A stretch of DNA of 6,002 nt from Candidatus Hydrogenedentes bacterium CG07_land_8_20_14_0_80_42_17 (lineage in GTDB: Bacteria; UBA8481): the NCBI GenBank assembly GCA_002780065.1, contig PEWQ01000097.1:1-6002 (forward strand). Reading direction: 5' to 3'. Position 1 is the first letter of the stretch, and each line of letters starts with the position of its first letter. Of the stretch, positions 1 through 6,002 are shown piece after piece. The translations under genes and the position numbers were made by a program. The notes under the pieces are model-generated. The model saw only the letters and a program-made list of their open reading frames with translations, had not been told where the DNA came from and did not search any database.

Positions 1-25
1 TTTCTAAAACTATTTTTCTATACAT
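1..25 (-). CDS. Possible 5' end of a minus-strand gene, cut by the window edge
   Basis: On the minus strand an ATG at 25-23 opens a frame reading MYRKIVLE before the window ends. A good ribosome binding site (GTGAGG, at 37-32) lies 6 nt upstream. A TAAAAT hexamer lies 18 nt upstream, which would give a leader of about 12 nt that contains this site. Eight codons are too few to name a product. The call rests on the start signals alone, so it could be chance in AT-rich DNA. Confidence 0.33.
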
Positions 26-31
26 AAACAA

Positions 32-49
32 CCTCACTTTTTTATTTTA
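32..49 (-). promoter_or_regulatory. Candidate -10 element and ribosome binding site for the left-edge gene
   Basis: Read on the minus strand, TAAAAT covers 49-44 and GTGAGG covers 37-32, followed by ATG at 25. The 13-mer AGATAAAATAAAA around the hexamer (52-40, minus) is repeated exactly at 5001-5013 on the plus strand, in front of another start codon. It is low-complexity sequence, so the match is only suggestive. Confidence 0.3.
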
Positions 50-94
50 TCTTTTTTTCCTTGTCTCCAGCATATCTTCCAGAGAACATGTAAA

Positions 95-130
95 ATAATT
101 GAAAAATCAAAATTGAAAAAATAAAATTTT
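95..130. repeat. Degenerate heptamers in inverted orientation next to the main array
   Basis: Units ATAATTG (95-101), AAAAATC (102-108) and AAAATTG (109-115) keep the 7-bp step and resemble the reverse complement of the CAATTTT unit. The segment AAATTGAAAA (110-119) can pair with TTTTCAATTT (127-136), giving a 10-bp AT-only stem with a 7-nt loop where the orientation flips. The stem is weak, so I read it as repeat architecture and not as a terminator. Confidence 0.5.
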
Positions 131-228
131 CAATTTGCACTTTGCAATTTCCAATTTCCAATTTCCAATTTGCAATTTTCAATTTTCAATTTGCAATTTC
201 CAATTTGCAATTTTCAATTTGCAATTTC
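131..228. repeat. Heptanucleotide tandem array, 14 copies of CAATTTN
   Basis: Fourteen contiguous 7-bp units run in perfect phase with no insertions or deletions. The first six bases are CAATTT in 13 of 14 units; the second unit (138-144) is CACTTTG. The seventh base varies in the order G G C C C G T T G C G T G C and is never A. This resembles the short heptanucleotide arrays described in some bacterial genomes, but I cannot name a catalogued family. The period does not fit a CRISPR array. Read in frame it gives a spurious Asn/Phe/Gln-rich peptide. Confidence 0.93.
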
Positions 229-240
229 AAATATAATAAC

Positions 241-265
241 ATACCAGATACCAAGATACTGAGAT
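241..265. repeat. Short degenerate tandem repeat, three copies of ATACCAG-like unit
   Basis: The units ATACCAG (241-247), ATACCAAG (248-255) and ATACTGAG (256-263) follow one another, with AT starting a further unit. The period is 7-8 bp. The sequence is unrelated to the CAATTTN array that ends 12 bp earlier. No function is evident. Confidence 0.55.
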
Positions 266-282
266 TTTTTATCTATTTTTTT

Positions 283-310
283 CTCTGTGTCTCCGGTGCC
301 TCCGTGGTTG
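283..310. repeat. Short degenerate tandem repeat, three copies of CTCYGTG-like unit
   Basis: The units CTCTGTGT (283-290), CTCCGGTGC (291-299) and CTCCGTGG (300-307) repeat with a period of 8-9 bp. On the minus strand this is a string of CACGGAG/CACAGAG units just after the transporter stop codon. Motifs of this general look recur between genes in many environmental bacterial genomes; that is from memory and was not searched here. The sequence TCCGGT occurs again at 333-338. Confidence 0.5.
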
Positions 311-338
311 TATTCCACATCGACTTGCATGACTCCGG

Positions 339-1958
339 TTACATTCTTAAAAATAGTTCTACTAAAATTTGAGCCATAACTATTTTAAAAATAAGAGCCG
401 CAGGATAAACGCTCGCGTAAGAGATAGTAGGTAAGCTCGTAACTGTCATTTGTTTCGATGCTGCAATGCCGGGCGGATTCGTCATGCATGCGGATAATGC
501 TCCAATCATGGCAAGAAAATTCATCTTCATAAAAGTATTCATCAGAATAATTGCTATTATCCATGCCGCAGCTGTTACTCCTATTCCGGCTAGAAGCAAT
601 TTGATTCCATAAGACTCGATAACTCCAATGAACTTGCCGCCGGCATTTGTTCCTACTCCGGCCAAAAAAAGCATGAGTCCCAATGAACGAGTTAAATTCT
701 TTGCCGCGGGAGGAACATATAATCTAAACCTCCCTATTTTTCCAAAATGCCCGATAATTAGACTCATTATGAAGACTCCGCCGGCAGATCCAAACCTCAG
801 ATCAATTCCACTGGGAAGATGAATTGGAATAGCTCCGGCAATTATTCCCATTACAAAACCCAAAAGATAAGGAAGCATATTCGTCTCTTCAGATTGCTTT
901 CTATCACTCTGCACCATCTTTGTAAAAAGTTCCGCCGAGCTTTTAGAACCGACAATTATTATCAAATCGCCAAGCTCGAGCGTAACTCTGCCTGTCGGAT
1001 TGATCTCGATTCCATATCGTTTTATTCGAGTCACAACGACGCCGTAAAGCTCCCAAACCTGCAATTCCGCCAGCTTTTTTCCTGCGACTTCAGTGGACGT
1101 CACTTCAGCGGCAATGCTGACTACATCGCCCATAGAGCTCGCCGGAGGCTGAGTTTCCTCACCGATAACCAATTTAGTTTTTTCCAATTCTTCTTGCGGC
1201 CCCACGGCAACAACTATATCGTTCAAATTGAAAACAAAATCCGGCGACGCCGCAAACATCTTTCCTGATCGGTATATTCGCGAAATAACTGCGCTCGATA
1301 AATGCCTCGACGTAATGTCGTGCATCTCTTTTCGATCAAGATTTTTGTTGGTCAATAAAAAATGAGCAACTTCCAAAGGAGGCGCATCCGTTCGCTGTTC
1401 AAGTTTCCATTTCTCTTCCTCTTTTCCAATATTTTTTCGTAAAAGCCGCGGCAAAAATTGGATAAGAATTACCGTTCCAATCATACTGAACGGATAACTG
1501 ACGCCGTAACCGACAGTGACGCTTTCAGGTGAGCCAAAGCCGGACCTTCCAATCGAATCCAATGTCGCCGCAAGCGCAGGAGTGCAAGTGAGAGATCCGT
1601 TAAACAATCCAATCGCTAAATCCAAAGGCAAAGAAAAAATTATAGCTACGAGTATTGTAGCAATCGCAGAACCTACGATTGTCATGAGCGCAATTGTTAG
1701 ATACTGAATTCCATGCTTCTTGAAAGTTCTGAAAAAACCCGGCGCTGCCTCAAGCCCCACAGCATAAACAAACAACAGCAAACCCAATTCAGTGACAACA
1801 CTCGGAATTCGCAAACCGAAATGCCCAAGCAGAAGGGCGACAAACAATACACCGGCGGGTCCAATCGATATTCCTCGGTACGCAATTTGTCCTACTGCCG
1901 TACCTATCGCCAAAATAGCGAAGAGAACGAGCATTTCTTGTGAGAGCAATTCCTTCAT
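339..1958 (-). CDS. AspT/YidE/YbjL-type transporter with two RCK_C domains
   Basis: Polytopic inner-membrane transporter of the aspartate:alanine exchanger superfamily; the substrate cannot be read from sequence. Numbering from the upstream ATG at 1976 (545 aa), two homologous membrane halves (about 13-180 and 366-545) flank two cytoplasmic RCK_C/TrkA_C domains (about 203-275 and 284-355), which in such proteins bind regulatory ligands. The internal duplication is visible: GPAGVLFVALLLGHFG (39-54) matches GSAGGVFIMSLIIGHFG (396-412), LGLLLFVYAVG (64-74) matches LGLMLFLAGVG (432-442), and GSLTCTPALAA (127-137) matches ALSACMTNPPGIAAS (493-507). Length and order fit the full family architecture. 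I chose the start at Met7 (1958, 539 aa) because a TATAAT lies 6 nt upstream of it, inside the longer reading. The gene is divergent from the tRNA-modification-like operon, so no functional link is implied. Family confidence is high; specificity is unknown. Confidence 0.93.
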   Translation of the reverse strand: MKELLSQEMLVLFAILAIGTAVGQIAYRGISIGPAGVLFVALLLGHFGLRIPSVVTELGLLLFVYAVGLEAAPGFFRTFKKHGIQYLTIALMTIVGSAIATILVAIIFSLPLDLAIGLFNGSLTCTPALAATLDSIGRSGFGSPESVTVGYGVSYPFSMIGTVILIQFLPRLLRKNIGKEEEKWKLEQRTDAPPLEVAHFLLTNKNLDRKEMHDITSRHLSSAVISRIYRSGKMFAASPDFVFNLNDIVVAVGPQEELEKTKLVIGEETQPPASSMGDVVSIAAEVTSTEVAGKKLAELQVWELYGVVVTRIKRYGIEINPTGRVTLELGDLIIIVGSKSSAELFTKMVQSDRKQSEETNMLPYLLGFVMGIIAGAIPIHLPSGIDLRFGSAGGVFIMSLIIGHFGKIGRFRLYVPPAAKNLTRSLGLMLFLAGVGTNAGGKFIGVIESYGIKLLLAGIGVTAAAWIIAIILMNTFMKMNFLAMIGALSACMTNPPGIAASKQMTVTSLPTISYASVYPAALIFKIVMAQILVELFLRM

Positions 1959-1964
1959 ACTGCA

Positions 1965-1994
1965 ATTATAATTCATTTTAAATTTACTTGTTAT
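1965..1994 (-). promoter_or_regulatory. Candidate promoter of the transporter gene, leaderless type
   Basis: On the minus strand a perfect TATAAT occupies 1970-1965, followed by 6 nt and ATG at 1958. A weak -35 match, ATAACA (1994-1989), lies 18 bp upstream. Transcription would begin at or next to the ATG, and no ribosome binding site is visible. The hexamer lies within the six codons that would be added by starting at 1976, which argues for the shorter protein. Confidence 0.5.
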
Positions 1995-2011
1995 CTTTTT
2001 CTCAAACTATT

Positions 2012-2042
2012 TTATCAAACCATAATCATATTCGGATATAAT
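2012..2042 (+). promoter_or_regulatory. Candidate promoter of the asparagine-synthetase-like/Elp3 operon, leaderless type
   Basis: A perfect TATAAT covers 2037-2042 and the ATG begins at 2051, 8 nt later. A weak -35 candidate, TTATCA (2012-2017), has a long 19-bp spacer, so the -35 call is poor. No Shine-Dalgarno sequence precedes the ATG, which fits a transcript starting at or within 2 nt of the start codon. It faces away from the transporter promoter, with 66 bp between the two -10 hexamers. Confidence 0.5.
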
Positions 2043-2050
2043 TTTCTCTT

Positions 2051-2878
2051 ATGAGTTTAAAGTCTTTTGAAAAATTGCCGGTGGATTCACTCGAAATGCT
2101 TGATTGTTATAAACATTTATTAGAGCTTCCTCCTGTATCTCAATCATTGATTACAACTCTTTCGTCTGCTTTGAAAAAACTGTCAGTCGAAAATTACGCA
2201 CTGGCATTCTCAGGCGGGCTTGACAGCTCTCTGCTTCTCTACGCTTTTGTATCGCATTCAAAAAAAATTCCGCGGCTCTTCGTATTGACAACTCCTTCAC
2301 ACAATCGTGACCGCAGAGATGCGCATGAAGTTGCACAATCATTCGGCGCAAAGGTTGAAGAAGTAATAGTCGATCTGGGCACGATAATGAAAACGATTCA
2401 GGAGAACCAAGAGCTTCTCAAAAATCTGCCTGATTACACTCATCGAATTCTTGCAGTCTGCGAGATTCAAATGGCTAAATTCGCTTCTTCTCATGGCTTG
2501 AACTTAATCGTTGGTCACGGTCCTGAATCTATACTCGGAGGATTTGTCCGTCGAAAATTGCCGTCACTCAATGATTGGAATTCAATCGAAAAAACTCTTC
2601 TGCAAAATCTGGTTCGGCTCAACGCAATATCGAAAAAATATTCAATCGAAATATTTTTACCTTTCCTTGTTCCCGAAGTTTTTGCTTCACTTCTATCTCT
2701 TCAAAAAGATGGAATGGTCAAATCCGGATTATCGTCTCTCTTGCCAAACGGTACTCCTCTTCAAAGCAAAAAAGCTTCTTTGCAGAACGGCTCCGGAATC
2801 CATTATCTCTTTGAAAAAGCTATGGAAAAGAAAGGATTCAAAAGAACGCGGGATGCATTAGAGGACCTTCTGTCGTGA
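2051..2878 (+). CDS. Stand-alone asparagine-synthetase-like ATP-pyrophosphatase
   Basis: A 275-aa protein matching the synthetase (C-terminal) domain of asparagine synthetases, without the N-terminal glutaminase domain. The ATP-binding PP-loop SGGLDSS is at 54-60. VGHGPESILGGF (154-165) aligns with the family's GxGxDExFGGY, but the Asp-Glu pair is changed to Glu-Ser. LPFLVPEV (203-210) matches the PFLD-type motif with the Asp replaced by Val, and SKKASLQNGSGI (239-250) matches the KKAxQYGSG-type motif of archaeal-style members. The fold adenylates a carboxylate, which ammonia then converts to an amide. Altered acidic residues and the missing glutaminase suggest a substrate other than free aspartate. 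Only Cys19 and Cys137 are present, which makes a persulfide-type thiolase less likely but does not exclude it. Its stop overlaps the Elp3 start by 4 nt, so the two are probably translated together. Inferred role: amidation of an Elp3-derived carboxylate on tRNA. The fold is confident; the role is a hypothesis. Confidence 0.88.
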   Translation: MSLKSFEKLPVDSLEMLDCYKHLLELPPVSQSLITTLSSALKKLSVENYALAFSGGLDSSLLLYAFVSHSKKIPRLFVLTTPSHNRDRRDAHEVAQSFGAKVEEVIVDLGTIMKTIQENQELLKNLPDYTHRILAVCEIQMAKFASSHGLNLIVGHGPESILGGFVRRKLPSLNDWNSIEKTLLQNLVRLNAISKKYSIEIFLPFLVPEVFASLLSLQKDGMVKSGLSSLLPNGTPLQSKKASLQNGSGIHYLFEKAMEKKGFKRTRDALEDLLS

Positions 2879-4182
2879 GAAAAACCGCCGGCTTGACTCA
2901 TATCACAATATTCACCGAACCTGCGCCATGCGGCGGAAAATGCATTTATTGCCCATCAGTTCCCGAAATGCCAAAAAGTTATCTGCCTCATGCGGATATA
3001 AAAAAGTTTGGTCTGAATTATTCCTCGCGCGAGCAATTGAGATACTGGATTTCGAAAACAATCGATGATGGAATGGCGGCTAAAAAGATCGAGGTAATAA
3101 TTCTCGGAGGCTCTTTTTTAGCTCATTCACGGAATTATCGTCGTGAATTTATCAGAGGCATTTACGAAGCAATAGACGGTGATGCTCCGAACTCAACTGC
3201 GGAAGAAATCATCGAACGGCATTCGTCATCTGCTGAAAGACGAATTATCGGAATAACAATCGAAGCGCGGCCTGACCAGATCGATAAAGCTTCTCTCGAA
3301 GAAATATTCCGATTGGGAGTTACAAAAGTCGAGCTCGGAGTCCAGTCGCTCAACGATGAGATATTGGAATTTAATAAGCGAGGGCACTCGTCAAAAGATG
3401 TTGAGTCAGCTGTTGCAGTGATACGAGATTTCGGATTGAAAGTCGGGTTTCATCTGCTTCTAGGCATGCCAGGGTCGAATTTTGAAAAAGACATTGTTTC
3501 CTCTGAAAGAGCATTGAAAGACTCTCGTTTCAGACCCGACCATATTAAATTTTACTTTTGCGAAATGTTCAAAAAGGAGTTCATGGATCCCGAATTGAGA
3601 AAACTTTTCGAAGAAGGAAAGTGGAAGCCGCTCGATAAAAGAGAGCGTGAAGCTCTGCTGGAAGTCATCTTGCCGATGGTTCCTGAGAGCACAAGAATTT
3701 CTAGAATCGGCAGAAAATGTGCAGACAGTGAAGTGGAGGGCGAAAGATTTTTTATCGACCGAGGCAATGTTGAGCGAAAATTTAAATGCAGATGCATCAG
3801 ATGCCGCGAGCCTTTACCAAAATTTGAAACCGATATGAAGAGCGTAATCGTTGCCGATGAAAAATGGAGGGAGAACGAAGTTTATTTTGAAGCAAGGCCT
3901 GAAAGTGAGAATAGATGCCTAGGGCTCTTGCGCCTTCACATCAATTCGACAAGATCAATTGTCCGCGAACTGCACGTTTACGGAATCGAAACTCCGATAG
4001 GCGAGCACGGAATACATCAGCACAAAGGAATAGGAAAAATGCTTTTGAAAGCCGCAGAGGATTATTCCAAGCGATTCGGCTGTAAAATTATTTTTGTTGC
4101 CAGCGGCGTTGGAGTGAGAGAATACTACAGAAAGAAAGGATACATCTTAAATGAAGACGGATTCATGGAAAAGGAGCTGTAA
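2875..4182 (+). CDS. elp3: Elp3-type tRNA uridine-34 radical SAM/acetyltransferase, short form
   Basis: Elp3 uses acetyl-CoA and a radical SAM mechanism to build 5-carboxymethyluridine at the wobble position of tRNA. In this 435-aa protein the radical SAM domain comes first. Its cluster cysteines C19, C23 and C26 form CX3CX2C, followed by MPKSYLP (32-38), ILGGSF (76-81), ITIEARPDQ (127-135) and VELGVQSLNDEI (152-163). A cysteine cluster KCRCIRCRE (304-312) fits the zinc site between domains. The GNAT domain (about 325-435) has the acetyl-CoA motif QHKGIG (382-387) and GVREYYRKKGY (413-423). The protein starts almost at the radical SAM core, so the N-terminal extension of archaeal and eukaryotic Elp3 is absent. 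The frame upstream has no start codon and hits a stop at 2812-2814, so this is not a mis-called start. The GTG start overlaps the previous gene (GTGA) and has GAGG at 2861-2864. The CX3CX2C spacing differs from the longer spacing in archaeal/eukaryotic Elp3. Confidence 0.93.
   Translation: MRKTAGLTHITIFTEPAPCGGKCIYCPSVPEMPKSYLPHADIKKFGLNYSSREQLRYWISKTIDDGMAAKKIEVIILGGSFLAHSRNYRREFIRGIYEAIDGDAPNSTAEEIIERHSSSAERRIIGITIEARPDQIDKASLEEIFRLGVTKVELGVQSLNDEILEFNKRGHSSKDVESAVAVIRDFGLKVGFHLLLGMPGSNFEKDIVSSERALKDSRFRPDHIKFYFCEMFKKEFMDPELRKLFEEGKWKPLDKREREALLEVILPMVPESTRISRIGRKCADSEVEGERFFIDRGNVERKFKCRCIRCREPLPKFETDMKSVIVADEKWRENEVYFEARPESENRCLGLLRLHINSTRSIVRELHVYGIETPIGEHGIHQHKGIGKMLLKAAEDYSKRFGCKIIFVASGVGVREYYRKKGYILNEDGFMEKEL
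4171..4176 (+). promoter_or_regulatory. Ribosome binding site that decides a TTG start
   Basis: AAGGAG sits inside the last codons of the Elp3 gene, 8 nt before TTG at 4185. The next in-frame Met of the downstream protein is at residue 69, beyond its essential cysteines, so TTG is the only sensible start. This shows that the organism uses Shine-Dalgarno initiation inside operons. Confidence 0.8.
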
Positions 4183-4184
4183 TT

Positions 4185-4997
4185 TTGAGCGTTGATTTTT
4201 TTTCTCAGCCTGAAGAAAGAGAAGAATATAAAGGATTGAGGCGCTGGGGAATTTTTGCGGCAAATGTATTCGGCCCTGTTAAATCCCGCAGATTCGGAAG
4301 GTCGCTAGGAATCAATCCTCTTCCGATTGACGAAAAGGTCTGCAGTTTCGACTGCCCATACTGCGAGTGCGGAAGAACATTGAAAGAGATGAATGAATTG
4401 TTGAGAAGTTCATTTCCGCCCGTCGATAAACTGGAATCGGAACTTAGAAATGCTCTATCGCAATTAAAAAATGAGCTCCCGGATACTTTGACAATCACAG
4501 GCAATGGCGAGCCTACTCTCCATCCCAAATTTGAGCAAGTTGTCGAGATGACACTGCGATGCAGAGAAGAATTAACTCCTTCATCGAAAATTGCTATTTT
4601 AACTAACGGCACGACAATGGGTTCAGAACGTATTGCTGCGGCTTTGAATTCTGTGGACATTGTGATGTTGAAACTCGATGCAGGTTCCGAAGAGACTATG
4701 AATAAAATTAATGCGCCGCTCGTTTTTTGGACGCCTGAAAAGGTTAAAACTCTAGCCGGTAAACTTAATCGAATCATAATTCAGTCGATCTTTCTACAAG
4801 GCTCAGTGGACAACACATCGGAGAAAGAGATTCAGAGCTGGCTGAAATGCATCGCAGAGATAGGACCTCAATCAGTTGTCGTTTATACTCTGGACCGGGT
4901 TCCTCCAGCAATCGGGTTAAAGGCTGTTTCAAAAGATTTTCTTAAAACAATTTTGAAGCAAGTAAATTCGCTGGGAATAAATTGCGAGATAATTTAG
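4185..4997 (+). CDS. Radical SAM protein, COG0731 type
   Basis: A 270-aa radical SAM enzyme that binds a 4Fe-4S cluster through C53, C57 and C60 (CX3CX2C) in KVCSFDCPYCECGRT. The lead-in NVFGPVKSRRFGRSLGINPLP (residues 27-47) is characteristic of the COG0731 group, whose named members are tRNA wyosine-type enzymes, though many bacterial members lack an assigned reaction. ITGNGEPTLHP (104-114) is the GGEP-like SAM-binding motif. IQSIFLQG (199-206) and VVVYTLDRVPPAIGLKAVSK (231-250) match the family's C-terminal strand and tail. An additional cysteine, C62, follows the cluster motif. There is no SPASM or second cluster domain and no membrane segment. The gene starts two bases after the Elp3 stop, so co-transcription is very likely. 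A role in tRNA modification is inferred from family and context, not shown. Confidence 0.88.
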   Translation: MSVDFFSQPEEREEYKGLRRWGIFAANVFGPVKSRRFGRSLGINPLPIDEKVCSFDCPYCECGRTLKEMNELLRSSFPPVDKLESELRNALSQLKNELPDTLTITGNGEPTLHPKFEQVVEMTLRCREELTPSSKIAILTNGTTMGSERIAAALNSVDIVMLKLDAGSEETMNKINAPLVFWTPEKVKTLAGKLNRIIIQSIFLQGSVDNTSEKEIQSWLKCIAEIGPQSVVVYTLDRVPPAIGLKAVSKDFLKTILKQVNSLGINCEII

Positions 4998-5009
4998 AAA
5001 AGATAAAAT
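4982..5009 (+). promoter_or_regulatory. Candidate internal promoter in front of a 12-codon ORF and the aminotransferase
   Basis: TTGCGA (4982-4987, 4 of 6 matches to the -35 consensus), a 16-bp spacer and TAAAAT (5004-5009) form a reasonable promoter. It lies across the end of the radical SAM gene. The first ATG, at 5016, is 6 nt after the hexamer, the same spacing seen for the transporter. If active, the aminotransferase could be expressed independently of the operon. Confidence 0.38.
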
Positions 5010-5015
5010 AAAACG

Positions 5016-5054
5016 ATGAAACTATTATTTTCAGCAAGCGATAAGAAAGCATGA
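5016..5054 (+). CDS. Possible 12-codon leader ORF coupled to the aminotransferase
   Basis: ATG at 5016 opens MKLLFSASDKKA, which ends at TGA 5052-5054. Its stop overlaps the aminotransferase start as ATGA. It has no ribosome binding site but lies 6 nt after a TAAAAT hexamer, so it could be read from a leaderless mRNA and deliver ribosomes to the next start. The peptide has no run of one amino acid and no regulatory codon pattern, so attenuation is not suggested. Chance occurrence remains quite possible. Confidence 0.25.
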   Translation: MKLLFSASDKKA

Positions 5055-6002
5055 TCACGACAGCGAATCCTCTGCGTCGATTTCATTCTCGCAAAGATGA
5101 AATTCTTTCTGCGATAAATCGAGTGCTTGAAAGCGGAGAATATATTCTCGGCCGTGAAGTTAAATCTTTCGAAAAAGAGTTCGCGGAATGGCTTGGAATT
5201 TCTTACGCTGTCGGCGTAGGCAATGCAACAGACGCTCTGGAAATATCTTTGCGCGCGCTCGGCATTGAGAAAGGCGACGAAGTCATCACCGTTTCGCATA
5301 CTGCAACCGCGACGATAGCGGCAATAATCGCGGCTGGAGCCATTCCAGTCATGATTGATATTGACGAAGAGACATTTACGATGAATCCGGAGCTGATTGA
5401 AGAGGCAATAACCGAACGAACCCGAGCCGTAATTCCGGCGCATCTCTACGGCCATCCTGCGGATATGAATGCAATATGCAGAATTGCCCGAGAAAAAAAT
5501 CTAAAAATAATTGAGGACGCATCTCAAGCTCACGGTGCAAAAATAAATGAGCGTCTTGCAGGAACAATTGGAGAGATCGGAGTATTCAGTTTTTATCCGA
5601 CAAAAAACATCGCTTCATTCGGAGACGCAGGAATGCTCGTCACTGATAATCCTGAACTAGCAAAAAGAATTGAAGAAATCCGTCAATACGGTTGGTCGTC
5701 TTCAAGAATCAGTATGAGTTTCGGCAGAAATTCGCGCATGGACGAACTGCACGCCGCAATTCTCCGTGTAATGCTTTCTCATTTTGAAGAGGACAATTCT
5801 CACCGGCAAGCAATTGCAAAATTTTATCTCGACGCTCTGAAGTCTCTTCCATTAAAACTTCCAAAAGTAAATGCTGAAATTCAACATGCGTGGCATCTCT
5901 ACCATCTCCACCCCGCGTTCAAGCAATTTATGAGAGCACAACTTCCAGTCACAGAAAAGATCGCGAATGAAATTCTTTCTCTTCCGATCGACAGTTCAAT
6001 GC
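5051..6002 (+). CDS. DegT/DnrJ/EryC1-type PLP aminotransferase, 3' end outside the window
   Basis: The first 317 codons of a PLP-dependent sugar aminotransferase, a family that transfers amino groups to keto-sugar nucleotides for surface polysaccharides or antibiotics. Visible landmarks are GNATDALEISLRALG (57-71), HLYGH (131-135), IEDASQAHGA (154-163) with Asp156 positioned for the PLP ring nitrogen, and FYPTKN (181-186) with Lys185 as the Schiff-base lysine. RNSRMDELHAAILR (residues around 226-239) is the usual substrate-side motif. After WHLY (281-284) the protein goes directly to HLHPAF (285-290) and then LPVTEKIANEILSLPID. The roughly 29 residues normally between these blocks, including the GIHYPxPL motif, are missing without a frame change. 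ATG 5051 is the only start available, because TAA at 5042-5044 closes the frame upstream. The ribosome binding site is weak, so coupling to the 12-codon ORF is possible. The exact sugar substrate cannot be assigned. Confidence 0.88.
   Translation, partial: MITTANPLRRFHSRKDEILSAINRVLESGEYILGREVKSFEKEFAEWLGISYAVGVGNATDALEISLRALGIEKGDEVITVSHTATATIAAIIAAGAIPVMIDIDEETFTMNPELIEEAITERTRAVIPAHLYGHPADMNAICRIAREKNLKIIEDASQAHGAKINERLAGTIGEIGVFSFYPTKNIASFGDAGMLVTDNPELAKRIEEIRQYGWSSSRISMSFGRNSRMDELHAAILRVMLSHFEEDNSHRQAIAKFYLDALKSLPLKLPKVNAEIQHAWHLYHLHPAFKQFMRAQLPVTEKIANEILSLPIDSSM

What the first reader, a model, noticed from the sequence alone, without database searches (positions are those of the whole stretch)
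2051..4182. Asparagine-synthetase-like enzyme coupled to Elp3: candidate for amidation of cm5U at the tRNA wobble position
Seen: a stand-alone carboxylate-amidating domain overlaps the Elp3 gene by 4 nt. Known: Elp3 yields cm5U, a carboxylate; the amide ncm5U exists in eukaryotic tRNA, and as far as I know no dedicated enzyme for that step is established; 5-cyanomethyluridine is reported in archaeal tRNA; PP-loop enzymes such as QueC turn a carboxylate into an amide and then a nitrile. Inferred: the pair makes cm5U and then ncm5U or a nitrile. Thiolation at position 2 is an alternative.
Basis: partly seen in the sequence, partly recalled or inferred. Interest (0 to 1): 0.72.

Follow-up and report, generated by a model that had tools for sequence, protein, structure and literature searches.

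The report
Candidate enzyme amidating tRNA wobble uridine
In two related uncultured bacteria, a small asparagine-synthetase-like gene is locked to the gene for Elp3, which puts a carboxymethyl group on tRNA, exactly where other Elp3-bearing bacteria carry a methyltransferase of the type that caps that group, so it is a good candidate for the unidentified enzyme that turns the group into an amide.

Summary
Window 2051-2878 encodes a 275-aa stand-alone asparagine-synthetase (AS) type PP-loop protein, here called AsnL. It overlaps the Elp3 gene (2875-4182) by 4 nt. The pair, with the same 4-nt overlap, recurs in a genome of another family of the same order, where all other neighbours differ. Elp3 keeps its radical-SAM, zinc and acetyl-CoA residues. 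Both genomes lack MnmE and MnmG, the usual bacterial U34 enzymes, but keep MnmA, so thiolation is already covered. Among 386 bacterial genomes, 9 have Elp3. Seven of these, and none of the other 377, carry a Trm9-like methyltransferase, next to Elp3 in six. The two without it are exactly the two with AsnL. The slot beside bacterial Elp3 thus holds an ester-former or, here, an amide-former. Predicted AsnL folds match AS-family synthetases over the whole domain, clearly better than LarE or tRNA thiolases. Most likely AsnL adenylates cm5U34 and lets ammonia form ncm5U34; a nitrile (cnm5U) is possible. The literature calls the ncm5U enzyme unknown in any organism. No activity has been shown, and the family is known only from one order of bacteria; archaea could not be searched.

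The parts
2051..2878 (+). AsnL: stand-alone asparagine-synthetase-type PP-loop protein, 275 aa, proposed cm5U34 amidating (or nitrile-forming) enzyme
   Evidence: PF00733 35.3 bits over cut-off 21; AS-family fold matches (ortholog); ortholog in G001/RFFU01000032.1
2210..2230 (+). PP-loop (ATP pyrophosphatase) motif SGGLDSS, AsnL residues 54-60
   Evidence: Translation; SGG.D invariant in the ortholog and in the three AsnB of the same genome
2513..2542 (+). GHGPESILGG, AsnL residues 155-164; equivalent of the AS motif SGEGxDExxGGY, with H156 at the position of E. coli AsnB Glu348 and E159 at the position of Asp351
   Evidence: Profile-profile alignment and multiple alignment; AsnB numbering and residue roles from general knowledge
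2768..2797 (+). KKASLQNGSG, AsnL residues 240-249; proposed equivalent of the AsnB catalytic-lysine region (QKEQFSDGVG)
   Evidence: K241 and SLQNGSG invariant in both orthologs; the correspondence to AsnB is by inspection, and pairwise sequence comparison of this part is not significant
2875..2878 (+). GTGA: 4-nt overlap of the AsnL stop and the Elp3 start (likely translational coupling)
   Evidence: Sequence; the same overlap as ATGA in G001
2875..4182 (+). Elp3 without the N-terminal extension, 435 aa, radical SAM plus GNAT domains; proposed to make cm5U34
   Evidence: TIGR01211 E 1.3e-88; PDB 5l7j E 6e-71; only Elp3 in the genome
2929..2952 (+). Radical-SAM cluster motif C19-G-G-K-C23-I-Y-C26 of Elp3
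   Evidence: Translation; cysteines invariant in the ortholog
3787..3804 (+). Zinc-linker cysteines C305, C307, C310 of Elp3, typical of bacterial and archaeal Elp3
   Evidence: Invariant in the ortholog; aligned to Dehalococcoides Elp3; role from PMC6367351
3856..4143 (+). GNAT (acetyl-CoA) domain of Elp3, with E365, H367 and Y417 aligned to Dehalococcoides E386, H388 and Y441
   Evidence: PF00583; alignment
4185..4997 (+). Third gene of the likely operon: radical-SAM protein of unknown role, starting 2 nt after the Elp3 stop
   Evidence: PF04055 E 2.2e-12; not next to Elp3 in G001

Best explanation
AsnL and Elp3 form a two-gene pathway for the wobble uridine of tRNA. Elp3 (radical SAM plus acetyl-CoA) makes 5-carboxymethyluridine (cm5U34). 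AsnL, an asparagine-synthetase-type synthetase domain without a glutaminase domain, binds ATP, adenylates the cm5U carboxylate, and lets ammonia displace AMP, giving 5-carbamoylmethyluridine (ncm5U34). The pathway stands in for the missing MnmE/MnmG pathway. In other Elp3-bearing bacteria the same carboxylate would instead be methyl-esterified by a Trm9-like methyltransferase. Shown: gene anatomy, recurrence, fold family, intact Elp3 residues, absence of MnmE/MnmG, presence of MnmA, and the AsnL-or-methyltransferase partition. Inferred: tRNA as substrate, amide as product, free ammonia as nitrogen source, ester formation by the methyltransferase.
For: The pair recurs with the same 4-nt overlap in another family while its flanks change. 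AsnL is found only in the two Elp3+ genomes that lack the methyltransferase. That methyltransferase occurs in 7 of 9 Elp3+ and 0 of 377 other genomes (Fisher p 1.5e-13, naive), sits next to Elp3 in six, and its best PDB matches are two carboxyl O-methyltransferases, juvenile hormone acid methyltransferase (E 1.2e-13) and Trm9 5cm2 (E 6.5e-12) (roles from general knowledge). No MnmG or full-length MnmE in G000 and G001, although 331 of 386 genomes have MnmG. MnmA present in both. AS-family fold for both orthologs; VIA Z up to 16.0 over 243 residues, against 10.6 for LarE and 9.7 for the thiolase NcsA. Elp3 catalytic residues conserved. Three full-length AsnB in the genome already cover asparagine. 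Literature: cm5U to ncm5U is enzymatic and its enzyme unknown (PMC3110198; PMC6412123).
Against: No biochemical data. AsnL is known from two genomes of one order only, so association statistics rest on few independent lineages. AsnB Glu348 is replaced by His156. The C-terminal catalytic-lysine assignment is not significant by sequence. AlphaFold models rest on two sequences and have modest confidence (pLDDT 56 and 65). The window genome is 87% complete, so absences there are weaker than in G001 (94%). ncm5U is not listed for bacteria in the review read. Archaea, where cnm5U occurs, could not be searched.
Confidence: 0.62

Rival explanations
1. AsnL goes one step further: it adenylates the amide again and eliminates AMP to give the nitrile 5-cyanomethyluridine (cnm5U34), as QueC does for preQ0 and the AS-like enzyme PesC does for a peptide C-terminus.
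For: cnm5U and cnm5s2U exist in archaeal tRNA and the enzymes for cnm5U are called unknown. An AS-family enzyme making nitriles from carboxylates with ATP is now reported (PMC13060819). The nitrile synthetase ArtA is among the structural matches (Z 9.6).
Against: Features separating one-step amidation from two-step nitrilation are stated to be unclear. cnm5U is reported only from archaea. The best structural matches are amide- and lactam-forming enzymes.
Confidence: 0.17
2. AsnL thiolates position 2 of U34, like MnmA, TtuA or NcsA.
For: PP-loop fold; weak similarity to LarE, ThiI and TilS profiles; the thiolase NcsA aligns at Z 9.7.
Against: MnmA is present in both genomes. AsnL has only two cysteines (19, 137), of which one (C137) lies in a conserved stretch, and no CxxC pairs or three-cysteine cluster site. 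AS-family enzymes match far better and over the whole domain.
Confidence: 0.04
3. AsnL amidates or condenses a small metabolite or peptide, and its coupling to Elp3 is incidental to one order.
For: AS-family enzymes act on many carboxylates; only one order is known to carry the pair.
Against: AsnL-Elp3 is the only part of the neighbourhood kept between families, with the same 4-nt overlap. The methyltransferase partition fits a tRNA carboxylate.
Confidence: 0.12
4. AsnL joins cm5U to an amine other than ammonia (for example an amino acid), giving a new hypermodified uridine.
For: The AS fold also forms lactams and other amides (beta-lactam synthetase is the best structural match). A His replaces the Glu that in AsnB lies near the ammonia site (role from general knowledge).
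Against: No partner gene for an amine donor is conserved; this is speculation on two sequences.
Confidence: 0.05

Closest known systems
Asparagine synthetase B family (PF00733; E. coli AsnB, human ASNS, beta-lactam and carbapenam synthetases)
   Same: SGGxDS PP-loop, GxGxExxxGGF/Y motif, AS-type synthetase fold over the whole domain
   Different: No N-terminal glutaminase domain; shorter synthetase domain; His for AsnB Glu348; distant in sequence; coupled to Elp3
Trm9 / ALKBH8 step (cm5U to mcm5U by methyl esterification)
   Same: Acts, by inference, on the same cm5U34 carboxylate made by Elp3; a Trm9-like gene occupies the same place in other bacterial genomes
   Different: AsnL is an ATP-dependent amide-former, not a methyltransferase; unrelated fold
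PesC and QueC/ToyM (ATP-dependent nitrile-forming enzymes)
   Same: Carboxylate to amide to nitrile by adenylation; PesC is AS-like
   Different: PesC acts on a peptide and can use glutamine; QueC makes preQ0; neither is linked to Elp3
Dehalococcoides mccartyi Elp3
   Same: Bacterial Elp3 lacking the basic N-terminal extension; same catalytic residues
   Different: The Elp3 here is overlapped by an AS-type gene and is clearly diverged in sequence

Membership tests
Asparagine synthetase family (PF00733) | Pfam profile match above gathering score | tested here: met
   35.3 bits against cut-off 21, profile positions 19-150 of 354
Asparagine synthetase family (PF00733) | SGGxDS PP-loop and the GxGxDExxGGY motif | tested here: met
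   SGGLDSS conserved; motif present as GHGPESILGGF, with changes at the AsnB Glu348, Asp351 and Glu352 positions
Asparagine synthetase family (PF00733) | AS-type synthetase fold over the whole domain | tested here: met
   VIA Z 16.0, 243 aligned residues, rmsd 4.0, to beta-lactam synthetase; 15.7 to human ASNS; models of modest confidence
Asparagine synthetase family (PF00733) | Catalytic lysine of the C-terminal part (AsnB K449) | tested here: inconclusive
   K241 invariant in both orthologs and fits by eye, but sequence alignment not above shuffles
Glutamine-hydrolysing asparagine synthetase (TIGR01536 equivalog) | Score above the equivalog cut-off and N-terminal Ntn glutaminase domain | tested here: not met
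   34.8 bits against 267.1; no GATase domain
Elp3 (TIGR01211) | Radical-SAM cysteines and acetyl-CoA-pocket residues | tested here: met
   C19/C23/C26, K71, K189, E365, H367, Y417 aligned to Dehalococcoides Elp3 C23/C27/C30, K77, K193, E386, H388, Y441; R411 is Lys
Elp3 (TIGR01211) | Score above the curated subfamily cut-off | tested here: not met
   297.8 bits against 350; profile positions 1-60 are absent, as in the short Dehalococcoides protein; matched over all the rest
Elp3 (TIGR01211) | cm5U-forming activity on tRNA U34 | not testable with these tools
   Needs biochemistry
tRNA 2-thiolases (MnmA, TtuA/NcsA, ThiI) | Catalytic or cluster-binding cysteines and zinc-finger CxxC pairs | tested here: not met
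   Only C19 and C137 in AsnL; no CxxC
Trm9-like methyltransferase (neighbour of other bacterial Elp3) | Profile match to Trm9 and to carboxyl methyltransferases | tested here: inconclusive
   PDB 5cm2 (Trm9) second best, E 6.5e-12; best is juvenile hormone acid methyltransferase; activity untested
ncm5U-forming enzyme | AsnL-dependent conversion of cm5U34 to ncm5U34 | not testable with these tools
   Needs LC-MS of tRNA nucleosides

The most novel reading that the evidence does not exclude
AsnL is a tRNA nitrile synthetase: with Elp3 it makes 5-cyanomethyluridine at the wobble position in a bacterium, in two ATP-dependent steps on one AS-type active site. This would be the first enzyme known for cnm5U and the first bacterial cnm5U, as far as the literature read here goes.
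Probability: 0.17. Interest if true: 0.88.

Novelty: new variant of a known kind. Interest (0 to 1): 0.75.

Why it matters
The enzyme that turns cm5U into ncm5U is stated to be unknown in any organism, although ncm5U is a main wobble modification of eukaryotic tRNA and accumulates when Trm9 is missing (PMC6412123, PMC3110198). Yeast and human Elongator are six-subunit machines, so a two-protein bacterial system would make the question testable at the bench. It would also show that bacteria which lost MnmE/MnmG rebuilt wobble-uridine modification from Elp3 plus one carboxylate-tailoring enzyme, and that this enzyme was chosen differently (ester or amide) in different lineages.

Tried and rejected
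Thiolation by AsnL: rejected on MnmA presence, missing cysteines and weaker fold match. AsnL as the cell's asparagine synthetase: unlikely, three full-length AsnB. Searches for further AsnL relatives in genome contigs, viral contigs and plasmids gave only G001 (RFFU01000032.1). Weak A1 matches in other genomes are to the N-terminal PP-loop part only; one read in full, L011, looks like an NAD synthetase (by inspection). The phylum of G149 holds only three genomes, so a wider Elp3 partner survey there was not possible. Pairwise alignment of the AsnL C-terminus with E. coli AsnB was not significant. Promoter and terminator scans gave nothing above chance. The downstream radical-SAM gene was considered as part of the pathway but is not next to Elp3 in G001. 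Literature searches for an ncm5U amidating enzyme, including AS-domain proteins such as ASNSD1, found none.

Full report
What is there. The + strand of the window holds a compact gene run that starts after the divergent transporter gene (339-1976, minus strand; Asp-Al_Ex and TrkA_C domains). AsnL (2051-2878) overlaps Elp3 (2875-4182) by the four bases GTGA, and a radical-SAM gene (4185-4997) follows 2 nt later. AsnL matches PF00733 above its gathering score over the first half of the profile and shows only weak similarity to other PP-loop families (NAD synthase, QueC, LarE, TilS). It is far below the equivalog cut-off for glutamine-hydrolysing asparagine synthetase and has no glutaminase domain.

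It is conserved as a pair. In 41 and then 386 whole genomes sampled across bacteria, AsnL relatives that span the domain occur only in the window's genome (G000) and in G001, a different family of the same order. There AsnL (38% identical) and Elp3 (51% identical) again overlap by 4 nt (ATGA), but the flanks are different: a glycine-dehydrogenase-like gene upstream and an iron transporter (FeoB-like) downstream, both named by inspection. The unit that is kept is the pair. That pattern scan used only two short peptides, so distant relatives could have been missed.

Elp3 is intact but short. Aligned to Dehalococcoides Elp3 (PDB 5l7j, E 6e-71), the window protein keeps the three cluster cysteines, the zinc-linker cysteines, and residues equivalent to K77, K193, E386, H388 and Y441; K77, K193, E386 and Y441 are described as conserved acetyl-CoA-pocket residues (PMC6367351). 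R411 is Lys. Like Dehalococcoides Elp3 it lacks the basic N-terminal extension. The Elp3 proteins of the methyltransferase lineages have about 95-110 residues before the first cluster cysteine (measured from the first in-frame Met), while the AsnL-coupled ones have 18. It is the only Elp3 in the genome.

It replaces the usual bacterial pathway. MnmG and full-length MnmE are absent from G000 and G001; only unrelated GTPase-domain hits appear. They are also absent from the Elp3-bearing genomes G118, G255, G149 and G287, and present in the family-f32 genomes G031, G178 and G313. Overall 331 of 386 genomes have MnmG, against 3 of 9 Elp3-bearing ones (Fisher p 4e-4, naive). MnmA is present in both G000 and G001, so 2-thiolation has its own enzyme.

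The partner slot. Six of the seven other Elp3-bearing genomes have a class I methyltransferase gene divergently next to Elp3; the seventh has it on another contig. A profile built from five of these (with the N-terminal motif NRxFYDxxAxxFSxSR) finds, as its two best solved structures, juvenile hormone acid methyltransferase and the tRNA methyltransferase Trm9 (5cm2), both makers of carboxyl methyl esters (roles from general knowledge). Across 386 genomes this methyltransferase occurs in exactly those seven and in none of the 377 genomes without Elp3; G000 and G001 lack it. So every Elp3-bearing genome among the 386 has one of two partners, never both. These nine genomes represent about four independent lineages, so the p-value overstates the evidence, but the partition is clean.

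What AsnL is. Profile-profile comparison with the three AsnB of the same genome aligns SGGxD and the GxGxxE-GG motif (probability 92%, E 6e-7), placing His156 at the position of AsnB Glu348 and Glu159 at that of Asp351 (AsnB numbering from general knowledge). AlphaFold models of both orthologs (pLDDT 56 and 65, two-sequence alignments) match AS-family enzymes first and over nearly the whole length: Z 11.3 and 16.0, against 10.6 for LarE and 9.7 for NcsA in the better model. A conserved Lys241 in KKASLQNGSG fits the AsnB lysine region QKEQFSDGVG by eye, but this is not significant by sequence. Three full-length AsnB make a housekeeping asparagine role unlikely.

Mechanism proposed. Elp3 adds the carboxymethyl group to U34 (activity known for archaeal Elp3, from the literature). 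AsnL adenylates that carboxylate with ATP and ammonia displaces AMP to give ncm5U34. Only the gene-level facts are shown; substrate, product and nitrogen source are inferred. In yeast, ncm5U formation from cm5U was argued to be enzymatic, with the enzyme unidentified, and ncm5U accumulates when the Trm9 methyl-ester route is removed (PMC3110198; the authors also allow the reverse order, ncm5U before cm5U). That competition between ester and amide on one carboxylate is what the bacterial gene partition resembles. The enzyme is called unknown in any organism (PMC6412123). Nitrile formation remains open because an AS-like enzyme, PesC, makes nitriles from carboxylates (PMC13060819) and archaeal tRNA contains cnm5U from unknown enzymes (PMC7694415).

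Limits. AsnL is known from two genomes only. Archaea could not be searched with the tools given. The window genome is 87% complete. Structure models rest on two sequences. The literature library is partial. An experiment is needed for any claim of activity.

Noticed in passing
G031, G178, G313, G118, G149, G287 (L033-L038); G255 on a separate contig: Bacterial Elp3 genes are divergently adjacent to a Trm9-like methyltransferase, with MnmE/MnmG missing in two of the three families. This suggests bacterial mcm5U; one review names only Dehalococcoides as a bacterial Elp3 carrier (PMC7663514).
   Followed up: partly
window 4185-4997: Radical-SAM protein (C53xxxC57xxC60, 'FGPVKSRRFGRSLGINPLP') directly behind Elp3, with an AAGGAG-like ribosome site before a TTG start; role unknown.
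   Followed up: partly
window 2875-2930 and L030 5666-5800: The AsnL-coupled Elp3 proteins lack the N-terminal extension that the methyltransferase-linked bacterial Elp3 proteins have, while both AsnL proteins are basic (pI 9.05 and 9.65); AsnL might supply tRNA binding.
   Followed up: no
G000 contigs C150, C109, C137, C34 (L001-L004): Three full-length AsnB-type asparagine synthetases and one contig-edge fragment in a 2.4 Mb genome.
   Followed up: no
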